NCBI RefSeq assembly: GCF_003236295.1
Contig: NZ_POTW01000004.1
Location: 62,001-126,000 of the forward strand
Length of the DNA: 64,000 bases
Direction: 5' to 3'
DNA from: Jiangella anatolica
GTDB lineage: Bacteria > Actinomycetota > Actinomycetes > Jiangellales > Jiangellaceae
Shown in pieces: positions 1 through 64,000 of this stretch. The notes beneath the pieces are model-generated. The model was given only the letters and a program-made list of their open reading frames with translations, ran no database searches and was not told where the DNA came from. Made by a program: the position numbers and the translations under genes. Within the stretch, counting starts at the first letter, position 1, and every line of letters begins with the position of its first letter.

Positions 1-180
1 CTGCTCGGCATCGGGTTCTGCGGCGCCCTCACCACCTACTCCACCTTCAGCTACGAAACCTTCCGCCTCGCCGAAACCCGGGCACTTTTCTACGCCGCCA
101 TGAACGTCACCGTCAGCGTCATCGCCGGTCTCGGCGCCGCCCTGCTCGGCTACACCATCCTCCAAGCACTCACCCCGTGA
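1..180 (+). CDS. crcB: CrcB/Fluc fluoride channel, C-terminal 59 residues (5' end outside window)
   Basis: The window opens inside this gene, so its start and promoter cannot be seen. The fragment contains [12 protein letters not shown], which matches the conserved threonine/serine-rich segment of CrcB/Fluc channels, and it ends in a hydrophobic helix (about fragment residues 35-56). Fluc proteins are small four-helix membrane channels that act as dual-topology dimers and let fluoride leave the cytoplasm. The neighbourhood (two fluoride riboswitches, DUF190, enolase) supports the assignment. Actinobacteria often carry two adjacent crcB genes, so a partner may lie just outside the window. Confidence 0.85.
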
Positions 181-301
181 ACAAGCACCAGCCACCCCCC
201 TGAGCTGTGACGCACGCAGCTGAAGATGCCCGGGTGCGATGCGCGGTCTGGCCGCTGGCGACGTCGGCGGGCACCCGCGGTACGCCAGCCTTCCTTGACA
301 G

Positions 302-733
302 CTACGTCGGGTCGTCGACGGGTGTGGTGATCCCGGCCAGGCGGGTTAGGGCCGTGAAACCGTCGTCGCTGCCTGGCCAGTGGGCGCGGACGGCATCCAG
401 CCCGGCTCGGCGGACGACCGAGCGGAGGACAACGGTGACGATGATGGCGTCGTCGGCGTACCCGAGGACCGGGATGAAGTCCGGAATGAGATCGATCGGG
501 ATGGCGAGGTAGACCAGCAAGAGGCCGAGTCGAATGCGGATCCCGCGAGGCAGAGTCTTGTCCGAAGCCAGGTTGCGGATCAGGCGCAGGACGTCGGGCA
601 GGATGCGCACCGCCTCGCGTAGCAGCCCGCCTCGTGGTCGAAGGATGACGAGCGCGATAATCAGGGCCAGCCAGGCGAGCAGCAGTGCGGCGCCCAGGCC
701 GATCACGAGATCCCACCAGAACGAGCCGGTCAT
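302..733 (-). CDS. YkvA-like DUF1232 membrane protein
   Basis: This 143-residue protein has an N-terminal membrane helix (about residues 5-31). A second hydrophobic stretch contains PIDLIPDFIPVLGYADDA, the hallmark of the DUF1232/YkvA family, whose function is unknown. Its ATG overlaps the stop of the upstream ChrB-like gene by four bases, so the two are probably translationally coupled. Sitting in a fluoride-resistance locus suggests a stress role, but nothing in the protein itself shows one. Confidence 0.75.
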   Translation of the reverse strand: MTGSFWWDLVIGLGAALLLAWLALIIALVILRPRGGLLREAVRILPDVLRLIRNLASDKTLPRGIRIRLGLLLVYLAIPIDLIPDFIPVLGYADDAIIVTVVLRSVVRRAGLDAVRAHWPGSDDGFTALTRLAGITTPVDDPT

Positions 734-1332
734 GACTCCTGCACCGTCCGCAAACGGGACCGCCCGCGCGCAGCGGCCAGCGGTCCGGGCGTTTCGGCGT
801 TGAGTGCGGCCTCCTCGAAGGCGGCCAGGTCGGCGGCCGCCTCCTCCACGGCGCCACGAGCGACGTCACCACCAGACGCCCCGAAGTAGTCCCGGGTGGC
901 GATCTTGGACAGCCAGGCTCGGAAGCGTTCCAGGTCGGCCTCGGACTCTTCGACCTCGGCATAGGTGGCCCGGCCGCGGGCGCGTTCGTCGGCCAGTTCC
1001 CGTCGCAGCGACGGGAGCCGTTCCAGAACCTCGGCGTACTCGGCGTCGCGAGCGGCGTTGAACTCGGCGATCACGGCCTGCTCCTCCGCCTCGTCGGTGA
1101 ACGCCATGGACAGGATCCGGATGCTTCCGGACTGGTGGCGGACGCGGTCGGCCAGGCGCCGTACCTCGCGAGCCACTTCCGGGCGTGCCGGCAACAAGCA
1201 CGTCGACTGCTGCAGGTACAGCGCCCCGAGCGAGCGCAGCTTGCGCCAGACCTGGACTCGTAACGTCCCGGGTGCACCAGCCGTGGAGGCGCTCACCACC
1301 AGCCAACGCCGGTCAGCTGAATCAATCGTCAC
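730..1332 (-). CDS. ChrB N-terminal domain-like protein
   Basis: The 200-residue protein resembles the N-terminal domain of ChrB, a protein found beside chromate transporters. It shows RWLVVSAST, then VWRKLRSLGALYLQQSTCLL, and ends in a long charged helical region (about residues 75-185). No chromate transporter ChrA is visible here. The start is GTG with no ribosome-binding site. A TAACAT -10-like hexamer ends six bases upstream, so the message may be leaderless and separate from the DUF190 gene 57 bases upstream. It overlaps the DUF1232 gene by four bases. A role in fluoride stress is inferred only from position. Confidence 0.65.
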   Translation of the reverse strand: MTIDSADRRWLVVSASTAGAPGTLRVQVWRKLRSLGALYLQQSTCLLPARPEVAREVRRLADRVRHQSGSIRILSMAFTDEAEEQAVIAEFNAARDAEYAEVLERLPSLRRELADERARGRATYAEVEESEADLERFRAWLSKIATRDYFGASGGDVARGAVEEAAADLAAFEEAALNAETPGPLAAARGRSRLRTVQES

Positions 1333-1340
1333 GTTCAGAT

Positions 1341-1354
1341 GTTACATCCGTAAC
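1341..1354 (-). promoter_or_regulatory. Palindrome GTTAC-N4-GTAAC before the ChrB-like gene
   Basis: A perfect 5-4-5 inverted repeat lies just upstream of the GTG start and overlaps the TAACAT element proposed as the -10 box. That is where a repressor site would sit. The protein that binds it is unknown. Confidence 0.4.
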
Positions 1355-1388
1355 GAGTTCCTGGACACCTGCGGTCGCCCCGGCGCAT

Positions 1389-1727
1389 TCAGTGCCGGTG
1401 AACGGCGTAGTGGATGGTGTCGACCTCGTCCAGCGCGACCAAGCCAGAAAGGTTCAGCTCGTCCAGCTGCGGCAGGAACGCGCGGACCCGTTCCGGTGCG
1501 TCGACGATGAGGATCAGCAGCGGCAGGTCCTCGCTCAATCGGAACAGGTGCGTGGTGTGGATCCGCGAGGTGGCGCCGTAGCCCTCGACGCCCCGGAGCA
1601 CGCTCGCGCCGGCTAGGCCGGCCTTGTGGGCGCGGTGCACGATCTCGGTGTAGAGCGGCTTGTGGTGCCACCGATCGCTCTCACCGACGAAGATCGACAG
1701 CCGCAGTGAGCGTCCCTGCTCCTTCAC
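1389..1727 (-). CDS. DUF190 protein, fluoride-riboswitch associated
   Basis: The 112-residue protein carries the DUF190 signature: [18 protein letters not shown] near the N-terminus, then [16 protein letters not shown]190 genes are common companions of crcB; their biochemical role is not established. I chose the GTG at 1727 because GGGAGGA lies at good spacing before it. A longer frame starting 33 codons upstream would run through the fluoride aptamer. Expression is likely switched on by fluoride through the riboswitch ending about 37 nt upstream. Confidence 0.8.
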
Positions 1728-1763
1728 GGTTCCTCCCGGACACGGTCCGCTGCCGTGCACAGA

Positions 1764-1828
1764 GTAGGAGCCATCAGCCTCACGAGGAGGCGGTTCGGGC
1801 CGAGTGACCCCGGCGGGATCCATCACCG
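1764..1828 (-). promoter_or_regulatory. Fluoride riboswitch (crcB motif) controlling DUF190
   Basis: Read on the minus strand, this segment opens with GGTGATGG, whose GGTG pairs with CGCC. It then has GAACCGCC, a small hairpin GCCTC-ctcgt-GAGGC, and the conserved tail CTGATGGCTCCTAC. These match the crcB-motif aptamer, including the invariant GATG segments at both ends. An extra short GGG/CCC hairpin lies between the first stem and the ACCGCC element. Downstream, CACGG/CCGTG forms a hairpin just before the Shine-Dalgarno sequence. Confidence 0.85.
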
Positions 1829-1925
1829 ATCTTCAGTACAGCGCTATCGGCCGTCCGCGGTCAAGGGCAACCCACCTGCATGGGAGGCTTGCGAGTGGTC
1901 GGCCATCGGCGGAGACTGAGAGAAC

Positions 1926-1979
1926 AGGCGATGAGGCTCGCCTTCGACCGCGGAGCATTTCCGCTGATGGCCTCTACCG
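1926..1979 (+). promoter_or_regulatory. Fluoride riboswitch (crcB motif) controlling Nudix-enolase operon
   Basis: The segment begins AGGCGATGAGGCTCGCCT, where AGGCG pairs with CGCCT. It continues ACCGCGGAGCATTTCCGC, with the hairpin GCGGA/TCCGC, and ends CTGATGGCCTCTACCG. This closely follows the well-studied Thermotoga petrophila fluoride aptamer as I recall it, including the pseudoknot GAGGC/GCCTC. The tail CCTCTACCG (1971-1979) is exactly complementary to CGGTAGAGG (2014-2022), which overlaps the ribosome-binding site. Translation is therefore probably blocked until fluoride locks the tail into the aptamer. Confidence 0.93.
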
Positions 1980-2030
1980 CACCACCGTCGAGCGCTCAGG
2001 CGCGCAGACGATTCGGTAGAGGAGGTCACC

Positions 2031-2525
2031 ATGGCCGATCACGCCACCACCGTGGACCTGCGCTGTTCCGCGGTCCTGTTCCGCGAGCAGGCGGTCCTAC
2101 TCGTCCACCGCGGCTACGACAGCGGCTCCGACTGGGTTCTGCCCGGTGGCACACCGCTTCCTGGCGAGAGCATGATCGCGTGCGCCCGCCGGGAGGTCCG
2201 TGAAGAGACCGGGCTGTCCGTCGACCCTGTCGGCGTTGCGTTCGTTCTGGAGGCCGCTGAACCCGGCGGCACCATGCGCACCGTCGACCTCGTCTTCCTG
2301 GTCACCGAAGCCCCGCCGGTCGAGCCACCTCGGCGGTTGGAGCCCGCTCTGGACCCCCGGTTCACCGCGCTGGACCGGCTACACGAGCTAGATTTGAGGC
2401 CTCCACTGGCCGGTTATCTCCGCGGACTGCACGACCGTGGCGCCGACCCATCCGGGATCTACCTCGGGAACCTCTGGCGGCCCACCCGTCGCCCGGCCGG
2501 TGCTGGAGCCCGCAGTGGCGCATGA
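2031..2525 (+). CDS. Nudix hydrolase, first gene of a fluoride-responsive operon
   Basis: The 164-residue protein contains a complete Nudix box: a G-x5-E-x7-REVREETGL pattern starting at GGTPLPGES and ending REVREETGLSV. Nudix enzymes cleave a nucleoside diphosphate linked to another group, using metal held by the glutamates of the box. The substrate cannot be told from sequence. The ATG follows AGAGGAGGTCACC, a strong ribosome-binding site that can be sequestered by the riboswitch tail. The 3' end overlaps the enolase start, so both genes are read together. Confidence 0.88.
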   Translation: MADHATTVDLRCSAVLFREQAVLLVHRGYDSGSDWVLPGGTPLPGESMIACARREVREETGLSVDPVGVAFVLEAAEPGGTMRTVDLVFLVTEAPPVEPPRRLEPALDPRFTALDRLHELDLRPPLAGYLRGLHDRGADPSGIYLGNLWRPTRRPAGAGARSGA

Positions 2526-3789
2526 GATCACCGAAGTGAGGGCGATGGAGATCCTCGACTCACGTGGCCGCCCCACCCTCGAGGTCACCGTCGGCCTGCG
2601 CGACGGCAGCATTGACGTGGCCGGCGTGCCGTCCGGCGCCTCCACCGGCCGCCGCGAGGCCGTCGAACGCCGCGACGGCGACCCCGCCCGCTACGACGGC
2701 CAAGGCGTGCAGGGCGCTGTCGAGGCCGTCAACGGAGAGATCGCCGACCTGCTGCGCGGCCGGACCTGGACCGGCCTCCCAAACGTCGACACGGCGCTGA
2801 TCGACCTCGACGGCACCGCGAACAAGTCCAGGCTCGGCGCCAACGCCATCGTCGGTGTGTCGATGGCTTGCGCCCGCGCGCTCGCCGCCGCCTCCGGCCG
2901 CGAGCTGTGGCGATGGCTCACCCCCGCCGGCGTGCAACCGCGCCTGCCGGTGCCGTCGTTCAACGTCATCAACGGCGGCGTGCATGCACCCAACCCGCTG
3001 GACTTCCAGGAATTCATGATCACCCCCATCGGTGCACCCTCCATGGCCGAAGCGGTGCGCGCCGGCGCCCAGGTCTACGCGGCGCTGCGGCGGCTCCTGC
3101 ACAGCCTGCACGAGGTCACCGGACTGGGCGACGAAGGCGGCTTCGCCCCGCAGATCCGCGAGCCGGAAGACGCCCTCCGATTCCTGGTCACCGCCATCGA
3201 GAACGGCGGCTACCGCGCCGGCGCCGACGGCGTGATGATCGCGCTGGACCCGGCCGCCTCAGAGTTCCACCACGACGGGCGCTACCGAGTCGCCGGAGCC
3301 CATCTGAGCTCGTCGGAGCTGATCGACCGGTACACCGAGATGCTCGCGTTCTTCCCGATCTGGAGCATCGAGGACGGCCTCGCAGAAGACGACTGGGACG
3401 GCTGGGCCTACCTGACCGCGCGGCTCGGCGACCAGGTCCAACTCGTCGGCGACGACATCTTCGTCACCAACACCGCCATCATCGCCGACGCGATCGACCA
3501 GCGCATCGGCAACGCCGCGCTCATCAAGGTCAACCAGATCGGCACCGTCACGGAAGCCCTCCACGCCATCGACACCTGCCGCCAGGCCGGCTACGCCCAG
3601 ATGGTCTCCCACCGCTCCGGCGAAACCACCGACACCTTCATCGCCGACCTCGCCGTCGGCTCCGGCTGCGGACAACTCAAGACCGGAGCACCCGCCCGCG
3701 GCGAACGAATCGCCAAATACAACCGACTCCTGCGCATCGCCGCCGAGCACCCCGAGCTCGCCTATGGACCATGCAGCGTGGAAGCGTAA
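2515..3789 (+). CDS. eno: Enolase (phosphopyruvate hydratase)
   Basis: With GTG at 2515 the protein has 424 residues, the usual enolase length; GGAG lies six bases upstream. It keeps ILDSRGRPTLEV, SGASTG, the active-site GDEGGFAP, the metal-binding segments around IEDGLAEDDW and VGDDIFVTN, LIKVNQIGT with the catalytic lysine, and SHRSGETTDT. It should therefore interconvert 2-phosphoglycerate and phosphoenolpyruvate. Enolase is strongly inhibited by fluoride together with phosphate. Placement behind a fluoride riboswitch suggests this copy replaces or tops up the housekeeping enzyme under fluoride stress. That is inference, and the housekeeping gene is not in the window. Confidence 0.93.
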   Translation: MAHEITEVRAMEILDSRGRPTLEVTVGLRDGSIDVAGVPSGASTGRREAVERRDGDPARYDGQGVQGAVEAVNGEIADLLRGRTWTGLPNVDTALIDLDGTANKSRLGANAIVGVSMACARALAAASGRELWRWLTPAGVQPRLPVPSFNVINGGVHAPNPLDFQEFMITPIGAPSMAEAVRAGAQVYAALRRLLHSLHEVTGLGDEGGFAPQIREPEDALRFLVTAIENGGYRAGADGVMIALDPAASEFHHDGRYRVAGAHLSSSELIDRYTEMLAFFPIWSIEDGLAEDDWDGWAYLTARLGDQVQLVGDDIFVTNTAIIADAIDQRIGNAALIKVNQIGTVTEALHAIDTCRQAGYAQMVSHRSGETTDTFIADLAVGSGCGQLKTGAPARGERIAKYNRLLRIAAEHPELAYGPCSVEA

Positions 3790-4513
3790 CGGCACGGGCG
3801 CGACAGCGATCCTGACGGTGCGCCGCAGAGGGCGCGCAGCTCGCCACTCGTCCGAAACGTTACCCGGCCAACACCGACGACCGCGCACCGCAGCAGCAGC
3901 ATGACACCGACGGTAGCGCCACCACGCGAACGGCACCGGAGCTAGAGCTGATACTGCTCGATGAGCACGAGCTGCCCGCTCCCGGCGGTTGCCCATGTTT
4001 GTGTGCCCCCGGCGGGGCGCGAACCTGCAAGTGAGAGCTGAGATGGCCCGCCAACGCCGGCGCACAGGCAACTGACGGGTAGGAGAAGCGCAACCGTGCG
4101 TACAGCGTCGTGGCACCTGACCACGGCCGACGAATGAGTTCCGCGTGGTGTCCTAGAGCCCAGCCCAGGTCCGGGTAGACCTCCGATCGGTTGCGCGCAG
4201 TGCTACACCAAGATCATGGGAGATCTGTGGGATGATCTTGGTGGCCAGGCCGGGTCATAGTGCGTGAGGCCGGGTGAGCCGAGGTCATGAACTGGGGGAG
4301 TGCGGATCGGGCAAGGTGCTGAGCGTCGGGTTTCCTTGTTCACGCCGAAGAGGTCACTGGTTCGATCCCAGTATCGCCCACCCAGGTCATCTCGTTTCGA
4401 TCACCTCCTTTCACCCGCCGATCCCGTTGAGTGGATGGCCTCGAGCGTCAGCGCGGTGTCCTTGAGCTCTGGGATGATCTAGAAACTCTCATCCGCGGCC
4501 AGCGTTCCGGGAC
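3790..4513. other. Gene-poor stretch between enolase and the arsenic island
   Basis: No convincing gene lies in these 724 bases; the open frames lack family signatures and plausible starts. The right half holds the 209-bp tRNA-ended repeat described separately. On the minus strand at 4003-4030 there is a weak resemblance to a tRNA 3' end (GCAGGTTCGCGCCCCGCCGG) with a mismatched T-stem, which may be a decayed tRNA scar. Confidence 0.5.
4174..4382 (+). repeat. 209-bp direct repeat, copy A, ending in a tRNA-Val(CAC) 3' half (putative att site)
   Basis: This segment aligns without gaps to 34497-34705 at about 77% identity by hand count. The last 45 bases (4338-4382) are the 3' half of a tRNA: the anticodon loop TTCACGC, the stem CGAAG, variable bases, the T-arm ACTGG-TTCGATC-CCAGT, and the acceptor strand ATCGCCC followed by ACC. 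The matching 5' half is absent, so it is not a working tRNA gene. Upstream, CAAGATCAT and ATGATCTTG form a 9-bp inverted repeat present in both copies. The pattern fits a tyrosine-integrase attachment site whose core starts in the anticodon loop. Confidence 0.7.
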
Positions 4514-5356
4514 TCAGGCCGCGCGGCGCCGTTCGAGGAGGACGGTGTCGTGCCAGGTGCCGTCGCGCTGGGCGATCTTCTCGCGGATGCCGACGGTGCG
4601 GTAGCCGGCTTGGTGGTGCAGGGAGAGACTGGCGCGGTTCTCGGTGAAGATCGACGTCTGGAGGGTCCAGATGTCGTCCTCGTCGGCCGAGGTGACCTGC
4701 TGGCGCAGCAGGGCTTTGCCGACGCCGCGGCCGCGGAAGGCGGCGTCGACGTAGACGGAGGTCTCGCCGACGCCGCGGTAGGCGTCGCGGCCGGAGGCGG
4801 GGGAGACGGCGGTCCAGCCGACGACGGTGCCGTCGATCTCGGCGACCCAGCGGTGGCCGGGCAGCCACTTCGCCGCGAGGCGGGTGCTCGGTGGTACCGA
4901 GGTCTCGAAGGTGGCGATGCCGGTGTCGATGCCCTCGCGGTAGATCCGGCGCACGTCGGCCCAGTCGTCGTCGGCGAGGGCCCGGATGGTGACGTCGGCG
5001 GGGATGTCGTCGGGGCAGCACGGCCGGGACGCGGTGGTGAGGCCCATGACGACGTCGGCCATGTGGGGCAGGCCGGTGCAGCAGGCCTCGTTGACGGTGA
5101 CGCGGGTGCTGGTGCCGACCTTGGAGACGTGCACGAAGCGCGCGTCGGTGAGCTTGCGCACGTGGTGCGATGCGGTGGACTGGCTGATGCCCAGGAGGTC
5201 GGTGAGCTCGCCGACGGTCATGCCGCCGTTCGAGGTGGCGACGGCGTGCAGCAGCCGGACCCGGGTGGGGTCGGAGAGGGCGGCGAAGCACTCGGCGTAG
5301 TCCGCCGCCGCCTCGGTGGGGAGCAGCACCTGCGGACGGGTCGCGAGTGTCGTCAT
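4514..5356 (-). CDS. ArsR repressor fused to ArsN-type GNAT acetyltransferase
   Basis: Residues 1 to about 118 form an ArsR winged helix (ALSDPTRVRLLHAV, then the recognition helix ISQSTASHHVRKL). Vicinal cysteines at 92-93 (EACCTG) and 113-114 (RPCCPDD) could bind arsenite or an organoarsenical. Residues 121-276 are a GNAT domain of the phosphinothricin acetyltransferase/ArsN type (GETSVYVDAAFRGRGVGKAL, IFTENRASLSLHHQAGYRTV). ArsN enzymes acetylate arsinothricin or phosphinothricin using acetyl-CoA. One polypeptide may thus sense and detoxify an organoarsenical. It is divergent from a flavoprotein gene, with ATCGA-type repeats between them. Confidence 0.9.
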   Translation of the reverse strand: MTTLATRPQVLLPTEAAADYAECFAALSDPTRVRLLHAVATSNGGMTVGELTDLLGISQSTASHHVRKLTDARFVHVSKVGTSTRVTVNEACCTGLPHMADVVMGLTTASRPCCPDDIPADVTIRALADDDWADVRRIYREGIDTGIATFETSVPPSTRLAAKWLPGHRWVAEIDGTVVGWTAVSPASGRDAYRGVGETSVYVDAAFRGRGVGKALLRQQVTSADEDDIWTLQTSIFTENRASLSLHHQAGYRTVGIREKIAQRDGTWHDTVLLERRRAA

Positions 5357-5455
5357 GACCGGAGTCTATCGACGAACCTCGATGGTTGCCATCATCGATG
5401 CCGGTCGATAGAGTCGGCCGCAACGATCGATGAAGTTCGATGAAGGAGTCCTGTC
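5357..5455. promoter_or_regulatory. Divergent promoter with ATCGA/TCGAT operators
   Basis: The 99-bp gap between the divergent arsR-arsN fusion and the flavoprotein gene carries repeated inverted elements: CTATCGACGAACCTCGATGG, CATCGATGCCGGTCGATAG and ATCGATGAAGTTCGATGAAG. These suit an ArsR dimer acting on both genes. GGAG lies before the flavoprotein ATG. Confidence 0.6.
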
Positions 5456-6778
5456 ATGGCGTACCCCGTGGTGGTCGTCGGTGCCGGCCCGGTCGGCCTG
5501 GCGGCCGCGGCCGAGCTGGTCGAGCGCGAGATCGAGGTCCTGGTGCTCGAGCGCGGCGCGAGTGCGGGTGCCGGCGTCTCGGAATGGGGGCACATCCGGC
5601 TGTTCTCGCAGTGGCCGGAACTGGTGGCGCCCGCCGCTCGACGCCTGCTCGAGGCGCGCGGCTGGGATGGCCCGGCCGGTGACGGCTACCCGACCGGCGC
5701 CGAGTGGGTGCGCGACTACCTGGCGCCGCTCGCGGAGACGCTGGGGGAGCGGGTCCGCTCTGGTGCGGAGGTCGTCGGTGTCGCCCGCCGTGGCCGGGAC
5801 CGGGTCGTGGACGAGGGTCGCGACACCGAGCCGCTCGCCGTCCACGTCCGCTACGCCGACGGCCACGAGGAGCGCGTCCTCGCACGCGGGCTGGTCGACG
5901 CGTCGGGCACCTGGGTCGCCCCGAACCCGCTGGGCGGCGACGGGCTGCCGGCGCTGGGCGAGGCGAACGCCGTCGAGGCGGGCCGGCTGAGCTACCGCGG
6001 ACCGGACCTGTCCGACCCCGTCGTGCGGGAACGGTTCGCCGGCCGGCACGTCGTCGTCGCCGGCAGCGGACACTCCGCCCTCACCGCGCTGGTGTCCCTG
6101 GCCGAGAGCGCCACTGTCACCTGGGTGCTGCGCCGCGGTGCCGTCGGCGACACCTTCGGCGGCGGCGACGCCGATGAGCTTCCGGCCCGCGGCCGGCTCG
6201 GCCAGCGCGCCCGGCACGCGGTCGAGGCCGGCCGGGTCCGCGTCGTCACCGGCTTCCGTACCGAGGCCGTCGAGGTCCAGCCCGACAGCCGGGTCGCCCT
6301 GGTGTCCGACGCGGGCCGGCGCATCGACGACGTCGACCAGGTCATTGCCCTGACCGGCCTGCGTCCGGATCTCGGCTGGTTGTCCGAGCTGCGGCTCGAA
6401 CTCGACCCGACCCTGCAGGCACCGGTGAAGCTCGCGCCCGTGATCGACCCGAACGTCCACTCGTGCGGCAGCGTCTCGCCGCACGGCGTCCGCGAGCTCG
6501 CGCACCCCGAGCCCGGCGTGTACCTGGCGGGGATGAAGAGCTACGGCCGGGCGCCGACGTTCCTGGCCATGACCGGTTACGAGCAGGTCCGCAGCATCGC
6601 GGCCGCCTTCGCCGGCGACCATGCCGCCGCCGAGCGGGTCGAGCTGGTGCTGCCCGAGTCCGGCGTCTGCGGCGGATCCGGCGGCTACGGCGGCGACGAC
6701 GCCAGCGGCGGCTGCTGCGGCACGGCGGCCGGCCCGGAGCTGATCACGCTCGGAGCGCTCGTTCGTAGCTCGAACTGA
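5456..6778 (+). CDS. FAD-dependent oxidoreductase of the ars locus, cysteine-rich C-terminus
   Basis: The 440-residue protein starts with a dinucleotide-binding GAGPVGLAAAAELVERE (residues 8-24). A second nucleotide motif, VVVAGSGHSALTAL, lies near the middle. It keeps an oxidoreductase fold through YLAGMKSYGRAPTFL. The glycine-rich tail contains a single Cys and a CC pair at 420-421. It is divergent from the arsR-arsN fusion and shares its operators, so it is probably arsenic-induced. A role in oxidising organoarsenicals or arsenite is inferred from context; the substrate is unknown. The CC tail recurs in other proteins of this island and may bind As(III). Confidence 0.75.
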   Translation: MAYPVVVVGAGPVGLAAAAELVEREIEVLVLERGASAGAGVSEWGHIRLFSQWPELVAPAARRLLEARGWDGPAGDGYPTGAEWVRDYLAPLAETLGERVRSGAEVVGVARRGRDRVVDEGRDTEPLAVHVRYADGHEERVLARGLVDASGTWVAPNPLGGDGLPALGEANAVEAGRLSYRGPDLSDPVVRERFAGRHVVVAGSGHSALTALVSLAESATVTWVLRRGAVGDTFGGGDADELPARGRLGQRARHAVEAGRVRVVTGFRTEAVEVQPDSRVALVSDAGRRIDDVDQVIALTGLRPDLGWLSELRLELDPTLQAPVKLAPVIDPNVHSCGSVSPHGVRELAHPEPGVYLAGMKSYGRAPTFLAMTGYEQVRSIAAAFAGDHAAAERVELVLPESGVCGGSGGYGGDDASGGCCGTAAGPELITLGALVRSSN

Positions 6779-6791
6779 CCGTCCTCGCTGA

Positions 6792-6824
6792 GATCGGCCG
6801 CCGTCCACGGGACGGCGGCCGATC
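6792..6824. terminator. Bidirectional terminator hairpin
   Basis: GATCGGCCGCCGTCC and its exact reverse complement form a 15-bp perfect stem with a 3-base loop. It lies between two convergent flavoprotein genes. Confidence 0.85.
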
Positions 6825-6827
6825 GCG

Positions 6828-8444
6828 CTATGCGTCACGCATCCAGCGATGGAGGTAGGCGCGGACGCCACTGAGGTCCGCCTCGCCGCGACGGGCGAGG
6901 TGGCCGTCGGGGCGGACGAGGAGGTGTGCGGCGGTGTTGCCGGTGCCGAGGAGCCGGCTTGCTCTGCCGGTGGGGTCGAACAGGATGTCCGGGCCGTCGT
7001 TGCGGCCGAGCCGGTGAATCGTGAGCAGGCCGGGGTAGCGGGCTGCGAGGTCGGCACCGGCCGACGCCGGCCATTGATCCGACGGGCCGCACAGCAGTAG
7101 GTGGAAGCCGGGAGTGGCGAGCTCGGCGTGGAGTGTGGTGGGCCGGCCGTCGCGGCTAAGGGGCGCGTCGGGCAGCCGGTCGCCGGGGCGCAGGCCCCGG
7201 CCGAGGCGGCGGGTGCCGTGGGCCGAGAGCGGGCTGTGGCGGTAGTGGATGGCGAGCTGGGCGAGGGTGCGGAATCCGTAGCCGCGGATGCGCCGGAACC
7301 GGGTGGCCAGCGGCGCAACGGCGGGGACGATGCGGGTTCGGGCGGTGCGGATCAGCGGGTTCGCGGACGTGGCGATGGTGAAGGCGCGGTCGGTGAAGCG
7401 CAGCACGCGGCGTCCGACCGGTGCGCGTTCGGGCTCGTAGGTGTCCAGCAGCGCCGGGGAACCGCGGCCCGTGGCGACGAGGCCGAGTTTCCAGCCGAGG
7501 TTGACGGCGTCCTGGATGCCGGTGTTCATGCCTTGCGCGCCGGCGGGGCTGTGGATGTGGGCGGCGTCGCCGGCCAGGAAGACCCGTCCGGAGCGGTACC
7601 GGGTGGCGCCGCGGTTGGCGATCCGGAAGTCGGTGGCCCAGAGCGGGTCGTGCAGCCGCACCGGCGACGTGGTGGCAGCGTCGACGAGCGCTTGGAGTTC
7701 CGAGAGCGTGACGGCACCACGTTCCGGCGCCGGCGCATCCGGCGGGCGCATGGTGAGTATGCGCCAGGACACCGGGGTGGCGAGCGGGAAGAAGAACAGG
7801 ATGCCGCGGCCGCCGACGAACGCGTGGGCGGCGCCGGGCTCGATGCCGTCGGCTTCGAGGTCGGCGAGCACGAAGGTCTGCGGGTAGGCGAGGCCCTCGA
7901 AGCCGATGCCTGTCAGCGTGCGGACGGCGCTGTGCGCGCCGTCGCAGCCCACGACATACCGTGCGGTGACGACCTCGGCCGCCACGCCGGCGGACCGGAG
8001 CCGGCAGCTGACGCCGTCGCCGTGCTGCTCCATACCGACCAGCTCGACGCCGCGCTCGGGCCGGATGTCGTGCTGGGCGAGGTGGTCGACGAGGATGCGC
8101 TCGGTCTCGGCCTGGGAGAGGAACAGCAGGTACGGGTAGGCGGTGTCGTCGAGGCCGATGTCGAACAGCGGCATCGACACCGTGCGGCGGCCGGCGTGCA
8201 GTCGCAGCCGGACGGTGCGATTCCCGTGCGCGACGAGCTGGCCGGTCACGCCGAGCCCGGCCAGCACCTCCAGCGTCCGCGGCTGGATCGCCAGCGCCCG
8301 CGACTCGTGCACCCGGTCGAGCGCGGCGTCGACGACCCGGAACCGCACCCCGTACCGCCGCAGCGTGGCGGCAAGCGCCAGCCCGGTCGGCCCCGCCCCG
8401 ACGACGAGCACGTCCAGCACCTCGCCGTCACCGGAAGCGGTCAT
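6828..8444 (-). CDS. FAD-dependent aromatic-hydroxylase-type monooxygenase
   Basis: The 538-residue protein has the three FAD motifs of class A flavin monooxygenases: VVGAGPTGLALAATLRRYG near residue 15, GCDGAHSAVR in the middle, and FLAGDAAHIHSPAGAQGMN. A thioredoxin-like C-terminal domain typical of the PheA/TfdB group follows (about residues 420-538). Such enzymes hydroxylate aromatic or polyketide substrates with NAD(P)H and O2. The real substrate cannot be told. It has its own promoter region facing the phoX gene and may be unrelated to arsenic. Confidence 0.8.
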   Translation of the reverse strand: MTASGDGEVLDVLVVGAGPTGLALAATLRRYGVRFRVVDAALDRVHESRALAIQPRTLEVLAGLGVTGQLVAHGNRTVRLRLHAGRRTVSMPLFDIGLDDTAYPYLLFLSQAETERILVDHLAQHDIRPERGVELVGMEQHGDGVSCRLRSAGVAAEVVTARYVVGCDGAHSAVRTLTGIGFEGLAYPQTFVLADLEADGIEPGAAHAFVGGRGILFFFPLATPVSWRILTMRPPDAPAPERGAVTLSELQALVDAATTSPVRLHDPLWATDFRIANRGATRYRSGRVFLAGDAAHIHSPAGAQGMNTGIQDAVNLGWKLGLVATGRGSPALLDTYEPERAPVGRRVLRFTDRAFTIATSANPLIRTARTRIVPAVAPLATRFRRIRGYGFRTLAQLAIHYRHSPLSAHGTRRLGRGLRPGDRLPDAPLSRDGRPTTLHAELATPGFHLLLCGPSDQWPASAGADLAARYPGLLTIHRLGRNDGPDILFDPTGRASRLLGTGNTAAHLLVRPDGHLARRGEADLSGVRAYLHRWMRDA

Positions 8445-8549
8445 GGCGGCACCATGCCACCTCGGGCGACGGCGGGGAAGGCATCCGGCGGAGTCGCGCC
8501 GGACGCGTTTGCGGTGCGTTCACGTGATGGTCGGAAGGGCGTCACCGGA

Positions 8550-8577
8550 CAACACATAGATAACGGTCTATATGTTG
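8550..8577. promoter_or_regulatory. Operator palindrome upstream of phoX
   Basis: CAACACATAGA-N6-TCTATATGTTG is an 11-6-11 inverted repeat with one mismatch. It shares its core with two sites before pstS and a half-site before the arsR-arsC fusion. It lies 72 bp before the phoX start. Confidence 0.7.
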
Positions 8578-8648
8578 CTAGCGTCCCTCCAGGGTCGTGT
8601 GGCCCCGTTCCTCGAACGCTGTGCCTTGGTCCTGGAAGGAGCCCCTTC

Positions 8649-10748
8649 GTGTCGCTCGCTCGTGAAGGCCGCCGGTCGTTGCCGGTGCTTGATGGTCACT
8701 CCGGTCGCAACGCGATGACGTGCCTGTTCCGGTGCGGGAACGCCTGCGCGCACCCGGCGCCCAACTCGTCTGAAAACGAGTACTTCGGCGACATGCTGCA
8801 GGCGGAGGTGTCCCGCCGAGGCATCGTCCGCGCCGCCGCCGTCGGTGCCCTCGTGATCGGCGCCGGTAGTGCTGTCGCCGGCGCGGCCCCGGCCTACGCC
8901 ACCGGCCGTCCGTCGCCGGCTCCGGCTCCGGGTGGCGGGAAGGGCGCTCTGACGTTCAAGCCGATCCCGCCGAACCGCCTCGACGCGCTGATCGTCCCCA
9001 ACGGCTACGACTGGTCGGTCGTCGCCAAGTGGGGCGACCCGATCCTGCCGGGCGCGCCGGAGTTCGACATCGACAGTCAGTCCGTCCGGGCCCAGGAGGG
9101 CCAGTTCGGCTACAACAACGACTGGCTCGTCGTGCTGCCGCTGGACCGGCAGCGCAACCGCGCGCTGCTGGTGGTGAACCACGAGTACACCAACGAGATC
9201 CTGATGTTCCGCGACTACGTCGACGGCGCACCGACCCGGGACCAGGTCCGGATCGCGCTCGCTGCTCACGGCCTGAGCGTCGTCGAGCTGGAGCGGCAGG
9301 GGAGCACCGGCGAGTGGGCCGTGATCGACCGCGGCCGCCGTCCGTACAACCGGCGGATCACCGGCACGACGCCGATGCGGTTCACCGGCCCGGCGGCCGG
9401 GTCGTCGCTACTTCGCACCGCGGCCGACCGCAAGGGCACGACGGTGCTCGGCTGCCTGAACAACTGCGCCGGCGGCATCACTCCGTGGGGGACCGTGCTG
9501 TCCGGCGAGGAGAACTTCAACCAGTACTTCGTCGGCGGCGACGGCGTCCCGGCGGACGACAAGCCGGCGCTGGCCCGGTACGGCATCAGCACGACGACGC
9601 GGTACCCGTCGGGGAGCCGGCGCTGGGAGACCGCGGAGGAGCGCTTCGACCTGGCGAAGCACCCGCACGAGGCCAACCGGTTCGGCTGGGTCGTCGAGGT
9701 CGACCCGTACGACCCGAAGTCGACGCCGCGCAAGCACACCGCGCTCGGCCGGTTCAAGCACGAGGGCGCCACCAGCGTCGTCGCGCCGGACAGCCGGGTC
9801 GCCCTGTACATGGGCGACGACGAGCGGTTCGACTACATGTACAAGTTCGTCACCGAGAAGAAGCTGCGCCGGGGCAACTCCCGCTCCGACCGCGAGCACA
9901 ACATGAGCCTGCTCGAGTCCGGCACACTCTTCGTGGCGAAGCTCGCGTTCAGCAGCGCGTCCGAGATCGATGGCTCCGGCCGACTCCCCGCCGACGGCGC
10001 CTTCAACGGCACCGGCCGGTGGATCCCGCTTGCCCGAGGCGGCCAGTCCCTGGTGGACGGGATGAGCATCGACGAGGTCCTCGTCCACACCCGCCTCGCC
10101 GCCGACCGCGTCGGCGCGACCAAGATGGACCGGCCCGAGGACATCGAGCCCAACCCGCGCACCGGCAAGATCTACGTCGCGCTGACGAACAACACCAACC
10201 GCGGCGGCACCAACCCGGCCGACGAGGCCAATCCGCGCAACGCCAACAAGCACGGCCACATCCTCGAGATCACCGAGGACGGCGGGAACCACGCGGGGGA
10301 GACGTTCACCTGGACGCTGCCGATCGTCTGCGGCGACCCGAACGACCCGTCGACCTACTTCGCCGGCTACGACAAGTCGAAGGTCTCGCCGATCTCCTGC
10401 CCGGACAACCTCGACTTCGACGCGCACGGCAACCTGTGGATCTCGACCGACGGCAACGCGCTGACCGACCACACCGGCGCCACGTTCAACGACGGGCTGT
10501 TCGCCGTTCCGCTGGAGGGGCCGGAACGCGGACACGTGAAGCAGTTCCTGTCGGTCCCGATCGGCGCCGAGCAGGCCTCGGCCTACGTGCTGGACGACAA
10601 CCGCAGCGTCGTCGTCTCGGTCCAGCACCCCGGCGAGATCACCGGCGCCACCGTCGACAACCCGGCGAGCACCTGGCCGGACGGCGACTTCGCCCGCCCG
10701 GGAGTCGCGATCGCGTGGCGCCTGGACGGCCGCGAGATCGGCGCCTGA
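8649..10748 (+). CDS. phoX: PhoX-family (DUF839) secreted alkaline phosphatase
   Basis: The start is GTG at 8649, preceded by GGAAGGAG. The 699-residue protein has the PhoX N-terminus (LFRCGNACAHPAPN, about residues 26-39), then a twin-arginine signal SRRGIVRAAAVGALVIG (residues 55-71). The beta-propeller domain follows, with NNCAGGITPWGTVLSGEENF, KHEGAT and DRPEDIEPNP. PhoX enzymes are exported by Tat and release phosphate from esters using calcium and iron cofactors. It is expressed alone, with a terminator hairpin after it. It shares an operator with pst, so it may supply phosphate when arsenate competes for uptake. Confidence 0.88.
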   Translation: MSLAREGRRSLPVLDGHSGRNAMTCLFRCGNACAHPAPNSSENEYFGDMLQAEVSRRGIVRAAAVGALVIGAGSAVAGAAPAYATGRPSPAPAPGGGKGALTFKPIPPNRLDALIVPNGYDWSVVAKWGDPILPGAPEFDIDSQSVRAQEGQFGYNNDWLVVLPLDRQRNRALLVVNHEYTNEILMFRDYVDGAPTRDQVRIALAAHGLSVVELERQGSTGEWAVIDRGRRPYNRRITGTTPMRFTGPAAGSSLLRTAADRKGTTVLGCLNNCAGGITPWGTVLSGEENFNQYFVGGDGVPADDKPALARYGISTTTRYPSGSRRWETAEERFDLAKHPHEANRFGWVVEVDPYDPKSTPRKHTALGRFKHEGATSVVAPDSRVALYMGDDERFDYMYKFVTEKKLRRGNSRSDREHNMSLLESGTLFVAKLAFSSASEIDGSGRLPADGAFNGTGRWIPLARGGQSLVDGMSIDEVLVHTRLAADRVGATKMDRPEDIEPNPRTGKIYVALTNNTNRGGTNPADEANPRNANKHGHILEITEDGGNHAGETFTWTLPIVCGDPNDPSTYFAGYDKSKVSPISCPDNLDFDAHGNLWISTDGNALTDHTGATFNDGLFAVPLEGPERGHVKQFLSVPIGAEQASAYVLDDNRSVVVSVQHPGEITGATVDNPASTWPDGDFARPGVAIAWRLDGREIGA

Positions 10749-10763
10749 ACCGACCCGAAGCTG

Positions 10764-10804
10764 CCGGCCGGCCCGCCGGATTTGGGAGTCCCCGGGCCGG
10801 CCGG
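10764..10804 (+). terminator. Terminator hairpin after phoX
   Basis: CCGGCCGGCCCG and CGGGCCGGCCGG form a 12-bp perfect stem around a 17-base loop, 16 bases after the phoX stop. Confidence 0.7.
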
Positions 10805-10901
10805 TCACCTCTTGGCGAATGCTGTCGCTGCGCTCTCGGTTGCGTAGGCCAGTGCGGCGCGGCGGTCCGGGGCTGCCACCGCACGCCTCTAGCCTGACGA
10901 C

Positions 10902-11507
10902 GTGGAATGGGACTGGAATGCCGTGGACTGGACCGCGGTAGGCGGCATCTCCGCGGCTGCGACGGCGCTAGTGGCGATCGGTGCCCTCCTCGCGGCCAGC
11001 CGCGACAGCCGCGAACGCACTCGGCCGGTGATCGTCGTCGAGTACCGCGTCCCGCCTTTCGCGTTCAACAGGCTCGATCTGGTCGTTCGCAACGTCGGCG
11101 CCAGCACCGCGCGGAACATCCGGGTCACGTTCGACCCGCCGCTGTCGGACATGGGGCGAGACGGCATTCTCGCTCGGTCCGTGATCCACCGGTACGCGCA
11201 GCCCATCACCGTGCTAGGTCCAGGTCAGGAGCTGACGAACTCGGTCCAGGTCGACGAGAACGACCCGTCCGACTGCGATGTGCCTGATGACATGGTGGTG
11301 CGTGTCGAGTACGACCGGCGGTGGCGGCGAAATTACAAGGACACTTTTCGTTTGCAGACCTCGGCGTACTTTGACCACACCTCCACAAGATCCTCGGACG
11401 CACCGGAGGGCCGCCTAAAGGAGATCGGTGATCAGCTGAAGAAGCTGACAGCGATCATGGAGGCCCTCCACAACGAGCAACGGCGAGACGATGGCGACGC
11501 GCGCTAG
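10902..11507 (+). CDS. Hypothetical membrane-anchored protein
   Basis: I do not recognise a family. The 201-residue protein (GTG start) has one N-terminal membrane helix (about residues 12-33). A beta-rich middle follows (PVIVVEYRVPP, LDLVVRNVGASTARNIRVTF) that resembles an immunoglobulin-like fold. The C-terminus is charged and helical (LKEIGDQLKKLTAIMEALHN). Similar layouts are common in actinobacterial proteins of unknown role, and a comparable one lies at 30140. The stop overlaps the convergent monooxygenase gene by four bases. Confidence 0.6.
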   Translation: MEWDWNAVDWTAVGGISAAATALVAIGALLAASRDSRERTRPVIVVEYRVPPFAFNRLDLVVRNVGASTARNIRVTFDPPLSDMGRDGILARSVIHRYAQPITVLGPGQELTNSVQVDENDPSDCDVPDDMVVRVEYDRRWRRNYKDTFRLQTSAYFDHTSTRSSDAPEGRLKEIGDQLKKLTAIMEALHNEQRRDDGDAR

Positions 11508-12577
11508 CTCGTAAGGAAGCCGATCAGCTCGTGGACGGTGTCGCGGGCCGTGCGTGCGGCGCCGACGAGGGTGGCCGACGCGGGCCCGGTCCAGTCGCCG
11601 TAGCCGACCAGGTAGAGGCCCGGGATGTCCGTCGAGCGCGTGCCGGCCGCGCCGCCCATGGCGACCCGCCCCCGTACGCCCAACGCGTCGAGGTGGCCGA
11701 GTGCCGGCTTGAAGCCGGTGCACCAGACGACGGCGTCGACGTCGTCGCGGCGTCCGTCGGGCCATTCCAGCCCGGCCGGTGTCAGTGCGGAGACCGGAGG
11801 TTCGGCGACGAGGGCGTCGCGATCCCGGGCCTCGCGGACGGGCGGAACCATGACGATGTCGCCGAGGCCGCCGATCCCGCCGCCTGGGTCCTCGACGCCG
11901 TCGCGGCGGGCAGCGAAGCGGCGCGACGCCAGCTGGAAGAGGACCCGTCCGTCGACGTCGTCGGGGAGGAACCGGGGCGGTCGCTGGGTGATCCAGATGG
12001 TCTCGGCGACGGTGGAGAGCTCGGCGAGGATCTGCGCGCCGGAGTTGCCGCCACCGACGACCGCGACCCGCTGTCCCACGAACGGCTCCGGCCCGTCGTA
12101 GTCGACGGCGTGCAGCTGCCGGCCCCGGAACGAGTCGCGGCCGGGGACGGCGGGCACGTACGGCCGCGACCAGGTGCCGGTCGCGCTGACCACGGCCCGC
12201 GCCTTCGCGCTACCGCCGTCGGTGACCACCTCGAACCGCCCGCCGTCGACAAGGGACACCGACGACACCCGCACCGGCCGCACGACGGGCAGGTCGTACC
12301 GCTTCTCGTACCGGGTCAGGTAGTCGACGACGTGCGCGGCGTCGGGGAACCGGTCGTCACCTGCCGGCGGCATCATCCAGCCGGCCAAGGACGAGTACGA
12401 CGCCGGCGAGAACAGCCGCAGTGACGGCCAGGCGTGTTGCCAGGCGCCGCCGGGTGCCGGCTGGTCGTCGAGGATCAGGAAGTCGACGCCGGCGCGACGC
12501 AGGTAGTAGCCGACGACCAGCCCGGCCTGCCCGCCGCCGACCACGATGACGTCGGCGTCGCGCAGCTGGACCGTCAT
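11504..12577 (-). CDS. ArsO-like flavin-dependent monooxygenase
   Basis: The 357-residue protein has two dinucleotide motifs, VIVVGGGQAGLVVGYYLRRA (from residue 10) and VAVVGGGNSGAQIL (near residue 170). It ends with IPGLYLVGYGDWTGPASAT. This is the short flavin-monooxygenase layout of the ArsO-like proteins seen in many ars operons; their substrate is not firmly known. It is last in an operon arsR-arsC-arsC-monooxygenase, 16 bp after the preceding stop. A paralogue lies at 27149. Confidence 0.75.
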   Translation of the reverse strand: MTVQLRDADVIVVGGGQAGLVVGYYLRRAGVDFLILDDQPAPGGAWQHAWPSLRLFSPASYSSLAGWMMPPAGDDRFPDAAHVVDYLTRYEKRYDLPVVRPVRVSSVSLVDGGRFEVVTDGGSAKARAVVSATGTWSRPYVPAVPGRDSFRGRQLHAVDYDGPEPFVGQRVAVVGGGNSGAQILAELSTVAETIWITQRPPRFLPDDVDGRVLFQLASRRFAARRDGVEDPGGGIGGLGDIVMVPPVREARDRDALVAEPPVSALTPAGLEWPDGRRDDVDAVVWCTGFKPALGHLDALGVRGRVAMGGAAGTRSTDIPGLYLVGYGDWTGPASATLVGAARTARDTVHELIGFLTS

Positions 12578-12593
12578 CTCGCGCCTGACGGGG

Positions 12594-13004
12594 TCAGCCC
12601 GCGGTCTCCTTCAGGGAGGCAATGAGCGCCTCGACGCGACCGCGGATGTCGTCGCGGATGGGGCGGACCGACTCGATGCCCTGGCCGGCCGGGTCGTCGA
12701 GTTCCCAGTCCTCGTAGCGCTTGCCCGGGTAGAACGGGCAGGCGTCGCCGCAGCCCATGGTGATGACGACGTCGGACTCCTGAACCGCCTCGTCGGTGAG
12801 GATCTTCGGCTGCTCGGCGGCGATGTCGATGCCGAGCTCGGCCATGGCCGCGACGGCGACGGGGTTGACCTGGTCGGCGGGCGCGGACCCGGCCGAGCGG
12901 ACCTCGATGTCGCCGCCGGAGAGGTGGTGGAGGAACGCTGCTGCCATCTGGGAGCGGCCGGCGTTGTGGACGCAGACGAACAGCACGCTGGGCTTGTCGG
13001 TCAC
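12594..13004 (-). CDS. arsC: Arsenate reductase, thioredoxin-type LMW phosphatase fold
   Basis: The 136-residue protein begins at GTG 13004, overlapping the upstream arsC stop by four bases. It has the P-loop CVHNAGRS (catalytic Cys11, Arg17), the segment LTDEAVQESDVVITMGCGDA with Cys85 and Cys89, then YPGKRYEDW. A P-loop Cys plus a later Cys pair is the arrangement of ArsC enzymes that reduce arsenate to arsenite through a disulfide relay to thioredoxin. It is nearly identical to the protein at 50051, so the cassette was duplicated. Confidence 0.9.
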   Translation of the reverse strand: MTDKPSVLFVCVHNAGRSQMAAAFLHHLSGGDIEVRSAGSAPADQVNPVAVAAMAELGIDIAAEQPKILTDEAVQESDVVITMGCGDACPFYPGKRYEDWELDDPAGQGIESVRPIRDDIRGRVEALIASLKETAG

Positions 13005-13645
13005 CTGGACTCCGTGTCGATGAGGTCGGCGAGGAGCGCGTGGACGCGGCTGTCGAGATCGTCGTGGATCGCCGCCAGCCGGGCGTCGTCGGCGCCGTCG
13101 GGGTCGGCGACGTCCCAGTCCTCGTAGCGCTTGCCGGGATAGACCGGGCAGGCGTCGCCACAGCCCATCGTAATGACGACGTCGGCGGCCCTGACGACGT
13201 CGTCCGTCAGCGGCTTCGGGAACGCGGTGGAGACGTCGGCGCCGACCTGCTCGAGCAGCCGGCGGGTCTCGGGATGCAGGTCGCCGGCCGGGCGCGACCC
13301 CGCGGAGCGCACGTGGACCCGCCCGATCGCGATGCGGTCCAGGAGGGCGGCGGCGATCTGCGACCGGCCGGCGTTCTGCTCGCACACGAACAGCACCTCG
13401 GGCACGGCCTTGATGGTGGCGCCGCTGGCCTGGGCGACGGCGGTGAGCCGCTCGAACGCGAAGTGCTCGGTCAGCGACGGTACGTGCTGCTTCACCGCCG
13501 ATGTGCGCAGCAGCGCGACGTAGGACTCGGCGACGAGGCGACGCGTCGTCTCCGCGGTCACGATGCCGGTGAACCGGTGCGCCAGGCGTTCACTGATCCG
13601 GTCCAGGACGGCGTCGACCGAGAGCAGGCCGTCGGGCTGGGTCAT
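13001..13645 (-). CDS. arsC: Arsenate reductase with N-terminal three-helix bundle
   Basis: The ATG at 13645 is preceded by TTGGAG and gives 214 residues. Residues 8-78 form the helical bundle often fused to actinobacterial ArsC (LAHRFTGIVTAETTRRLVAE, VPSLTEHFAFERL). Residues 82-214 are the catalytic domain with CEQNAGRS (Cys88) and MGCGDACPVYPGKRYEDWD (Cys162, Cys166). It should reduce arsenate to arsenite. It sits between arsR and a single-domain arsC with a four-base overlap downstream. A deleted remnant of the same gene survives at 50458-50540. Confidence 0.9.
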   Translation of the reverse strand: MTQPDGLLSVDAVLDRISERLAHRFTGIVTAETTRRLVAESYVALLRTSAVKQHVPSLTEHFAFERLTAVAQASGATIKAVPEVLFVCEQNAGRSQIAAALLDRIAIGRVHVRSAGSRPAGDLHPETRRLLEQVGADVSTAFPKPLTDDVVRAADVVITMGCGDACPVYPGKRYEDWDVADPDGADDARLAAIHDDLDSRVHALLADLIDTESR

Positions 13646-13745
13646 GGTGTGCTCCAACGTCGAGGGAATCGGCCGGCGGCTCGCCGACCACGATAGGAAG
13701 CGCCCCGGCCGACCCGGCCACATCTGCAGACGCGCCGCCAGGTGT

Positions 13746-14105
13746 TCACGCAGCGTTCGCCGACGTGTTCAGCGCCGCGGCCAGCTCGCGTAAGGCCCGG
13801 GCCTGCACTGAGTGAAAGGTCCACCCGTCCTTCTGCTCGCCGGCGACGAGGCCGGCAGTCGCGAGCACCGCCAGGTGCTGCAGTACCGCGCTCGGCGCCA
13901 GGCCGCTTTCGTCGCTCAGGTCGCACTCGCAGACCTGTGCGCCGGCACGGCACGCGACCAGCGACAGGAGCCGCAGACGGACCGGGTCGGCCAGCGCCGC
14001 GAACACGCCCGCCAGCCGGGACGCCGTCGCCGCCGAGATCGGTTCCCGGAACAGCGGACCGCTCGCATCGCAGGCCGGGCGCGACGCGTCACCCGCCCGT
14101 TGCAT
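13746..14105 (-). CDS. arsR: ArsR-family arsenic-sensing repressor
   Basis: This ArsR winged helix (119 residues from ATG 14105) shows VFAALADPVRLRLLSLVACR and GLAPSAVLQHLAVLATAGLV. Cysteines at 52, 59 and 61 include CECDLS, close to the ELCVCDLC-type metalloid site of classical ArsR. I prefer the inner ATG because the 45 bases before it hold an AT-rich operator-like stretch. An ATG at 14150 is the alternative. It leads the operon arsR-arsC-arsC-monooxygenase and faces a second arsR across a shared promoter region. Confidence 0.88.
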   Translation of the reverse strand: MQRAGDASRPACDASGPLFREPISAATASRLAGVFAALADPVRLRLLSLVACRAGAQVCECDLSDESGLAPSAVLQHLAVLATAGLVAGEQKDGWTFHSVQARALRELAAALNTSANAA

Positions 14106-14224
14106 AGACACTCGTAAATATTGATCGATATCGATGTCAGCCAGGTGCATAGCGGATGGCGAGTGGCTGAACCGGGCCCGTGGTGGTGCTCTGATACCGA
14201 TGACGGGCCGCTTTGCCCCTTACG
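14106..14224. promoter_or_regulatory. Divergent promoter between two arsR genes
   Basis: The gap includes TAAATATTGATCGATATCGA, an AT-rich partly palindromic block typical of ArsR operators, next to the minus-strand arsR. Near the plus-strand arsR, TACGAT (14221-14226) could be a -10 box for a leaderless GTG start at 14234. Confidence 0.5.
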
Positions 14225-14590
14225 ATGGACCGTGTGAGTGTCACGCCGCAGTACGGAGGGCCGGTGGGTGAACCCGCCGAGGTCGCTGCTCGCTCACTCA
14301 CGCCCGGCACGTCGCTCACCCGCGACGACGCCGAACGGCTCGCCGGATTGTTGCGCGTGGTGTCCGACCCGACTCGCCTGCAGTTGCTCAGCATGTTGCT
14401 GGCCGCTCCCGATGCCGAGGCGAACGTCACCGACCTCACGGAGCCGCTCGACCTCACCCAGCCGACCGTCTCGCATCACCTGCGCCTGATGGTCGAGGCG
14501 GGGGTGCTCCGGCGCGAGCGCCGCGGCAAGCAGGTCTGGTTCTCGATCGTGCCGGAGCGGCTGGCGGCCATCGCGGACATTCTGCGCTGA
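14225..14590 (+). CDS. ArsR-family regulator
   Basis: The protein of about 121 residues has an ArsR fold: RLAGLLRVVSDPTRLQLLSM, recognition helix LTQPTVSHHLRLMVEAGVL, and wing RRERRGKQVWFSIV. It has no cysteine, so it lacks a classical arsenite site and may sense something else or act with another regulator. ATG 14225 has no ribosome-binding site. GTG 14234, six to eight bases after a TACGAT element, may be the true leaderless start. It lies just upstream of the arsR-arsC fusion on the same strand. Confidence 0.82.
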   Translation: MDRVSVTPQYGGPVGEPAEVAARSLTPGTSLTRDDAERLAGLLRVVSDPTRLQLLSMLLAAPDAEANVTDLTEPLDLTQPTVSHHLRLMVEAGVLRRERRGKQVWFSIVPERLAAIADILR

Positions 14591-14620
14591 CCTTCGGATG
14601 GGCTGAGTTTCGTCTAGACC

Positions 14621-14642
14621 GTTCACATAGATCTGCGTCAAA
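14621..14642 (+). promoter_or_regulatory. Half-site of the CACATAGA operator before the arsR-arsC fusion
   Basis: GTTCACATAGA is identical to the arm found before pstS. The second arm (TCAAAATAGGC) is poorly conserved. It sits 10 bp before the ATG of the fusion gene. Confidence 0.5.
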
Positions 14643-14651
14643 ATAGGCGCC

Positions 14652-15632
14652 ATGACGACGGAGTCGGGCGATGAACCCCTGCGACCGATCACCCGGTCGG
14701 CCGCCACCGAGATCGCCCAGCAGCTCAAGGTGCTCGCCGATCCCGCGCGGTTGCAGCTGCTCGCCCTATTGATCGACCACGAGGGCGGCGAGGCGTCCGC
14801 GGGCGAGCTGGCCGCGAACGTCGCGCAGTCGCCGTCGACGGTGAGCCACCACCTCGGCGTGCTGCATCGCGCCCGCATGGTCGAGAAGGAACGGCGGGGG
14901 ACGGAGATCGTCTACCGGCCGTCGCACGACGCGCTGGCCCGGTACGCGCGGCTGGTCGAGACCGGCAGCCCGGGGCCGGCGCAGGGGCTGATCCGCGTCG
15001 ACGCCGTTCTCGGCCGGGTGGCCGACCAGCTCGCGGCGCGCTTCTCCGGCATCTTCTCGCCGGAGACCGTCGAGCGGTACGTGGTGGAGAGCTACCAGCT
15101 GCTGTCGGGACGAGCTCGCATCACCCGCTACCTGCCGTCGCTCACGTCGAGCTTCGCCGCCGAGCGGCTGACCGCCCTGGCGCAGGCGCAGGGGATCATC
15201 GTCAAGGGTGTCCCCGAGGTGTTGTTCGTGTGCGTGCAGAACTCCGGCCGTTCCCAGCTCGCGGCCGCTGTGCTCAAGTTCATGGCCGGGCAGCGAGCGC
15301 ACGCACGCACGGCAGGCTCGGCGCCGGCGCGGGCGCTCAACCCGGAACTCGTCACCGTGCTGGACGAGATCGGCGTGCCGCTCGGTGCGGAGTTCCCGAA
15401 GCCGCTGACCGACGATGTGGTCCGAGCGGCCGATTACGTCATCACGATGGGCTGCGGCGACGCCTGCCCGGTGTACCCGGGCCGGCGCTACCTCGACTGG
15501 GCGATCGACGACCCGGCAGGCAGGCCGATGGACGAGATCCGCCGGATCCGCGACGACGTGGTGTCACGGGTCGAGGGGCTGCTGGCGGAAGTGCTGCCGG
15601 CCGGCGTGTCGTCCGGGGCGACGAGGCGGTAG
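14652..15632 (+). CDS. ArsR - helical bundle - ArsC three-domain fusion
   Basis: Residues 15-100 are an ArsR winged helix (LKVLADPARLQLLALLIDHE, SPSTVSHHLGVLHRARMV). Residues 112-182 are the three-helix bundle of actinobacterial ArsC. Residues 188-326 are the reductase with CVQNSGRS (Cys194) and MGCGDACPVYPGRRYLDW (Cys268, Cys272). The ArsR part has no cysteine, so sensing may run through the reductase cysteines or through arsenate binding. The gene is probably self-regulated by the half-site just upstream. Its 3' end overlaps the opposite-strand response-regulator gene by 145 bp. Confidence 0.9.
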   Translation: MTTESGDEPLRPITRSAATEIAQQLKVLADPARLQLLALLIDHEGGEASAGELAANVAQSPSTVSHHLGVLHRARMVEKERRGTEIVYRPSHDALARYARLVETGSPGPAQGLIRVDAVLGRVADQLAARFSGIFSPETVERYVVESYQLLSGRARITRYLPSLTSSFAAERLTALAQAQGIIVKGVPEVLFVCVQNSGRSQLAAAVLKFMAGQRAHARTAGSAPARALNPELVTVLDEIGVPLGAEFPKPLTDDVVRAADYVITMGCGDACPVYPGRRYLDWAIDDPAGRPMDEIRRIRDDVVSRVEGLLAEVLPAGVSSGATRR

Positions 15633-16321
15633 CCGAGGCCGCGCACGGTCCGGATGATCCGCGGGTTGCGCAGGTCGTCGCCGAGCTTCATCCGCAGCCG
15701 GCGGATGTGCACGACGAGCGTGTTCGTGGTGCTGTGCGATCGGCCCCAGACCGCGGTCATGATCTGTCCGGAGGTGACGACGCTCTCGGTGTTGCGGATG
15801 AGGTAGGCGAGCAGTTCGAGTTCGCGGACGGTCAGCTGGACCTTCTGGCCGCCAATGGTGGCCTCGTAGGAGCGCAGGTCGACGCTGAGGCTTCCGGTGC
15901 GCAGCAGGCCCTCGCCGGGGGTGGCGTTGGGGCGGATTCCGGCGAGCAGGGGCGTGAGCTCGGGCATCCGGTAGGGCCGGGCGACGATGGCGCTGACGCC
16001 GGCGGCGAGGAGGGCGTTCATGAGGACGGAGTCGTCGGTGGCGCTCATGCCGGCGATCACCGCGGCCACCCGCTGTTCGCGGATGGCCTGAACGGCGACG
16101 GCGACGGGGACGCCGGGAAGATCGGTGCTGATCAGGACGACGTCCGGGTGGGTCAGCCCGGTGCGCAGCAGTGCCTCGGCGCCGTTGGCGCAAGTGGTCA
16201 CCTCGGCACCGAGGACGGACATCGCCTCGGCGAGGTCGGCCGCGACGGCGGGGTCGGGCTCGGCCACCAGGACGCTGAGGTGTTGCTGGGTGCCGACGGA
16301 GTGGAGGGCGGGTACGGTCAC
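15488..16321 (-). CDS. PhoB-like OmpR-family regulator with an atypical receiver domain
   Basis: The 277-residue protein ends the pst operon, nine bases after pstB. Residues 15-128 look like a receiver domain, but the phosphorylated aspartate position holds Ser65 (PDVVLISTDLPG). The conserved lysine is arginine (IVARPYRMPEL) and the acidic pocket is weak (AEPDP). Residues 140-235 are a winged helix (QLTVRELELLAYLIRN, HIRRLRMKLGDDLRNP, TVRGLGYRLV). It probably works without phosphorylation. The last 45 residues are low in complexity and are encoded opposite the arsR-arsC fusion. No partner kinase is nearby. Confidence 0.85.
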   Translation of the reverse strand: MTVPALHSVGTQQHLSVLVAEPDPAVAADLAEAMSVLGAEVTTCANGAEALLRTGLTHPDVVLISTDLPGVPVAVAVQAIREQRVAAVIAGMSATDDSVLMNALLAAGVSAIVARPYRMPELTPLLAGIRPNATPGEGLLRTGSLSVDLRSYEATIGGQKVQLTVRELELLAYLIRNTESVVTSGQIMTAVWGRSHSTTNTLVVHIRRLRMKLGDDLRNPRIIRTVRGLGYRLVAPDDTPAGSTSASSPSTRDTTSSRIRRISSIGLPAGSSIAQSR

Positions 16322-16330
16322 GAAGACCTC

Positions 16331-17239
16331 CTATCCGAAGCGGCCGGAGATGTAATCTTCGGTGCGCTTGTCGGCCGGCTTGGTGAAGAGCACGGTGGTG
16401 CGGTCGAACTCGACGAGCATCCCGGTGCGGTCCCCGGTCTGCTCGTCCGGCCGGGCGGTGAAGAACGCCGTCCGGTCGGCGACGCGAGCGGCCTGCTGCA
16501 TGTTGTGGGTGACCACGACGATCGTGTAGTCGTCACGCAGCTCGTGCATCAGGTCCTCGATCTTGGCCGTGGCGATCGGGTCGAGGGCCGAGCAGGGCTC
16601 GTCCATCAGGATCACCTCGGGGCGCGTCGCGATGGTGCGGGCGATGCACAGGCGCTGCTGCTGCCCGCCCGACAGCCCGTAGGCGGACTGGCCGAGCTTG
16701 TCCTTGACCTCGTCCCACAGCGCGGCCCGGGTCAGGACCTCCTCGACGAGGTCGTCCATGCTGTCGACCTTCATCCCGGTCACGCGGGGGCCGTAGGCGA
16801 CGTTGTCGTAGATGGACTTGGGGAACGGGTTGGGCTTCTGGAAGACCATGCCGATCTTGCGGCGCACCTCGATCGGGTCGACGTCGTCGGCGTACATGTC
16901 CTGGCCGTGGTAGGCGATCACGCCGGCCACCCGGGCGCCCTCGATAAGGTCGTTCATCCGGTTCAGCGAGCGCAGAAGCGTCGACTTGCCGCACCCGGAC
17001 GGTCCGATCAGCGCGGTGATCTCGTTGCGGCCGAAGAGCATGGTCACATCGCTGACGGCGCGGAAGCTGCCGTAGAAGATGTCCACGCCCTTGCACTCGA
17101 TGACGGGGTCGGGCACGTCGGACAGGGAACGGTCGGGGCGACCGGTCTTCACCGCCGATGGATCGATGTGGACGCCGGTCTGTGCTCGGCCGTTGCCCGT
17201 GTGGGTCGTGTCCTGTCCGGTGGACGTCTCGCTGGTCAT
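16331..17239 (-). CDS. pstB: Phosphate ABC transporter ATPase PstB
   Basis: The 302-residue protein has Walker [10 protein letters not shown], the PstB-specific [39 protein letters not shown], signature LSGGQQQR and Walker [14 protein letters not shown]. The first 45 residues are a low-complexity extension. It hydrolyses ATP to drive phosphate import through PstA and PstC. The ATG follows GTGGAG and lies 23 bp after pstA. It is the fourth gene of pstS-pstC-pstA-pstB-regulator. Confidence 0.96.
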
Positions 17240-17262
17240 GGGGTTGGTCTCCACGAGTCGGG

Positions 17263-18162
17263 TCACCAGCGGTGCTGGTAGCGGTTGCGGATGAAGATGG
17301 CCAGCGCATTCATGGCCAGCAGCAGCACGAGGAGCACCACGCTGGCGGCGGCGGCCAGCTCGTGGAAGCCCGCCTGCGGGCGGCCGGTCCAGTTGAAGAT
17401 CTGGATCGGCAGCGTCGTGAACCCGCTCAAGAGGCCGTTGGGATCGAACGTCACGTAGACGAGCCCACCGAGCAGCAGCAGCGGCGCGGCCTCGCCGAGC
17501 GCCCGCGAGAGAGCGAGGATCGTCCCGGTCGCGATGCCGGGCACCGCCGAGGGCAGTGTCTGGCGCCAGACGGTCTGCCACTTGGTGGCGCCCAACGCGA
17601 GGGAGCCCTGCCGGATCTCGTCCGGAACGGCGCGCAGCGCCTCGCGCGTGGCGATGATGACCACCGGCAGGATGAGCAGGCTCAGCGCCAGCGCGCCACC
17701 GATGACGACGTTCTTGTTCTGCACGCCCAGCAGGGCCAGGAAGCCCAGCGCGAGCATGCCGTAGATGATGGCCGGGACGGCCGCGAGGTTCTGGATGTTG
17801 AGCTCCAGCAGCCGGTTGAACCAGTGCTTCTTGTCGGCGAACTCCTCGAGGTGGATCGCGGCGGCGACGCCGAGCGGGATGGTCAGCACCGCCGTCGTGC
17901 CGATGACCCAGGCGGACCCCAGGATCGCCGCTCGTGCACCCGCCTCTTCGGGGACGGACGCGGAGTACCCGGTGAGCAGGCCCGAGTCCAGGCGGCCGGC
18001 GCCGTCCTGCGCGATCGTGACGATCAGCGTGACCAGGACGCCGAAGGCGATCAGAAGGCTCAGCCAGAGCAGGAGGAGGAAGACGAGCGAGCGGGTGCTG
18101 CGTTCGCCGCCGCGAGCCCGGCCGGTGATGGCCGCACGGGCGGCATCGGCTGTGGTGGCCAT
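17263..18162 (-). CDS. pstA: Phosphate ABC transporter permease PstA
   Basis: The 299-residue membrane protein has about six helices. It carries the permease-ATPase contact motif near [20 protein letters not shown], plus [16 protein letters not shown]. Its ATG overlaps the pstC stop by one base (TGATG), so the two are coupled. Together with PstC it forms the phosphate channel of the Pst importer. Confidence 0.95.
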
Positions 18163-19115
18163 CAGTACGCCTCCCGGAAGCGCCGGACCAGCCGGATGCT
18201 GATGAAGTTGATGACGAGGGTCAGGGCGAACAGCAGCAGCCCGACGGCGAAGAGCGTGTTGTACTCCAGCGACCCGACTCGGGCGTCGCCGAGCGCGGCG
18301 TTGGCGATGAAGCCGGTCATGGTCTGTCCCGCCTCCAGCGGTCCCTCGACGATGCGCGCCTGGTTGCCCGCGGCGATGGCCACGATCATCGTCTCGCCGA
18401 TCGCCCGCGAGATCCCGAGCACGATCGCCGCGATGATGCCGGAGAGCGCGGCCGGGAACACCACGCGGAGGCTGGTCTGCATCCGGTTGGCGCCGAGTGC
18501 CGCCGAGCCCTGCCGCATGCTCATTGGCACCGCGGACATCGCGTCCTCGGACAGCGACGCGATGGTCGGGATGATCATGATGCCCATGACGAGACCCGCG
18601 GCCAGTACGCTGAACGCGCCGGTCTGGAAGCTGAACAGGTCGCGCAGGATCGTCGCTTGCACGAAGGTCAGGGCGAAGAACCCGAAGACGACGGTCGGGA
18701 TGCCGGCCAGGACCTCGAGGATCGGCTTGAGCACCTTGCGGACCCTGCGGTGCGCATATTCGCTGAGGTAGATCGCCGCGCCGAGTCCCAGCGGCACCGC
18801 CACCAGCAGGGCGATGGCCGTGGTCCACAGGGTGGCGGTGATGAGCGGCACCACCCCGAAAGTGGCCGGGCTGAACTGCGGCGCCCAGCGGGTTCCGGTG
18901 AGGAAGTCGATGACGCTGACCTCGGCGAAGAACTCCAGCGCCGGCACCAGGAGTGCGACGACGATGCCGATCGTGGTGGCCATCGACACGGCGGCCGCGA
19001 GGAACAGGCCGAGCCGGATCGCTCGCTCGCCGGGACGGCGGTTCCTGGCGGTGATGGATGCGCCGGGGTGGCCCGGCACGCCTGCCGGGCCACCCTGGTT
19101 GACGACTGTGCTCAT
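18162..19115 (-). CDS. pstC: Phosphate ABC transporter permease PstC
   Basis: The 317-residue membrane protein shows the PstC pattern: [54 protein letters not shown] and [17 protein letters not shown]. The loop containing REALR-type contacts is kept in the GSAALGA segment. It starts eight bases after pstS and overlaps pstA by one base. Confidence 0.95.
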
Positions 19116-19123
19116 GCGGTCAC

Positions 19124-20134
19124 TTAGCCGAGGCTCGCGAGCTCGTCCGTGGCGGTCTGCTGCTGCTCCGGCGTCAGCCCGATGAACAGCGCCCGCTCGG
19201 CGATGTCGACCGCGTTCTCGACGTAGAAGTCCACGAACGCCTTCACCTGCGGCTGGCTGGTGTAGGACTCGTTCTTGACGTAGATGAACAGCGGCCGGCC
19301 CAGCGGGACGTACTCGTTGGACTGCACCGTCTCCGACGAGGGCGCCACGCAGCCGTTGCCGCCGTCGACCTCGACCGCCTTGACCGACTCCGGGTTCTCC
19401 TCGACGTAGGAGAGGCCGAAGAAGCCGGTCGCGCCCACGTCACCGGCGATGCCCTGGACCAGGACGTTGTCGTCCTCGGACGGGCTGTAGTCGGTGCGGA
19501 TCGCGCCGGTGTCGCCGTTGATCGCCTCGGTGAAGTAGTCGAAGGTGCCCGAGTCGGTGCCGGCGCCGAACAGCGTGAGCGGCTGGTCCGGGAACGACGG
19601 GTCGACCTGGTTCCAGTTGGTGATCTGGCCCTCGGACTCCGGCGACCAGATCGTCTGCAGCTGCTCGACGGTCAGGCAGGTGGCCCAGTCGTTCTCCGGG
19701 TTGACGGCGACCGCGAGGCCGTCGTTGGCCATGACGATCTCGGTGAAGTCGATGCCCGCGGACTCGCAGGTAGCCGTCTCCTCCTCGTCGATCGGACGCG
19801 AGGCGTTGGAGATGTCGGTCTCGCCGGCGCAGAACGCGTCGAAGCCGCCGCCGGTACCCGAGGTGGCCACCGTGACGTTGACGTCCGGGTTCTCGTCGCC
19901 GAAGAGGTCGGCCGCGGCCTCGGTGAGCGGACCGACGGTCGAGGAGCCGTCTGCGGCGACGGCGCCGGAGACTGCGCCGCCGGCGTCACCGTCGGGCGCC
20001 TCGGTCTCGCTGCTGTCACCCTCGTTGGAGCTGGTCTCGGGGTCGTCCTGACCACCGCACGCGGCCAGACCGAGAGTCAGAGCGCCCGTCGCCGCGATCG
20101 CGAGGACCGACCGGCGGAGTCTGCTGGAGGTCAC
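19124..20134 (-). CDS. pstS: Phosphate-binding lipoprotein PstS
   Basis: GTG at 20134 gives a 336-residue protein with a lipoprotein signal ending LGLAACGG (Cys26 lipidated). A Ser/Glu/Asp-rich linker follows, then the binding domain: AADGSSTVGPLTEAAADLF, ATSGTGGGFDAFCAGETDIS, FGAGTDSGTFDYFTEAI. The serine/threonine loops GSSTV, SGTGGG and TDSGTF are those that hold phosphate in PstS. High selectivity for phosphate over arsenate would make sense in this island. An upstream in-frame ATG lies beyond the likely promoter, so GTG is preferred. Two operator palindromes lie 70-150 bp upstream. Confidence 0.94.
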   Translation of the reverse strand: MTSSRLRRSVLAIAATGALTLGLAACGGQDDPETSSNEGDSSETEAPDGDAGGAVSGAVAADGSSTVGPLTEAAADLFGDENPDVNVTVATSGTGGGFDAFCAGETDISNASRPIDEEETATCESAGIDFTEIVMANDGLAVAVNPENDWATCLTVEQLQTIWSPESEGQITNWNQVDPSFPDQPLTLFGAGTDSGTFDYFTEAINGDTGAIRTDYSPSEDDNVLVQGIAGDVGATGFFGLSYVEENPESVKAVEVDGGNGCVAPSSETVQSNEYVPLGRPLFIYVKNESYTSQPQVKAFVDFYVENAVDIAERALFIGLTPEQQQTATDELASLG

Positions 20135-20201
20135 GTTGAATCTAGCCTTCCGTTTCTGACCGTCCGGCGCCCCCCTGGGTGCCGGCTGCTCGGGTGAGCA
20201 G

Positions 20202-20227
20202 GTCACATTGAAGACCGTCTATGTGAA
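20202..20227 (-). promoter_or_regulatory. Operator palindrome 1 before pstS
   Basis: CACATTGA-N6-TCTATGTG (one mismatch between arms) matches the sites before phoX and at 20258. The minus-strand reading GTTCACATAGA is identical to the half-site at 14621. Confidence 0.7.
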
Positions 20228-20257
20228 CGCGAAGCAAACGCACGCCATCTGACGTCG

Positions 20258-20282
20258 AAATATAGAAGTCTGTCTATGTGAA
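20258..20282 (-). promoter_or_regulatory. Operator palindrome 2 before pstS
   Basis: ATATAGA-N6-TCTATGTG carries the perfect core ATAGA-N6-TCTAT also seen before phoX. It lies about 55 bp upstream of operator 1, roughly five helical turns. Confidence 0.7.
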
Positions 20283-20322
20283 AGGGGCCTGTGGCGGCGC
20301 CGCGCCCCGCAATGGGTCGCCG

Positions 20323-20982
20323 TCAGGCAGGTTGAGCCGTGACGCCGAGCTGGTCCAGGAGGGCGTGGACGCGGCGTTCGATCTCGTCGCGAATGGGCCG
20401 GACGGCGTCGAGGCCCTGGCCGGCCGGGTCCTCGAGGGTCCAGTCCTCGTACCGCTTGCCCGGGAAGACGGGGCACGCGTCGCCGCAGCCCATGGTGACG
20501 ACGACGTCGGCGGCGCGGACGATCTCGTCGGTCCACGGCTTCGGGTACTCACCGGAGATGTCGATGCCGCGCTCGGCCATCGCGGCCACCGCGACCGCGT
20601 TGACTCGTTCGCCGGGCTCCGAGCCGCCGGACCAGGCGATCGCCGCGTTACCGGCGTGGTGCTGGAAGAAGCCCAGAGCCATCTGCGACCGGCCGGCGTT
20701 GTGCACGCACAGGAACAGCACCGTGGGACGGCCGTCCTGACTCAAGCCCTCGACCTTGGCCAGCGCGGTGAGGCGCTGGCGGGCGAACCGCTCGGCCAGC
20801 AGCGGCAGGAAGTTCGCGACGACGGCGCGGCCGGCGAACTGGTCGTACGAGGTGTGCAGGAACCGCTCGATCGTCTCGGTGCCGAAGGTTCCCTCGAAAT
20901 CGGTCGCCAGTCGCGTGGCGGCGGTGGTGAGGGCGACCTGCTGGTCCAGGGTGAGCGGTGCGCGTTCGTAGGTGTTCGACAT
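20323..20982 (-). CDS. arsC: Arsenate reductase with N-terminal three-helix bundle
   Basis: The 219-residue protein has the helical bundle at residues 12-78 (RLATDFEGTFGTETIERFL, LLAERFARQRLTALAK) and the reductase domain from residue 86. The latter has CVHNAGRS (Cys92, Arg98) and MGCGDACPVFPGKRYEDW (Cys166, Cys170). It lies 11 bp after an arsR-phosphatase fusion in the same operon and faces the pst promoter with its 3' end. It should reduce arsenate to arsenite, which could then leave through the neighbouring aquaglyceroporin. Confidence 0.9.
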   Translation of the reverse strand: MSNTYERAPLTLDQQVALTTAATRLATDFEGTFGTETIERFLHTSYDQFAGRAVVANFLPLLAERFARQRLTALAKVEGLSQDGRPTVLFLCVHNAGRSQMALGFFQHHAGNAAIAWSGGSEPGERVNAVAVAAMAERGIDISGEYPKPWTDEIVRAADVVVTMGCGDACPVFPGKRYEDWTLEDPAGQGLDAVRPIRDEIERRVHALLDQLGVTAQPA

Positions 20983-20993
20983 GACGGTGCCGT

Positions 20994-21665
20994 TCAGGAG
21001 GCGGCGAGCCGTGGGGCGAGGCCGCCGACGCGGTCGATGAGCGCGGTGACGGTGGCGTCGAACGCCTCGTCGGTCCCCACACGGACGGGGTCGGGGATGG
21101 ACCAGTGCAGTCCACCGAGGTCGCCGAGCTCTTCGTGGGCGTGGTCGCAGACGGTGATGACGAAGTCGTCGTCCGCGGCGATGTCGGCCAGGCTTCGTGG
21201 CTGCGCGGGTCGCATGGGGAAGCCATGCCGACGCGCTGCGGCGACGGCACCGGGGTCGATGTGGTCGGCTGGGTGGGTGCCGGCCGACGCGGCGGGGATG
21301 GTGCTGGCCTTCTTCCAGAGAGCCGCCGCGAGCTGGGAGCGTGCGGAGTTGGCGGTGCACACGAACACCACCCGGTGGGCGCGGCCGACGGCGCCAGGGG
21401 TGAGTCCGTCGAGCGCGCCGGGGATGAGCCGGACGTAGCTGCGGCGGCGGTCGGCCTCGGAGCGGCCGCGGGTCAGCATCCCTACCGCCTCGAGCGTCTT
21501 GAGGTGGTGGGCCAGCAGGTTCGACGGCATGCCCAGGTGGGCCTGCAGCTCGCTGGGGGAGAGGTCGCCGAGGCTGAGCAGGTCGGCGATGTGCAGCCGC
21601 GCCGGGTCGGACAGCGCCGCGTGCTTGGCGGCCCGCCGCTCCAGCTCAGTTCGCTCAACGTTCAT
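20994..21665 (-). CDS. ArsR repressor fused to an ArsC/LMW-phosphatase-like domain
   Basis: From ATG 21665 the protein has 223 residues. Residues 1-95 are an ArsR winged helix (AALSDPARLHIADLLSLGDL, PSNLLAHHLKTLEAVGML). Residues 97-223 resemble low-molecular-weight phosphatase/ArsC with CTANSARS, but the later segment ITVCDHAHEELG has one cysteine rather than CGDAC. It may bind or weakly reduce arsenate and act as the sensor. It is divergent from an aquaporin gene with overlapping operators in a 39-bp gap. A longer start at 21725 would run into the aquaporin gene. Confidence 0.85.
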   Translation of the reverse strand: MNVERTELERRAAKHAALSDPARLHIADLLSLGDLSPSELQAHLGMPSNLLAHHLKTLEAVGMLTRGRSEADRRRSYVRLIPGALDGLTPGAVGRAHRVVFVCTANSARSQLAAALWKKASTIPAASAGTHPADHIDPGAVAAARRHGFPMRPAQPRSLADIAADDDFVITVCDHAHEELGDLGGLHWSIPDPVRVGTDEAFDATVTALIDRVGGLAPRLAAS

Positions 21666-21704
21666 TGGCTCAATCTTGACTGAGCTAGAGCCGTCGGTCA
21701 AGAT
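21666..21704. promoter_or_regulatory. Very short divergent promoter, arsR-phosphatase / aquaporin
   Basis: Only 39 bp separate the two starts. The segment holds GGCTCAATCTTGACTGAGC, an imperfect palindrome (GCTCA/TGAGC), followed by GGTCAAGAT, a repeat of one arm. The aquaporin message is probably leaderless, so one repressor could block both genes. Confidence 0.6.
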
Positions 21705-22493
21705 GTGGCCGTGACCCGATCTCACCCACGCACCGGCCGACTGTCCGCACCAGCACCCTGGCGTCGGTTGCTCGCCGAGTTCCTCGGGACCGGCCTGCTG
21801 GTGGCTGTCGTGGTCGGGTCCGGGATCGCCGCCCAGCGGCTGTCGCCGGACGATGTCGGATTGCAGTTGCTGCAGAACAGCACCGCGACCGTGCTGGGGC
21901 TAACGGTGTTGATCCTGCTGTTCGGGCCGGTGTCGGGGGCGCACTTCAACCCGGTGGTGTCGCTTGCGGACTGGTGGCTGGGCCGCCGGTCGGGCACCGG
22001 TCTGGCGACGGGCGAGGTCGCGGCCTACATCGTCGCGCAATGCCTCGGCGCGGTCTGCGGAGCGGTGCTGGCGAACGTGATGTTCGAGGTAGATGCCGGG
22101 ATGGCGGTGACCGAACGCTCCGGCAGCGGTGTGCTGGTCGGCGAGGTGGTGGCGACGGCCGGGCTGGTGCTGCTGATCTTCGCGCTCGCGCGGACCGGCC
22201 GGGGCGCGCTGGCGGCGCCGGCGGTCGGCGCCTATATCGGGGCGGCGTACTGGTTCACCAGCTCCACCTCGTTCGCCAACCCCGCGGTCACGGCCGGGCG
22301 GATGTTCTCCGACACGTTCGCCGGGATCGCGCCGGTCTCCGTCCCGGCGTTCGTCGCCGTCCAGCTGGTCGGCGGCGCCGTCGGCGTCCTGCTCGTCCTT
22401 TCCCTCTATCCGGGTGCCGGCCGCGCAGCTGACGCCGTCGTCATCCCGCACGAGAACGGCGCGGCACCCCGTCCCGAACCCGACCGAGCCTGA
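21705..22493 (+). CDS. MIP-family aquaglyceroporin in ars locus
   Basis: The 262-residue protein has six membrane helices and the two pore loops: HFNPVVSL (NPV in place of NPA) and FANPAVTAGR. A start at GTG 21711 is equally possible; neither has a ribosome-binding site. In Sinorhizobium meliloti the aquaglyceroporin AqpS in an ars operon lets arsenite flow out after ArsC makes it. The divergent arsR-phosphatase plus arsC operon suggests the same division of labour here. That role is inference from context. Confidence 0.85.
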   Translation: MAVTRSHPRTGRLSAPAPWRRLLAEFLGTGLLVAVVVGSGIAAQRLSPDDVGLQLLQNSTATVLGLTVLILLFGPVSGAHFNPVVSLADWWLGRRSGTGLATGEVAAYIVAQCLGAVCGAVLANVMFEVDAGMAVTERSGSGVLVGEVVATAGLVLLIFALARTGRGALAAPAVGAYIGAAYWFTSSTSFANPAVTAGRMFSDTFAGIAPVSVPAFVAVQLVGGAVGVLLVLSLYPGAGRAADAVVIPHENGAAPRPEPDRA

Positions 22494-22530
22494 GCACTCG
22501 CGCAGGCCGGATCTCGAAAGGCGCCCCTTC

Positions 22531-23937
22531 ATGCACATCGTCGCCATCGGCGGCAGCGACGCCGGCATCTCCGCCGCGCTGCGCGCCCGCGAGCTGGACC
22601 CGTCCGCAGACGTCACTGTGGTGGTCGCCGACGCCTACCCGAACTTCTCCATCTGCGGCATCCCGTACTACATCTCCGGCGAGGTCGGGCACTGGTCGAA
22701 CCTGGCGCACCGCACCCACGCCGACCTCGAAGCGACCGGGATGCGGCTGCGGCTGGACACCCTGGCCACCGCGATCGACGTGGACGGGCGGCGGCTCGCG
22801 CTGCGCGAGAGCGACGGCAGCGAGACGACGCTGGACTACGACGAGCTGATCGTGGGCACCGGCGCGCTACCGGTGCGGCCGCCGATCGCGGGGCTGGGCG
22901 AACTGGGTGCGGCCGACGGGGTGCACGTGCTGCACTCGATGGACGACACGTTCGCGCTCGAGCGGAGCCTGGACCGGATCCGGCCGTCGACCGCGCTCAT
23001 CGTCGGGGCCGGCTACGTCGGGCTGGAGATCGCCGAGGGCCTCACCACGCGCGGCATCGCCGTCACCCAGGTCGAGATGCTGCCCGAGGTGCTGCCCACC
23101 GTCGACCCGGAGCTCGGCGCGCTGATCCATGCCGAGCTGGACCGCCACGGCGTCACCGTCCACACGGGTTCGACGGTGACGAGTGTCGGCCGCGGTGGCG
23201 CGGGCGGCCTGCGGGTGGACGGGGCCGGGCCGGACGGTGAGCCGCTCGGCTGGGACGTCGACCTCGTCCTCGTCGTGGTCGGGGTGCGGCCGGACACCGA
23301 TCTGCTGGTCGCCGCCGGTGCGCGGACCGGGCCGCGGGGCGCCGTCCTCGTCGACGAGACGATGGCCACCGGGCTGCCGCACGTGTGGGCCGCCGGCGAC
23401 TGCGTCGTCACCCACCACCGCCTGCTCGGGGTCACCTACCTGCCGCTGGGCACGACGGCGCACAAGCAGGGCCGGGTGGCCGGCGAGAACGCGCTCGGCG
23501 GGCAGGCCGGGTTCGCCGGCAGCCTCGGCACCCAGGTGGTGAAGGTGTTCGACCTGGTCGCGGCCCGCACCGGGCTGCGCGAACACGAGGCCGGCGCGGC
23601 CGGGTTCGCGCCGGTCAGCAGCACCGCCACGCCCGACGACCACAAGGCCTACTACCCGGGCGCGCAGCCGATCACCATCCGCATCACCGGCGACCGCGAC
23701 ACCGGCCTGCTGCTCGGCGCCCAGCTGGTCGGGCCGCGCGGCACCGAGACCGCCAAACGCGTCGACACCTACGCCACCGCGCTGTTCCACGGCATGACCG
23801 TCGACGGGCTCAGCGAGCTCGACCTCTCCTACACCCCGCCCCTCGGCTCGCCCTGGGACGCCACCCAACTGGCCACCCAAGCCTGGATCCGCGAACACGT
23901 GCTGCCCGCGCAGGTCCGCGCCTTCGCCCGGGGCTGA
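22531..23937 (+). CDS. FAD/NAD-linked disulfide oxidoreductase (CoA-disulfide reductase / NADH oxidase family)
   Basis: The 468-residue protein starts at ATG after GAAAGG. It has the FAD motif IVAIGGSDAGISAALRA, a redox cysteine in FSICGIPYYISGEV (about Cys45), the NAD motif IVGAGYVGLEIAEGL, and the second FAD motif HVWAAGDCVV. The C-terminal dimerisation domain includes QLVGPRGTETAKRVD. Family members reduce CoA disulfide or other low-molecular disulfides, or oxygen. It follows the aquaporin gene by 37 bp on the same strand, so it may support thiol recycling during arsenate reduction. Confidence 0.85.
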   Translation: MHIVAIGGSDAGISAALRARELDPSADVTVVVADAYPNFSICGIPYYISGEVGHWSNLAHRTHADLEATGMRLRLDTLATAIDVDGRRLALRESDGSETTLDYDELIVGTGALPVRPPIAGLGELGAADGVHVLHSMDDTFALERSLDRIRPSTALIVGAGYVGLEIAEGLTTRGIAVTQVEMLPEVLPTVDPELGALIHAELDRHGVTVHTGSTVTSVGRGGAGGLRVDGAGPDGEPLGWDVDLVLVVVGVRPDTDLLVAAGARTGPRGAVLVDETMATGLPHVWAAGDCVVTHHRLLGVTYLPLGTTAHKQGRVAGENALGGQAGFAGSLGTQVVKVFDLVAARTGLREHEAGAAGFAPVSSTATPDDHKAYYPGAQPITIRITGDRDTGLLLGAQLVGPRGTETAKRVDTYATALFHGMTVDGLSELDLSYTPPLGSPWDATQLATQAWIREHVLPAQVRAFARG

Positions 23938-24305
23938 CCTGCTCATCTGAGCAGTGCCCGAAGATTCGGTCGGCGAGCCGCTCCACCTGATCCTGCTGGA
24001 GGATCCGTCCGGGAATCTCCGCGGCAGCCTCTCGGCTGATGGCGCCGACCGCGACCAGCTTGCGGACCCGTTGGAGGCCGCCGCGCGATGCCTTGGCCGG
24101 CATGGCCGTGCGCCCGGCCAGTCGCGAGATCCGGAAGGCAGCCATGCCGGCACGACCGAGCTTCGGGTGCTTGAGGATCAACTCCGCAAATCCCACGCCG
24201 GTCGCGCCTTCTCGCCGGGTACCGTGAGGCACAGCAGGTGGAGAGACCGTCGAGTGACCTGCCCGGCGCGCCGCGCCCGGTGGATCTTGATCTTCGTTAC
24301 GGGGA
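23938..24305. other. Spacer with no supported gene
   Basis: A small 7-bp hairpin (CTGCTCA/TGAGCAG) follows the oxidoreductase stop. A minus-strand open frame here reads like a plausible helical protein (AELILKHPKLGRAGMAAF) but overlaps the upstream gene and matches nothing I know. It may be a gene remnant. Confidence 0.35.
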
Positions 24306-25232
24306 ATGGTTGTGGTCGTGGAAATTGATCAACTCCGTGCGCTGGAGAAGATCTACGATGCCGGTGGAGCGATGGGCTTGATCTCTGCGGGAGACGCGCT
24401 GAAGGAGGATCTGTCGGAACGGGAGGTCTACGTCTGGCTTGAGGAGTACGCCGAGCCACGTGGCCTGGTGGAGATCGAAGAAGGTCTGGCGCCACGTGCT
24501 CGCCTGACCCCTGCCGCGGTCGATCTTGTCGAGGGTGCGCGGGAGCGTCGCGCCGATCGGCGGTTCCGCCGTCGCGCCCTTCGGGCGAACCTCCTGCGAT
24601 GGATGGACTCAGAGGCTGGTCGCCCTGGCGTCGAGGTCTTTCCCTCGAAGTTCTTGAGCGCCGACATCGCCGTTCTCGACGGTGAACGGTTCACCGAACT
24701 CGACGTCGCGGAGGCGGCCTCCTACCTGGAGGAGAACGGCCTCACGAAGCCGATGTGGGTTGGCGGATCGGCAGGTAGGGTCGCCGCTCGGCTGCGATTG
24801 ACGAACGAGGGCCAGCGATGCGTTGACGAGTATGACTGCGATATCGATGCGTACCTCCGTCCTTCGGCTGGTTCTGGATCGACGATTGTCAACGTCACCG
24901 GCGACGGCAACAATCTTGCGACGGCACACGGAGCCGGCGCCACGGCATCAGCAACGGCCATCTCGACCAGCCTCGGCAACGAGATCACCGATCTCGCTCG
25001 CGCACTACGTGAGCTGCTCGATGGAGGGAGTGGTCTGCCCCCTGAGCTCGAGAATGAAGCCCGCGCAGCGGTAGAAGTGCTGGCAACCGAGCGGCAAGAC
25101 AAGGGAAAGATCAGGTCCAGCCTCCGGGTCCTCACGCGCGTCGGCGAGGGCGCGGCTGGGGGAGTAGCGGGCAACGCCATCTGGCAGGTGCTGCTGAACT
25201 ACGTGCCGCGGATCATTGAAAGCCTAGGTTGA
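24306..25232 (+). CDS. Hypothetical protein with winged-helix-like N-terminus and glycine-asparagine linker
   Basis: The family is not recognised. The 308-residue protein begins with helical repeats (LRALEKIYDAGGAMGL, VYVWLEEYAEPRGLVEI) that look like winged-helix domains. Its middle contains STIVNVTGDGNNLATAHGA, a repeat-like strand typical of proteins that place a membrane or effector tail after a DNA-binding part. The C-terminus is a helical tail with a hydrophobic end. ATG 24306 touches the likely ribosome-binding site GGGGA, so GTG 24318 may be the true start. Its location among resistance and defence genes is suggestive only. Confidence 0.6.
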   Translation: MVVVVEIDQLRALEKIYDAGGAMGLISAGDALKEDLSEREVYVWLEEYAEPRGLVEIEEGLAPRARLTPAAVDLVEGARERRADRRFRRRALRANLLRWMDSEAGRPGVEVFPSKFLSADIAVLDGERFTELDVAEAASYLEENGLTKPMWVGGSAGRVAARLRLTNEGQRCVDEYDCDIDAYLRPSAGSGSTIVNVTGDGNNLATAHGAGATASATAISTSLGNEITDLARALRELLDGGSGLPPELENEARAAVEVLATERQDKGKIRSSLRVLTRVGEGAAGGVAGNAIWQVLLNYVPRIIESLG

Positions 25233-25301
25233 GTTACGGACGTCCGCGGCCCGCGAAGCCGTCCTGAGTGTCCGCGCACTCGTCGAGCGTTGCCAAGGGT
25301 C

Positions 25302-25652
25302 TCAGGGCACGATCACGATCCGGTGCAGGCCGTCCCATTCCGGCGGCTCCTGCGCCACGATTCTGCGCCAGGTACCGAGGCATTGCGCACAAAACGGGTC
25401 GTCGGCATCCCATCTACGTGACTGTCTGCCCCACCTCGGATCCGGATGCTCCGGGATCGCTGGCACATCCTCCTCACCCGCATGGTCGCGACAGGTCGCT
25501 GCCGACCAGTAGCCGCTCGGGGATCGGCTGCAAAGCGTCATACGGGTCACATCGCGACGATCGACCGACTCCTCAGCGACTATGTGGATCTTGCCTGGGC
25601 CGTAGAACGAGGCGGGATTCCAGACCACCTTGTACCGGAAGTCGTAATGCAT
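25302..25652 (-). CDS. Hypothetical protein, cysteine pairs
   Basis: From ATG 25652 the product has 116 residues and no known family. It begins MHYDFRYKVVWNPASFYGPG and has cysteines in TLCSRS, AATCRDH and FCAQCLGTW, a spacing that could bind zinc. The start lacks a good ribosome-binding site, so the call is tentative. Confidence 0.4.
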   Translation of the reverse strand: MHYDFRYKVVWNPASFYGPGKIHIVAEESVDRRDVTRMTLCSRSPSGYWSAATCRDHAGEEDVPAIPEHPDPRWGRQSRRWDADDPFCAQCLGTWRRIVAQEPPEWDGLHRIVIVP

Positions 25653-25916
25653 AGCCCGCCGGCGCACCACCCACCTCAGCTCTCTCGACCTATGGGCCGC
25701 GTCGCCGTCGCCATATCGGCCGAGGGTAGCTGGCACGCCAGACACATCTCGCCGTCCCGGCCCGGCGCCTGTGACGATGCCGAGCAGGAAGCCGCCGGCG
25801 ATCGAGTTGAGGCGGCATGGCACTAGGGAGGCAGCCCTGTTCGCGGAGGACGGAGAAGCCTTCGTCGCGGATGAACGGCCGTGCGTGTCGAGGCAGGTCG
25901 TGGTGGGATCCTGCCT

Positions 25917-27152
25917 TCATTCCCAGCGGCCCGCTAGGCACGATTGCGTCGCGGTGCCGAGCGCGGCCACGGCGGCTGCGCCGGCGATCGCGGCGAGCAC
26001 GGCGAACATGGCCGGGTAGGAGCCAACGGTGGCGGCGATGGCGCTGCCGGCCCAGGGCGCGATGGCCATGGCGATGGTGGTGGGGGCGTTGAGGATGCCG
26101 TAGAGGGTGCCGAAGCCGGTGATGCCCCACCGGTCGCTGACGGCGGTGGACTGCAGGAGGGTGAAGGCGCCGCGGGCGATGCCGAGGATGATGCTCGCGG
26201 CCACGAGGACGGCGGCCGGGCCGGGGAGCAAGCCGGCGGCGGCGATGGTGACGGCGCCTCCGGCGAGGATGGCGACGGACCGGAAGCGCGGGGTGGTGCG
26301 GCGCGACAGCGGCGCGTAGCCGATGCGGCCGAGCAGCTGCCCGGCACCGGACAGGCCGAGCGCCCAGGCCGCGAGCGTCATGGACAGGCCGCGGTCGGCG
26401 AGCAGCGGGATGAGGTGGATGGTGGCGGCGAACATCGCGAACGCCGTGAGAGCCGAGGCGATGGTGAGGCAGACGAAGGCGCGGCTGGTCGCGACCGCGC
26501 GAATGTGGCCGTTGCGCAGCCGCGGATGGGCCGCGTGGTCGGGTGCGGGCCAGGGCGCGGCGAGACCCAGCGCGTGGCCGGGGATGGTGGAGACCGCCAG
26601 GAGGACCGCGAGCACGACGTAGGTCTGCCGCCAGCCGAACTGGTCGAGGAGGGCGGCGGTGGCCGGGGCGAAGATGGTGCTGGACAGGCCGGCGACCAGG
26701 GTCAGGACGGTCAGCGCGTGGGTGCGGTGCGGGCCGTACCAGCGGGTCAGCGCGGTGAACGCTGCCGCGTAGAGGGTGCCGGCCTGGGCGAGCCCGGCGA
26801 CCACCCAGGCGGCGGCGAACCAGCCGACGTTCGGTGCGGCGGCAATACTGAGTGTCGCGGCGACTCCGACGACCGAGCCGAGGGTCATGACGAGCCGCGG
26901 ACCGTAGCGGTCGATGGCGCGTCCGGCCGGGATACCGACGACGGCCGCCACCACGAACGCGAGCGAGAAGGCCGCCGTCGTCGATGGGTCGGACCAGCCG
27001 GTGGCCGCGGTGATGGTCGGCAACGCGACCGGGAATGAGTAGTAAAGGACACCCCAGCCGACGATCTGCGTCAGGCACAGTGCGGCCAGCGCGCGCCGCG
27101 GAGTGGCCGGCTGCGCGGACCGGCCGTCCTCGGCGCGGCGGGTTCGGTTCAC
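25917..27152 (-). CDS. MFS transporter coupled to a flavin monooxygenase
   Basis: The 411-residue protein has about 12 membrane helices and MFS loop motifs (GIPAGRAIDRYGPRLVMTLG). It starts at GTG 27152, overlapping the stop of the flavin monooxygenase gene by four bases. The pair faces an arsR gene that probably controls it. Export of arsenite or an oxidised organoarsenical is a reasonable guess; no sequence feature names the substrate. Confidence 0.85.
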   Translation of the reverse strand: MNRTRRAEDGRSAQPATPRRALAALCLTQIVGWGVLYYSFPVALPTITAATGWSDPSTTAAFSLAFVVAAVVGIPAGRAIDRYGPRLVMTLGSVVGVAATLSIAAAPNVGWFAAAWVVAGLAQAGTLYAAAFTALTRWYGPHRTHALTVLTLVAGLSSTIFAPATAALLDQFGWRQTYVVLAVLLAVSTIPGHALGLAAPWPAPDHAAHPRLRNGHIRAVATSRAFVCLTIASALTAFAMFAATIHLIPLLADRGLSMTLAAWALGLSGAGQLLGRIGYAPLSRRTTPRFRSVAILAGGAVTIAAAGLLPGPAAVLVAASIILGIARGAFTLLQSTAVSDRWGITGFGTLYGILNAPTTIAMAIAPWAGSAIAATVGSYPAMFAVLAAIAGAAAVAALGTATQSCLAGRWE

Positions 27153-28228
27153 AGGCCGATGATGGCGGGCGCCTGCTGGACGTGGGCGGCCAGCGGTCCG
27201 ACGACGTAGTCGGCGTCGCGGCTGACACCGCGGATGGTGTTGGAGGAGAACGAGCGCTGGAACTCCAGGCCCAGGTAGACGAGGCCGGGGTGGGTGGTGG
27301 AGATGCCGTCGACGTGCAGCGGCAGGCCGTTCTCGTCCAGCGCGCCGAGTGGGCGCAGGTAGTCGACGTTGGGCCGGTACCCGGTGGCGAAGACGACGGC
27401 GTCGACGTGCTCGCGCTCGCCGTCGGCCCAGACGACGCCGTCGGCGTCGAAGGCGGTGAACATGGCTCGCCGCTCGACCTGGCCGGACTCGATGGCCTCG
27501 CGGTAGTGGCCGGTGTCCAGCACGAGCGGCTTGCGGACGATGTGCCGCAGCCAGGCCGCGGGCAGGTGGTCGAAGCCGGTGACCTCGAGCCAGTGGTGCA
27601 GGTCGCGGCCGCGGATCACCTGCGGGAGGAAGTGCACCGGCGCGAGCGTGGCCAGCGTCAGGTCGGCGACGGCGGCGAGCTCGTCGGCGATCTGCACGCC
27701 CGAGTTGCCGCCGCCGACGACGATGACGCGCCTGCCTGCGTATGGGGCGGGGTTGCGGTAGCCGGCGACGTGCAGTAACTCGCCGGTGAAGGACTCCTGG
27801 CCGGGCAGGGTCGGGGTGATCGGGCTGCCGAATGAGCCGGAGGCCGCAACCAGGCCCGCGGCCGGGTGGGCGTCGCCGTGGGCGGTGTGGACGATGAACC
27901 CGGTGCCGTCGGCCTCCACCGCGCTCACCCGGGTGTGGGTGCGGATGTCGACGCCGAGGTGCTGGGCGTAGTGGTCGAGGTAGTCGGCGACCTCCTCGCG
28001 GGTGGGGTAGCGGTCGGGGTCGCCGTCCATCGGGAAGCCGGGCATGGCGCTGTAGCGGGCGGGGGAGAAGACCCGCAGGCTGTCGTAGTAGTGCGGCCAG
28101 GACCCGGCCGGCCGGTCGCCGGCCTCGAGTACGACGGGGTGCAGGCCTGCGTCGCGGACGGCGCGGGCGGCGGCGAGGCCGGACTGGCCGGCGCCGACGA
28201 CGATCACAGGGAGCGCGGTGGCGGTCAT
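27149..28228 (-). CDS. ArsO-like flavin-dependent monooxygenase, second copy
   Basis: From ATG 28228 the protein has 359 residues. It has VIVVGAGQSGLAAARAVRDA near the start, RVIVVGGGNSGVQIADEL in the middle and ATGYRPNVDYLRPLG near the end, the short flavin-monooxygenase layout shared with the gene at 11504. It is translationally coupled to the downstream MFS transporter and divergent from arsR. The likely role is oxidation of an arsenic compound before export, inferred from context only. Confidence 0.78.
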   Translation of the reverse strand: MTATALPVIVVGAGQSGLAAARAVRDAGLHPVVLEAGDRPAGSWPHYYDSLRVFSPARYSAMPGFPMDGDPDRYPTREEVADYLDHYAQHLGVDIRTHTRVSAVEADGTGFIVHTAHGDAHPAAGLVAASGSFGSPITPTLPGQESFTGELLHVAGYRNPAPYAGRRVIVVGGGNSGVQIADELAAVADLTLATLAPVHFLPQVIRGRDLHHWLEVTGFDHLPAAWLRHIVRKPLVLDTGHYREAIESGQVERRAMFTAFDADGVVWADGEREHVDAVVFATGYRPNVDYLRPLGALDENGLPLHVDGISTTHPGLVYLGLEFQRSFSSNTIRGVSRDADYVVGPLAAHVQQAPAIIGL

Positions 28229-28293
28229 GCCAGTCAACATATCGTCGATTCGCGAGATGGCAAAATGACGATACGTTGCGTATTCTCGGCGGC
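28229..28293. promoter_or_regulatory. Divergent promoter, monooxygenase-MFS / arsR
   Basis: The 65-bp gap contains AACATATCGTCGATTCGCGA and AATGACGATACGTT, with repeated ATATCGTC/GACGATA inverted elements suitable for an ArsR-type repressor. Neither start has a strong ribosome-binding site. Confidence 0.5.
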
Positions 28294-28638
28294 ATGAGCG
28301 AAGTCGTGGCGGCGGGGGAGCGCAGGTCGTTGCCGCTGGTGACCGACGATCTGGTCGAGCTCAGTGACGCCACGCTTGACTTCCTCAAGGCGCTGGCCAA
28401 TCCGGCCCGGCAGAAGATCATGCTGCTGTTCGCCCGCGGCGCCGAGTTGTCCGTGGGGGAGATCGCCGAGCTCGCCGACATCGGCCAGTCGACCGCGTCG
28501 GAGCAGTTGAAGCTCCTGCGCCGTGGCGGCATCGTCACCTCGCGGCGCGACGGCAAGACCGTCTACTACCGCGCCAACAAGGACGGCATGGCCCGCGCCC
28601 TCGAGGACCTCCAGAACTACCTCAAGGTCTGCTGCTGA
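28294..28638 (+). CDS. ArsR-family repressor with C-terminal Cys-Cys
   Basis: The 114-residue protein has an ArsR fold: FLKALANPARQKIMLLFARG, then IGQSTASEQLKLLRRGGIV and the wing SRRDGKTVYYRA. Its only cysteines are the last two residues (LKVCC), so a metalloid site would have to use this tail. That is unlike the helix-bound sites of well-known ArsR proteins. It is divergent from the monooxygenase-MFS pair and six bases upstream of an acetyltransferase-like gene. Confidence 0.88.
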   Translation: MSEVVAAGERRSLPLVTDDLVELSDATLDFLKALANPARQKIMLLFARGAELSVGEIAELADIGQSTASEQLKLLRRGGIVTSRRDGKTVYYRANKDGMARALEDLQNYLKVCC

Positions 28639-28644
28639 ACCATC

Positions 28645-29091
28645 ATGGACCTCGAGCTGATCGAGAAGCGACGGGAGCCCGGCGAGGACGGGTTCGGGTG
28701 GCAGCCGTTCGACCGGAGTGAGTGGTTCAACCCCGACTGGTGGAATGACCCGCTCCTGGTCGATGATGCCTCGATCTACCTGCAGGTGCGGCTGGACGGC
28801 GTCGAGGTCGCTCGGGTCGAGCTCGACGAGCTGGTCGATTTCAGCCACTTCACTTCTGCGCCTCAGTTCGAGAGCGCGCTAGAGATCGAGTTCATCGAGG
28901 TGGTGTCGACGCACCGTCGTCGCGGCATCGGGCGGGCCGTAGTCAATGGTGTCATCGGGCGGTATCCGGGCCGGCGGTTCGTCGCGTTCAGCGAGGGCGC
29001 GGATCCGTTCTGGGCGTCGCTCGGCTGGGATCGATACGAGCACCCCGAAGGCGTCGACTACTGGCGCCCGCTCTACATCCAGCCGGCCTAG
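28645..29091 (+). CDS. GNAT-like acetyltransferase, uncertain substrate
   Basis: The 148-residue protein has the acetyl-CoA-binding pattern IEVVSTHRRRGIGRAVVNGV (about residues 86-105) and a late ASLGWDRYEH that fits the end of a GNAT fold. The N-terminal 40 residues are rich in Trp and Asp and are not typical. It follows arsR by six bases, so it is probably co-transcribed. The substrate is unknown. Confidence 0.65.
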   Translation: MDLELIEKRREPGEDGFGWQPFDRSEWFNPDWWNDPLLVDDASIYLQVRLDGVEVARVELDELVDFSHFTSAPQFESALEIEFIEVVSTHRRRGIGRAVVNGVIGRYPGRRFVAFSEGADPFWASLGWDRYEHPEGVDYWRPLYIQPA

Positions 29092-29095
29092 CGCT

Positions 29096-29461
29096 TCACT
29101 GACCCAGGGCTAGGGCGTCGCGGATGGCAGCGAGGCGTTCGGGGATGACGCGGTAGTAGATCCAGGTGCCGCGGCGGTCGCCGGTGATCAGGCCGACGTC
29201 GCGCAGCAGCTTCAGGTGGTGGCTGGTCGTGGCCGCCGTCTTGCCGATGCTCGCTGAGAAGTCGCACGCGCAGACCTCGTCCGCGTTGAGCAGCATCGAC
29301 AGGATCTTCACCCGTGCGGGGTCGGCCAGCGCCTTGAACATGCCCGCGAGCAGCGAGGCGTCGCCGTCGCTCATGGCCGACGTCGGCGTGCAGCAGTCGT
29401 TCAACACCGGCAGAGCGCGAGCGTTCGCCGGTGCGATCGGGCTGATCGTGGTGGTGGTCAT
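29096..29461 (-). CDS. arsR: ArsR repressor with Cys-Cys N-terminal site (cassette copy A)
   Basis: The 121-residue ArsR has MFKALADPARVKILSMLLNA and TAATTSHHLKLLRD. Cysteines 23-24 (NDCCTP) and 64/66 (VCACDF) match the Cys15-Cys16-Cys55 arsenite site known from Corynebacterium glutamicum ArsR. It is almost identical to the protein at 50547. It is divergent from a 64-residue CC protein and a 17-residue cysteine-rich peptide. Both copies of this cassette keep that order. Confidence 0.92.
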   Translation of the reverse strand: MTTTTISPIAPANARALPVLNDCCTPTSAMSDGDASLLAGMFKALADPARVKILSMLLNADEVCACDFSASIGKTAATTSHHLKLLRDVGLITGDRRGTWIYYRVIPERLAAIRDALALGQ

Positions 29462-29602
29462 CGTCGCTCCAGGTTACCCGGGAAGGTCGGCTGTTTCCAT
29501 GATTGTCGAAATTTGTTTTGACAATCGTCGAATCAATGTTTAGATGAACATCGAAACAGGGTCGGCTGTTCCGGCCTCGTGGACCACTGCCGAGGAGGCG
29601 TC
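29462..29602. promoter_or_regulatory. Divergent promoter of cassette copy A
   Basis: This AT-rich segment holds TTGTCGAAATTTGTTTTGACAA (inverted TTGTC/GACAA). It also holds CGAATCAATGTTTAGATGAA followed by CATCGAAAC, which is conserved almost base for base at 50970-51010. AGATGAAC may overlap a -10 box for the plus-strand small genes. Confidence 0.6.
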
Positions 29603-29797
29603 ATGGACCCGTACCTGCCCGAGACGATGGCTGCCGAGCGTCGTCGCGATCTGATCGCCGAGGCCGCCCACCAGCGTCTCGTCGCGTTGGCGACCTGCTG
29701 CCGCAGGAGCGCCCTTGGGCGCGCCGTGTCGCGGGTCCGCGACGTCTGGGCAGCGCGGTCCGCTAACCGCGGCGCCGCCTGCTGCGCCGCGGCCTGA
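29603..29797 (+). CDS. Conserved 64-residue protein with two Cys-Cys pairs (cassette copy A)
   Basis: The start follows GAGGAGGCGTC, a strong ribosome-binding site. The product is a basic helical protein with CC at 32-33 (LVALATCCRRS) and 60-61 (RGAACCAAA). The copy at 51050 has the same length and cysteine positions with many substitutions elsewhere, which argues for selection. I know no named family. Placement beside an arsenite-sensing ArsR suggests arsenite binding or delivery, but this is untested. Confidence 0.75.
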   Translation: MDPYLPETMAAERRRDLIAEAAHQRLVALATCCRRSALGRAVSRVRDVWAARSANRGAACCAAA

Positions 29798-29838
29798 CCA
29801 CCAACCCATCAGCGAGGCTGCGAGGGAGGTTGACCACG

Positions 29839-29892
29839 ATGGACTGCTGCGACGACCAGACCACGGACTCCTGCAACACCAGTTGCTGCTGA
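29839..29892 (+). CDS. 17-residue cysteine-rich peptide (cassette copy A)
   Basis: The open frame encodes MDCCDDQTTDSCNTSCC, preceded by GAGGGAGGTTGACCACG with a clear ribosome-binding site. Cysteines are at 3, 4, 12, 16 and 17. The second copy at 51279 encodes MDCCDDQTTDCCDTGCC with the same length, start context and CC ends. Conservation of ribosome-binding site, frame and cysteines across two diverged copies supports a real peptide. It could be a tiny arsenite-binding peptide, a leader peptide or a sensor. It lies 41 bp after the 64-residue gene. Confidence 0.72.
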   Translation: MDCCDDQTTDSCNTSCC

Positions 29893-30139
29893 ACCACAGG
29901 AGAGTGGGTGGCGCGCCGGCATCCGGTGTCGGCGCCTGCTGCCATACGGAACTGCGAGTGGGCCAGCGCTGCGACGATCTCGTACACGATCCGCGTGAGC
30001 TCGCTTGAGAACCGGGCTCGACGGCGGGTTCGTCGAGGAGACAGTTGTTACGGACCCTGGTGGCGCCGGTCGGATTCTCGCGTCGACAAACAGGCAGGTC
30101 GCGTGTCGAATGTCCGGGTTGCCGTTACGCTGCCGCGCT

Positions 30140-30676
30140 GTGGATGCAGAGGGATGGGGCCTGACGTTCGGCATCGCCGGTGGTGCCGCCGGTATCGTTT
30201 CGGCGTACATCGCATGGCTGGCGTACCGCGGTGCGGGTCGGTCGGCCGGGGACTCGAATCGATCGGCGGACGCTGCCGAGAGGTCGGCGGATGCCTCGGA
30301 GAAGTCGGCCGAGACCTCCGAGCGGTCGGCGACGGCCGCCGAGGAGGCTGTGCAGTTGGCGAAGGAACGAGCCAAGCGCGATCGAGAGACGGAGCTCCGC
30401 GATCGTGTGCAGTGGGAGATCCGTCAGCCTGACCACCACATGTTCTTCGAGCTGGTTAACAAGGGCCACGGGACCGCCTACGGCGTAGCCGTCGACCTGC
30501 CCGATGGGACCAGCCCCGGGCCGTACGTGATCGAGGGCGGCGAAGCTGAGGCGTTCACGCCGCAATGGCCGCTGGTCCGGGGGTACCCGCTCACGATCAA
30601 AGTGGGCTGGCACCTGGAGCCTGACCTAATCGACATGCCCCCAAAGACTAAGCGGCTGATCATCCAGCGCCCGTGA
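30140..30676 (+). CDS. Hypothetical protein, N-terminal helix and coiled coil
   Basis: The GTG at 30140 gives 178 residues with an N-terminal membrane helix (about residues 7-24). A heptad-like alanine/serine/glutamate stretch follows (SADASEKSAETSERSATAAE, about residues 40-68). A beta-rich C-terminus has FELVNKGHGTAYGVAVDLP. This layout recalls the protein at 10902. The family is unknown. There is no clear ribosome-binding site, and a leaderless start is possible. Confidence 0.55.
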   Translation: MDAEGWGLTFGIAGGAAGIVSAYIAWLAYRGAGRSAGDSNRSADAAERSADASEKSAETSERSATAAEEAVQLAKERAKRDRETELRDRVQWEIRQPDHHMFFELVNKGHGTAYGVAVDLPDGTSPGPYVIEGGEAEAFTPQWPLVRGYPLTIKVGWHLEPDLIDMPPKTKRLIIQRP

Positions 30677-30993
30677 TCGATCGTTGGCGGGCCGCCCTCC
30701 GGTCGCCCTCACGCATGAGGGCCTCGCGGTAGGCATGGGTGCCGCGGCTGACTTGCCCGGCGGTGACGGCGCGGTCGTCAATCAGCGCGGAGGCGCCTGC
30801 GCGCTGATCGGCAAATCGAACTGAGACTGAATTTGTGCGAGGAGCATTGTCTCGCTCCCGCGTGAGCCGGGCTGCGGCTTCACGCGGTGCGATGCCCTGT
30901 GTGTCGTGGAGCGATGCTGTCACCTCGAGAGGTACCGTGCTCCCGGACTGGTAGGCCCTCAGCGCGGCTCCGGTCGCGCGAGGAGGTCCACGA
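30677..30993. other. Spacer before the NACHT gene
   Basis: No supported gene. A short minus-strand frame here lacks a start signal and family features. The last 15 bases carry the ribosome-binding site AGGAGG of the NACHT gene. Confidence 0.4.
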
Positions 30994-33822
30994 ATGGCTG
31001 TCAATCTCGAGCAACTTGGACCAATCGGGTTCCAGGACCTAGCGGGCGCGCTCGCGGTCGAGACCTTCGGAGCCGGAGTCCAGGTGATGGGCTCGGGTCG
31101 AGACGGCGGTCGAGACCTGTTTCATAAAGGCCAACTCGTCTGGAGGAAGACGGACGAGCAGGTGGGTGAGGTTTGGGATGGGCACACGATTTTCCAGGTG
31201 AAGCACAAGGAGAATTTGGCGTCGCGACCCGTCGAAAATGCGAGTTGGCTTTGGGGTCAGGTACGTGCTGAACTCGAGAAGTGGGCCGATCCAGGATCGG
31301 GACGAAACCCCGTTCCAGACTATTTGGTCATCATTACCAACGTACCGCTGAGCCCGGTACCCATGACGGGGGGATTCGACCAACTCGACACGTCAATGCG
31401 GGAATACATCGAGAGTTTGGCCGATGCCAGTCGCGACGTGGCAGGCGGCGACGAACGCAGAGCGAGATATGCGCGCATATCCCGGATTCGGAAATGGCGT
31501 TTCTGGGATGCGAACCAGATCCAGGTCATGATCAACGCCCACCCCAGCATCCGGCGAGCATTCCCTGGCTTCTTCACGGCTGCCGACGTGTTCGCCAACT
31601 TGGCGGAGTTCACCGACAACCTGCGGCTCGATGAGCTTGAGCCCGGGCTACGCGCGCACGCACGTACGTCGCTGATCGGTGAAGGAGTCATCTACTTTGA
31701 TGAGGCCGGCAGTGGAGACGTCCGAGGAATTCCCGTCCACGATGTCGCCATCGATCTGCCTGTGACCCTCGGCGGCCAAGTCGAGCAGAGTAGCGCGATT
31801 CGATACGTGTTAGGCCGGGGCGAACGTGTGCTCAAGCCCCGGCAGAGCATCTACCTAGGTCCGCGTCACCTCATCGTGGCAGGAGCGCCAGGCAATGGAA
31901 AGACCACCATCTCCAAGTTCCTTGTCCAAGCGTACCGCGCTGCGATGCTCGCGGGCGCAGGCGACCTGAGCGCTGATCACCAGGAGGTGATTAGCGGCAC
32001 CAAGGCCGCACTCGAACGACTCGGGATGGCGCTTCCGATGCATCGGCGATGGGCAATGCGGATCGACCTCGCTGAGTATGCGCAAGAACACGGTCTCGAC
32101 GAGGATTCCACGCTCGTGCGTTGGATCGCCCACAAGGTGTCGAAGCGGTCAGACCTAGGTGAGGTGAAGGCTCGGGCGCTCCTGTCCTGGATGAGGCAGT
32201 GGCCGTGGTTCCTGGTCCTCGACGGACTTGATGAAGTCACGGAGCCTAGAGTGCGCAAACGCCTGATCCAGCAGGTATCGGAATTTGTCAATGATGCCGA
32301 GGCTGAGAACTGCGATGTTCTCGTCGTCCTGACCACCCGACCAATTGGATACACAGAAAATATCGCACCAAGCCAATTCGAGCGAATCGACCTGGACTAC
32401 CTCGAGCCTGCCGAGGCCGTTCGCTACGGTACTTTGGCGACAAGAGTACGACTCCGAAATGATCTCGATAGGATCGATCGAGTCGTCCGGCAGTTGAAGA
32501 GGGCTGCCGACGACGAGGCGCTGAGGAACCTGCTTCGAACGCCGCTCCAGGTGCTGATCATGACCATTATCATGGATGGAACTGGTCGGCTCGCGCCTGA
32601 TAGATACAGCCTATTCTGGGGCTACTACGATACGGTGTTTAAGCGTGAGCGGGATAAGCAGGGCGGGTTCCACCGGATCCTTCAAGAGCATGGCCAGCAG
32701 ATTCAAGAGCTCCACGAGCGCGTTGGATTCGAGCTCCAGTTGCGTAGCGAAGCCGGTGAACGATCGTATGCCACGCTCACAGCACAGGAGCTGGAGAGTC
32801 TGACGTGGAACGTCCTGCAAGATGCAGGTTTCAAGCCCTCAGGGCCGGACGCTGACCTACTTGCAAAGATCCTTATGGCCGCGACCCACCGACTGGTCCT
32901 CCTCGCCCCTCGAGGTGATGAAGGTTACGGCTTTGACGTCCGTTCCTTACAGGAGCTCATGGCGGCCCGGCGCCTAACGACCGGGCCGCTGGACGACGTG
33001 ATGTCGCGCCTGCGGATAGCCGCCCCAAGTCCTCACTGGCGAAACACCTGGATCTTCGCCGCAGGCCGCATCTTCTCCACCCCCCAGGACCATGTCCGCC
33101 AGGCTGTCGTTCAACTCGTAGAAGCCATCGACGAGGGCGCAGATTTCCGCCTAGGCAGCATCGTCCCCATCGCGCCACAACTAGCGCTCGACCTGATTGA
33201 CGACGGCATGGCGCGCTCGCTGCCCAAGTGGCGCGACCGACTCATAGCGCAGGGACTTCGCCTACTGCATGAGCCGAGGCCACCCGATGTCCTCGCGGCC
33301 ACTAGGGTGCTGGTGCGTTTCGCCGGCTCGGGCGAGGAGCAACGCAGACTCGTCGCAGATAGGCTGCGCGATGCTCTCGGAGGCTCAGCGAGCGCGAGGG
33401 CCACAGCTGCGGCGATCCAGGGCTTCGTAACCGCCGTCGTCGACGAAATCCATGCACACCCAGATCTCCGCGGCCTCAGAAGTGTGCGCAAGCGACAAGG
33501 AACCACGCCGCCTCCTGAGCCGCCCAACGGCTGGGCGACGTTTAACGACGAGATAGCAACCCATCCTGCAGGCCCACAATCGTTGATCAAGATTCGGCAT
33601 GCCGCAGACGCGATCCGCAGTATTCAGGCGCGTGGGAGGGCAGATGACGTCGATGCCGGGATGATCATCGAAGCCCTTGGCGACAGCGACGCAGCCACCG
33701 CCTTGGCGGCTGCTCTTAAGCATGTCGTCACCCACCAGCCGCGGCTGGTGACGGCTTTACGTGACGATGTCCTGCCAAGCATCCATCGTGTGGCAATCGG
33801 CGAGTCTCTGCAGCAGGTGTAG
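30994..33822 (+). CDS. Mrr-like nuclease fused to NACHT NTPase (bacterial NLR-like defence protein)
   Basis: The 942-residue protein starts after GAGGAGGTCCACGA. Residues 10-75 have a restriction-endonuclease fold signature: SGRDGGRDLFHKG (Asp37/Asp41) and FQVKHK (Gln68, Lys70), the Mrr-type D...QxK set. Around residues 290-420 lies a NACHT NTPase with Walker A AGAPGNGKTTISKF and Walker B WFLVLDGLDEVTEP, whose DGxDE form is typical of NACHT. The C-terminal 450 residues are helical and may sense the trigger. Bacterial NACHT proteins of this kind protect against phages by activating the N-terminal effector. AT content is slightly higher than in its neighbours, which hints at transfer. Confidence 0.85.
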   Translation: MAVNLEQLGPIGFQDLAGALAVETFGAGVQVMGSGRDGGRDLFHKGQLVWRKTDEQVGEVWDGHTIFQVKHKENLASRPVENASWLWGQVRAELEKWADPGSGRNPVPDYLVIITNVPLSPVPMTGGFDQLDTSMREYIESLADASRDVAGGDERRARYARISRIRKWRFWDANQIQVMINAHPSIRRAFPGFFTAADVFANLAEFTDNLRLDELEPGLRAHARTSLIGEGVIYFDEAGSGDVRGIPVHDVAIDLPVTLGGQVEQSSAIRYVLGRGERVLKPRQSIYLGPRHLIVAGAPGNGKTTISKFLVQAYRAAMLAGAGDLSADHQEVISGTKAALERLGMALPMHRRWAMRIDLAEYAQEHGLDEDSTLVRWIAHKVSKRSDLGEVKARALLSWMRQWPWFLVLDGLDEVTEPRVRKRLIQQVSEFVNDAEAENCDVLVVLTTRPIGYTENIAPSQFERIDLDYLEPAEAVRYGTLATRVRLRNDLDRIDRVVRQLKRAADDEALRNLLRTPLQVLIMTIIMDGTGRLAPDRYSLFWGYYDTVFKRERDKQGGFHRILQEHGQQIQELHERVGFELQLRSEAGERSYATLTAQELESLTWNVLQDAGFKPSGPDADLLAKILMAATHRLVLLAPRGDEGYGFDVRSLQELMAARRLTTGPLDDVMSRLRIAAPSPHWRNTWIFAAGRIFSTPQDHVRQAVVQLVEAIDEGADFRLGSIVPIAPQLALDLIDDGMARSLPKWRDRLIAQGLRLLHEPRPPDVLAATRVLVRFAGSGEEQRRLVADRLRDALGGSASARATAAAIQGFVTAVVDEIHAHPDLRGLRSVRKRQGTTPPPEPPNGWATFNDEIATHPAGPQSLIKIRHAADAIRSIQARGRADDVDAGMIIEALGDSDAATALAAALKHVVTHQPRLVTALRDDVLPSIHRVAIGESLQQV

Positions 33823-33915
33823 TCCTTCAACTCTGCGCGCCCGACAAGATTTGCGCCCATTCCCAACGAGGAGTTGAAGCTTCGATTGGTGGACTCGAGA
33901 ACGGCCGCATGGCGC

Positions 33916-34440
33916 TCACGGCAAGGTTAGGGAAGCTGTGGCGCCGATCAGGCCCCCGGCCAGCCTGAGCTGGACGTAACCATGAAGTCGGTCGACGTGT
34001 TCGCGTAGCAGAGTGGGGTCGGCGCAGCAGACGTTGGCCAGGGCCGGCGCACCGCCGCGGGTTGTCGGGTACCGGCCCTGGTCGCCGCCTGCGTCGTAGT
34101 GATCGAGATCGCGTACGAACGCCACGATGAGATTCTGTTCGGCACCGCCTGCGAGCAGCTCGTCGCGGCGCTGGCTCAGGCTGCGCAGCAGCCCGCTGAG
34201 GCTGTGTCCGGGCGGGAAAGCTGGGGCGTGAAGGGCCTTCAGCCCGAGTTCGGCGAGCTGACGTGTGAGGAAGAACGCGGGCTGCGGAGCCCCAACATCG
34301 ATGGCGGCGACGGCTGCATGGTGGAACTCGGCCAGGGTGTCCTCGACGGGGTTCGCGCAGTGGGTGCGGGACAGGCACAGCGCATCCGGGCCGTTGTGGT
34401 TGCTGGTGGTCATGGCACCGAACGGGCTGCGGTAGTTCAT
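33916..34440 (-). CDS. Possible HEPN-like protein
   Basis: The 174-residue protein contains FFLTRQLAELGLKALHAP, then GHSLSGLLRSLSQRRDELL, and further on FVRDLDHYDAGGDQGRYP. This order (helix rich in Leu/Glu, GHxL, then an acidic stretch ending RYP) resembles HEPN-type proteins of the nucleotide-binding/toxin group. No R-x4-6-H RNase motif is clear, so activity is uncertain. It converges on the NACHT gene and lies beside the right tRNA scar, a usual place for cargo. An alternative start lies at 34413. Confidence 0.5.
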   Translation of the reverse strand: MNYRSPFGAMTTSNHNGPDALCLSRTHCANPVEDTLAEFHHAAVAAIDVGAPQPAFFLTRQLAELGLKALHAPAFPPGHSLSGLLRSLSQRRDELLAGGAEQNLIVAFVRDLDHYDAGGDQGRYPTTRGGAPALANVCCADPTLLREHVDRLHGYVQLRLAGGLIGATASLTLP

Positions 34441-34496
34441 AGCAGCTCATTGTCCTCGGCATCAGAGCGAGGTGCGAGTGAGTATCTGACGCCCGC

Positions 34497-34705
34497 GGTA
34501 GACCTCTGACCATCCGCAGTTGGAGCTACGTCAAGATCATGGGAGGTTCACGGGATGATCTTGTTGGCCAGGCCGGGCCAGAGTGCCTGAGGTTGGGTCA
34601 GTCAAGGCTGTGAACTCCACAGATGTGAATCCGGCAAGGTCCGAGGCGTCGAGTTTCATTGTTCACACCGAAGAGGTCACTGGTTCGATCCCAGTATCGC
34701 CCACC
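34497..34705 (+). repeat. 209-bp direct repeat, copy B, ending in a tRNA-Val(CAC) 3' half (putative att site)
   Basis: This is the partner of the repeat at 4174, with the same length and no gaps. The final 45 bases (34661-34705) read GTTCACACCGAAGAGG, the T-arm, and the acceptor ATCGCCCACC. This is a clean 3' half of tRNA-Val with anticodon CAC. The 5' half is missing. It marks the proposed right end of the 30-kb island. The first 164 bases probably derive from the element's own attachment arm. The 359-bp gap 34441-34799 contains nothing else I can support. Confidence 0.72.
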
Positions 34706-34799
34706 CAAGTCAGGCTCTGTTTCCGCTCCCACCGATGCCGGCGAGCATGTGTCCGAGGCGCTCGTGCGTGGAGCGGTCATCGACCCCCACGACGTTGGG

Positions 34800-35678
34800 C
34801 TACGGGTGAGTCCCGACCACGGCTGGGTCCGGGGTTCCGGCGAGGACGGCCAGTCGTAGCTTGGTCTCGTCGTCGGTGTCCGGCTCGGCGGTCAGGACGA
34901 CGATCTTCCGGTCCGCGTCGCCGTCGGTCATGACGTCGCAGTCGACCGTGACCGGCCCGACCGCGGGGTGGGCGACGATCTTGCGATCCTCTCGATGTGC
35001 GCCGACCTCGCCGGAGGCCCACAGCTCGGCGAAGTGTTCGTTGCCCGCGACGAGGTCACCGATCAGGTCGGTGAGGCGGTCACTGGCTGGGAAGCGCCCG
35101 GTGGCACGGCGCAGGTCCGACGCCACGGCGCGCTCGATGGTGTCCTGGTCCAGTGACGTCACCGGCCAGTGCGACAGGTGCGGGCCGTCCTCATCGATGG
35201 GGAAGGTGTCGCGAGCGAAGTTGCGCAGCGCCGGAGGCTTCGACGACGGATCGCCCAGAAGCGCCGCCCAGGCGCGGTTCCACCAGATCAGCTGCCAGTC
35301 CGCGGCGAAGACCGCGGCGGCGGCGGTGTCGCCGAGCCGGATGAGGAGGCGGCGCAGGCCGGGCGGAATGTGGTCGGAGATCTCCGCCCGGGAGGGAGGG
35401 GCGAGGCCGGCCAGTCGATGGAGGTGGTCCCGCTCCTGGTCGGTGAGCTGCAGAGCGCGTGCGATCGCGCCGACCACTTGCGCTGACGGTGTGATGGAGC
35501 GGCCCTGCTCCAGACGCACCAGGTAGTCGACGGAGATCCCGGCCAGCTCGGCGAGCTCTTCCCGGCGCAGTCCCTTCGCCCGCCGCCCGCGTCCACTGGG
35601 CAGCCCTGCCGCCGCCGGCGAGACGCGGTCGCGCCACGCCCGCAAGGTGCGACCCAGTGTCGTCTCACGGGTGTCCAC
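34800..35678 (-). CDS. XRE-family regulator with MmyB-like ligand domain
   Basis: The 292-residue protein (GTG start) has an XRE helix-turn-helix at about residues 8-80 (GLRREELAELAGISVDYLVR, then EQGR and AIARALQL). A PAS-like MmyB domain follows (VFAADWQLIWWNRAWAALLG, LSHWPVTSLDQDTIERAVAS). Such regulators are abundant in actinomycetes; MmyB itself is linked to antibiotic gene control, and the ligand is thought to be fatty-acid-like. It is divergent from a glyoxalase-fold gene. Confidence 0.9.
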   Translation of the reverse strand: MDTRETTLGRTLRAWRDRVSPAAAGLPSGRGRRAKGLRREELAELAGISVDYLVRLEQGRSITPSAQVVGAIARALQLTDQERDHLHRLAGLAPPSRAEISDHIPPGLRRLLIRLGDTAAAAVFAADWQLIWWNRAWAALLGDPSSKPPALRNFARDTFPIDEDGPHLSHWPVTSLDQDTIERAVASDLRRATGRFPASDRLTDLIGDLVAGNEHFAELWASGEVGAHREDRKIVAHPAVGPVTVDCDVMTDGDADRKIVVLTAEPDTDDETKLRLAVLAGTPDPAVVGTHP

Positions 35679-35781
35679 ACGGCCGATTGTGGCTCATCGC
35701 CGGCGGGCGAGGGTGGTACTGGTGTTCCTACTGCCGGTCGGTCCCTGGTTGCCGGTCCGCCCGCGGCGCAGCATCGAACTC

Positions 35782-36213
35782 GTGAGCATTTCCATCTCCC
35801 ACGACCATGTCGGGATCAGCGTGACCGCCGAGGATCTCGACGCCACGATCGCGTGGTACTCGGGCACGCTCGGTTTCACCGTCGATCAGCGATTCGACTC
35901 CCATGGCACGAGCTTCGTCTACCTCGTCAACGGCGACGTCAAGATCGAGTTGGTGGCGGGCGCGTCGAACCGCCAGGCGGCGGCCGACGACGTGCTGACG
36001 AGCATGGACCCGTCGCGGCTGCATCATCTCTGCCTCGCCGTCGACGATCTCGACGCGGCCGTGTCCCAACTCAGTGAGCGGGGCGTGGACCTCATCGGCG
36101 GGCCGATGCAGGTGGCCGACATCGGTCAGCGCATCGCGTTCATCACCGACAACCTCGGCACCATCATCGAGCTCGCCGAGCCCGGCACCTGGACGACCGG
36201 CCGACAGCACTGA
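35782..36213 (+). CDS. VOC/glyoxalase-superfamily protein
   Basis: From GTG 35782 the protein has 143 residues with two beta-alpha-beta-beta-beta halves. It has DHVGISVTAEDLDATIAWYS at the start and RLHHLCLAVDDLDAAVSQLS in the second half; His near both starts and IIELAE near the end suit metal ligands. VOC members include glyoxalases, dioxygenases and antibiotic-binding proteins, so the reaction is unknown. It is divergent from the MmyB-type regulator, which probably controls it. Confidence 0.8.
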   Translation: MSISISHDHVGISVTAEDLDATIAWYSGTLGFTVDQRFDSHGTSFVYLVNGDVKIELVAGASNRQAAADDVLTSMDPSRLHHLCLAVDDLDAAVSQLSERGVDLIGGPMQVADIGQRIAFITDNLGTIIELAEPGTWTTGRQH

Positions 36214-36385
36214 TCGAGGAGCGGGGAAACGAACGCGGGGCCGGGACCGGTCGGAAGAATCAGCGGAGAGTGCCACGCGGGTTCTACAGGCGGTCGTTGG
36301 CTCGCTGCCCGCTGCGACGAAGGATTGACGCAGCCCATGAAGCTCGGCCTCGAGTCGCCGAAGCGGGCGAGTGAGGAGGTGCTCC

Positions 36386-36556
36386 ATGCTGCGACGCGAC
36401 ACCGAGTACGTGCTGATCTGGGACGGGCAGGCGCATCGATGGCTCGCGCGACCAGTCGAGCATGACGGCGACCGTCTGGTGATCGTCGGAAGCTCCGCGA
36501 CGACGGTCGAACTCCCGGCCTGGAGTGGTCGCTTCGCCGACGGAGCGGACGAATGA
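36386..36556 (+). CDS. Small hypothetical protein
   Basis: The ATG follows GAGGAGGTGCTCC and gives 56 residues (EYVLIWDGQAHRWLARPVEH). The family is not recognised. The stop overlaps the next gene by four bases, so the two are coupled. Confidence 0.55.
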   Translation: MLRRDTEYVLIWDGQAHRWLARPVEHDGDRLVIVGSSATTVELPAWSGRFADGADE

Positions 36557-36861
36557 GCCGGACGGAGATCCCGCGCCGGTTCGCCCTGCGCCGCGACCGT
36601 GACCGCTCAGGCGTGTCCGGAACCGGAATCGTCGCCTACGGCACGGCCTACGCCGGAGGCGCGGCGACGCTGGCGTGGTGCAGCGGGCCGGTCCGATCGG
36701 TCACCGTCTTCGCGTCGGTCGACGACATCGAACAGATCCATGGCCATGGCGGCGACTCCGTCGTCGTCTGGCTCGATCCCGGCGCCACAGATGAAGAACC
36801 GGTGACACCGTGGCCGGGTCCGCTCCTTCGCTGCCCGCCTGACGGGTTCAAGAGCAGGTGA
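36553..36861 (+). CDS. Hypothetical protein
   Basis: The 102-residue product has no known domain. It includes GTGIVAYGTAYAGGAATLAW and SVTVFASVDDIEQIHGHGGD and appears soluble. It is coupled to the small gene before it and lies just upstream of an XRE-TPR regulator. Pairs of small proteins beside such regulators are frequent in actinomycetes. Confidence 0.5.
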   Translation: MSRTEIPRRFALRRDRDRSGVSGTGIVAYGTAYAGGAATLAWCSGPVRSVTVFASVDDIEQIHGHGGDSVVVWLDPGATDEEPVTPWPGPLLRCPPDGFKSR

Positions 36862-36901
36862 GTCTTGCGGCGGTAGCCGACATCACGTAACGAGACGCAG
36901 T

Positions 36902-36916
36902 TCACTACCCTAGTGA
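36902..36916 (+). promoter_or_regulatory. Palindrome TCACTA-N3-TAGTGA
   Basis: A perfect 6-3-6 inverted repeat lies 30 bp before the XRE-TPR regulator start. It could be that regulator's own operator. Confidence 0.45.
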
Positions 36917-36946
36917 CAATGCGTCACCGAGGATTCGTGGTGTCAG

Positions 36947-38371
36947 ATGACCGTACAGCGTTGGACCGGGATCGAGACCAGAGCGCTCAGGCACGCCCTG
37001 CGCATGAGCGTTCGCGACTTCGCCGAGCATCTCGGCGTGGCCATTCGGACCGTCTCCAAGTGGGAGAACCGGGGCGAGAACATCGCGCTGCAGCCGGGTA
37101 CGCAGTCGATGCTCGACGTCGCGCTGGAGCGGTCGCCGGACGATGTCCGCAGCCGCTTCTCCGACCTGGTCGAGGCGCCCGTTGCACGCGCGGTTCCAGC
37201 TGAGGCCGGTGCGCCCCCGTCCGTCGTCGTCCCGGTCCTGGTCGACGGCCGCGTCGTGCTGATGCCGTTGCCATCGAGCGCGGCGCTGCTCAGTATGCTG
37301 CCTGGTGGCAGGCCCGACGAAACGCCGAGTGCTGGGAGCCCTGGGGTGGAGATCGAGCGCAGGCGGGCCTTGGGTGCGCTCGCGCTCGGCGCCGCGGCAC
37401 TGGCGCTGCCCGAGGAGCGGCCGGGCCGGTTCCGCGTCGGCATGGGCGAGGCCGAAGCCGTCCTCGACATGGTCGGCCACCTCTCCCGAATGGACCAGCG
37501 CCGGGGCGGCGGGCACGCCCGCTCCGCGGCCGTCGAGTACTTCACCACGCACGTCGCGCCGCTGCTCGACGGCAACTTCCACGACGAGAACGTGCGTCGC
37601 GCGGTGTTCTCCGCGGCCGGCGAACTTGCCTATCTCGCTGGCTGGATGGCTTTCGACAGCGGTGAACACGAGGCGGCCTGGCGCGACTTCCGCACGGCGG
37701 TGCAGCTGGCCGAGGAGGCCGGCGACGCGCCGCTGGCGGGACACGTGCTGCGAGCGATGGCGCACCAGGCCGTCGATCTCGGGCAGCCCTCCCGCGCCCT
37801 GCAGCTGGCGCAAGGGTCCGTCGACGGCGACCGGTACGCCGCGGCCGCTCCGCGCGAGCGTGCACTGCTCGGCGTCGTCCATGCTCGAGCGCTGGCAAGT
37901 GCGGGGCGCGACGCCGAGGCCGCGGCGGCGCTGAACCGCGCCGAGGACGACCTCGCCGCTGCCGAGTCCGGCGACGAGGAGCCGGCCCGCGTGTTCTTCT
38001 TCGGCGAGGCCAGCCTCGCCCACGAGACCGCGTGTGCGCTGCGCGACCTCGGCGACCTGGCCGGTGCGGGAGCGCAGTTCACCCGCAGCATTCGCACCCG
38101 CAACACGAGCACCTTCACCCGCACGCACGCGGTCACGCTCGGGTACCTGGGGTCGGTGCAGCTGCGTCAGGGTGACGTGGACGCCGCTTGTGACAGCTGG
38201 TCCTCCTCGCTGGACGCGATGCAGGGCGTCGACTCCGGCAGGACCCGGCAGGTCGTCCTCGAGATGCGGTCCGCCTTGGCGCCGTTCCGCCGGGCCAAGC
38301 TGCCGGCCGCCCGCGACCTGGATGCTCGGGCGACGGACTACCTCGATACGGTGAGCGCGGCGGTGTCCTGA
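36947..38371 (+). CDS. XRE-family regulator with C-terminal TPR-like domain
   Basis: The 474-residue protein begins with an XRE helix-turn-helix (residues 9-48, MSVRDFAEHLGVAIRTVSKW). A proline-rich linker follows, then a region of helical repeats from about residue 180 to the end (EHEAAWRDFRTAVQLAEEAG, ALAGAGAQFTRS-type units). This is a common actinomycete regulator plan in which the repeats bind a peptide or partner. A palindrome just upstream may be its operator. Confidence 0.85.
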   Translation: MTVQRWTGIETRALRHALRMSVRDFAEHLGVAIRTVSKWENRGENIALQPGTQSMLDVALERSPDDVRSRFSDLVEAPVARAVPAEAGAPPSVVVPVLVDGRVVLMPLPSSAALLSMLPGGRPDETPSAGSPGVEIERRRALGALALGAAALALPEERPGRFRVGMGEAEAVLDMVGHLSRMDQRRGGGHARSAAVEYFTTHVAPLLDGNFHDENVRRAVFSAAGELAYLAGWMAFDSGEHEAAWRDFRTAVQLAEEAGDAPLAGHVLRAMAHQAVDLGQPSRALQLAQGSVDGDRYAAAAPRERALLGVVHARALASAGRDAEAAAALNRAEDDLAAAESGDEEPARVFFFGEASLAHETACALRDLGDLAGAGAQFTRSIRTRNTSTFTRTHAVTLGYLGSVQLRQGDVDAACDSWSSSLDAMQGVDSGRTRQVVLEMRSALAPFRRAKLPAARDLDARATDYLDTVSAAVS

Positions 38372-38397
38372 CCGGCCGGCTCGTCCCGGGAGGATCG

Positions 38398-38883
38398 ATG
38401 GTGGAGTCGTACGAGGTCGTGCCGGTGGCGCACGTCGTGGGCGGGCGCGTGGAGCCGACCGACGACTACTGGGGCGGCAGCCGCTCGATCATCCGGATCG
38501 ACGGGTCGCGCTTCACGACCGACGCGGTCAAGGGGCTGGACGCGTTCTCGCATCTGGAGGTGGTGTTCCGCTTCCACCTCACCGATCCCGCGGATCTCAA
38601 CCTCGGCGCGCGGCGGCCACGGGACAACCCGGACTGGCCCGAGGTCGGCACGTTCGGGCACCGCAACATGCGCCGCCTGAACTGGCTGGGTGTGTCCCGC
38701 TGCCGCCTCCTGCAGGTCGACGGGCTCGACCTGCACGTCGAGGACCTCGACGCCGTCGACGGGACGCCGGTGCTGGACATCAAGCCGTGGTTCGCCGTGA
38801 TGGGGCCGCGCGGCCAGGTCCGGGAGCCTGACTGGCCGGCCGTGATGCTCGCGGACTACTACGCGACGCCTGCGGATCGGTGA
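38398..38883 (+). CDS. trmO: TrmO-family tRNA (N6-threonylcarbamoyladenosine) methyltransferase
   Basis: The 161-residue protein matches the YaeB/TrmO barrel: AHVVGGRVEPTDDYWGG, GLDAFSHLEVVFRFHLTDP, RNMRRLNWLGVSRCRLLQVD, and VLDIKPWFAVMGPRG. TrmO methylates t6A37 of tRNA-Thr with SAM. The typical RPNPI segment is altered (FGHRNMRRLN), so the substrate may differ. It starts 26 bp after the regulator gene. Confidence 0.75.
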   Translation: MVESYEVVPVAHVVGGRVEPTDDYWGGSRSIIRIDGSRFTTDAVKGLDAFSHLEVVFRFHLTDPADLNLGARRPRDNPDWPEVGTFGHRNMRRLNWLGVSRCRLLQVDGLDLHVEDLDAVDGTPVLDIKPWFAVMGPRGQVREPDWPAVMLADYYATPADR

Positions 38884-39113
38884 GTCGTCACTGCCCGCGG
38901 CGCCCGTTGCCCGGCCGGGTGGCTCTCCATGCGTCGATCTCGCTGACCAGCCACAGCGGCGAGCGTCCGAGACAGCGAGCCGGCTGGGGCCGTGGAGTCG
39001 CTGGGCTTCGTGCACACGTCGCCCTGGCGCGGAGAACCGTGGGCGCCGACGCTCCCACCCGGTCGCCGGGGTGCGGGTCAGCGGGGGTCTGCAGTCCGTC
39101 GCGCCTGCGGCGC

Positions 39114-39293
39114 TCAGTCCAGGGCTTGGAAGGCCTCATAGACCATGAAAGCCGGCCAGAACAGGCCCTGCAGGATGGCCAGGACGTACTCCCAGAACGA
39201 GTCGGCCTGCTGCCAGAAGAAGACCAGCGCCCCGAAGATGCCGAGTCCGTAGATGGCGCCGCCGCCGGCGGCCGCGCGGTTGTTGTCGGCCAT
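39114..39293 (-). CDS. Small membrane protein
   Basis: From ATG 39293 the product has 59 residues with two membrane helices (about 15-33 and 38-56). It reads GLGIFGALVFFWQQADSFWE and LFWPAFMVYEAFQAL. It follows a universal stress gene by 14 bp and is probably the last gene of that operon. The function is unknown. Confidence 0.6.
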   Translation of the reverse strand: MADNNRAAAGGGAIYGLGIFGALVFFWQQADSFWEYVLAILQGLFWPAFMVYEAFQALD

Positions 39294-39307
39294 GAGAGTC
39301 CGCTTCC

Positions 39308-40183
39308 TCACGTGTGCACGACGGCGACCGGGCGGGTCGCGTGGTGCAGGACGGCGTGGCTGGTGGAGCCCAGCAGCATACTGCGCATCTCGCCGCGGCC
39401 ACGGGAGCCGACCACGATCAGTCCGGCCTCCCGGCCGGCGTCGACGACGACACCGGCCGCGGGGCCGGCCTCGGCGCGGACGGTGACGTCGGCTCGCGAG
39501 CCGGTCGCCGCACGGGCGCGGGCGACCGCTTCCGCCGTCATGCCTTCCGCGTGCTGCCGTTCCGCCGCGGTGGCCCTGGCCAGCCCGTCGGCGTCGAAGA
39601 TCGGCATGGCGAGCCAGTCCGTGCGAATGGCGGTGACGGCGACGACCGGGGCGTAGCGGCGGTCGGCCTCGTTCAGGGCGAACCGCAGGGCGGCGTCGCT
39701 GTGGGCGGAGCCGTCGACGCCGACGACGATGGCGCCGTCGCCGGGGCCACGGTGCGGCGGGACGACGACGGCCGGGCAGGTCGCGTGGGCGGCCACCCGG
39801 TTGCTCGCGGAGCCGAGCACCAAGGCGCCGAGCGTGCCGAGCCCGCGGGTGCCGACGACGACCAGCGAGCAGTTCTTCCCGACGTCCAGGATGGCCTGGG
39901 CCGCCGGCCGGACGACGAGGAACGTGTCCACGTCGACCAGCGGTGCTGCGTCCTTCACGCGCTGGCGGGCCTGGTCGAGCACCTGCATGCCGTAGGCCCG
40001 GAGATCGTCCGACGGCGGCAGGATGCCGGCGCCGAAGGGCACGGCCGCGACCGGCAGCCAGAGTCCGTAGACGACGTACAGCGGCGCCGCGCGCAGGCGG
40101 GCCTCGGCGATCGCCCAGTCGAGTGCGAGGCCGCTGCCGGGCGAGCCGTCGACACCGACGACGATGGCGTTCGAGCTGTTCAT
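39308..40183 (-). CDS. Tandem universal stress protein (two USP domains)
   Basis: The 291-residue protein has two USP domains, about 1-145 and 150-291. Each has a starting strand (AIVVGVDGSPGSGLALDWAI, AIVVGVDGSAHSDAALRFAL) and an ATP-binding end (VVVGTRGLGTLGALVLGSAS, VVGSRGRGEMRSMLLGST). It overlaps the PIG-L-like gene stop by four bases. Two-domain USPs are typical members of the mycobacterial DosR regulon. A GGGACTTTCGGCC box lies upstream of the operon. Confidence 0.9.
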   Translation of the reverse strand: MNSSNAIVVGVDGSPGSGLALDWAIAEARLRAAPLYVVYGLWLPVAAVPFGAGILPPSDDLRAYGMQVLDQARQRVKDAAPLVDVDTFLVVRPAAQAILDVGKNCSLVVVGTRGLGTLGALVLGSASNRVAAHATCPAVVVPPHRGPGDGAIVVGVDGSAHSDAALRFALNEADRRYAPVVAVTAIRTDWLAMPIFDADGLARATAAERQHAEGMTAEAVARARAATGSRADVTVRAEAGPAAGVVVDAGREAGLIVVGSRGRGEMRSMLLGSTSHAVLHHATRPVAVVHT

Positions 40184-40866
40184 GACGGAGCTCCGTTCAG
40201 GGACGCGTCGCGAGCAGGATGCGATTCCGCGAGGATCGGGCTGAGCATGCGTTCGGTGCGCAGGACGATCAGCCGCTCGTCGGGTTGCTGGTGGCGCAGC
40301 CAGCGGCCGCGCAGGGGATCGTCGGCCGGCAGCCCGGCGTGGCACGCGATGGCGGCTCGCTGCCGTTCCCGGTCGGCGTCGACGACGAGGACCTGCTGGG
40401 CGCGACCCGGCTGGGGTGCGCGGAGGGTCCAGGCGTAGAGCGTGCTGCCGAGCCTCGTCGCGGCCCGGTAGGCCGCGCGCATCGACCGGACGTGGTCCGG
40501 GTGCGCGTCGGGCGCGGTGGCATCGACGGTGAGCAGGGCGTCGGCGTCGCGGCCGACATCGATGATCTCGTCGGCGAGCTCGTCGATCGTGACGGTCATG
40601 AGGGTGCCCGGGGCGTGCTCGAGAAGAGCGACGTCGGCCGCGCCCAGACGGCGAGTGGCTCGTGCGAGGTCGCGGGCGCGGTCCAGGCGGCGCCGGGGCA
40701 CCGGATCGGTGCGCCGGCCGTGCGTCAGGCACACGATGTGCACCATCGTGCCGGCGTCGGCGAAGGCGGCGATGACACCACCGAGGGCGAACGTCGCGTC
40801 GTAGGGATGGGCGCAGACGGCGAGTAGCCGCCGCACCGCGGGCACCTGCTTCGTGTGCTTCGTCAT
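40180..40866 (-). CDS. PIG-L/LmbE-fold protein with altered active-site motif
   Basis: The 228-residue protein has the LmbE fold. The motif AHPDDE reads AHPYDATFALGG, so the catalytic aspartate is Tyr while the metal-binding His and second Asp remain; the distal PDHV is kept (APDAHPDHVRSM). Family members such as MshB deacetylate GlcNAc-linked substrates with zinc. Loss of the general base suggests changed or absent activity. It is first in the operon with USP and the small membrane protein. Confidence 0.75.
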   Translation of the reverse strand: MTKHTKQVPAVRRLLAVCAHPYDATFALGGVIAAFADAGTMVHIVCLTHGRRTDPVPRRRLDRARDLARATRRLGAADVALLEHAPGTLMTVTIDELADEIIDVGRDADALLTVDATAPDAHPDHVRSMRAAYRAATRLGSTLYAWTLRAPQPGRAQQVLVVDADRERQRAAIACHAGLPADDPLRGRWLRHQQPDERLIVLRTERMLSPILAESHPARDASLNGAPS

Positions 40867-40922
40867 GTCTCCAGCGTCCGGCGGTGCGAGTGGTGGGCGT
40901 AGAGGCGTAAGACCGTGAACGA

Positions 40923-40935
40923 GGGACTTTCGGCC
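40923..40935. promoter_or_regulatory. DosR-type box before the PIG-L/USP operon
   Basis: GGGACTTTCGGCC resembles the DosR half-site pair GGGACTTTAGTCCC and similar actinobacterial boxes. It lies about 57 bp upstream of the PIG-L start and overlaps the stop of the next USP gene. Confidence 0.65.
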
Positions 40936-41873
40936 TACGCGGACCGCGACGCCGCGGTGGTGGTCCGCGACGGCGTTCGTGCGCGGGCGGGGTGTACGAC
41001 GGCGACCGGGCAGCGCGCATCGTGCAGCAGCCGCTGGCCGACCGAGCCGAGGATGAGTCCCGAGATCCGCCCGCGGCCGCGGGAGCCGACGACGACGACG
41101 AGCTGGGCGCCGGCGCTGGCTCCGGCCAGCTCGTCGCCCGGGTCGGCGGCGGACAGGCGGGTGCTCACCGCCACTGCGCGGTACCGTGAGGCGTAGTTCG
41201 CCAGCCGGGCGGCCAGCGTCGGCACCATGCCGCCGAAGTACCGCTCGGGGTGGCGGGGTTCGCCGAGGTCGGGCCGGCCGATGTGGACCACGCTGAGCGG
41301 GGCCTGACGCGCCAGCGCCTCCCGGAAGGCGAAGCCGAGCACACCGTCCGCCGCGCGGTCGTCGGCGACACCGGCCACGATCGGCCGGCCGGCGGCCGCC
41401 TGCGGCTCGGTTCCGACCACGACCACCGGGCAGCGTGCGTGTGCCGCTACGGTGGCGCTCACCGAACCGAGTGTCGCGGTCGCCACCGGGCCGCGTCGGC
41501 GGGTGCCGACGACCAGCATGGCGGCGTCAACGGAGTCCTCGATCAGCGCCGGCGCGGCGGCGCCGGGCGCGCGGCGTCCGGTGACGGTGCCGGGCCGCAG
41601 ACGCAGCCGGGCGAAGGCCAGTGCGCGGTCGAGGTCGTCGTCTGAGGGATGCCGGCTCGGGTGGGCCGGCACCATGAACGTCTCGCCCGCGACATCGGGG
41701 CGGTAGGGCACGTACCGCTGCAGTTCGGGGGCGTCGGCGACCAGCACCACGCGCAGTGGCGCGCGGTGCAGCCGAGCGGTCGCCACGGCCCAGTGCAGGG
41801 CCGCTTCGCTGTCGGGCCGGCCGTCGATACCGACGACGATCGGCCGGGCGGTCGCTGTGAGCGTGTTCCACAT
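40935..41873 (-). CDS. Tandem universal stress protein, second copy
   Basis: The 312-residue protein has two USP domains (IVVGIDGRPDSEAALHWAVA; RPIVAGVADDRAADGVLGF) ending with VVVGSRGRGRISGLILGSVG. It adds a low-complexity tail of about 20 residues. It follows an uncharacterised gene by 19 bp on the same strand. USPs bind ATP or other ligands during stress; exact roles are unknown. Confidence 0.88.
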   Translation of the reverse strand: MWNTLTATARPIVVGIDGRPDSEAALHWAVATARLHRAPLRVVLVADAPELQRYVPYRPDVAGETFMVPAHPSRHPSDDDLDRALAFARLRLRPGTVTGRRAPGAAAPALIEDSVDAAMLVVGTRRRGPVATATLGSVSATVAAHARCPVVVVGTEPQAAAGRPIVAGVADDRAADGVLGFAFREALARQAPLSVVHIGRPDLGEPRHPERYFGGMVPTLAARLANYASRYRAVAVSTRLSAADPGDELAGASAGAQLVVVVGSRGRGRISGLILGSVGQRLLHDARCPVAVVHPARARTPSRTTTAASRSA

Positions 41874-41892
41874 GTCGGCCTCCGACGCTGAC

Positions 41893-42522
41893 TCAGCGGG
41901 GGGTCCGGGCGGAACCGGCGGTCGGCGCCGGGGTGCCGGCGAGGATCGTGACCCGGGCGACGGCCCAGTAGCGGCTGAGCGCGGCCAACGCCGCGCGGAT
42001 GGCCGGGCGCAGTTCCTCGCGCACCCGGACTGGCACCGGCCGCTCGAACATCAGCGAGACCTCGATGACGTCGTGGTCCGCGCTGATCTCCAGGCGCCGT
42101 GGCGACCTGAGTCCGTGTGGCCTCAGCACGTCGGCGACGGCTTGCCGGACCCGCCGGTGGGCGGTGGCCGACGTCGGCCGGACCGCCTTCGCAGCCGCGT
42201 CGACAACCCCCGTGGGCGAGCAGTGTGCGTCGGCGCGCGTCCACGGGCCCTCGACCGAGGGGTAGCCGCACAGCACCGTCGGCACCTCGGCGACGGTGGC
42301 GCACAGGAAGGGCCGGTCTCTGTCGACCGGCGGGTCCGGGCGCTCCCGGACGTGGACGAGGACATCGGCCATGTGGTCGGCCAGTGGGCACGTCCCGCCG
42401 ATCGCGAGGGCGCAGCGCTCGCCACCGCGGCAGGTGTACACGGTGTGACCGGCGCGGCGCAGCCGGTCGAGGACCTCGACCGCGTCGCCGCCCCGCATGG
42501 ATGAGGAGAGCAGGATACGCAT
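41893..42522 (-). CDS. Hypothetical protein, possible two-domain stress protein
   Basis: From ATG 42522 (GGTGAG-type region upstream) the protein has 209 residues and no family I recognise. The N-terminal half begins MRILLSSSMRGGDAVEVLDR and contains CRGGERCALAIGGTCPLADH, which could place four cysteines together. The C-terminal half (RRLEISADHDVIEVSLMFER) is beta-rich. It shares a divergent control region with a USP gene and is probably in the same regulon. Confidence 0.6.
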   Translation of the reverse strand: MRILLSSSMRGGDAVEVLDRLRRAGHTVYTCRGGERCALAIGGTCPLADHMADVLVHVRERPDPPVDRDRPFLCATVAEVPTVLCGYPSVEGPWTRADAHCSPTGVVDAAAKAVRPTSATAHRRVRQAVADVLRPHGLRSPRRLEISADHDVIEVSLMFERPVPVRVREELRPAIRAALAALSRYWAVARVTILAGTPAPTAGSARTPR

Positions 42523-42592
42523 GGGACTCACCTGTTCCTGAGCTGGACGGATTCGTGGGTGAGGTGCTCCGGGCCGCGGCGCCGACGCCACG

Positions 42593-42670
42593 ATCCCTAC
42601 GACCGACGCTACGGAGCGCCCATCCGGCCACCCAGGGTCGTAGGCCGGTCCGCCGCGGGACCTTCGCCCC
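42593..42670. promoter_or_regulatory. Cluster of DosR-type boxes in a divergent promoter
   Basis: GGGACCTTCGCCCC (42657-42670) lies 57 bp before the USP start. GGGTCGTAGGCC (42635-42646) and, on the other strand, GGTCGTAGGGAT (42593-42604) are weaker variants. The cluster could serve the USP gene on the plus strand and the uncharacterised gene on the minus strand. Confidence 0.6.
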
Positions 42671-42727
42671 CACGTCGTGGGCCACGCTGCTCTGCTGCAC
42701 CGGCGGCGGACGAGGTGTGCTGGAGTC

Positions 42728-43624
42728 ATGAGCACAGCACCCACTCGCACCGAACGACCGTTGACCGAGCGGCCCATCGTCGTCGGGCTCGACGGCTCTC
42801 CGAGCGCCCTGGTCGCGCTGGACTGGGCCGCCGCGGAGGCCCGGACGCGCGGCTGCGGACTGACGCTGGTCTACGCCCATCCGGGCGACCGGTACTCGCT
42901 GGCGGTCATCGACCTGGCTCCGCGGGAGCTGGCCGACGACATCTTCGATGAGGCGCTGGACCGCCTGACGAGTCAGGGGTTCGGCGACCTCGAGGTGCGC
43001 ACGGCTCTGCGGTACGGCCTGGTGCCGCGGGTCCTGGTCCGTGCCTCGCTGCGCGCGCCGATGCTGGTCGTCGGCCGGCAGGGGCTCGGACGGTTCGCCG
43101 AGCTGGTCATGGGCTCGACGTCGCTGGCCTGTGCCGCCCACACCCGGGTGCCGCTGACGATCGTCCCGGACGGCTGGGCGCCTCCCGTCCGGCCCCGCGA
43201 TTGCGTGCTGCTCGGCGTCGACGGGTCCGCCCGTGGCGAGGCCGCCGTCGAGTACGCCTTCGGCCTCGCCGCAGAGCGTCACGCGCGGATCGTCGCCGTC
43301 CACGCGATCCAGCTGCCCCTCGGCTACCCGGCCGACCGGCCGCTGCGCCCCGACGCCGCCCGGTACGAGGAGGCGGCCGCCGCAGCTTTCCAGTCCTCCG
43401 TCGAGCCCTGGCGCGCGAAGGTCCCCGAGGTCGACGTGACGACGGCGGTCGAGTACGAGCATCCCGCCGTGGCGCTCGCCCACTACGCGGCCGGAGCGGA
43501 TCTCGCGGTGATCGGCGGCCGCGGCCACGGCCGGGTCACCGGCATGCTGCTCGGCTCGGTCGCCCGCAGCGTCCTGCGCCGCATGCCGATCCCCGTCACC
43601 GTCGTCCGTGACCGTAAGGTCTGA
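42728..43624 (+). CDS. Tandem universal stress protein, third copy
   Basis: From ATG 42728 the protein has 298 residues with two USP domains (PIVVGLDGSPSALVALDWAA, VLLGVDGSARGEAAVEYAFG). Both have nucleotide-binding ends (VVGRQGLGRFAELVMGSTSL, IGGRGHGRVTGMLLGSVARS). It is preceded by a DosR-like box. The gene converges on flavodoxin. Confidence 0.9.
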   Translation: MSTAPTRTERPLTERPIVVGLDGSPSALVALDWAAAEARTRGCGLTLVYAHPGDRYSLAVIDLAPRELADDIFDEALDRLTSQGFGDLEVRTALRYGLVPRVLVRASLRAPMLVVGRQGLGRFAELVMGSTSLACAAHTRVPLTIVPDGWAPPVRPRDCVLLGVDGSARGEAAVEYAFGLAAERHARIVAVHAIQLPLGYPADRPLRPDAARYEEAAAAAFQSSVEPWRAKVPEVDVTTAVEYEHPAVALAHYAAGADLAVIGGRGHGRVTGMLLGSVARSVLRRMPIPVTVVRDRKV

Positions 43625-43736
43625 CGCGACCGAGGCCGGCCGGTCACCGCTGCCCGGGTCGGACGCGGACCACTGCCTCGGGTGGGTCGTCCACGACCGG
43701 AGGGACAGCTCGGAAGATCTCCGGGTTCGGGACGCT

Positions 43737-44234
43737 TCAGGTCCGTGCCAGGCCGAGCTGTTGGCCCCAGCGGCGGGCGCGTTCCACCTCGCCGGCGGCG
43801 AGCGGCCCTTCCAGGTCGGTGACGTAGAAGCTGGTCGCCGCGGCGAACGGCCGGAAGCCTCGGCGGCGCAGCTGCCGTCGTGCGGCGTGCGCCGCGGAAC
43901 CCGGCAGGTGCGGATGGTCGGCTTTCGTGTCGAACGTGGCGAAGAGTGTGCCGTCGCCGTGCGCGGTCGCGATCCAGTCGCGGATGCCGCCGGCCTTCGA
44001 CGCCACGGTCCCGGCGCCGCGATCGGCCGCACTCTTGCGGGTGGACTCGCGGCTCATGCCGAAGGCGTGCGTCGGCCCGCCGACGACGAGCAGATCCACG
44101 CCGTCGACGGAGTCGTCCGCGGAGCCGACCTCGACGGTGTCGACAGTCATGGTCTCCGACAGGCCGTCGGCGATCGCCTCGGCGATCTTCTCGGTGTTGC
44201 CGAACATGGACTCGAAGATGACGAGTGCGCGCAT
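43737..44234 (-). CDS. Flavodoxin-family protein
   Basis: The 165-residue protein starts ALVIFESMFGNTEKIAEAIA, the flavodoxin FMN-phosphate loop, followed by VGGPTHAFGMSRESTRKSAA. It can carry one or two electrons with FMN. It sits inside the dormancy-like cluster and has a DosR-type box about 100 bp upstream of its start. Confidence 0.85.
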   Translation of the reverse strand: MRALVIFESMFGNTEKIAEAIADGLSETMTVDTVEVGSADDSVDGVDLLVVGGPTHAFGMSRESTRKSAADRGAGTVASKAGGIRDWIATAHGDGTLFATFDTKADHPHLPGSAAHAARRQLRRRGFRPFAAATSFYVTDLEGPLAAGEVERARRWGQQLGLART

Positions 44235-44332
44235 GGCGGTCGCTCCTTCGACACTCGGACGGTGGTGTTCTCGATACCTCGACCCTCGACCCCCTGCCGG
44301 CGTCGCACCACCTTCGTTGGGCCTCTGACCTC

Positions 44333-44346
44333 GGGACCTTCGGCCC
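44333..44346. promoter_or_regulatory. DosR-type box between flavodoxin and the sensor kinase
   Basis: GGGACCTTCGGCCC is the best match to the local consensus. It lies 99 bp before the flavodoxin start on one side and 179 bp before the kinase start on the other. Confidence 0.65.
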
Positions 44347-44524
44347 AGCCGGTTGCACGTAGAGGCGCGGTCAGCGGCGGCCGAGTTGTCCGCGCACGGT
44401 CAGGCCTGCGTTCTTCGGCGGTCCCCGTTGGACCTGCGTGTGGCCCTGCTGCCGCGGAGTCTTCTCGACTTCACCGGGGACACGATGGGAGACTGATCAG
44501 CGCGTCTGCAGGGGGTTGTCCGTG

Positions 44525-46228
44525 ATGTCCGAGTCCGAACAGTTGCTGCCCAAGCTCCCGTTGGACGAGCTCCTGGGCGAGGTGCAGTCCCGCCTGCAGG
44601 CGGTGGTCGCCGCCCGCGACGGGGTGCACGCGCTGCTCGAGGCCGTGGTGTCGATCGGGCGCGACCTGGAGCTGGAGACCGCGCTGCGGCGCATCGTCGA
44701 GGCAGCCATCGACCTCGTCGACTGCCGCTACGGCGCGCTCGGCGTCATCGGCGACGACGGTCAGCTCGCTCAGTTCATTCCCATCGGGGTGACCGAGGAG
44801 CAGATCGCGCGGATCGCGCACTGGCCGCACGGCCGTGGACTGCTCGGCTTATTGATCAAGGAGCCGGAGACCCTGCGGCTGGCCGAGATCTCGGGGCACC
44901 CGGAGTCCTACGGCTTCCCCGAGGGACATCCGCCCATGCACAGCTTCCTGGGCGTGCCGATCCGGATCCGCGACGAGGTCTTCGGCAACCTCTATCTGAC
45001 GGAGAAGAGGAACGGCCGCGACTTCGACGAGCAGGACGAGATCATCGTCAAGGCGCTGGCCACCGCGGCGGGCATCGCCATCGAGAACGCCCGGCTCTAC
45101 GACGCGACGCGGCGGCGCGAGATCTGGCTCGACGCGTCGGCGGAGGTCACGCAGGCCCTGCTCTCGGGTAGCGAGGTCGGTGACGCGCTCGGGCTCATCG
45201 TCGCGCATGCTCGCGCGATGGCCGCCGCGCAGTCGGCCGTCGTCGTGGTGCCCAACGGGGCGGGGCGGCTCATGCGCGTGGTGGCGGCCGACGGTGAGGG
45301 GGCGGCGTCGCTCGCCGATCTCGAGTTCTCCGCGGCCGGCACGTTGTCCGCGGCCGTGCTGGAGTCGGGAGAACCGCGAGCCGTGAACGAGCTCCGGCTG
45401 GGGGCCGAGCCGTCGCCGCTGCTCGATCGCATGCCCGATGGTCCGGCGTTGCTGGTGCCCCTCGGGGCGCCGCCGCGGGTTCGCGGGGTCCTGGTGCTGG
45501 TGAAGTCGAAGGGTGAGTCGCCGTTCGTGGGGCCGGCAGTGCGGATGCTGCACGCGTTCGCCGGGCAGGCGGCCGTCGGGCTGGAGCTGGCCGATACGCG
45601 TCGGGAGGCCGAGCGGCACGGGCTGGTCGACGACCGCGAGCGGATCGCTCGCGACCTGCACGACGTGGTCGTGCAGCGGCTGTTCGCCAGCGCCATGAGC
45701 CTGACCGCCGTGGCCCGGCTGATCGACCGGCCGGACCTGGCCGCTCGCGTGCAGCACACCGTCGACGACCTCGACGCCACCATCCGGCAGATCCGCTCGA
45801 CCATCTTCGCGCTGCAGTCGGCGAGGGACGACGTCGCGCCCACGTTGCGCGGCCGGCTGGTCGACATCGTCGAACCGGCCCGCGAGCAACTGGGCTTCGC
45901 GCCGGGTCTGCAGCTGATCGGCGAGCTCGACAACGCCGTCCCCGATGAGGTCGCCGAGCAGGTGATACCGGTGCTGCAGGAGGCGCTGTCCAACGTCGTG
46001 CGTCATGCCCGCGCCAGCCGGGTCGACATCGTCGTCGAGGCCTCCGCCGGCCGGCTGCGACTGACCGTCGCCGACGACGGTGTCGGTCTGCCCCAGGACG
46101 GCCGGCGCAGCGGGCTGGCCAACCTCACCGAACGGGCCGAGCGGCTCGGCGGATCGTTCGAGGCCGTGGCCGGCGACGCCGGTGGCACCGTGGTGCGCTG
46201 GGAGGTGCCGCTTCAGCCGTCGCGGTGA
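44525..46228 (+). CDS. devS: DosS/DevS-like GAF-GAF sensor histidine kinase
   Basis: The 567-residue protein (ATG 44525; a GTG lies one codon earlier) has two GAF domains (about 40-195 and 200-360). A HisKA_3 dimerisation helix carries the phosphorylated histidine RIARDLHDVVVQRL (His379). The ATPase domain follows with ALSNVVRHARASRV, VADDGVGLP and RSGLANLTERAERLGG. The first GAF contains GHPPMHSFLGVPIRIRDE (His135), aligned with the haem-ligand region of M. tuberculosis DosS, so it may sense O2, NO, CO or redox state. It converges on the regulator gene with a 16-bp overlap. Confidence 0.92.
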   Translation: MSESEQLLPKLPLDELLGEVQSRLQAVVAARDGVHALLEAVVSIGRDLELETALRRIVEAAIDLVDCRYGALGVIGDDGQLAQFIPIGVTEEQIARIAHWPHGRGLLGLLIKEPETLRLAEISGHPESYGFPEGHPPMHSFLGVPIRIRDEVFGNLYLTEKRNGRDFDEQDEIIVKALATAAGIAIENARLYDATRRREIWLDASAEVTQALLSGSEVGDALGLIVAHARAMAAAQSAVVVVPNGAGRLMRVVAADGEGAASLADLEFSAAGTLSAAVLESGEPRAVNELRLGAEPSPLLDRMPDGPALLVPLGAPPRVRGVLVLVKSKGESPFVGPAVRMLHAFAGQAAVGLELADTRREAERHGLVDDRERIARDLHDVVVQRLFASAMSLTAVARLIDRPDLAARVQHTVDDLDATIRQIRSTIFALQSARDDVAPTLRGRLVDIVEPAREQLGFAPGLQLIGELDNAVPDEVAEQVIPVLQEALSNVVRHARASRVDIVVEASAGRLRLTVADDGVGLPQDGRRSGLANLTERAERLGGSFEAVAGDAGGTVVRWEVPLQPSR

Positions 46229-46887
46229 TGCTCGGCCTTGAGCGTGGCCGCGAGCGCGGCGGCCTGGGTGCGGCGGCTCATATCGAGCTTGGCGAGCAGG
46301 TTCGAGACGTAGTTCTTGACCGTCTTCTCGGCGAGGAACATCCGCTCGCCGATCTGCCGGTTCGTCAGGCCTTCGCCGATGAGGTCGAGGATGCGCCGTT
46401 CCTGGTCGGTCAGCGCGGCCAGCGGATCGGCGCGGTTCGCCCGGTCGCGCAGCCGGGCCAGCATGCGGGCCGTGCTCTCGGGGTCGAGCAGTGACTGTCC
46501 CATGGCCAGCGTGCGGACCGCGCCGATGATGTCGGTGCCGTGCACCTGTTTCAGCACGTAGCCGGCGGCGCCGGCCATGACGGCGTCGAACAGCGCGTCG
46601 TCGTCGGCGAAGGAGGTGAACATGAGGCACTGCAGGCCGGGCAGCTGGGAACGCATCTCGCGGCAGACGGTGACGCCGTCGCCGTCGGGAAGGCGGACAT
46701 CGAGGATGGCGACGTCGGGCCGCAGGGCGGGGATGCGGGCCATCGCCTGTTCGGCCGTGCCCGCCTCGCCGATGACCTCGATGTCAGGCTCGGTCTCGAG
46801 CAGCGCGGACACCCCGCGCCGGACGACCTCGTGGTCGTCGAGCAGGAAGACCTTGATCGGGCGGCCCTGGCCAGGTGCGGGCGACAT
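46213..46887 (-). CDS. devR: DosR/DevR-like NarL-family response regulator
   Basis: The receiver domain has FLLDDHEVVRRGVSALLE, the phosphoaccepting aspartate in DVAILDVRLPDGDG, and the conserved lysine in GYVLK. The LuxR helix-turn-helix reads LTNRQIGERMFLAEKTVKNY. These closely follow M. tuberculosis DosR. I place the start at ATG 46887 (224 residues) because a perfect box lies at 46942-46955. A GTG at 46926 is possible. It probably controls the boxes throughout this cluster, including its own. Confidence 0.92.
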   Translation of the reverse strand: MSPAPGQGRPIKVFLLDDHEVVRRGVSALLETEPDIEVIGEAGTAEQAMARIPALRPDVAILDVRLPDGDGVTVCREMRSQLPGLQCLMFTSFADDDALFDAVMAGAAGYVLKQVHGTDIIGAVRTLAMGQSLLDPESTARMLARLRDRANRADPLAALTDQERRILDLIGEGLTNRQIGERMFLAEKTVKNYVSNLLAKLDMSRRTQAAALAATLKAEHHRDG

Positions 46888-46941
46888 CGGCTCGTGCGTG
46901 TTCACGACATCGACGGTACCGCTCACGGACCGGGCGCGGCC

Positions 46942-46955
46942 GGGACGAAGGTCCC
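46942..46955. promoter_or_regulatory. Perfect DosR-type palindrome before devR
   Basis: GGGAC-GAAG-GTCCC is a perfect inverted repeat and the reverse complement of GGGACCTTCGTCCC. It would support autoregulation. Confidence 0.7.
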
Positions 46956-46989
46956 CTTCCGGTGGGACCGAGTGCTCTGCCTCGAACTG

Positions 46990-47003
46990 GGGACCTTCGC
47001 CTC
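46990..47003. promoter_or_regulatory. DosR-type box before the split-barrel flavin protein
   Basis: GGGACCTTCGCCTC lies 37 bp before the start codon at 47040, a position suited to an activator site. Confidence 0.6.
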
Positions 47004-47039
47004 TGCGCAGGCACGCACGGGCGCCGGATGCTTGGCTCT

Positions 47040-47474
47040 ATGAGTTCGTTGATCGACGTCGATTCCGCCGGTATCGAGAAGCTCGGCCGGCCGGCCTGCT
47101 ACGCGTTGCTGCGGTCGGTGCCGATCGGGCGGATCGTGTTCACCGAGGCCGCGCTGCCGGCGATCCAGCCGGTGAACTTCGTCCTCGACGGCGACGACGT
47201 GATCATCCGCACGGGCATGGGGTCCAAGCTCGCCGCTGCGACCCGGTCGGCCATCGTCGCCTTCGAGGCCGACGAGTATGACGCGGACACCCTGACCGGG
47301 TGGTCGGTGGTGCTCATCGGGCGCGCCGATGCCGTCGGCGACGAGCCTGAGCGGCGCCGCCTCGCCACCCTCGGGCTCACCCCGTGGGCGCTGGGGGAGC
47401 GGCCGCACTACATCCGCATCCGGCCCGAGATCGTCCGCGGCCGGCGTATCCCCACCCGGCCCGCGGCTCTGTGA
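47040..47474 (+). CDS. Pyridoxamine 5'-phosphate oxidase-like split-barrel protein
   Basis: The 144-residue protein has the FMN-binding split-barrel pattern: LRSVPIGRIVFTEAALPAIQ, PVNFVLDGDDVIIRTGMGSK, and WSVVLIGRADAV. It lacks the complete active site of true PdxH. Many DosR regulons include members of this group with unknown substrates (often F420 or flavin-linked). Confidence 0.82.
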   Translation: MSSLIDVDSAGIEKLGRPACYALLRSVPIGRIVFTEAALPAIQPVNFVLDGDDVIIRTGMGSKLAAATRSAIVAFEADEYDADTLTGWSVVLIGRADAVGDEPERRRLATLGLTPWALGERPHYIRIRPEIVRGRRIPTRPAAL

Positions 47475-47496
47475 GGCGACAGTCCCTCGGCGCAGA

Positions 47497-47508
47497 GCCG
47501 AAGGTCCC
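47497..47508. promoter_or_regulatory. DosR-type box before the DoxX-like gene
   Basis: GCCGAAGGTCCC is the reverse complement of GGGACCTTCGGC. It lies 100 bp before the DoxX-like start. Confidence 0.6.
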
Positions 47509-47607
47509 ATCAGGCGACGACCTTGGACAGCAGCGCCGAACCCGCCCCCGGCGGTGGACTGGAGTCAGCGCCGGAGAGGCCGGCGACATCCAGAAAGGGC
47601 AGGGACG

Positions 47608-48189
47608 ATGACCACGTCCAGCAGCCACGACGCGCCGATCCGGAACCTCCCGCGTCAGCGCACCGCGCCGGTGACCACCACCGGCACCGACCACCCCGAC
47701 GTTCGTCCCGTTGCACTCCAGTACGTCCTGGCCGTCCTGCGGCTGGCTCTGGGCTGGACGTTCCTGTGGGCGTTCCTGGACAAGACGTTCGGCCTGGGCT
47801 ACGCGACCCCGAGCGAGAACGCCTGGATCGACGGCGGCAGCCCCACCACCGGGTACCTGTCCGGTGTCGAGGGCCCGTTCGGCGACTTCTTCAACGACCT
47901 GGCCGGCACCACCTGGGTCGACTGGGTCTTCATGATCGGCCTGCTCGGCATCGGGCTGGCGCTGATCCTGGGCATCGGCATGCGCGTGGCCGCCGTGGCC
48001 GGTGTGCTGATGCTCGGCATGATGTACCTGGCCTCGCTGCCCCTGGACAACAACCCGTTCATGGACGAGCACATCACCGAGGCGCTCATGATCGTCGTGC
48101 TGGCCCTGACGTTCTCGGGTCGCTACCTCGGACTGGGCCGCTACTGGGAGCGCATCCCGTTCGTGCAGAAGAACCGCTGGCTCATCTGA
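47608..48189 (+). CDS. DoxX-like membrane protein
   Basis: The 193-residue protein has four membrane helices (about 35-55, 105-125, 130-148, 158-175). It carries a DoxX-like pattern (LRLALGWTFLWAFLDKTFGL, GIGLALILGIGMRVAAVAGV). DoxX-type proteins are linked to thiosulfate oxidation or redox stress; the role here is unknown. The ATG follows AAAGGGCAGGGACG. Confidence 0.75.
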   Translation: MTTSSSHDAPIRNLPRQRTAPVTTTGTDHPDVRPVALQYVLAVLRLALGWTFLWAFLDKTFGLGYATPSENAWIDGGSPTTGYLSGVEGPFGDFFNDLAGTTWVDWVFMIGLLGIGLALILGIGMRVAAVAGVLMLGMMYLASLPLDNNPFMDEHITEALMIVVLALTFSGRYLGLGRYWERIPFVQKNRWLI

Positions 48190-48205
48190 GCCGACGCAAC
48201 ACCTG

Positions 48206-48233
48206 CGCCGGGCCCGGCACACCGGGCCCGGCG
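48206..48233 (+). terminator. Terminator hairpin after DoxX-like gene
   Basis: CGCCGGGCCCGG and CCGGGCCCGGCG form a 12-bp perfect stem with a 4-base loop, 17 bases after the stop. Confidence 0.75.
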
Positions 48234-48346
48234 TTTGCGTGTGCGGCCGGAGTGTGACCCCGGATCGGCCGACTTGGCGTACCTGCCGAGGAAGGCCAGA
48301 CTGATGCGACTGGCCAGGAGGTTCGCTGGAAGGAGCCGAGCCTGAG

Positions 48347-50020
48347 ATGCGGGGACTGGTGCCCGGCTGGGTACGCGGTTACAGCCGCACGTGGCTGCGC
48401 GGCGACGTCCTCGCCGGCGTGACGGTGACGGCGTACCTGGTCCCGCAGGTGATGGCGTACGCCGAGTTGGCGGGTGTGCCGGCGCAGGCCGGCCTGTGGG
48501 CCGTGGTGGGCGCCCTCACCCTCTACGCGTTTCTCGGCTCGTCACGGCTGCTGTCGGTGGGTCCCGAGTCGACCACCGCGCTCATGACCGCGGCCGCCCT
48601 GGCCACGGTCGCCGGCACCGGGACAGACGTCACCGCCGCCGCTGCCGCGCTCGCGTTGCTGGTGGCCGGCTTCTGCGTGCTCGGCTGGCTGCTCCGCCTC
48701 GGTGCCCTGGCAGACCTCTTGTCCCGCCCGGTCCTCGTCGGCTACCTGGCCGGGATCGCCGGGATCATGGTGTCCTCGCAGCTCGGCAAGCTGCTCGGCG
48801 TGCCGGAGGACGCCGACGGCTTCGTGGCCGAGGTCCGGGAGGTGTTCGGGGAGCTCGACCAGATGCACGGGCCGACGGCCGCGCTCAGTCTGATCACGCT
48901 GGCCGCGATGCTGGTGGCCGCCGCGCGCTTCCCGCGTGCGCCGGTGGCCCTCGTGGGGATGCTCGGTGCCACCGCGGCCGCCGCCATCCTCGACCTCTCC
49001 GATCGCGGCGTGCGGCTGGTCGGCGAGATCCCCGGCGGCTTCCCGGTGCCCGGCGTTCCCGACATCGGCCTGTCGGACCTGAGCGCCATGCTGGCCCCGG
49101 CACTGGGGATCGCCTTCGTGGGTTACACCGACAACATCCTCACCGGCCGCGGGTTCGCCACCCGGCACGGGCAGACCATCGACCCGCAACGCGAGCTCCT
49201 CGCCCTCGGCGCCGCGAACCTCGGGGCCGGCGCGCTGCAGGGGATGCCGGTGAGCAGCAGCGGAAGTCGCACCGCCATCGCGGACGCGGTCGGCGGGCGC
49301 ACCCAGCTGACCGGCCTGGTGACGGTGGCGTGCACCCTGCTGGCGCTGATCACCCTGAAGCCCGTCCTTGCGGCCTTCCCGCTGGCGGCCCTCGCGGCCG
49401 TCGTCGTGTACGCCGCCACCCGGCTGGTCGACGTGGCCGAGCTGGTCCGCTTCGCCCGGTTCCGCCGCAGCGAGCTCCTGCTGGCCCTGGCCACGACGGC
49501 CGGCGTGCTGGTGCTCGACGTGCTGCTCGGCATCGTGGTCGCCATCGCGCTCTCGGTGCTCGACCTGCTGCGCCGGGTCGCCCGGCCGCACGACGCGATC
49601 CAGGGCATCGTCCCGAGCCTCGCCGGCATGCATGACGTCGACGACTATCCGTCGGCGGAGGTGATCCCCGGCCTGCTGGTCTACCGCTACGACTCGCCCC
49701 TCTTCTTCGCCAACGCCGAGAACTTCCGCAGCCGGGCCCTCGCCGCCGTCGATGCCGCGACCGAACCCGTGCGCTGGTTCCTCCTCAACGTCGAGGCCAA
49801 CGTCGAGATCGATGTCACCGGCGCGGACGCGGTGGAGTCGCTGCGCGCCGAGCTGGAGCGGCGCGGCATCGTCCTCGCCCTGGCACGCCTCAAGCAGGAT
49901 CTCCGCGACCAGCTGGCCCCGACCGGGCTCCTCGGCCGCATCGGCGAGCAGCACATCTTCCCCACATTGCCGACCGCGGTCGAAGGCTTCCGTGCCTGGG
50001 AACGGGAGGAACACCCGTGA
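48347..50020 (+). CDS. SulP-family anion transporter with STAS domain
   Basis: The 557-residue protein has the SulP membrane core (LAGVTVTAYLVPQVMAYAEL, LLSVGPESTTALMTAAALAT, GMPVSSSGSRTAIADAVGG). A cytoplasmic STAS domain follows (about residues 440-550). SulP transporters carry sulfate, bicarbonate or other anions. A neighbouring DoxX-like gene raises the possibility of sulfur metabolism under hypoxia, but the substrate is not decided by sequence. Confidence 0.88.
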   Translation: MRGLVPGWVRGYSRTWLRGDVLAGVTVTAYLVPQVMAYAELAGVPAQAGLWAVVGALTLYAFLGSSRLLSVGPESTTALMTAAALATVAGTGTDVTAAAAALALLVAGFCVLGWLLRLGALADLLSRPVLVGYLAGIAGIMVSSQLGKLLGVPEDADGFVAEVREVFGELDQMHGPTAALSLITLAAMLVAAARFPRAPVALVGMLGATAAAAILDLSDRGVRLVGEIPGGFPVPGVPDIGLSDLSAMLAPALGIAFVGYTDNILTGRGFATRHGQTIDPQRELLALGAANLGAGALQGMPVSSSGSRTAIADAVGGRTQLTGLVTVACTLLALITLKPVLAAFPLAALAAVVVYAATRLVDVAELVRFARFRRSELLLALATTAGVLVLDVLLGIVVAIALSVLDLLRRVARPHDAIQGIVPSLAGMHDVDDYPSAEVIPGLLVYRYDSPLFFANAENFRSRALAAVDAATEPVRWFLLNVEANVEIDVTGADAVESLRAELERRGIVLALARLKQDLRDQLAPTGLLGRIGEQHIFPTLPTAVEGFRAWEREEHP

Positions 50021-50050
50021 CCAGGGCGCCGGATGGCCCTCCCGAGGGGG

Positions 50051-50461
50051 TCAGCCCGCGCTCTCCTTCAGGGACGCGATGAGCGCCTCGACGCGGCCAC
50101 GGATCTCGTCGCGGATGGGGCGGACGGCCTCGATGCCCTGGCCGGCCGGGTCGTCCAGCTCCCAGTCCTCGTAGCGCTTGCCCGGGTAGAACGGGCAGGC
50201 GTCGCCGCAGCCCATGGTGATGACGACGTCGGACTCCTGGACCGCCTCGTCGGTGAGGATCTTCGGCTGCTCCGCGGCGATGTCGATGCCGACCTCGGCC
50301 ATCGCCGCGACGGCGACGGGGTTCACCTGGTCGGCGGGCGCGGAGCCGGCCGAGCGGACCTCGATGTCGCCGCCGGACAGGTGGCTGAGGAATCCTGCCG
50401 CCATCTGAGAGCGGCCGGCGTTGTGGACGCAGACGAACAGCACGCTGGGCTTGTCGGTCAC
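50051..50461 (-). CDS. arsC: Arsenate reductase, duplicate of the gene at 12594
   Basis: The 136-residue protein (GTG start) differs from the copy at 12594 at only a few positions. It keeps CVHNAGRS and MGCGDACPFYPGKRYEDW. It should be functional. Upstream, the second arsC of the original operon is reduced to a remnant, and the next gene is arsR of a duplicated cassette. It lies outside the tRNA-bounded island. Confidence 0.9.
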   Translation of the reverse strand: MTDKPSVLFVCVHNAGRSQMAAGFLSHLSGGDIEVRSAGSAPADQVNPVAVAAMAEVGIDIAAEQPKILTDEAVQESDVVITMGCGDACPFYPGKRYEDWELDDPAGQGIEAVRPIRDEIRGRVEALIASLKESAG

Positions 50462-50540
50462 CTGGGCTCCGTGTCGGTGAGGTCGGCGAGCAGCGCTCGG
50501 ACGCGGCCGTCGCCACAGCCCATCGTAATGACGACGTCCG
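50458..50540 (-). pseudogene. Remnant of a second arsC (internal deletion)
   Basis: The sequence joins a piece of the arsC at 13001 (VVITMGCGD) to its last codons (RVRALLADLTDTEPR) and ends in the same GTGA overlap as the intact operon. The N-terminus, P-loop and most of the domain are gone. This shows the cassette once had arsR-arsC-arsC order. Confidence 0.8.
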
Positions 50541-50546
50541 TAGGGC

Positions 50547-50912
50547 TCACTGGCCCAGGGTCAAGGCGTCGCGGATGGCTGTGAGGCGCTCGGGGATCAC
50601 GCGGTAGTAGACCCAGGTGCCGCGCCGGTCGCCGGTGATCAGCCCGGCGTCGCGCAGCAGCTTGAGGTGGTGGCTGGTGGTGGCCGCCGTCTTGCCGATG
50701 CTCGCCGAGAAGTCGCAGGCGCAGACCTCGTCGGCGTTGAGCAGCATCGACAGGATCTTCACTCGCGCCGGGTCGGCCAGTGCCTTGAACATGCCGGCCA
50801 GCAGCGAGGCGTCGTCGTCGCTCATGGCCGAGGTCGGCGTGCAGCAGTCGTTCAGCACCGGTAGCGGTCGTGCGGTCGCGGGTGCCTCGGGGCCGATCGT
50901 CGCGGTGCTCAT
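50547..50912 (-). CDS. arsR: ArsR repressor with Cys-Cys site (cassette copy B)
   Basis: This 121-residue protein is nearly identical to the one at 29096, including NDCCTPTSAM (Cys23-24), DEVCACDF and the recognition helix. The first 16 residues have diverged. It is divergent from the copy-B small genes, as in copy A. Confidence 0.92.
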   Translation of the reverse strand: MSTATIGPEAPATARPLPVLNDCCTPTSAMSDDDASLLAGMFKALADPARVKILSMLLNADEVCACDFSASIGKTAATTSHHLKLLRDAGLITGDRRGTWVYYRVIPERLTAIRDALTLGQ

Positions 50913-51049
50913 GGTGGCCTCAGCCTACTCGTTGGAGTGGTCTGTTTCGAAGATCTTCGCAGCATTGCTTTGAGATTCTTCGAATCAGTGTTTAGATGAA
51001 CGTCGAAACACGGTCTGGATGTTCCAGCCCGCGAGCTGGAGGAGGCGTC
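50913..51049. promoter_or_regulatory. Divergent promoter of cassette copy B
   Basis: TTCGAAGATCTTCGCA and TTCTTCGAATCAGTGTTTAG lie here. The segment CGAATCA-GTGTTTAGATGAA followed by CGTCGAAAC repeats the copy-A sequence at 29530-29552 with few changes. That marks the likely ArsR operator. Confidence 0.6.
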
Positions 51050-51244
51050 ATGTACCCGTACCTGCCCGAGGTCATCGCGACCGAACGCCGGCGTGATCTC
51101 CTCGCCGAGGCGGCCCGTCGGCGGCTCGTCGCCATCGCGACGTGCTGCCGCCGCAGCGGCTTCGCCCGAGCCGCCGACCGGCTGCGCGCGGCGTGGGCCG
51201 CGCTCACCGCGAGCCGCGGCGCCGCCTGCTGCGCGACCGCCTGA
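51050..51244 (+). CDS. Conserved 64-residue protein with two Cys-Cys pairs (cassette copy B)
   Basis: The product has the same length as copy A, with CC at 32-33 (LVAIATCCRRS) and 60-61 (RGAACCATA). About two-thirds of residues are shared and the changes are scattered. The ATG follows GGAGGAGGCGTC. The function is unknown. Confidence 0.75.
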   Translation: MYPYLPEVIATERRRDLLAEAARRRLVAIATCCRRSGFARAADRLRAAWAALTASRGAACCATA

Positions 51245-51278
51245 GCCCACCCATACGCGGAGAGAGGAGGTGGCGACG

Positions 51279-51332
51279 ATGGACTGCTGTGACGACCAGA
51301 CCACCGACTGCTGCGACACCGGCTGCTGCTGA
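51279..51332 (+). CDS. 17-residue cysteine-rich peptide (cassette copy B)
   Basis: The peptide MDCCDDQTTDCCDTGCC has six cysteines (3, 4, 11, 12, 16, 17) in three CC pairs. AGAGAGGAGGTGGCGACG precedes the ATG with a strong ribosome-binding site. Compared with copy A, changes are S11C, N13D and S15G, while all shared cysteines are kept. It starts 34 bp after the 64-residue gene. Confidence 0.75.
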   Translation: MDCCDDQTTDCCDTGCC

Positions 51333-51462
51333 CGTCAGGGGTGGCGACACTGGACCGCGGCCATTGTCGCCATCCACCACGCAGACCGGGCGAGCGCCGG
51401 CCCGCCCCAGGTCGATCGGCCGTTGACGCCGAAGGCGCAATGCCGGTAGCCGGAGCAGAAAG

Positions 51463-53070
51463 CTAGCGCTTCGCCGCCTCGCGTTCTTGGTACTCGCGTG
51501 GGGAGAGCCCGTGGAAACGGGAGAAGGCGGCGCTGAAGTTGGGCAGGTGGGCGTAGCCGACGCGGCGGGCGACGGCGCTGGGCTTGGCGCCGCCGGCCAG
51601 CAGGTCGCGCGCGATGCGCATGCGGGCCGCGTAGCGCCAGCGGGCGAAGGTCATGCCGGTCTCGTCTCGGAAGGCGCGGTGGACCTCGGCGGGCAGGTCG
51701 TAGGCGGTCGATCGATCGCCGGCGCCGACCGTGCGCAGGAAGTCTGTCGCGGCGGCGTGCGCACGCCGGTCGGTCGGCATCGGCGCGGTCCGCGCGCGCT
51801 GAGCGGCGAGCTGCTCGCGGAACAGCTCGAGGACATGCCCGGTGTCGTAGCCGTCCGGTCGCAGCAGCGATCGGGCGCTGACGGAGCAGAACATGAGGTA
51901 GTCGTCCCAGGCCGGCGAGAACTGGACCTGCAGCGGTTCTGTCAGCCGCAGCTCGCCGGTGCCCGCGGTCCCGAGCGGCAGCGAGATCGAGTCCTGGCGA
52001 AGACCCGTGACGTGCTCCACGCCGGCCGGGATCCAGGTCGCGACGCCCCGGCGTCGTTCGTAGCGGCGATCGCCGATGTCCAGATACCCGCTGCCGCGGT
52101 ACACCCAGCTGAGCACATGAAGGTCGTTGGCGTGCGGGGCCGTGCGTGCCGCTGGGAGCAGCCCAGGCGCTGTGGCCGAGACGCGACCCTCCCGCACCAT
52201 CGTCACGAGGTCGTCGGCCTGACGCGCGGCCGTCACGCGCTGCGAAGGATCGCCGATGGCGTGGTGTGCGGAGAGCTGCCGGCTGAACTCGTGGGGCGTC
52301 GGCCCGAACTGCTGTTTGAACGCGCGGGTGAAGCCGTTGCGGCTGGCGAAGCCCACCCGCGCGGCCACCTGGTCGACACCGTAGCCGGCGGCCAGGAACT
52401 CGACGGCCGCGCTCAGCCGGCAGCGTAGCCGCCACTGTTCGAAGGTGAGCCCGGTGTCGGCGAGGAAGTCGCGGCGCAGGGTGCGTGGGCTGGCGAGCAC
52501 CCCCGCCGCCCAGTCCTCGACGCTGTGGTCGAGCGCTGGGTCGCGGATGAGCTGCTCCGCCACCGCTCTGGCGCCGGAGGCTCTCGGCATCGCAGGCGGC
52601 TCGAGTGCGGGGGACGGGGCGCCCCCGCTTCGCTGCGGCGCGGGTCGTCGCGAGCCGGGACGGCGGAGAAGGTCGATCAGCCCGTCGTGTGAATAGCCGC
52701 GGCCGGCCAGCGGCGTGACCATGAGGTTGAAGTGCTGGATCAGCCAGTCCCGCCAGCCGTCGGGGACGTCGAACCACGTCGGCTCGGTCGGCGCCCCTGC
52801 GCCCACGCTCGCGTGCGGCGACAGCGGGAAGGCGACGGTACCCGGCTCGGTGACGATCTCGCGGCGGTTCCAGCCGTCCGCGGGGATCCAGACGCCTTCG
52901 CCGTCGGCGATGCGGAACTCCACGGCGTCGTCGATGCGCACGTGCGCCGTGCCGGTGCGGACCCAGATCAGCAGCGCGTGCCCGGGATGCCCTCTCGAGT
53001 CGGCCCGTGCGGACGGGATCGACGGCGGGGGTGCGGCAGCCACTCCATAACTATATGGCAGTTTACGCAC
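51463..53070 (-). CDS. Tandem-duplicated AraC-family regulator
   Basis: The 535-residue protein contains two complete cupin-plus-AraC units. In the first, a cupin-like sensor (about 15-140) is followed by HTH helices (RTLRRDFLADTGLTFEQWRL, ARVGFASRNGFTRAFKQQFG). In the second, a cupin (about 310-390) is followed by ARWRYAARMRIARDLLAGGA and RRVGYAHLPNFSAAFSRFHG. AraC proteins usually have one such unit. It faces the siderophore operon across an iron box. The start is GTG; a leaderless GTG nine codons later, after TATAGT, is an alternative. Confidence 0.85.
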   Translation of the reverse strand: MRKLPYSYGVAAAPPPSIPSARADSRGHPGHALLIWVRTGTAHVRIDDAVEFRIADGEGVWIPADGWNRREIVTEPGTVAFPLSPHASVGAGAPTEPTWFDVPDGWRDWLIQHFNLMVTPLAGRGYSHDGLIDLLRRPGSRRPAPQRSGGAPSPALEPPAMPRASGARAVAEQLIRDPALDHSVEDWAAGVLASPRTLRRDFLADTGLTFEQWRLRCRLSAAVEFLAAGYGVDQVAARVGFASRNGFTRAFKQQFGPTPHEFSRQLSAHHAIGDPSQRVTAARQADDLVTMVREGRVSATAPGLLPAARTAPHANDLHVLSWVYRGSGYLDIGDRRYERRRGVATWIPAGVEHVTGLRQDSISLPLGTAGTGELRLTEPLQVQFSPAWDDYLMFCSVSARSLLRPDGYDTGHVLELFREQLAAQRARTAPMPTDRRAHAAATDFLRTVGAGDRSTAYDLPAEVHRAFRDETGMTFARWRYAARMRIARDLLAGGAKPSAVARRVGYAHLPNFSAAFSRFHGLSPREYQEREAAKR

Positions 53071-53076
53071 ACCATT

Positions 53077-53095
53077 GGAGGCAAGGCTTACCTAA
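53077..53095. promoter_or_regulatory. IdeR/DtxR-type iron box
   Basis: Read on the minus strand, TTAGGTAAGCCTTGCCTCC matches the consensus TTAGGTTAGSCTAACCTAA at 14 of 19 positions. A second half-site, AAGGTTA, follows. It sits between the AraC regulator and the siderophore operon, so both are probably repressed when iron is plentiful. Confidence 0.75.
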
Positions 53096-53173
53096 GGTTA
53101 TCCGAGGGCCTTCCCCTCCATGGTGGAGCGCGGCCTTCAGACCTGAAGTAGACCAGAAAGGCCCGCCCTCAGC

Positions 53174-55039
53174 ATGCCGAAGACCTCGCGCCGGCTCACT
53201 GTGCACCCCCTGACCCTGCGGGAGGTCGCGGTCGTCCGGGTGGTGGACCTTACGCCGGCGATGCGGCGGATCACGCTGGGCGGCGAGCAGCTTCGCGCGT
53301 TCACCTCGGCGAACGGCTTTCCGCAGCCGGCGTTCGACTCCCCGGGGTTCGACGACGACATCCGTCTGGTGTTCCGCTACCCCGGCCACGTCGAGCCGGT
53401 GCTGCCGGTGCAGCGGGAGAGGGGCGTAGACCTGCCGAGAGACCCCCGGCCGCTGTCGAGGGTGTACACGGTGCGTCGCTGGGACCCCGAGACCGGCGAG
53501 CTGGACGTGGACTTCGTCAAGCACGGCGTCGGCGTGGGCGCCACCTGGGCCTACCGCGCCCAGGTCGGTGATCGCATCCATTTCTACGGCCCGAGCGCGT
53601 CCCGCGCGCTCCCGCACGACGCGGACTGGCTCCTGGTCGCCGGCGACGACACGGCAATCCCCGCGATCGCCCGTCTGCTCGACGAGCTGCCCGACGACGC
53701 GCGGGCGCAGGTGTTCGTCGAGGTCGCCGAGGACGCGCACCGGCTGGAGCTGCGGGCGCTGCCGCACGTCGAGGTGACCTGGCTGGTCCGCGACGGCGCC
53801 GAGGCGGGCACGACCACCCTTCTCCGGGACGCGGTCAGGGACGGCGCCTGGTGGGACGGCCGGCCGTTCGCATGGCTCGCGGGGGAGCACACGGCGGTGC
53901 GGGATCTGCGCCGCCACCTGGTCGAGGAGCGAGAAGTCCCGACGGAGGACATCGAGTTCAGCGGGTACTGGCGGCGCGGCGAGGTCGTCGCCCTGGCGAC
54001 CGACGAGGCGGTGCCCGACCCCGAGAAGTCGATGACGCCGTTCGAGAAGCTCCATGAGCTGACCGAGCTGATCCGGCCGCTGGCGATCCGCACCGCCGTC
54101 GAGCTGGGCGTTCCGGAGCTGATCTCACGCGGCGTCACAGGCGTGGCGGAGCTGGCCGGCCGGACCGAGAGCGACGAGCGGGCGCTGGGCAAGCTGCTGC
54201 GCTACCTGCACGCCGTGGACATCCTGACCGAGCCCGAACCCGGCCGCTACGGCCTGACGGCGGTGGGCGAGGTCCTGACCAACGAGTTCGTCGCGGACGC
54301 TCTGCATCCCGCCGGGGTGGCGGGTCGTGAGCTGGCCGGCATCTACGGCCTCACCGAGTCGATCCGCACCGGCGGGCCGTCCTACGCCTCGGTCACGGGG
54401 CAGACCTTCGCGGACGTGCGAGCCGAACAGGACTACGAGGACCGCTACCTGGAACGACTGGCGAGGTTCCAGCCCGCGCTGGCCGAGCCGATCGCCAAGT
54501 CCGGCCTGCTCACCGACGTTCGGCATCTGGTGGTCCACTCCGGCGGCGCGGGCGCCCTGGTGCGCGAGTTCGTCGCCGCTCACGAAGACCTGCGCGTGAC
54601 GATCTGCGCGCTGCCCGCCCAGGCCGACTGGCTGCGCCGCGACCTGCCCGACACCATTCCCGACGAGCGGCAGCGCGCGCGGGTCACCGTGGTCGAGCAG
54701 TCCGTCTTCGAGCCCAGCCCGGCGGCGGACGCGGTGTTGATCAGCCGCGCGTTCAAGGCGCTGCCCGACGCCGATGCCGCCCACGCTCTGCGCCGGGCAT
54801 CCGAGAACCTCCTCCCGGACGGCCGGGTGCTGCTGATCGAGGACGTCCTCGACGCCGACGACCTCGACGAGCACGACGGCGAAGCAGACCTGATCGCGCT
54901 GACCTGCCACGGCTCCGGCCTGCGCACCGCCGCCGAGCTCGACGCAGTCATCGCCCGGGCCGGACTCGTTCGCCACGCCGCACACACCGTCGGCTGGGGC
55001 ACCGCCGTGCACGAACTGGTGCCCGCCGGCACCCGCTGA
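53174..55039 (+). CDS. Siderophore-interacting protein fused to a methyltransferase-like domain
   Basis: Residues 15-270 are a siderophore-interacting (ferric reductase) domain. It has the FAD motif SRVYTVRRWDPETGELDVDF, the NAD segment LLVAGDDTAIPAIARLLDEL, and the end EFSGYWRRGE. Residues 285-621 resemble an O-methyltransferase with a winged-helix dimerisation part (LAIRTAVELGVPELISRGVT) and a SAM-like loop (VHSGGAGALVREFVAAHED) in which the usual first Asp/Glu-G is altered. The first half should reduce ferric siderophore in the cytoplasm. The second may be inactive or may modify the ligand. Confidence 0.82.
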   Translation: MPKTSRRLTVHPLTLREVAVVRVVDLTPAMRRITLGGEQLRAFTSANGFPQPAFDSPGFDDDIRLVFRYPGHVEPVLPVQRERGVDLPRDPRPLSRVYTVRRWDPETGELDVDFVKHGVGVGATWAYRAQVGDRIHFYGPSASRALPHDADWLLVAGDDTAIPAIARLLDELPDDARAQVFVEVAEDAHRLELRALPHVEVTWLVRDGAEAGTTTLLRDAVRDGAWWDGRPFAWLAGEHTAVRDLRRHLVEEREVPTEDIEFSGYWRRGEVVALATDEAVPDPEKSMTPFEKLHELTELIRPLAIRTAVELGVPELISRGVTGVAELAGRTESDERALGKLLRYLHAVDILTEPEPGRYGLTAVGEVLTNEFVADALHPAGVAGRELAGIYGLTESIRTGGPSYASVTGQTFADVRAEQDYEDRYLERLARFQPALAEPIAKSGLLTDVRHLVVHSGGAGALVREFVAAHEDLRVTICALPAQADWLRRDLPDTIPDERQRARVTVVEQSVFEPSPAADAVLISRAFKALPDADAAHALRRASENLLPDGRVLLIEDVLDADDLDEHDGEADLIALTCHGSGLRTAAELDAVIARAGLVRHAAHTVGWGTAVHELVPAGTR

Positions 55040-55076
55040 CGTTCACCCCGACGATGAAGAGGAAGAAGAACACCGC

Positions 55077-56063
55077 ATGACCACGACACCCCTGAGACGG
55101 CGCGGCGCGGTCCTGGCCGCCGCACTCCTGAGCACTGCGCTCGTCCTCACCGCTTGCGGTGACGGTGACGACGAGGACGACACCGGCGACGCGACCGCCG
55201 AGACCCGCAGCGTCACGGCCGAGAACGGCACGATCGAGATCCCGGCCGACCCGCAGCGAATCGTCACGATCGGCAACACGACGATGCCGTTCATCGACCT
55301 CGGCGGCGAACCGGTAGGCGTCACGGAGGCTTCCGCCTCCGAGCTCGTCTCCATTCCCGCAGAACAGAAGGCGGCGTACGAGGGTGCCGTGAACGTCGGG
55401 TCCGAGGAGATCGACCTGGAGAAGCTCGCCAGCCTCGAGCCGGACCTCATCCTCGTCCAGTTCCACTCGAGTGACTGGGATGAGGTCGGCACCCAACTGG
55501 AGTCGGTTGCTCCCACTGTCTACTGGGGGCTCGACATCGAGTGGAAGGCCTTCGCCGACGCGATCGCGGAAGCCGGCAACCTGACGGAGGGGTTGAACGA
55601 GCAGAAGGCGGAGTTCGAGGAGAAGGTGACCGGAATTCAGGAGGAGTACGGCGAGATCATCGACGGTACTTCGTTCGTCGACGTCTCCCGCGGGGACTGG
55701 AACGATCCCGGGACCTTCTACATCGCGGACATCGGTTGCTCCGAGATCGCCAGGGACGACCTCGGTCTGGACCTGCCTGAGGCCGCCGAGGGCGAGGATC
55801 CGCTGGCCTACACGAATCTGCCGTTCGAGCAGCTCAGCAGCCTGGCCGAGTACGACGTGATCACCTATCCCGTCGATGCCGAGGGCCATCCGACCGAGCC
55901 GTTCCAGGCGGTGACCCAAACCAGCACCTGGAAGGCGCTGCCTGCCGTGACCGACGGTCGCGCGCTCGGAGTCTTCTGCTCCGGCAACAACTCCTACGGG
56001 CCCGTCCTGCAGTACCTGGACTCGCTGGACAGCGCACTGGCGTCCCTCCAAGCCAAGGAGTGA
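55077..56063 (+). CDS. Iron-siderophore-binding lipoprotein 1
   Basis: The 328-residue protein has a lipoprotein signal ending VLTACGDG (Cys27). The binding fold shows IEIPADPQRIVTIGNTTMPF, ASLEPDLILVQ and SVAPTVYWGL. It belongs to the FecB/BtuF group that delivers ferric siderophores to FecCD permeases. The operon position and iron box support this. Confidence 0.9.
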   Translation: MTTTPLRRRGAVLAAALLSTALVLTACGDGDDEDDTGDATAETRSVTAENGTIEIPADPQRIVTIGNTTMPFIDLGGEPVGVTEASASELVSIPAEQKAAYEGAVNVGSEEIDLEKLASLEPDLILVQFHSSDWDEVGTQLESVAPTVYWGLDIEWKAFADAIAEAGNLTEGLNEQKAEFEEKVTGIQEEYGEIIDGTSFVDVSRGDWNDPGTFYIADIGCSEIARDDLGLDLPEAAEGEDPLAYTNLPFEQLSSLAEYDVITYPVDAEGHPTEPFQAVTQTSTWKALPAVTDGRALGVFCSGNNSYGPVLQYLDSLDSALASLQAKE

Positions 56064-56104
56064 CAGATCCGCCCCGCGCAACCAAGAGAGAGAAGCACGC
56101 ATCC

Positions 56105-57106
56105 ATGATCACTGCACCGCCACGACGACGCGGCGCGGCGCCGGCCGCCGTACTCCTGGGCGTCGCGCTCGTCCTCACCGCCTGCGGCAGTGACGCCGAT
56201 GCTGGCACGAGGGCCGACGAGACCCGCAGCTTCGAGGCCGACAACGGCACCATCGAGATCCCCGTCGATCCGCAGCGGATCGTCGCGATCGGCTCGGCCG
56301 CTACCTACCTGAGCCTTGGCATGGAGCCCGTCGGAATGCCACGGGCTTCAGGCAGTGAGCTTCCGTGGCTCTCCGCGGAGGAGAAGCAGATCAACGAAGC
56401 CGCGGTCGATACGGGTGAGGAGGTCGATTATGAGACGGTCGCGAGCCTCGAGCCGGACCTCATCGTCGTCCACGAGCCCTCTCACATATTGCCGGGGTAC
56501 AACGAGGAGCGGTTTCAGTCGATCGCACCCACCGTCTACATCGAGCAGGACACCGCCAACTGGAAGTCCCAGTACGAGCGACTTGCTGACGCGGTCGGCG
56601 AACTCGACAACTTCGAGGCCGACAAGACCGAGTACGAAACGCTTGCCGCGGACGTCAAGGACGAGTACGCCGACCTTCTCGATTCCACGACCTTCATGGT
56701 CCTGAACCGCTGGAGTGGTGGAACGAATCCAGGGGAGACGGGAACGATCTTCTTGGAATACCCCGATTCCTTCTGCACGAACTATGCCGGGGATGCGGGG
56801 TTGAAGATCCTCCCCGATAGTCCGCCGACCAGCGAAGAAGAAGACACCGGCAAGGACTTGTCCATGGAGCAGCTCAGCGACACTGTGGCGGACGCGGATG
56901 TGCTCATCTACCCCCTCGGGCCCGATGGGAGCGTGAAGCCCGAGTTCGCGCCGGTGCTGGATTCCAACATCTGGAAGTCGCTTCCGCAGGTGCCGGATGG
57001 CCGGGCCATCGGCGTTCAGTGCCGCACGATCTACACCTATTCGGCCAAGATCTCGAACCTGGAGTCGCTCGAGGAGGCGCTCGCAACGCTGCCCGAGGCC
57101 GGATGA
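56105..57106 (+). CDS. Iron-siderophore-binding lipoprotein 2
   Basis: From ATG 56105 the protein has 333 residues and a lipobox LVLTACGS (Cys27). It resembles the preceding gene (IEIPVDPQRIVAIGSAATYL, VASLEPDLIVVHEP). It is probably a tandem duplicate with a different ligand preference. Its stop overlaps the permease start (ATGA). Confidence 0.88.
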   Translation: MITAPPRRRGAAPAAVLLGVALVLTACGSDADAGTRADETRSFEADNGTIEIPVDPQRIVAIGSAATYLSLGMEPVGMPRASGSELPWLSAEEKQINEAAVDTGEEVDYETVASLEPDLIVVHEPSHILPGYNEERFQSIAPTVYIEQDTANWKSQYERLADAVGELDNFEADKTEYETLAADVKDEYADLLDSTTFMVLNRWSGGTNPGETGTIFLEYPDSFCTNYAGDAGLKILPDSPPTSEEEDTGKDLSMEQLSDTVADADVLIYPLGPDGSVKPEFAPVLDSNIWKSLPQVPDGRAIGVQCRTIYTYSAKISNLESLEEALATLPEAG

Positions 57107-58158
57107 CACTCACGGACATGGAGGGAGCGGCGACCCTCGACACGAGAGTCGCCGCCCCGGTCTCGCACCGACGCCGCCGTGTCGTCGGGCTGGCCGCCGC
57201 CCTCGTCGCGTTGATGGTGCTGACGGTGCTCAGCGTCATGGTGGGGTCCAAAGCGATACCGGTCGCGGTGATCTGGGATGCGCTGTTCGACCCGTCTCCT
57301 GACGCCGATCAGTTCGCGGTCCGCGACTATCGGCTGCCGCGCACGATCGTGGGCTTGGCCGTCGGGATCGCGCTCGGCCTGTCAGGCGCGTTGATCCAGG
57401 CGCTGACCCGAAATCCCTTGGCCGATCCGGGCATTCTCGGCGTCCACGCCGGAGCGTCCTTCGCGGTGACCCTCGCCGTGGGGTGGCTCGGCGTCCGTGA
57501 CATCCAGGGCTACATGTGGTTCGCGTTCGCGGGGGCGTTGCTCGTCACGCTGATGGTGCTGGCTCTCGGTGCGACGCGCCAGGGCTCCTCGCCAGTGGTC
57601 ATGGTGCTCGCCGGGGTCTGCCTGGGCGCGGTGCTCGGGGGCGCCAGGGAGGCGCTCCAACTGACCGACCCGGAGGCATTCGATGCGATGCGAAACTGGA
57701 ACGCCGGTTCGATCGCAGGCCGCCCGCTGGAGCTGCTCTGGCCGATCCTGCCGTTCTTCGCACTGGCGCTCGTGCTGACCTTCGTGGTCGCCGGCCCGCT
57801 CAACGCGATGGCCCTGGGCGATGAGCTGGCTGCTGCGCAGGGTGTCCAGCTGGCGCGCACTCGCGTCCTCGCGATCATCGCGCTCACCCTGCTCGCGGGA
57901 GGGGCCACCGCGATCGCCGGACCGATCGGGTTCGTCGGTCTGATGGTGCCGCACGTGGCCCGGTGGATCGTCGGACCCCACCAACGCTGGATCTTCGCCT
58001 ACAGCCTCCTCCTCGCGCCGAGCCTGCTGCTGGTCTCCGACATCCTCGGGCGGGTCGTGCTGAGGCCCGGTGAGATCCAGGTGGGTATCGTCACCGCCTT
58101 CGTCGGCGCGCCCGTACTCATCGCACTGGTGCGGCGGAAGAAGGCGAGCGGACTATGA
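57103..58158 (+). CDS. FecCD-family permease 1
   Basis: The 351-residue membrane protein shows the FecCD motifs LGLSGALIQALTRNPLADPG and AIAGPIGFVGLMVPHVARWI with about ten helices. It overlaps its neighbours by four bases on both sides. It forms half of the siderophore channel. Confidence 0.92.
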   Translation: MTLTDMEGAATLDTRVAAPVSHRRRRVVGLAAALVALMVLTVLSVMVGSKAIPVAVIWDALFDPSPDADQFAVRDYRLPRTIVGLAVGIALGLSGALIQALTRNPLADPGILGVHAGASFAVTLAVGWLGVRDIQGYMWFAFAGALLVTLMVLALGATRQGSSPVVMVLAGVCLGAVLGGAREALQLTDPEAFDAMRNWNAGSIAGRPLELLWPILPFFALALVLTFVVAGPLNAMALGDELAAAQGVQLARTRVLAIIALTLLAGGATAIAGPIGFVGLMVPHVARWIVGPHQRWIFAYSLLLAPSLLLVSDILGRVVLRPGEIQVGIVTAFVGAPVLIALVRRKKASGL

Positions 58159-59264
58159 GCGCAGGCGCTTCGTCTCGGTCGCGGTTGGCTCACACTCACT
58201 TGACGGGCGCGGCACCCGCGGAGCGGGTGGACTTCGGGCGGCGGGTGCTGGTCTTGCGCCGCTGGAAGGTCGCAGTGCGAGTCGAGTGGCGCTCGGTCAC
58301 GGTCTGCGCGGGGCTCGCGCTCGCGGTCGCCTGCATGGCGGTGCTCGCGCTGATGACCGGGTCGTACCAACTCAGCCCCGGGCAGGTCGTCTCCGCGCTG
58401 ACGGGCGGGGAGACGGGGCTGGTGCACGACGTCGTGGTCGAGTGGCGGCTGCCACGGGTGGCCGCGGCGGTGGTGTTCGGCGCCGCACTGGGGGTGAGCG
58501 GCGCGGTGTTCCAGTCGATATTGCGCAATCCGCTCGCCGACCCCAGCGTCATCGGGTTCTCCCAGGGCTCCTACACCGGCGCGCTGATCGTGATCCTCGT
58601 CGTCAACGGCACCTACCAGCAGTTGGTCGGCGGGGCGTTGCTGGGTGGCATGGCGACCGCCGTCGCCGTGTACGCCCTCGCCTACCGACGAGGGGTGCAG
58701 GGGTTCCGGCTGATCATCGCCGGCATCGGCGTCTCGGCCATGCTGGGGTCGCTGAACACCTGGCTGATCCTCAAGGCCGACCTGGACCAGGCGATGTCCG
58801 CCGCCGCATGGGGCGCCGGATCGCTCAACGGCGTGGCCTGGAACCAAGTGATCATCGGGGGCGTCTGCATCGCCGCGCTCCTGCTCGTGGCGGGCATGTT
58901 GAGCCGCCCGATGAGGCAGCTGGAACTCGGCGACGAGGCCGCCGCCTCGCAAGGCGTGCGGGTCTCGCCGGCACGGCTCGGCCTCGTCGTGGTGGGCGTC
59001 GCGCTGACCGCGACCGTCACGGCCGCGTCGGGGCCGATCGCGTTCATCTCCTTGGTCGCACCGCAGATCGCCCGTCGGCTCGCCCGCACGGGCGGGATCA
59101 CGTTCGCCCCCGCCGCCTTCGTCGGCGCGCTGCTGTGCCTGGCGGCGGACTACATCGCCCAGCACGTCGCCCCCACTCCGCTGCCGGTGGGGATCATCAC
59201 CGTCATGCTCGGCGGCGGCTATCTCGGCTGGCTGCTGTTCACCGAAGCCAGGAGACGCCTATGA
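58155..59264 (+). CDS. FecCD-family permease 2
   Basis: The 369-residue protein carries VSGAVFQSILRNPLADPSVI and SGPIAFISLVAPQIARRLA, typical of the second permease. A 35-residue N-terminal extension precedes the first helix. It overlaps the first permease and the ATPase gene. Confidence 0.92.
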   Translation: MSAGASSRSRLAHTHLTGAAPAERVDFGRRVLVLRRWKVAVRVEWRSVTVCAGLALAVACMAVLALMTGSYQLSPGQVVSALTGGETGLVHDVVVEWRLPRVAAAVVFGAALGVSGAVFQSILRNPLADPSVIGFSQGSYTGALIVILVVNGTYQQLVGGALLGGMATAVAVYALAYRRGVQGFRLIIAGIGVSAMLGSLNTWLILKADLDQAMSAAAWGAGSLNGVAWNQVIIGGVCIAALLLVAGMLSRPMRQLELGDEAAASQGVRVSPARLGLVVVGVALTATVTAASGPIAFISLVAPQIARRLARTGGITFAPAAFVGALLCLAADYIAQHVAPTPLPVGIITVMLGGGYLGWLLFTEARRRL

Positions 59265-60094
59265 ACACTCACACACGACTCCACGTGCAGTCGGCGACGA
59301 TCGGCTACGACAGACGCGTCATCTCCCGGGACCTGTCAGTAGCGATCCCCGATGAGTCGTTCACGGTGATCGTCGGGCCGAACGCGTGCGGCAAGTCCAC
59401 CCTGCTGCGCGGCCTGTCACGACTGTTGAAACCGTCAACCGGGCAGGTCGTCCTCGACGGCGCCGATATTCACTCCTTCAAGACCAAGGAGGTGGCACGC
59501 CGGGTCGGGCTGTTGCCGCAGACCTCGATCGCGCCGGACGGCATCACCGTGGCGGACCTGGTGGCCCGGGGCCGGTATCCGCATCAGGGCTTCATGCGGC
59601 AGTGGACCGAAGCCGACGAGCAGGCCGTGGCCAGGGCGATGGACCAAACCACGGTCAGCGACCTGTCGAGCCGTCTGGTGGACGAGCTGTCCGGCGGGCA
59701 GCGCCAGCGGGTGTGGGTGGCGATGGCGCTCGCGCAACACGCCGACATCCTGCTGCTGGATGAACCGACGACCTTCCTCGACATCGCCCACCAGATAGAA
59801 CTGCTGGAGCTGTTCAGCGACCTCAACCGGGCCGGCCACACCCTGGTCGCCGTCCTGCACGACCTGAACCAGGCCGCCCGCTACGGCAGCCACCTGATCG
59901 CCATGAAAGACGGCCAGGTCGTCGCCGAAGGCACCCCCGATCAGGTCGTCAACGCTGAACTGGTCGAGGAGGTGTTCGGCCTGCGCTGTCTCGTGGTGTC
60001 GGACCCGGTGGCCGGCACTCCGCAGGTCGTGCCACTCGGCCGCGGAGAACCCGGCAGAAGCTCGCGGCCAACCGGTACGGAAGTAGAGACGTGA
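59261..60094 (+). CDS. Siderophore ABC transporter ATPase
   Basis: The 277-residue protein has Walker A GPNACGKST (residues 39-47), LLPQTSIAPDGITVADLVAR, signature LSGGQRQRVW and Walker B LLLDEPTTFLDIAHQ. It powers the two upstream permeases. Confidence 0.94.
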   Translation: MNTHTRLHVQSATIGYDRRVISRDLSVAIPDESFTVIVGPNACGKSTLLRGLSRLLKPSTGQVVLDGADIHSFKTKEVARRVGLLPQTSIAPDGITVADLVARGRYPHQGFMRQWTEADEQAVARAMDQTTVSDLSSRLVDELSGGQRQRVWVAMALAQHADILLLDEPTTFLDIAHQIELLELFSDLNRAGHTLVAVLHDLNQAARYGSHLIAMKDGQVVAEGTPDQVVNAELVEEVFGLRCLVVSDPVAGTPQVVPLGRGEPGRSSRPTGTEVET

Positions 60095-60097
60095 CCA

Positions 60098-61279
60098 ATG
60101 GCCAATCCGTGTGTCGAGAAACTGTCCGCCGGCGAGTGGAGTCCTGAAAGGTTCAGACGGCACCTCGAGGAGACGCGTGCTCCGCTCGTCGAACGGGTCA
60201 CTCCGGGCGAGGTGGAGGTGACCTTCGTCGATGAGCCCGGGGACGACACGACGGTCACACTCTCGGTTGTCATCGGCCCCAACATCGGCTTCAACCCGAT
60301 GGGCACTGAGTTCACCTCGGTGCCGGGAACGCCGTTTCGCATCCTCACTTTGCGGATGCGTTCCGACCTGCGCTTTTCGTATGTGTTCACACGATGTGGG
60401 CCCATGGCCGACGAGGAACAGATTCCGGACCCGTTCAATCCGCCACCGAAGTTCGCTGAGTGCGCGGTGGAGAGGTTCTCCGGGGCCTCCGTGGCAGTGC
60501 TGCCCGATGCGGTGCCGTTGCCCTGGCTCGAACAGGCCGAAGCGCGACCGGCCCCGGCCATGGAGTCGGCCGTGCTGGCCAGCGAGCTCCTGGGCAACGA
60601 ACGCCGCATCTGGGTCTCGATGCCCCGTGGCGAGTTCTCGGAGGAGACCGCACTGCCCTTCGTGATCCACCTGGACGGGACGCCGGAGCACAGCGCGCCG
60701 AGCGTTCGTGATGCCCTTGTCCAAGCCGGACTGATCCGGCCCTGTGCGGTGGTCCTCGTCGATCAGCTCGGATTGCAGCGCTACCAAGAGCTGCTCTGCA
60801 ATCCGGCGTTCTCCCAGATGCTGGTCGACGAGTTGCTGCCGTGGCTCCACCACCGATATCCGCTCTCGCGCGACCCCGGCGACGTAGCGCTGGCCGGTGA
60901 GAGCTTCGGCGGTCTGTGTGCCGGGTGGACTGCGCTGCATCACCCGACGACGTTCGGCAATGCCATCATCCAGTCACCTTCGTGCGGGTACCACCCTGAC
61001 CTCAGAGGGGGCAGCGGGGCAGGTGAACTGCTGCGCAGCACTCCCATACCGACACTGATCGCCGACTACCTGGCCGCGGAACCGGCACCCATCCGCATCT
61101 TCCACGATGTCGGCGAGCTGGAAAGCTCGAACACCCACAGCCGCTGGCTGAACCACGTGCTCACCGGGAAGGGATACGACACCCACTACCGAGAGTTCGC
61201 CGGCGGACACGACTACGCATGGTGGCGAGGACTCTTCGCCGATGCCCTGCGCTGGTGGTTGCCGCCCATGGCGGAGTGA
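60098..61279 (+). CDS. Fes-like ferric-enterobactin esterase
   Basis: The 393-residue protein resembles the Fes/IroD group. An N-terminal domain (about 1-140) is followed by an alpha/beta-hydrolase part with the nucleophile ALAGESFGGLCAGWTALH (Ser269) and the late catalytic histidine FAGGHDYAWW (His371). Such enzymes cleave the ester backbone of catecholate siderophores in the cytoplasm to free iron. Its presence suggests the imported siderophore is a cyclic or linear ester type. Confidence 0.85.
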   Translation: MANPCVEKLSAGEWSPERFRRHLEETRAPLVERVTPGEVEVTFVDEPGDDTTVTLSVVIGPNIGFNPMGTEFTSVPGTPFRILTLRMRSDLRFSYVFTRCGPMADEEQIPDPFNPPPKFAECAVERFSGASVAVLPDAVPLPWLEQAEARPAPAMESAVLASELLGNERRIWVSMPRGEFSEETALPFVIHLDGTPEHSAPSVRDALVQAGLIRPCAVVLVDQLGLQRYQELLCNPAFSQMLVDELLPWLHHRYPLSRDPGDVALAGESFGGLCAGWTALHHPTTFGNAIIQSPSCGYHPDLRGGSGAGELLRSTPIPTLIADYLAAEPAPIRIFHDVGELESSNTHSRWLNHVLTGKGYDTHYREFAGGHDYAWWRGLFADALRWWLPPMAE

Positions 61280-61285
61280 CGCGCG

Positions 61286-63043
61286 ATGCCCACAGAACTC
61301 ACGGACGCCGCGGGCTGCTCGGATGCCGACCCGGCGGGGCTGGGCCGGGGACCTCTGACGCGCCGGCTGCCCGTGCTTCTGCATGCCCCCGCCCAACCGC
61401 CCGAGGCGGGGCCGTTCGAGGCCGCGGCGGGGATCACGCCAGGTCGATTCCTGCTGCGCGTGATCCTCTCGGTGAAGCGGGTCACCGTTCCCGCGATGCT
61501 GCTGGCGATCGTGTGGCAGGTGGGCGAGTCGGCGGTCCCCGTGGTGATGGGTGTCGCGATCGACCGCGCGCTGGCGACCGGCGACACGGCGCAGCTGGTG
61601 CTGTGGCTCGGCGTGCTGGTGGCCCTCTACATCGTGTTGACGGTGGCGGCGAAGCTCGCGAATCGGCTGACCGCGTATGCGGTGCAGCTGCTGCAGCACC
61701 GGCTCCGCAGCACCCTCTCGACCGGCGTGCTGCATCCGGCCGGCGGTGCGGCCCGGGCGCCGGACGGCAGCGTCGTCTCCGTGATGACCAGCGACGTCGC
61801 CCGCCTCGCCAACGCGGGGATCCTGGTGATCCTGCCGATCTCGAGGATCGCGGCCATCGGGTTCATCGCGGTGTCGCTGCTGGCGACGCACTGGCTGCTC
61901 GGGCTTGTGGTGCTGGTGGGAGCGCCCGTCGCGGTGTGGTCGATGGGCGTGCTCAGCCGGCGCCTTTCCCAGGACACCCGCGAGTACCAGGGGCTACTGG
62001 CTTCCACCGTCGGGCGGGCCACGGATCTGGTCGCCGGATACCGGGTGGTCAAGGGGTTGCGCGCGGAGGCCGAGGCGACCAGGCGGTACCGGGAGGCAAG
62101 CCAGGAGACCCTCGTCGGAGCCAAGCGCAACGCGGGACTGCTGGGGAGGTTCCTCGTGGGCTCGGGTGCGGTCACTGGCGCGTTCGTCGCCGCGGTGATG
62201 GGGCTGGCGGGCTGGTTCGCCGTGGATGGTCAGCTGAGCGTCGGCGGGCTGATCGCCGCCGTCGGCCTCACCCAGGCACTGCTGCCGCAGATCCAGTCGA
62301 TCGCGAACGCGTCCATCCCCAACCTCGCCGGAGGCCTCGCCTCGTCCGCGCGCGTCATCGACGTGCTGCGGGGCGCCGACAGCGGGAACCGCGGACCCGA
62401 CGACGCAGCATGCGATGAGGTCGCGCCGCTGCCGGTGCTGGAGGTGTTCGCGCCCGGTGCGACGATCCGGGTGGAGCCCGGAGAGCTCGTGGCGGTCCGC
62501 GCCGACGACCGGACCGCCGCCCGCATCGCCGCGACGCTGCTGGACCCGCGAGCCGGCGGCGAGGTCGAGGTGCGGCTCGACGGGCGCGCGGCGCGGGAGC
62601 TGACGGCGGATGAGTACCGCTCCCGGGTCACGGTCGCGCCGCACCGGGCCACCCTGTTCAGCGGCACGATCCGCGACAACCTCACCGTCAGGGGCGGCGG
62701 GCCCGAGAGGGTGGAGGCCGCGGTGCGGGCCGCGGCGTGCGACGACTTCGCCGCCGATCTCGACGTCCCGGTCGGCGAGGGCGGCAACCGTCTCTCTGGC
62801 GGCCAACGCCAGCGGGTCGCTCTCGCCCGCGCCCTCGCGAGCGACGCGCCGGTGCTCGTGCTGCACGACCCGACCACGGCGGTGGACTCGGTCACCGAGC
62901 ACGCGATCGCGGGGCGGCTGCGCGGCGTCCGTGCCGGCCGTTCGACGCTGCTGATCGCATCGTCGCCGGTGCTGCTCGGCTGCTGCGACCGCGTCGTCGA
63001 CGTCCTCGCGGACGCGCCGGTGGGCGAAGGGGCGGCGCGGTGA
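61286..63043 (+). CDS. Exporter-fold ABC protein with degenerate ATP site
   Basis: The 585-residue protein has six membrane helices (about residues 55-310) and a C-terminal ATPase domain. Walker A is replaced by ELVAVRADDRTAAR, and Walker B reads VLVLHDPTTAVD with His and Asp in place of Asp-Glu. The signature LSGGQRQRVALARAL is intact. It should pair with the next gene, like the heterodimeric IrtAB-type siderophore importers, with one consensus and one degenerate site. It is co-transcribed with the esterase. Confidence 0.85.
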   Translation: MPTELTDAAGCSDADPAGLGRGPLTRRLPVLLHAPAQPPEAGPFEAAAGITPGRFLLRVILSVKRVTVPAMLLAIVWQVGESAVPVVMGVAIDRALATGDTAQLVLWLGVLVALYIVLTVAAKLANRLTAYAVQLLQHRLRSTLSTGVLHPAGGAARAPDGSVVSVMTSDVARLANAGILVILPISRIAAIGFIAVSLLATHWLLGLVVLVGAPVAVWSMGVLSRRLSQDTREYQGLLASTVGRATDLVAGYRVVKGLRAEAEATRRYREASQETLVGAKRNAGLLGRFLVGSGAVTGAFVAAVMGLAGWFAVDGQLSVGGLIAAVGLTQALLPQIQSIANASIPNLAGGLASSARVIDVLRGADSGNRGPDDAACDEVAPLPVLEVFAPGATIRVEPGELVAVRADDRTAARIAATLLDPRAGGEVEVRLDGRAARELTADEYRSRVTVAPHRATLFSGTIRDNLTVRGGGPERVEAAVRAAACDDFAADLDVPVGEGGNRLSGGQRQRVALARALASDAPVLVLHDPTTAVDSVTEHAIAGRLRGVRAGRSTLLIASSPVLLGCCDRVVDVLADAPVGEGAAR

Positions 63044-64000
63044 CCGGGATGGGAGCGACCGAGCACGGGCTGCCGGTCACGGGCGGCAGGGAGACGGCCA
63101 GTGAGGTCTGGCGGCTCAGCCGCGGGTACCGGCTCAGGCTCGCCGCTGTCGGGCTGCTCGGGATCGTCAGCACCGGTGTCGACCTGATCCCGCCGGTGGC
63201 GATCGGATTCCTCGTCGACCGGGTGCAGACGGGTACCGCGGACCTCGGCACCGTGCTCACGGTCACGGCCGTCATGGCGCTCTCGGCCCTTCTCGGCGCG
63301 GCGGGCACCGCGGTGACGATCGTGCTTGCCACGCGGGTCTACCACACCATCCTCGCCACGCTGCGTGAGCGGCTCGTGGGCCGCGCCATGACGCTCCCGC
63401 AGCACCGCGTCGAACGCGCCGGGACAGGGGACTTGATCTCCCGGTCCAGCGACGACGTCACCGCCGTGGCCGATGCCGCCCCCGCGGTGATCCCGGTGCT
63501 CACCGTCACCGCGTTCACGATCGTCGTGTCGCTGGGAGGGCTCGCGGCGCTGGACTGGCCCTATGCGGCCGCCTTCGCCGTCGTGCTGCCCGTCTACGCG
63601 CTCGCCATGCGGTGGTATCTACGGACCGGGCCGCGGGTGTACCGCGCCGAGCGTGCCGCGATGAGTGCGCGTGCCCAGCAGCTCCTCGAGTCCCAGCGCG
63701 GCTACGCCACCGTGCTCGGCTTCGGGCTCGCCGACCAGCGTCATCGCGCCGTGATGACGAACTCCTGGAGCGTCGCTGTGCAGGCGCTGCGGGCACGCAC
63801 CGTGCAGAGCATGCTCAACGCCCGGCTCAACCTCGGCGAATGCCTGAGCCTGGCCGCCGTGCTCGTCGTCGGATTCGTCCTCATCGACCACGGGGCCTCG
63901 ACCGTCGGCGGCGCCACGACCGCCATGCTGCTCGTGCTGCGCCTGCTGGGACCGGTCAACCAGCTGCTGTTCGTCATCGACACCCTCCAGTCGGCCCTCG
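63040..64000 (+). CDS. Exporter-fold ABC protein, partner (3' end outside window)
   Basis: The GTG at 63040 overlaps the previous stop by four bases. The 320 visible residues are a membrane domain (LAAVGLLGIVSTGVDLIPPV; MTLPQHRVERAGTGDLISRS, a typical coupling-helix region). The ATPase domain lies beyond the window, so its Walker motifs cannot be checked. It is probably the second half of the pair. Confidence 0.85.
   Translation, partial: MTGMGATEHGLPVTGGRETASEVWRLSRGYRLRLAAVGLLGIVSTGVDLIPPVAIGFLVDRVQTGTADLGTVLTVTAVMALSALLGAAGTAVTIVLATRVYHTILATLRERLVGRAMTLPQHRVERAGTGDLISRSSDDVTAVADAAPAVIPVLTVTAFTIVVSLGGLAALDWPYAAAFAVVLPVYALAMRWYLRTGPRVYRAERAAMSARAQQLLESQRGYATVLGFGLADQRHRAVMTNSWSVAVQALRARTVQSMLNARLNLGECLSLAAVLVVGFVLIDHGASTVGGATTAMLLVLRLLGPVNQLLFVIDTLQSAL

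Follow-up and report, generated by a model that had tools for sequence, protein, structure and literature searches.

Bacterial metallothioneins are high in cysteine and have almost no aromatic residues. In Synechococcus PCC 7942 the genes smtA and smtB form a divergon, being 100 bp apart, and the bmtA/bxmR pair is comparable (PMC8790569, from an excerpt). EC20, an engineered gene-encoded peptide, made E. coli cells displaying it more resistant to arsenic (PMC4611968, from an excerpt), and EC20 and the phytochelatins alike are short, acidic and cysteine-rich chelators, the phytochelatins being made by enzymes and EC20 being man-made and surface-displayed (PMC4611968 and PMC9917255, in the parts used here). 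The type 3 repressor CgArsR has three cysteine ligands for As(III), at positions 15, 16 and 55 (PMC11868830, from an excerpt). Very short, conserved and cysteine-rich open reading frames (ORFs) are also known from mycobacteria, where leaderless poly-cysteine ORFs act as cysteine-responsive attenuators (Canestrari 2020, as given in an excerpt of PMC9094748). Among the titles and abstract openings listed in searches of an open-access collection we saw no paper on peptides such as those described below standing beside arsR.

The genes analysed here resemble smtA/smtB and bmtA/bxmR, as the excerpt describes them, in that a cysteine-rich and putatively metal-binding gene is divergent from, or co-operonic with, the gene of an ArsR/SmtB repressor and is accompanied by inverted repeats, and the 100-bp spacing of smtA/smtB resembles that of many peptide-arsR pairs. 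This divergon layout is also found in Jiangellaceae, where the repeat was recognised by eye only and a 64-aa gene lies in between. Unlike SmtA and BmtA, the products have 11-31 residues and no Pfam match (eight of at least 20 aa scanned) and, unlike in the smtB system, the repressor bears CC and CxC thiols. By analogy the peptides look like natural ribosomal counterparts of phytochelatins and EC20 placed beside ArsR.

Two copies of an arsR-peptide module in Jiangella anatolica

The window analysed is a stretch of 64,000 nucleotides of Jiangella anatolica (positions 62,001 to 126,000 of contig NZ_POTW01000004.1). The original prediction had placed in it a 17-residue cysteine peptide and a second copy, each with a ribosome-binding site, behind a 64-aa CC protein and opposite an ArsR with a CC pair; we confirmed both ORFs and both Shine-Dalgarno (SD) sequences, and the layout is true of both copies. 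The first peptide (MDCCDDQTTDSCNTSCC, then stop) lies at 29839..29892 on the + strand, with AGGGAGG at 29823..29829 (+), and the second (MDCCDDQTTDCCDTGCC, then stop) at 51279..51332 (+), with AGGAGG at 51265..51270 (+). Within a module of about 0.8 kb the order is arsR on the - strand, the divergent gene of the 64-aa CC protein (copy 1, MDPYLPETMAAERRRDL...ACCAAA, 29603..29797, +; copy 2, 51050..51244, +) and then the peptide, at 41 bp from the 64-aa gene in copy 1 and 34 bp in copy 2. The two modules are 80.9% identical over 802 columns bounded by the stop codons of arsR and of the peptide, and blastn (E 1e-5) found no homology other than the module between 24-36 kb and 44-58 kb. Because the limits of homology coincide with these two stops, the peptide forms the outer edge of the copied unit.

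Downstream of copy 2 a convergent AraC-type gene lies 130 bp away, and 113 bp downstream of copy 1 an ORF without a known family (30005-30676) begins on the same strand. A sigma-70 scan of both cassettes gave no promoter, a terminator scan of both gave none after the peptides and a sole terminator-like site at 50925-50940, before the 64-aa gene, and Rfam had no match within 28000-52500.

Both repressors are ArsR/SmtB-family proteins of 121 aa carrying C23-C24 and C64-x-C66 (copy 1, 29096..29461, -; copy 2, 50547..50912, -). They pass the cut-offs of PF01022 (HTH_5; 47.5 and 50.2 bits, cut-off 22) and of the metalloregulator subfamily NF033788 (87.4 and 89.3 bits, cut-off 55), and score below those of the Rv2640c family NF041413 (91 and 96.5, cut-off 155 bits) and of CmtR. 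When aligned with CgArsR (PDB 6J0E) the N-terminal CC pair, which in the excerpt cited above supplies two of the three As(III) ligands, falls in place and the third cysteine is out of register; unlike CgArsR, the window ArsR has a CxC at C64/C66. Its nearest named relatives are from Jiangella, with up to 92% identity, and the same query against plasmids gave 139 records, all of them below 60% identity.

Other genes of the window resemble ars genes. An ArsO-like flavin monooxygenase (27149..28240, -; 256.3 bits, cut-off 425) and an ArsK-like MFS permease (25917..27200, start not fixed, -; 149.3 bits, cut-off 400) lie near copy 1, and a protein like the low-molecular-weight arsenate reductases (ArsC-like; 50051..50461, -) lies beside copy 2, with a best NCBIfam score of 104.7 (cut-off 157.6) and a Pfam LMWPc score above cut-off. 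The genome of the window gave no match to Acr3 in a search that, as a control, was positive in 7/14 genomes. A second and different ArsR, with a CC end, adjoins the first cassette at 28276-28638 (+) and is divergent from the gene of the ArsO-like enzyme. Positions 50480-50550, lying between arsR copy 2 and the ArsC-like gene, resemble by eye a part of the latter.

Conservation and coding selection in Jiangellaceae

A degenerate pattern of the peptide, searched with up to three mismatches in 99 genomes, was found in the genome of the window, in 9/11 other genomes of the genus, in 2/10 others of the family and in none of the 77 remaining ones, and the reversed pattern had no match in the same 99 genomes. 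In G005, one of the two misses within the genus, the 64-aa gene stands at approximately the position of the diverged peptide of Jiangella asiatica (L017), from which we infer that the true count for the genus is probably 10/11. An ArsR was present at 13/13 Jiangellaceae loci, together with an ORF of 63-64 aa at 34-55 bp upstream of the peptide.

The reading frame of the peptide is kept in 14 Jiangellaceae sequences, one of which has an in-frame extra residue (18 residues), and M1, D2, C3, C4 and the final two cysteines are invariant in the 14. Among the 13 sequences of equal length, the 18-residue one being left out, the peptide frame had pS of 0.296 and pN of 0.116 (pN/pS = 0.39) and the other two frames had ratios of 1.42 and 0.85; none of 200 column shuffles yielded a pN/pS as low as that of the peptide frame. 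In the same set mean identity reached 0.92 within the ORF, against 0.82 for the 20 preceding bases and 0.49 farther away on either side. A purine-rich stretch occupies the SD position in the 13 Jiangellaceae peptide ORFs, which had been found without an SD filter. Conservation of the frame beyond the two copies, on which the original prediction had staked itself, was thus found across Jiangellaceae, and the ORF evolves in the way that a protein does, a pattern expected of a translated and conserved peptide.

The 64-aa CC protein has no Pfam or NCBIfam family above cut-off. Its motif is PYLPE..AERRRDL..EAA..RL, and its invariant residues are mostly in the N-terminal half, with the CC near the end. 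Strong matches were obtained in 13 genomes among 296 of the class, all of them Jiangellaceae; three other genomes matched at approximately 22 bits (E between 5e-4 and 9e-4), which we took as chance, and none of 49 peptide loci outside Jiangellaceae (see below) had the protein. As far as searched, the 64-aa protein is specific to Jiangellaceae and the peptide-ArsR pair is much wider, which the original prediction had not foreseen.

Peptides divergent from ArsR outside Jiangellaceae

ArsR loci were fetched from named genomes for the best 80 of 186 hits. Divergent short cysteine-rich ORFs with an SD-like sequence beside ArsR appeared in Aeromicrobium terrae, in several metagenome-assembled genomes (MAGs) labelled Actinomycetota or Actinobacteria, in one MAG labelled Acidobacteriota and in a Dehalococcoidia MAG. 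The ArsRs of L020-L024 (Propionibacteriales, Pedococcus, Ornithinibacter, Intrasporangium and Cryobacterium), 60-67% identical, had no such peptide, nor had 38 of the ArsR hits fetched later. In the MAG labelled Acidobacteriota (L025) the peptide and its SD context are identical to those of L208 of an actinobacterial family, so that the label is probably wrong.

A model (A4) made from six peptide-bearing ArsRs then served to search 396 genomes from the phylum, along with 101, 17 and 14 from three families, and more stretches were retrieved; peptides were accepted if they stood near ArsR behind a Shine-Dalgarno sequence and had at least four cysteines and at least 18% cysteine. This gave 62 distinct peptides, 49 of them outside Jiangellaceae. 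Peptides divergent from CC-type ArsRs thus occur in several actinobacterial families and in a Dehalococcoidia MAG. The pattern search matched in Jiangellaceae; elsewhere, with ArsR as the starting point, the peptides obtained are alike and unalignable.

The 49 peptides have 11-31 aa (mean 17.5) and contain, after the methionine, 37.7% Cys, 16.5% Gly, 15.2% Asp and 6.7% Pro, with 0.1% Phe and no Trp or Tyr, a metallothionein-like composition in which the cysteine content was part of the selection. Net charge is zero or negative in 49/49, CC is present in 49/49, and 44/49 are CC-terminal. Examples are MDPDCCPPGCC (L112), MSCCDCDCDCCSGCC (L062), MARCECGCGCDCDCSGGCCC (L087) and MRNECCEGCCSTGCCGTGCC (L224); in the family f74, runs such as CDCDC or CECGCGCDCDC approach the (Glu-Cys)n of phytochelatins. 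Eight peptides of at least 20 aa, the length scanned (the window 17-mers are shorter), had no Pfam or NCBIfam match up to E = 10. The f61 peptides L098, L101 and L249 have 26-28 aa, with a cysteine-free N-terminal half and a CC-rich tail, and L101 and L249 begin alike (MAPI.ITG). A different and conserved short ORF with only two cysteines, reading MKRFMVPRTAHCSDGCQAMSWA and MKRFMVPRVAHCSDGCIPGSWA and having a GTG start and a Shine-Dalgarno sequence, is divergent from ArsR at L248 and L250; these peptides (MKRFMVPR.AHCSDGC) were excluded from all counts.

The position of the peptides relative to arsR was compared with control positions in two surveys. In the first (213 ArsR hits, L020 onward, with L097 dropped) a strict peptide was defined by an ATG, a Shine-Dalgarno sequence, 8-40 aa, at least four cysteines and a CC end, and it was found in the divergent 700 bp of 17/213 hits, compared with 0/213 upstream on the same strand, 0/213 downstream on each strand and 1/213 at 700-1400 bp; 20 sets of shuffled sequences contained none. 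In the second, which covered 286 distinct ArsRs, 45 loci were positive within 0-400 bp divergent (33.9 per 100 kb), with none in 590 kb upstream on the same strand, none in 609 kb downstream on the opposite strand, nine in 609 kb downstream on the same strand and six in 479 kb farther out on the divergent side. Seven of those nine are the same peptides reached through a second nearby ArsR, the other two being L182, which follows an aquaporin-like gene, and L130. The six comprise L017 and L266, which lie just past 400 bp, L165 and L203, which stand behind another gene, L143, which by eye is the end of an ArsI-like gene, and L189.

Within f74 a peptide stood within 200 bp in 29/31 ArsRs with E<=1e-43 and in 33/38 with E<=1e-40, and in 2/18 weaker ones. 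The five close ArsRs without one are L215, L230, L266, L268 and L273; L230 has arsM instead, and L266 has a candidate 425 bp off. Peptide-bearing loci went into the building of A4, and these prevalences are therefore not unbiased frequencies; the contrast between positions is independent of how A4 was built. On a FastTree tree of the ArsR domains the peptide trait (63/284) requires at least 16 changes, which indicates that it runs in clades and yet has been gained or lost many times.

Candidate operators

In the window an operator- or promoter-like element was recognised by eye between arsR and the 64-aa gene, at 29528..29555 in copy 1 (TCGAATCAATG..GAT..TCGAA) and at 50980..51007 in copy 2 (TCGAATCAGTG..GAT..TCGAA). 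Its core, TCGAATCARTG, GAT and TCGAA, is present, again by eye, in the 13 listed Jiangellaceae intergenic regions, and we regard it as a candidate operator. Outside Jiangellaceae the intergenic regions were searched for the inverted repeat ATYGA-N4..7-TCRAT. The form ATYGA-N6-TCRAT was present in 48/49 peptide intergenics, with at least two copies in 36 and a spacer that is always six, and its density was 16.4 per kb in these intergenics versus 0.28 per kb over all loci. The usual layout has one repeat near arsR and another ahead of the Shine-Dalgarno sequence of the peptide. The same repeat accompanies ArsRs without a peptide in 136/215 cases and ArsRs with one in 49/63; being common in the former, it marks the ArsR and not the peptide. 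It is therefore probably the operator of this group of ArsRs.

Gene neighbourhoods

A convergent gene, GTPase-like in a name given by eye, was found in 17/36 peptide loci of f74. Among the 49 loci the stop of the peptide overlaps that of the convergent gene by 4 bp in eight, and the convergent gene ends 6-69 bp beyond the peptide in 13 more (21/49 at -4 to +69), so that at these loci the peptide is a stand-alone gene. A same-strand ORF lies within 300 bp behind 20/49 peptides; 12 of these ORFs seem to be the GTPase-like gene read in antisense, and eight look real (L025, L034, L064, L098, L101, L112, L219 and L261). The types of gene behind, named by eye except for arsM, include an aminopeptidase-like gene (L034), GNAT-like genes (L098 and L101), a phosphoglucosamine-mutase-like gene (L112) and arsM (L064), this last an arsenite methyltransferase at 284.1 bits (cut-off 263).

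At L230 an arsenite methyltransferase (672-1727, -; 297.9 bits, cut-off 263) occupies the slot of the peptide. Its protein bears a cysteine-rich N-terminal stretch, GCGCSADDCAENGCCGD. A fusion or an exchange of peptide and methyltransferase functions may possibly have occurred at this locus. At L165 an ArsI/CadI enzyme precedes the peptide (182.3 bits, cut-off 116). An aquaporin-like gene comes before the peptide at L203, where it is divergent (a partial sequence, below cut-off), and at L182, where it is on the same strand as arsR (by eye); the peptides are MSTGCCDDECCEDGQDCC at L182 and MQLDCCDECGGDDCC at L203, and the two loci suggest an arsR-aquaporin-peptide set. No other ars gene was recognised by eye near most of the peptide loci, and the metal could therefore differ from arsenic.

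Function of the peptide

What the computation itself shows comprises the ORF with its conservation and coding selection, the association with ArsR in taxa far apart, the inverted repeats and the neighbouring genes. We consider it probable that the peptide is a gene-encoded micro-metallothionein, repressed by ArsR and directed at As(III) or a comparable soft metal(loid), in an arrangement resembling smtA/smtB. The ORF would be a micro-gene that is translated and under selection, the peptide itself being its product, and the divergent CC + CxC-type ArsR would repress it from operators between both genes. On binding of As(III), or of a comparable soft metal(loid), to the CC and CxC thiols of ArsR, the repressor would be released and both genes freed. 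The peptide, then produced in bulk, would bind or buffer the metal(loid) through its 4-9 closely spaced thiols in the manner of a metallothionein, or alternatively might pass it on to efflux or methylation where genes for these exist. Translation, ArsR binding, the inducer, thiol chelation and protection are the parts of this mechanism that we infer. Among the three readings offered by the original prediction, that of a miniature arsenic chelator fits best, given that cysteine is the main constant of the peptides, that ArsR and inverted repeats adjoin them and that links to arsM, arsI/cadI and aquaporin-like genes occur occasionally.

The peptide might instead chelate another thiophilic metal (Cd, Hg, Pb, Zn or Cu) sensed by ArsR, with arsenic being incidental. 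The ArsI/CadI family seen at one locus covers heavy metals generally, and the shortage of further ars genes by eye at most loci and the scores of the window ArsRs below the Rv2640c-family and CmtR cut-offs agree with such a view. The arsenic reading itself is weakened by the scores of the ArsC-, ArsO- and ArsK-like genes, which lie below their NCBIfam cut-offs. Two loci are nevertheless tied to arsenite methyltransferase, the N-terminal CC pair of ArsR matches that of CgArsR, and the window sits among ArsO-, ArsK- and ArsC-like genes; we regard another metal as unlikely. ArsD is a chaperone that brings As(III) to ArsA, and the peptide could similarly act on Ars proteins, either stripping As(III) from ArsR to reset it or delivering it to ArsM, an aquaporin or a pump. 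Its pairing with ArsR, and now and then with arsM and aquaporin-like genes, would be expected in that case; yet peptides of different families share little except cysteine and acidity, a pattern that does not point to contact with a specific protein, and most loci are without a recognised partner enzyme, and such a role seems to us quite unlikely.

A leader peptide, in which ribosomes stalling at the cysteine codons would sense cysteine or arsenite and thereby control a gene downstream, was the reading of the original prediction that fits poorly. The mycobacterial attenuators cited above provide a precedent, as far as the excerpt describes them, and a real-looking gene follows closely on the same strand at eight of the 49 loci, as an ORF does at copy 1 of the window at a distance of 113 bp. 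Unlike the mycobacterial ORFs, those described here have a Shine-Dalgarno sequence (a selection criterion outside Jiangellaceae, and a purine-rich stretch in the 13 unfiltered Jiangellaceae ORFs) and a divergent ArsR, and they share no common gene downstream, the downstream genes differing among loci. A convergent stop overlaps that of the peptide or a convergent gene ends close beyond it at the loci counted above, copy 2 of the window faces the AraC-type gene, and Rfam was silent over 28000-52500. We therefore rejected a leader or attenuator as the general explanation, there being no common downstream gene and many convergent neighbours, with the exception of the loci that have a same-strand gene, copy 1 included; overall the reading is very improbable. 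Equally improbable is a precursor of a modified peptide (RiPP) or a secreted metallophore. Shortness and cysteine richness would agree with it, and in copy 1 the 64-aa protein weakly matches FxSxx-COOH (TIGR04268; 14.7 bits, cut-off 28 bits; copy 2 has no match), but no recurrent modifying enzyme was seen by eye to adjoin the peptides.

Extending the micro-metallothionein reading beyond the window, gene-encoded phytochelatin-like peptides of down to 11 residues might be widespread, repeatedly gained or lost, and the chief or sole output of their own ArsR; they would then be among the smallest metal-resistance genes, overlooked because selection acts only on the number and spacing of their cysteines. 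We advance this broader proposal tentatively, as one that falls somewhat short of probable. The original prediction had warned that genes this short are easily missed, and the 17-residue gene is in our judgement real and one of them. Gene finders tend to skip such short ORFs, and a whole class of regulated metal-binding genes may consequently be overlooked. Three questions become testable: the minimum number of residues for a useful metallothionein, the evolution of proteins in which mainly cysteine number and spacing count, and the ways in which bacteria without an Acr3 pump cope with arsenite. Since the peptides are cheap to synthesise, direct binding tests are feasible, and ready-made short thiol chelators could serve in sensing or clean-up. 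If true, the broader proposal would add to arsenic biology a branch in which the metalloid is sequestered with a ribosomal micro-peptide.
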